From: JAUWCW01 sp030609125 [NCBI: Candidatus Rokuibacteriota bacterium]
GTDB lineage: Bacteria; JAUVQV01
Length of the DNA: 5,947 nt
Direction: 5' to 3'
NCBI GenBank assembly: GCA_030609125.1
Contig: JAUWCW010000134.1
Coordinates: 1-5,947, forward strand
Position numbers and translations under genes: made by a program. The number at the start of each line of letters is the position of its first letter. The stretch's first letter is position 1. Positions 1-5,947 of the stretch are shown here, one piece after another. The notes beneath the pieces were generated by a model. The model was not told the origin of the DNA and searched no databases. It was given only the letters and a program-made list of their open reading frames with translations.

Positions 1-2
1 GC

Positions 3-557
3 CTCACACCGCTGGACCTCCGCTTCCGGGCGGAGCAGGCCGACACCTTTTCCCTGGACGTCCGGGCGACCTGGCTCTTTGGCCTCGTGGAGAAGAGGTT
101 CCGCACCGGTGGAAGAACCGGGAAGCGGGCTTCAGCCGATCACAGGACGTCCAGCCGGGGGCGAGCAGAGACGAAGACCGCCGGAGGCAGGAGGCGCGCC
201 CTTCTCGCGGCGCTGGGAACATCCGGATTTTCGGCCAGGCTCCTCCGGCTCGCCGGCGACCTGCTCCGCTCCCTTCTCCCTCAGGACGTATCCGTCAGGA
301 TTGAAGGAGGCCTGGAGGATCCGGCCGCCACCGGCATGGCCTGCGCCGCCGTCGCCGCTCTCTCGCCCGGCCTGCGGGGCATCCCGCACCTTCGCATCGA
401 GTGGCGCCCCGACTTCAACCGCCGCGACCTGACGGGTGAAGCGGCGGCGGAGTTCCGCCTCGTGCCGGCAAAGATCATCTGGCCATGCGCACGATTCCTC
501 TGCCACCCGACGACAATCAGGGCCCTGAGAGCAGCGGCCAGGGAGAAGCGCGGGTGA
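3..557 (+). CDS. DUF2953-like protein, 5' end outside window (partial)
   Basis: The frame is open from the left edge to a TGA at 555-557, giving 184 residues without the true start. A GTG at 87 lies inside the conserved part and is not a convincing start. The fragment opens with a beta-strand-like stretch ending in 'TWLFGL' (residues 23-28), followed by a basic, low-complexity linker (about 30-65), a short hydrophobic helix, and then 'EGGLEDPAATG' (about 101-111) and a 'PDF' element further on. This order (LFGL, charged variable loop, G-x-x-DPA-x-TG, Pdf) is what I associate with DUF2953, the family of B. subtilis YtfI, usually about 200-230 residues long. The biochemical function of that family is unknown. 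The stop overlaps the GTG of the next gene by four bases, suggesting co-transcription. The family call is from memory of motifs and is moderate; that it is a real coding gene is likelier. Confidence 0.66.
   Translation, partial: LTPLDLRFRAEQADTFSLDVRATWLFGLVEKRFRTGGRTGKRASADHRTSSRGRAETKTAGGRRRALLAALGTSGFSARLLRLAGDLLRSLLPQDVSVRIEGGLEDPAATGMACAAVAALSPGLRGIPHLRIEWRPDFNRRDLTGEAAAEFRLVPAKIIWPCARFLCHPTTIRALRAAAREKRG
542..545 (+). promoter_or_regulatory. ribosome-binding site favouring GTG 554 start
   Basis: GGAG lies eight bases before GTG 554, inside the end of the DUF2953-like gene. The alternative ATG at 485 has no comparable purine-rich site, so this decides the start in favour of 554. Confidence 0.45.
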
Positions 558-826
558 TTGTTCAGCGAGCCGGGAGTCCGGTGAAGGTCGGGGAGCTGGT
601 CATCATCCCCCTGGAGAGAATGAGCCTCACCGCGTCGGGGAAAAGCGACGGTCTGCGGGGATACGCCTTCCTGTATCCGGCAGGCGTCGCCGTTCTTTCC
701 CGCGCGGGCGTGGAGGTGCTGAACGAGAGAGGGGAGCGGGTCCCGACGGAAGCCTGCCTGGAAAAGACCAGGGGACTGCGGGAGGCGATCACTTCTTCTT
801 TTCGCCCTTATTCTTCTCCTCGATAA
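554..826 (+). CDS. small GerW/YtfJ-like protein
   Basis: This 90-residue protein starts at GTG 554, which overlaps the upstream stop as GTGA and has GGAG at 542-545 with an 8-base spacer. An ATG at 485 in the same frame would add 23 residues, but it overlaps the upstream gene by 73 bases, has no visible ribosome-binding site, and adds only a polar, Pro/Gln/Gly-rich leader. The core reads 'GSPVKVGELVIIPLERMSL', then a short polar stretch, then 'GYAFLYPAGVAVLSRAGVEV'. This resembles the GerW (YtfJ) pattern: G-[DS]-P, a 'viiPv' strand, and a later hydrophobic strand with 'Gv.vl'. It lacks the glycine-rich central segment common in that family, so it is a divergent member at best. YtfJ in Bacillus is tied to spore germination, but relatives occur in non-spore-formers with unknown roles. 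The last 38 bases overlap the end of phoU on the other strand. Confidence 0.58.
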   Translation: MIVQRAGSPVKVGELVIIPLERMSLTASGKSDGLRGYAFLYPAGVAVLSRAGVEVLNERGERVPTEACLEKTRGLREAITSSFRPYSSPR

Positions 827-1499
827 TACTCATGTGGCGGATATCCTTGCCCTTGACCATGAAGATCACCATCTCGGCGATGTTCGTGGCGTGATCGGCC
901 ATCCGTTCCAGGTACTTGGAGATGAATGTCAGGCGTGTCGCCCGGGTGATGGTCTTGGGGTCCTCCAGCATGAAGGTCAGAAGCTCCCGGAAGACCTGCT
1001 CATTGAGGTTGTCCACCACGTCGTCACGGGCGGTGACCTGCGTGGCCAGCTGATCGTCCCGCCTGAGAAACGCCTCCAGTGAATCCCTGATCATCGACGT
1101 GGTGGCCTCGGCCATTTTCGGCAGGTCCAGATAGGGCTTGAGTTGGGGCTCCTTGTTGAGCTCCAGGGTCCTCTCGGCGATGTTGACGCACAGATCGCCC
1201 ACACGCTCCAGGTCGGTGGTCACCTTCAGGGCCAGGGTGATGAACCGCAGGTCGCTCGCCGCGGGCTGACGCAGGGCGATGATGTTGAGGGACATCTCGT
1301 CGATTTCCACCTCGAGGCGGTTGATCTCGTGGTCGAACTCGATCATCTCCCTGGCGAGATCCGAATCCCTCTCCACCAGAGCTTGCATGGTCTGGTCGAT
1401 CATGTCGACGAGGCGATTGCCCATGGCCAGGATCTTCTCCCGCAGGGCCTTGAGCTCCCTCTCGTACTGTTTGCTGATGTGCCTCGCGTTCGTGGGCAT
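789..1499 (-). CDS. phoU: PhoU, phosphate signalling regulator
   Basis: This 236-residue, highly helical, charged cytoplasmic protein has the two tandem three-helix repeats of PhoU. The metal-binding E-x-x-x-D motif appears in each repeat: 'DLERVGD' (E98/D102) and 'YLERMAD' (E198/D202), exactly 100 residues apart and each followed by 'NIAE'. In known systems PhoU binds metal clusters, contacts PstB and the PhoR sensor, and keeps the Pho regulon off when phosphate is plentiful. Length is near the family norm (about 215-240). The ATG start is well supported by GGAGG at 1505-1509 with a 5-base spacer, in the 18-base gap after the second pstB. It is the last gene of the operon, its usual place. 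The C-terminus ends in a lysine/glutamate-rich tail (last 10 residues). Its final 38 bases overlap the convergent small gene; no intrinsic terminator is visible beyond it. Confidence 0.96.
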   Translation of the reverse strand: MPTNARHISKQYERELKALREKILAMGNRLVDMIDQTMQALVERDSDLAREMIEFDHEINRLEVEIDEMSLNIIALRQPAASDLRFITLALKVTTDLERVGDLCVNIAERTLELNKEPQLKPYLDLPKMAEATTSMIRDSLEAFLRRDDQLATQVTARDDVVDNLNEQVFRELLTFMLEDPKTITRATRLTFISKYLERMADHATNIAEMVIFMVKGKDIRHMSIIEEKNKGEKKK

Positions 1500-1504
1500 A
1501 GCTT

Positions 1505-1509
1505 CCTCC
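1505..1509 (-). promoter_or_regulatory. strong ribosome-binding site of phoU
   Basis: GGAGG on the minus strand, five bases before the phoU ATG. It is one of the best Shine-Dalgarno matches in the operon and sits at its only non-overlapping, gapped junction (18 bases), which may allow phoU to be translated independently of the pstB genes. Confidence 0.6.
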
Positions 1510-1517
1510 CCCCCGCC

Positions 1518-2273
1518 TTATCCGAACCGGCCGGTGATGTAGTCTTCCGTCATCTTGTTGGCGGGCTTGGTGAAAATGGTTTTCGTTCTGTTGAATTCTA
1601 TCAGACGACCGAGGTAGAAAAAACCCGATTCGTCGGAAATGCGGGCGGCCTGCTGCATGTTGTGGGTGACGACGACTATGGTGTAGTTCTTCTTCAGCTC
1701 CAGCATCAGCTCCTCGACACGCAGCGTCGAGATCGGGTCGAGGGCCGAACAGGGCTCGTCCATCAGCAGCACTTCGGGCTCCACCGCCGCCAGGCGCGCG
1801 ATGCACAGGCGCTGCTGCTGCTCGCTGGTGAGAGTGAGAGCGCTGCGCTTCAGGTCGTCCTTGAGCTCGTCCCAGAGGTGGACCGCCTGGAGGCTCCGCT
1901 CCACCACCCCCTCCAGGGTCCCCTTGTCCCGGACCCCGTGCACCCTGGGGCCGTAGGTTATGTTGTCGTGAATGCTCAGGGGAAAGGGGTTCGGCCTCTG
2001 AAAGACCATGCCCACCCGCTTGCGCAGCTTGATCAGCTTGTAGCCCGGCTGATAGATGTCCTCCCCGTCCAGAAGGACCTGTCCTTCCACTCTCGTGCCG
2101 TCCACCAGGTCGTTCATACGATCGAGTGTCTTGAGAAGGGTGGTCTTGCCGCATCCCGACGGCCCGATGAAGGCCGTTATCCGGTGCTCCTTGATCCGCA
2201 GGCCCACTTCGTGGAGGGCCTGGAAGTCCCCGTAGAAGACGCTGAGGTTCTTCACCTCGATCTTGGCGGGCAT
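1518..2273 (-). CDS. pstB: second phosphate ABC transporter ATPase (PstB2), altered signature motif
   Basis: This 251-residue ABC ATPase would drive PstC-PstA from the cytoplasmic side. It has an A-loop Tyr14, Walker A 'GPSGCGKTT' (37-45), Q-loop 'MVFQRPNPFP' with Gln92, Walker B 'VLLMDEP' with Asp172 and catalytic Glu173, D-loop 'SALDP', and switch His204 in 'VVTHNMQQA'. The PstB-specific 'QQQRLCIAR' block and the C-terminal 'DYITGRFG' identify it as PstB rather than another ABC ATPase. What is odd is the ABC signature: it reads LTSEQ (148-152) where PstB normally has LSGGQ, so both central residues that contact the ATP gamma-phosphate across the dimer are changed. Start ATG 2273 directly abuts the TAG of the first pstB (zero gap), with an AAGG about nine bases upstream. 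It is a paralogue of the preceding gene and probably its heterodimer partner. A homodimer would have two altered signatures and may be weak. Confidence 0.94.
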   Translation of the reverse strand: MPAKIEVKNLSVFYGDFQALHEVGLRIKEHRITAFIGPSGCGKTTLLKTLDRMNDLVDGTRVEGQVLLDGEDIYQPGYKLIKLRKRVGMVFQRPNPFPLSIHDNITYGPRVHGVRDKGTLEGVVERSLQAVHLWDELKDDLKRSALTLTSEQQQRLCIARLAAVEPEVLLMDEPCSALDPISTLRVEELMLELKKNYTIVVVTHNMQQAARISDESGFFYLGRLIEFNRTKTIFTKPANKMTEDYITGRFG

Positions 2274-3062
2274 CTAGCCGAACCTTCCCGATATGTAGTC
2301 GTCCGTTCTGCGGTCGCGGGGAACGGTGAAGATCTGTTTCGTCCTGCCGTACTCCACCAGCTCTCCCATGAGAAAGTACGCCGCCTTGTCGGAAACCCGG
2401 GCGGCCTGCTTGGTATTGTTCGTCACGATGATGATGGTGTACTTGCTCTTCAGCTCGCTCAAGGCCTCCTCGATCTTGAGGGTCGAAATGGGATCGAGCC
2501 CCGAACAGGGCTCGTCGAGAAGAATGACCTCGGGGTCGAGCGCCAGCGTCCTGGCTATGCAGAGGCGCTGCTGCTGCCCGCCGGAGAGGCGCAGCGCCGA
2601 GGTGCCGAGCCGGTCCTTGACCTCGTCCCAGAGAATGGCCGAGCGGAGGCCGAATTCCACCAGCTCGTCGAGTTTCTTCCTGCCCCGGACGCCGTGGAGC
2701 TTCGGGCCGTAGGCGACGTTCTCGTAGATGCTCCGCGGCAGGGGGACGGGCACGTCGAAGACCATCCCCACGCGACGCCGCAGGTCGTCGGGATCGATCT
2801 CGCCGGAGAAAATGTCTGCCCCGTCGAGGGTTATCGACCCCTTCCGGGACGTACCGGGAAGGGCATCCACCATCCGGTTCAGACACCGCAGCAGGGTGCT
2901 CTTGCCGCTCTGCGCGGGTCCCATGATCCCGAGGATCTCGTTCCTCATGACCGACAGGTTGATGTTCTCCAGCGCGACGCTTCCGCCCTGATAGGCAAAG
3001 CCGAAGCCCTTCACGCGGATCTTCTCCACCTGACCTCCCGTTGCGCCGGGGTCTTCGCTCAC
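2274..3062 (-). CDS. pstB: first phosphate ABC transporter ATPase (PstB1), Q-loop and switch-His replaced
   Basis: This 262-residue PstB-family ATPase has an A-loop Tyr24, Walker A 'GPAQSGKST' (48-56), an intact signature 'LSGGQQQRLCIAR' (159-171), Walker B 'VILLDEP' with Asp183 and Glu184, D-loop 'SGLDP', and the C-terminus 'DYISGRFG'. Two hallmark residues are missing. The Q-loop reads 'MVFDVPVPLP', with Asp103 for Gln, and the switch region reads 'IVTNNTKQA', with Asn215 for His. I checked both codons on the DNA (GAC at 2754-2756 and AAC at 2418-2420). The intact Walker B glutamate argues against simple decay. Start chosen: GTG 3062, overlapping the pstA stop as GTGA, with GAGGA at 3070-3074. 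The alternative GTG 3029 has GGGAGG four bases upstream and would give 251 residues, the same length as its paralogue, so the start is not settled. The role is probably the partner subunit of the second PstB in one transporter. Confidence 0.93.
   Translation of the reverse strand: MSEDPGATGGQVEKIRVKGFGFAYQGGSVALENINLSVMRNEILGIMGPAQSGKSTLLRCLNRMVDALPGTSRKGSITLDGADIFSGEIDPDDLRRRVGMVFDVPVPLPRSIYENVAYGPKLHGVRGRKKLDELVEFGLRSAILWDEVKDRLGTSALRLSGGQQQRLCIARTLALDPEVILLDEPCSGLDPISTLKIEEALSELKSKYTIIIVTNNTKQAARVSDKAAYFLMGELVEYGRTKQIFTVPRDRRTDDYISGRFG
3034..3039 (-). promoter_or_regulatory. alternative ribosome-binding site inside pstB1 5' end
   Basis: GGGAGG on the minus strand lies four bases before GTG 3029. 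It competes with the GAGGA at 3070-3074 that serves GTG 3062, so the first PstB may start at either codon and the leading 11 residues are uncertain. Confidence 0.35.
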
Positions 3063-3898
3063 GAGTACTTCCTCATGATGCGGTGCATCATCCAGTAGGC
3101 CAGAGTATTGATGGTGAGAATGGCGATTATCAGGGCCGCCGCCGTCCCGTAGGCCATGCCGAAGGCGTCGGTCTCGGTGGCCAGAATATAGAAATGGACC
3201 GCCAGAGTCCGCCCGGAAGCGAAGATTGAGGTCGGCGTCCCAAGGGCCGACCCGGCGGTGAAAATGACCGCCGCCGTCTCTCCGATGCATCGGCCCACGC
3301 TCAGCATGATACCCGTCACAATTCCCGGGAGGGCGCCGGGAAGGACCACCCTGGTCACCGTCTGCCACCGGGTGCCTCCGAGAGAGGTGCTCACGTCACG
3401 CCGGTTCTGGGGCACGGCGATTATCGCCTCCTCACTGGTGCGGATGATCGTCGGCAGGACCATGATGGCCAGGGTCAGCCCGCCCGACAGGATCGACCAG
3501 CCGAGTTTGAGAAAGAGCACGAAAGTGATGAAGCCGAAGAGGCCGAGGATGATGGAGGGGATGCCGGCGAGGCACTCGGCGGCGAAACGCACCACCCGCG
3601 TGGCCGCCGTCTCCCGGGTGTACTCGGTCAGGTAGATGGCCGTCCCCACTCCGAGCGGCGTAGCGATGGCGAGAGCCACGACGGTGATAAAGACGGTGCT
3701 CACGATGAAGGGGAAGATGCCGCCGCCCCGGCCGGCATCGACGGCGCCCGTCGACAGGAACTCCCACCCGAGCACGGGCAGCCCCTTCAGGAGAACATAG
3801 GTGATGATGAAAACGAGGATCGACACCGTCAGGGCCGTGAGAGAAACGAGGACCCACCTGACGAGCTTCTGGGAAAGGGCGGGGTCGAGGCGAATCAT
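3059..3898 (-). CDS. pstA: phosphate ABC transporter permease PstA
   Basis: This 279-residue integral membrane protein forms half of the phosphate channel with PstC. It shows about six hydrophobic segments: 15-37, 62-90, a pair around 108-155, one around 195-215, and one near the C-terminus. It carries the binding-protein-dependent permease (EAA) loop, 'SLGGTRWQTVTRVVLPGA', which docks on the ATPase. The 'GRCIGETAAV' element matches the GR-x-x-GE motif shared by PstA and PstC, whose Arg/Glu positions have been implicated in phosphate transport in E. coli. The 'LAGIPSIILGLFGF' segment is also characteristic. Length is close to the family norm (about 280-300). The ATG overlaps the pstC stop as ATGA, and its own stop overlaps GTG 3062 of the first pstB. 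Assignment as PstA rather than PstC rests on the sequence style and on the canonical S-C-A-B order. Confidence 0.95.
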   Translation of the reverse strand: MIRLDPALSQKLVRWVLVSLTALTVSILVFIITYVLLKGLPVLGWEFLSTGAVDAGRGGGIFPFIVSTVFITVVALAIATPLGVGTAIYLTEYTRETAATRVVRFAAECLAGIPSIILGLFGFITFVLFLKLGWSILSGGLTLAIMVLPTIIRTSEEAIIAVPQNRRDVSTSLGGTRWQTVTRVVLPGALPGIVTGIMLSVGRCIGETAAVIFTAGSALGTPTSIFASGRTLAVHFYILATETDAFGMAYGTAAALIIAILTINTLAYWMMHRIMRKYS

Positions 3899-4752
3899 CG
3901 GATCCGCTTCTTTCTCGTCATGCTGGCGACGAGGTTGAGAACCATGATCATCACGAAGAGGACGACCCCCGTCGCAAAGAGCGCCTCCTGGTGATCGCCG
4001 GAGGCGTAGGCCAGCTCGATACCGATGTTGGAAGTCAACGTCCTGATGGAGTCAAGGATCGAGCCGGGGAAAGCAACGGCGTTGCCGGTCACCATGATGA
4101 CCGCCATGGTTTCGCCGATGGCCCGTCCCATGCCGAGAATGACGGCCGTTACGATCCCGGACCGGGCCGCCTTTAGAACTACCATGCTGACGGTTTGAGT
4201 GGTCGTGGCCCCGAGGGCTATGGAGCCCTCCCGGTAGGATTGCGGCACCGCCTCGAGGACGTCGATGGAGATGCTGATGATCGTCGGCAGGATCATGATG
4301 CCGAGGATGATTGATCCCGCCAGGAGCGACAGGCCCGGGCCGCCGAGGTGCACCCTGATGAGGGGCACCAGCAGGATGACGCCGAGAAACCCGTAGACGA
4401 CGGAGGGGATGCCGGCGAGGAGCTCGATGGCGGGCTTGAGAATCCGCCTGACCTTCGGCTTCGAAAACTCGACGAGGAAGACGGCGCAGGAGAGCCCCAG
4501 GGGGACGCCGATGACGAGCGCCCCGCCCGTCACGAGCAGGGAGCCTACCACCATGGGGAGGATCCCGAACTCGCCCTTCGTGGGACGCCATTCGACGCCT
4601 CCCAGGATCGTTCCCAGGCCTTCCCGGAAGATGAAGGGGAGCCCCTCCTTGAAGATGAAGAAGGTGATGATGAAGAGGATGGCGATGGAGGAGTACGCTA
4701 TTACGAGAAGACCCTTCTCGATGAGCTTCTCCATCGACCGTGCGCGGCTCAC
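3895..4752 (-). CDS. pstC: phosphate ABC transporter permease PstC
   Basis: This 285-residue inner-membrane permease pairs with PstA. The first membrane segment is at about 15-34, followed by a periplasmic loop with 'GVEWRPTKGEFGILP', a PstC hallmark, and five further hydrophobic segments. 'ELLAGIPSVVYGFLGV' and the EAA loop 'SIALGATTTQTVSMVVLKAA' are clear, and 'GMGRAIGETMAV' holds the GR-x-x-GE residues implicated in transport in E. coli. The start is a GTG at 4752 that overlaps the pstS stop as GTGA and follows a G-rich site (GGGGG) four bases upstream. An ATG six codons later (4734) is possible but has no visible ribosome-binding site. It overlaps pstA at its end (ATGA). Nothing in the protein departs from the family. 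Confidence 0.95.
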   Translation of the reverse strand: MSRARSMEKLIEKGLLVIAYSSIAILFIITFFIFKEGLPFIFREGLGTILGGVEWRPTKGEFGILPMVVGSLLVTGGALVIGVPLGLSCAVFLVEFSKPKVRRILKPAIELLAGIPSVVYGFLGVILLVPLIRVHLGGPGLSLLAGSIILGIMILPTIISISIDVLEAVPQSYREGSIALGATTTQTVSMVVLKAARSGIVTAVILGMGRAIGETMAVIMVTGNAVAFPGSILDSIRTLTSNIGIELAYASGDHQEALFATGVVLFVMIMVLNLVASMTRKKRIR

Positions 4753-5558
4753 TGTCCCCCCGGAATGAGCCCCTCGGAGGAGAGAAGCTCCTGCCCCCTG
4801 GGCCCCATGATGAAATCGATAAAGGCCTTCGCCGTTCCCGTCGGCTCTTCCCGGGAAAGAAAGAGGAAGGGACGGGACAGCTTGTACTGCCCGTCCATGA
4901 TCTGCCGGCGGGTGGCCTCGGCGCCGTCCACCGCCAGGGCCCGCACCCGATCGTCCACGAGGCCGAGAGAGATGTACCCGATAGACGCCGGGTCGCGGGC
5001 GATGATCTCCCGGACGGCGCCGTTGGACGCCTGCACCAGGGCCCGCAGGGAAATCTCCCGATCGCCCATGACCATCTCCTCGAAGGCCCCCCTGGTCCCG
5101 GAACCTTCTTCCCGGGCGACAAAATGAATGGTGCCCCCCTCACCGCCTATTTCCTTCCAACTCTTGTAGTCGCCGGCAAAAATTCCCGCCACCTCGGCCC
5201 GCGAAAGACCGCGAAGGGGGTTGTCCCTGTGAACGATGACGGCGATGCCGTCGGAGGCGATGGCCGTCTCGTGGAGCCCCTTTTCCTTCTCTTTCAGGTT
5301 CCGGGAGGACATGCCGATCTGGGCAGCGCCGTTCTGGGCCGCCCGGATGCCCGCCGACGATCCGCCGCCCTGAATGTTGATGTTGAACTCCGGATGCCCG
5401 GCCATGAATTCCTCGGCGAGCATCTCCGCGAAGGGCTGGATCGACGTCGAACCCGCCACGGTCATGACGCCGCCGGCGGCATTCGGGTCGGCGCGCTGGC
5501 AGGCAGCAGCGGAAAGAAGGCAGGCTGCGAAAACAAGGATGGCCGCCGTGCGGAACAT
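4749..5558 (-). CDS. pstS: phosphate-binding lipoprotein PstS
   Basis: This 269-residue secreted solute-binding protein captures phosphate for PstC-PstA. It begins with a basic, then hydrophobic signal and a lipobox 'SAAAC' (Cys20), so it is probably lipid-anchored after signal peptidase II cleavage. Phosphate-binding loops are visible: 'AGSTSIQP' (35-42), 'GGGSSAGI' (64-71), 'IGMSSR' (81-86) and 'REEGSGTRGAF' (149-159), the last matching the Arg plus SGT contacts of known PstS proteins. 'SNGAVREII' and 'SIGYISLG' are further family marks. The start ATG 5558 is chosen because it gives a clean signal peptide and has GGAG at 5567-5570 eight bases upstream. The frame stays open to 5621, with another ATG at 5585, but those starts lack a ribosome-binding site and put a charged stretch before the signal. 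It is the first gene after the candidate Pho box and overlaps pstC by four bases. Confidence 0.95.
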   Translation of the reverse strand: MFRTAAILVFAACLLSAAACQRADPNAAGGVMTVAGSTSIQPFAEMLAEEFMAGHPEFNINIQGGGSSAGIRAAQNGAAQIGMSSRNLKEKEKGLHETAIASDGIAVIVHRDNPLRGLSRAEVAGIFAGDYKSWKEIGGEGGTIHFVAREEGSGTRGAFEEMVMGDREISLRALVQASNGAVREIIARDPASIGYISLGLVDDRVRALAVDGAEATRRQIMDGQYKLSRPFLFLSREEPTGTAKAFIDFIMGPRGQELLSSEGLIPGGQ

Positions 5559-5566
5559 CCTGTGGG

Positions 5567-5570
5567 CTCC
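5567..5570 (-). promoter_or_regulatory. ribosome-binding site of pstS
   Basis: GGAG on the minus strand, eight bases before ATG 5558. It fixes the pstS start downstream of the earlier in-frame ATG at 5585, which is preceded by a pyrimidine-rich stretch. Confidence 0.6.
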
Positions 5571-5594
5571 GTCTTGACATTCCATTTCAGGAGA

Positions 5595-5600
5595 ACGATA
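5595..5600 (-). promoter_or_regulatory. candidate -10 element of the pst promoter
   Basis: TATCGT on the minus strand matches four of six positions of TATAAT. It begins nine bases after the last TTAACA repeat, the spacing expected when a Pho box replaces the -35 element. It would place transcription start near 5588 and give a leader of roughly 30 bases before pstS. Weak on its own; supported by position. Confidence 0.38.
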
Positions 5601-5609
5601 GCGCCCCGA

Positions 5610-5637
5610 TGTTAAGTTCACGTTAAGAAGCGGTTAT
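5610..5637 (-). promoter_or_regulatory. candidate Pho box: three 11-bp-periodic TTAAC-type repeats
   Basis: On the minus strand three six-base units follow one another at exactly 11-bp steps: ATAACC (5637-5632), TTAACG (5626-5621) and TTAACA (5615-5610). The last two extend to CTTAACGT and CTTAACAT. The 11-bp periodicity is that of PhoB/PhoP response-regulator sites, and TTAACA with 5-bp spacers is the Bacillus-type PhoP consensus. The array overlaps the last codons and stop of the kinase gene and lies about 50 bases before pstS. The expected regulator is the partner of the kinase, outside the window. The match is by eye, without a genome-wide background. Confidence 0.6.
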
Positions 5638-5947
5638 TTTTTCGGGAAGGAAGATGGTGAAGGTGCTGCCACGGCCCAGGTCGCTCTCGACGATCACGCT
5701 GCCCTTGTGTGCCTGCACGATGTGCTTGACAATCGCCAGCCCCAGCCCGGTCCCTCCCAGCGAGCGGCTCCTTGCCTTGTCGACCCGGTAGAAACGCTCA
5801 AAAAGGCGGCTAAGGTGCTGTGCGGCTATCCCGCACCCCTCGTCGCGCACCTTCACTGTCGCCCAGGACTCGTCCGTTCCGCAGGACACCTCCACGGTGC
5901 TGCCCGGACTGCTGTATTTTACGGCGTTGTCAACGAGGTTGATCACC
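5623..5947 (-). CDS. phoR: sensor histidine kinase, PhoR type, C-terminal catalytic part (partial)
   Basis: Only the last 108 or so codons are present; the gene enters from the right edge, and the GTG at 5946 is internal, not a start. The fragment is a HATPase_c (Bergerat) ATP-binding domain with all boxes: N box 'NLVDNAVKYS' at its beginning, G1 'DEGCGI' (about residue 35), F box 'LFERFYRVDKARS' (about 48-60) and G2 'GGTGLGLAIV' (about 64-73). These mark an active kinase of the class that phosphorylates a response regulator. The sensor, HAMP/PAS and phospho-His parts are off-window. The name PhoR is inferred from the F-box style and from lying 64 bp upstream of pstS on the same strand; the fragment itself would fit other OmpR-class partner kinases. 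It ends at TAA 5625-5623, inside the candidate Pho box. Confidence 0.85.
   Translation of the reverse strand, partial: VINLVDNAVKYSSPGSTVEVSCGTDESWATVKVRDEGCGIAAQHLSRLFERFYRVDKARSRSLGGTGLGLAIVKHIVQAHKGSVIVESDLGRGSTFTIFLPEKITAS

What the first reader, a model, noticed from the sequence alone, without database searches (positions are those of the whole stretch)
1518..3062. Tandem PstB pair with complementary defects predicts an asymmetric heterodimer with one live ATP site
In ABC dimers each ATP site is built from Walker A/B, Q-loop and switch His of one subunit and the signature of the other. The first PstB lacks the Q-loop Gln and switch His but has a perfect LSGGQ. The second has Gln92, His204 and both Walker motifs but LTSEQ for a signature. 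Site 1 (second PstB core plus first PstB signature) would be fully consensus; site 2 (first PstB core plus second PstB signature) would be doubly degenerate. Random decay would not be expected to split so cleanly. The same layout is known in asymmetric ABC proteins such as TAP, CFTR and TM287/288, whereas Pst is usually described with a PstB homodimer. Pst also signals through PhoU and PhoR, so a degenerate site might hold nucleotide for sensing rather than transport; that last step is speculation.
Basis: partly seen in the sequence, partly recalled or inferred. Interest (0 to 1): 0.74.

Follow-up and report, generated by a model that had tools for sequence, protein, structure and literature searches.

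The report
Asymmetric two-subunit PstB phosphate-pump motor
Two neighbouring genes for the motor of a bacterial phosphate pump have each lost the opposite half of the ATP-splitting machinery, and the same matched pair recurs in distantly related bacteria, so the two proteins very probably work only as a mixed pair with one working ATP site instead of two.

Summary
PstB1 (2274-3062, minus) keeps LSGGQ but has Asp for the Q-loop Gln and Asn for the switch His; PstB2 (1518-2273) keeps Gln92 and His204 but has LTSEQ. Of 440 unique PstB stretches collected, 117 have a damaged core only (A), 121 a damaged signature only (B), 2 both, 200 neither (N). Of 124 tandem pairs, 101 are A-then-B, 21 N-N, 2 N-B; none is A-N, A-A or B-B. 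A and B occur together in 21 of 386 genomes and in 57 of 149 of an Elusimicrobia phylum, in 9 of these with the genes apart; a lone A or B was met in three genomes. Eleven of the 21, the window's own included, showed no third PstB. Best reading: an obligate PstB1:PstB2 heterodimer with one consensus and one degenerate ATP site. This is inferred from sequence; no dimer or activity was shown, and an AlphaFold test was uninformative. My paper searches found no report of it.

The parts
2274..3062 (-). pstB1: class A PstB (degenerate core D103/N215, altered Walker A, intact LSGGQ)
1518..2273 (-). pstB2: class B PstB (intact Walker A/B, Q92, H204; signature LTSEQ)
3059..3898 (-). pstA permease; its last 4 bases overlap the pstB1 start
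   Evidence: TIGR00974, 257.4 bits, cut-off 193.45
3895..4752 (-). pstC permease
   Evidence: TIGR02138, 285.9 bits, cut-off 196.45
4749..5621 (-). pstS phosphate-binding protein (longest frame; 4749-5558 was scanned)
   Evidence: TIGR02136, 225.8 bits, cut-off 206.6
789..1499 (-). phoU regulator
   Evidence: TIGR02135, 235.4 bits, cut-off 130.25
5623..5946 (-). C-terminal fragment of a PhoR/PnpS-type histidine kinase, cut by the window end
   Evidence: best NF046044, 155 bits, under its full-length cut-off of 400

Best explanation
PstB1 and PstB2 form an obligate heterodimer under PstC-PstA. Site 1 (PstB2 Walker A/B, Gln92, His204 + PstB1 LSGGQ) is fully consensus and hydrolyses ATP. Site 2 (PstB1 Walker A/B without Gln and His + PstB2 LTSEQ) can probably still bind nucleotide, since Walker A Lys and the catalytic Glu are kept, but should hydrolyse slowly or not at all. 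The transporter would then spend about one ATP per cycle and move asymmetrically, each PstB being dedicated to one of the two unlike permeases. Shown: motif pattern, its conservation, co-occurrence, operon position, no other PstB found in several genomes. Inferred: dimerisation, activity of each site, stoichiometry, docking.
For: Losses lie in one half only in 238 of 240 stretches with any loss. Tandem pairs: 101 A-then-B, 21 N-N, 2 N-B of 124. Of 56 positions at least 98% invariant in N, 8 are lost in most A (A34, S39, G40, C41, Q92, F97, L189, H204; kept at 0.84-1.00 in B) and 3 in most B (S149, G150, G151; kept at 1.00 in A); none is lost in both (Q92, H204, G150 and G151 define the classes, the other seven do not). 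Walker A Lys-Ser/Thr and Walker B Asp-Glu, not used for classing, are kept in 116 of 117 A. Co-occurrence in 21 of 386 genomes and 57 of 149, including 9 where the genes are apart. No third match in 11 of the 21; just two matches in 36 of the 58 class-A genomes of the 149. A is one clade (SH-aLRT 95) and several sister groupings recur in A and B by eye. PstA lies directly upstream of A in 112 of 117.
Against: No structural or biochemical evidence. A and B each have one or few origins, so the 101 pairs are not independent events. Lone members: G519 has A, no B, plus an N; G503 has B, no A, plus an N fragment; G070 has a lone odd stretch that my rule classes as B (LSVGQ). The covariation of the A switch residue with the 4th B signature residue rests on 1-2 independent changes and is not significant. 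AlphaFold on the run-through fusion gave pTM 0.54 and no canonical NBD dimer.
Confidence: 0.86

Rival explanations
1. Two separate homodimers, each assembling with PstCA for different conditions (as might be drawn from Enterococcus faecalis, where PstB1 and PstB2 have unequal roles).
For: Tandem PstB genes with unequal roles are known (PMC12096839; abstract, passages and Discussion).
Against: An A homodimer would lack the Gln in both sites and mostly the His too; a B homodimer would lack the signature in both. The E. [quoted passage not shown] A signature kept next to a damaged core is not explained by A homodimers.
Confidence: 0.04
2. PstB2 is the real motor (an active homodimer with an unusual signature) and PstB1 is a regulatory pseudo-ATPase, for instance a docking partner of PhoU.
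For: PstB1 is the more diverged copy (under the TIGR00972 cut-off); PhoU follows in 43 of 85 AB pairs with at least 700 bp beyond B; one class-A-like copy (L090) before phoU has lost the Walker A Lys and the catalytic Glu.
Against: In class A the Walker A Lys and the catalytic Glu are kept in 116 of 117 and Ser149/Gln of the signature in all 117, more than a mere docking protein needs; in class B G150 is kept in 0.02 and G151 in 0.06.
Confidence: 0.06
3. Recent random decay of a duplicated gene, or sequencing or assembly error.
For: The genome is a 376-contig draft.
Against: The same split occurs in over 100 other class-A sequences, in separate assemblies and in deep clades.
Confidence: 0.01
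4. Both sites still hydrolyse ATP, the substitutions being tolerated variants; the heterodimer serves only to fit the two unlike permeases.
For: The catalytic Glu is kept in 116 of 117 class A; coupling-loop residues of PstA and PstC differ between AB and N operons.
Against: Loss of Gln, His and signature Gly in one and the same composite site is more than docking would need; Pdr5 with the similar LNVEQ has an inactive site (PMC8421411, passages), though it also lacks the catalytic Glu.
Confidence: 0.1

Closest known systems
PstB of E. coli PstSCAB (PDB 9k3x, 9k3s)
   Same: Family, fold (Foldseek TM 0.88-0.96 with the PstB1 model), operon and permeases
   Different: E. coli PstB has Gln, His and LSGGQ in one chain, present as two copies per entry; here the motifs are split between two genes
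Tandem pstB1-pstB2 of Enterococcus faecalis and other Bacilli (PMC12096839)
   Same: Two adjacent pstB genes in one pst operon, unequal roles
   Different: [quoted passage not shown] the Bacilli pairs read here are N-N (18 of 18)
Pdr5 and other PDR exporters with a degenerate site (PMC8421411)
   Same: One composite site degenerate through losses in both NBDs; signature LNVEQ against L[TS]LEQ, the commonest forms here; intact signature (VSGGE) on the NBD with the bad core
   Different: Exporter, both NBDs in one chain; its degenerate site has Asn for the catalytic Glu, which is kept here
TAP, CFTR, TM287/288, BmrCD, TmrAB type transporters (PMC7756269)
   Same: Asymmetric NBD pair with one consensus and one degenerate site; the signature is altered in all human degenerate sites
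   Different: Exporters or a channel; the next most frequent loss is Walker B Glu to Asp (section 7); here Q-loop Gln and switch His instead
Importers with two different NBDs (OppD/OppF, EcfA1/A2; recalled, not tested here)
   Same: NBD heterodimer in an importer
   Different: I did not check their motifs; whether any has a split like this one was not tested

Membership tests
PstB (TIGR00972) | Score over the curated cut-off 343.2 | tested here: inconclusive
   PstB2 382.7 (met), PstB1 340.9 (just under); TIGR00972 is the best family for both by over 80 bits
PstB (TIGR00972) | Encoded with PstS, PstC, PstA, PhoU | tested here: met
   in relatives PstA directly upstream of A in 112 of 117
PstB (TIGR00972) | All motifs of two consensus ATP sites in one chain (homodimeric motor) | tested here: not met
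   Neither chain holds all motifs; the oligomer itself was not testable
Asymmetric ABC transporter with a degenerate site | Losses split so that one composite site is consensus and the other degenerate | tested here: met
Asymmetric ABC transporter with a degenerate site | Catalytic Walker B Glu replaced in the degenerate site (usual hallmark) | tested here: not met
   DE kept in PstB1 and in 116 of 117 class A
Asymmetric ABC transporter with a degenerate site | The two NBDs assemble in one transporter | not testable with these tools
   Fusion model pTM 0.54, no canonical dimer
Asymmetric ABC transporter with a degenerate site | Hydrolysis confined to one site | not testable with these tools
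   needs biochemistry
Enterococcus-type tandem PstB | Both copies with consensus motifs | tested here: not met

The most novel reading that the evidence does not exclude
A widespread, so far unnamed line of phosphate importers runs on a single ATP site, and its second site, with Gln and His gone on PstB1 and a negative Glu/Asp set into the PstB2 signature, is kept as a non-hydrolytic nucleotide or energy-state sensor that sets import or PhoU/PhoR signalling.
Probability: 0.15. Interest if true: 0.85.

Novelty: new variant of a known kind. Interest (0 to 1): 0.7.

Why it matters
Degenerate ATP sites are discussed mainly for exporters and CFTR, and why they persist is an open question. Here the same solution appears in PstB, whose ordinary form carries all motifs in one chain, in a system where symmetric and asymmetric versions exist side by side in nature. 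This gives a clean comparison: same kind of permeases, same substrate, one or two working ATP sites. It also offers a sequence test that splits tandem pstB genes into two kinds (N-N and A-B), and genomes, many of them small (Elusimicrobia phylum), in which the asymmetric pair is the only PstB found.

Tried and rejected
Homodimer, pseudo-ATPase and decay readings: see rivals. Covariation between the switch residue of A and the 4th signature residue of B looked perfect (115 pairs: Asn with Glu 100, Asp 8, Tyr 1; His with Gly 6; 14 loci were matched to a B elsewhere in the same genome by a hand-made table), but the tree allows only 1-2 independent changes, so I do not use it as evidence. A run-through fusion of PstB1 and PstB2 was folded to see whether AlphaFold makes the NBD sandwich: pTM 0.54, best two-domain PDB matches at TM 0.42-0.44 and rmsd about 19-22 A; with no linker and 10 rows this says nothing either way. 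A first mixed alignment of the fusion with single proteins put class A onto the PstB2 half and was dropped. PstA/PstC coupling-loop differences may be mere shared ancestry, and one N-operon PstC entry in that table was visibly mis-picked (L048). Papers: eight searches with PstB terms and two on asymmetric ABC proteins gave no report of a degenerate or heterodimeric PstB. Of the papers these listed I opened PMC12096839 (abstract, passages, Discussion), PMC7034087 (passages: PstB given as two copies, nothing on degeneracy), PMC7756269 (passages, section 7), PMC6533308 (passages) and PMC8421411 (passages); the others I saw only as listings. The library holds open-licence PMC papers only.

Full report
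What is there. The window holds a pst operon on the minus strand: a histidine-kinase fragment (5623-5946), pstS, pstC (3895-4752), pstA (3059-3898), pstB1 (2274-3062), pstB2 (1518-2273) and phoU (789-1499). PstB1 starts inside the end of pstA, and its TAG stop touches the ATG of pstB2. PstB1 keeps Walker A Lys, the catalytic Glu and LSGGQ, but has Asp103 for the Q-loop Gln and Asn215 for the switch His. PstB2 keeps everything but the signature, which reads LTSEQ. In an ABC dimer (textbook knowledge) each ATP site takes its core from one chain and its signature from the other, so the mixed dimer has one whole and one doubly damaged site.

How relatives were classed. A PstB stretch is a hit of at least 200 bits to a two-sequence HMM of the window's own PstBs. 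Class N: Gln at the Q-loop, His at the switch and Gly-Gly at signature positions 3-4. Class A: Gln or His lost, Gly-Gly kept. Class B: Gln and His kept, Gly-Gly not kept. X: both damaged. So that A keeps Gly-Gly and B keeps Gln and His is true by definition; what is not, is that nearly all damaged stretches fall into A or B, and how A and B pair up. Loci L003-L020 (other ABC proteins of the window's genome) were left out before counting. 'Unique' means a distinct matched string, so a few are cut copies of one gene at locus ends. Loci were mostly fetched by class A and B profiles, so the counts are not prevalence.

Counts. 440 unique stretches: 117 A, 121 B, 200 N, 2 X. The 2 X are one gene of G040, whole and cut. 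In class A the Q-loop residue is Ala 101, Asp 7, Ser 7, Glu 1, Pro 1, and the switch residue Asn 111, His 6; Walker A Lys-Ser/Thr is kept in 116 of 117, Walker B Asp-Glu in 116, and the signature ends SGGQ in 117. In class B the 4th signature residue is Glu 105, Asp 8, Gly 7, Tyr 1. Tandem pairs less than 400 bp apart on one strand: 124 unique, of which 101 A-then-B, 21 N-N, 2 N-B. The two N-B pairs (G624, G758) belong to a group of four genomes (with G665, G780) where B lies some 2.7 kb upstream of A and A follows pstC-pstA. As a control, 151 Bacilli genomes were searched, and the 30 best loci plus 20 further regions were read: 64 unique stretches, all N, and 18 tandem pairs, all N-N; the remaining matches of that search were not read.

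Where the changes sit (117 A, 121 B, 136 N, the set before the Bacilli were added). Of 56 positions at least 98% invariant in N, eight are lost in most A: A34, S39, G40, C41, Q92, F97, L189, H204, six of them in Walker A, the Q-loop and the switch; all eight stay at 0.84-1.00 in B. Three are lost in most B, all in the signature (S149, G150, G151), and stay at 1.00 in A. None is lost in both. Q92, H204, G150 and G151 define the classes; the other seven do not. Mean divergence from N: A Walker A 0.38, Q-loop 0.49, switch 0.44, signature 0.03; B 0.01, 0.13, 0.02, 0.37; outside the motifs 0.28 and 0.25. One search gives the position table.

Co-occurrence in genomes. In 386 genomes drawn over the domain, a class A and a class B profile were searched and the best loci read. 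21 genomes have both: 19 read in full, G239 whose A is cut by a contig end but shows its C-terminus, and the divergent G040. One further genome, G070, has a lone odd stretch that my rule classes as B (LSVGQ). Lower-scoring matches were not read and may hide divergent members. Eleven of the 21 (G000, G039, G057, G083, G148, G184, G200, G257, G286, G353, G357) show no third match at E up to 1e-85 (the best 7 candidates per genome were scored, the list of places was capped so that the second place of G148, G184, G257 and G286 was not seen, and G353 and G083 are incomplete drafts). In the window's own genome all 67 candidates were scored with TIGR00972 and nothing after the pair exceeds 141 bits.

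In 149 genomes of the phylum of an 'uncultured Elusimicrobia bacterium' (at least three also in the first sample, by identical places), 58 have A (all read) and 58 have B (57 by profile score plus G525 by reading), 57 both, G519 only A, G503 only B. Other matches of middling score were taken as N, mostly without reading. In 9 of the 57 the two genes are apart (G404, G422, G448, G454, G460, G468, G475, G489, G507), so close linkage alone does not explain their joint presence; in a tenth, G527, contig ends leave it open. 36 of the 58 class-A genomes have just two matches at E up to 1e-90, G519 not counted.

Spread. Named carriers from the one scan of genome contigs (80 loci; 8 with an A-B pair): Syntrophorhabdus (Thermodesulfobacteriota), an Elusimicrobia, a planctomycete, a Bacillota, a WOR-1 bacterium, a deltaproteobacterium labelled Myxococcota, an unplaced bacterium (356-284) and an Ignavibacteriae (labels). 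Further loci came from phylum or class searches around three of these.

Descent. A quick tree of 100 rows that I chose (35 A, their 35 B partners, 30 N; trait columns left out) makes A one clade (SH-aLRT 95) and puts 30 of 35 B in one clade (92); four B that keep Gly at position 4 and the long-branched L056_B fall among N. Several sister groupings recur in A and B (window with G001; planctomycete with G278; L096/L306/L307; L066/L300; L128/L331), as expected if the pair travels together; this was compared by eye. So the pair is old and kept, but it is not many independent events.

What it most likely does. An obligate PstB1:PstB2 heterodimer with one hydrolytic site (PstB2 core + PstB1 signature) and one degenerate site. 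The retained Walker A Lys and catalytic Glu of PstB1 suggest that site 2 still binds nucleotide; the Glu/Asp in the PstB2 signature would face its gamma-phosphate (inference). In AB operons the PstA coupling loop has Ser before the conserved Leu-Gly in 68 of 84 where N operons have mostly Ala or Gly (62 and 20 of 89), and PstC has Tyr at one place in 95 of 96 against 22 of 85; this fits dedicated docking of each PstB, but shared ancestry could explain it. PhoU was found directly after B in 43 of 85 AB pairs with enough sequence (a single-sequence search, so a lower bound), which gives the PhoU-sensing idea no special support.

What is known. E. coli PstB has all motifs in one chain and two copies per solved entry. 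Tandem PstB of E. [quoted passage not shown] abstract, passages, Discussion). Degenerate sites are reviewed for exporters (PMC7756269; passages and section 7): the signature is altered in all human degenerate sites and Walker B Glu is the next most frequent loss. Pdr5 has LNVEQ in the NBD that pairs with the bad core (PMC8421411, passages), close to L[TS]LEQ here. The paper searches named in Tried and rejected found no degenerate or heterodimeric PstB. I therefore rate it a new variant of a known kind.

Limits. No dimer, activity or structure was shown. AlphaFold gave a good PstB1 model (pLDDT 92.7, pTM 0.89; nearest PDB chain E. coli PstB), but the fusion test was uninformative. The covariation of switch residue and signature is not independent evidence. 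On checking, the number of genomes with separated genes was mended from 10 to 9 and the lone G070 stretch added; neither changes the odds.

Noticed in passing
window 3-557 and 485-826, plus strand: Two frames convergent to phoU: the first has a weak DUF2953 match (E 7.8e-6), the second (113 aa) has no Pfam or NCBIfam match at E up to 0.001 (only a chance-level one at E 0.19).
   Followed up: partly
L090:2693-3445 (Bacillota Nt197P4bin8) and L228: Class-A-like PstB before phoU with Walker A Lys and catalytic Glu lost; a B-like PstB (LTPGQ) lies on another contig of the same genome.
   Followed up: partly
L058:5042-8257 (G040): Divergent A-B pair followed by a second PstA and a third PstB with Asn at the switch and LSNGQ.
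   Followed up: no
L323, L324, L325, L327 with L338-L341 (G624, G758, G780, G665): Pst operons with Q-loop Asp but His kept in A (VPHN) and LTLGQ in B, B placed upstream of pstC-pstA-A; possibly a less degenerate form of the same pair.
   Followed up: partly
PstA and PstC of AB operons (84 and 96 unique loops): Coupling-loop residues differ from N operons: PstA Ser before Leu-Gly, PstC Tyr.
   Followed up: partly
L060:1409-2149 (G070): Single odd PstB with LSVGQ and an altered Q-loop surrounding (LLSQRP), no partner seen; one match in its genome.
   Followed up: no
window genome G000: Its phylum holds only one other genome in this collection (G001), which has the same pair (PstB1 72% identical) plus an N-type PstB on another contig.
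   Followed up: partly
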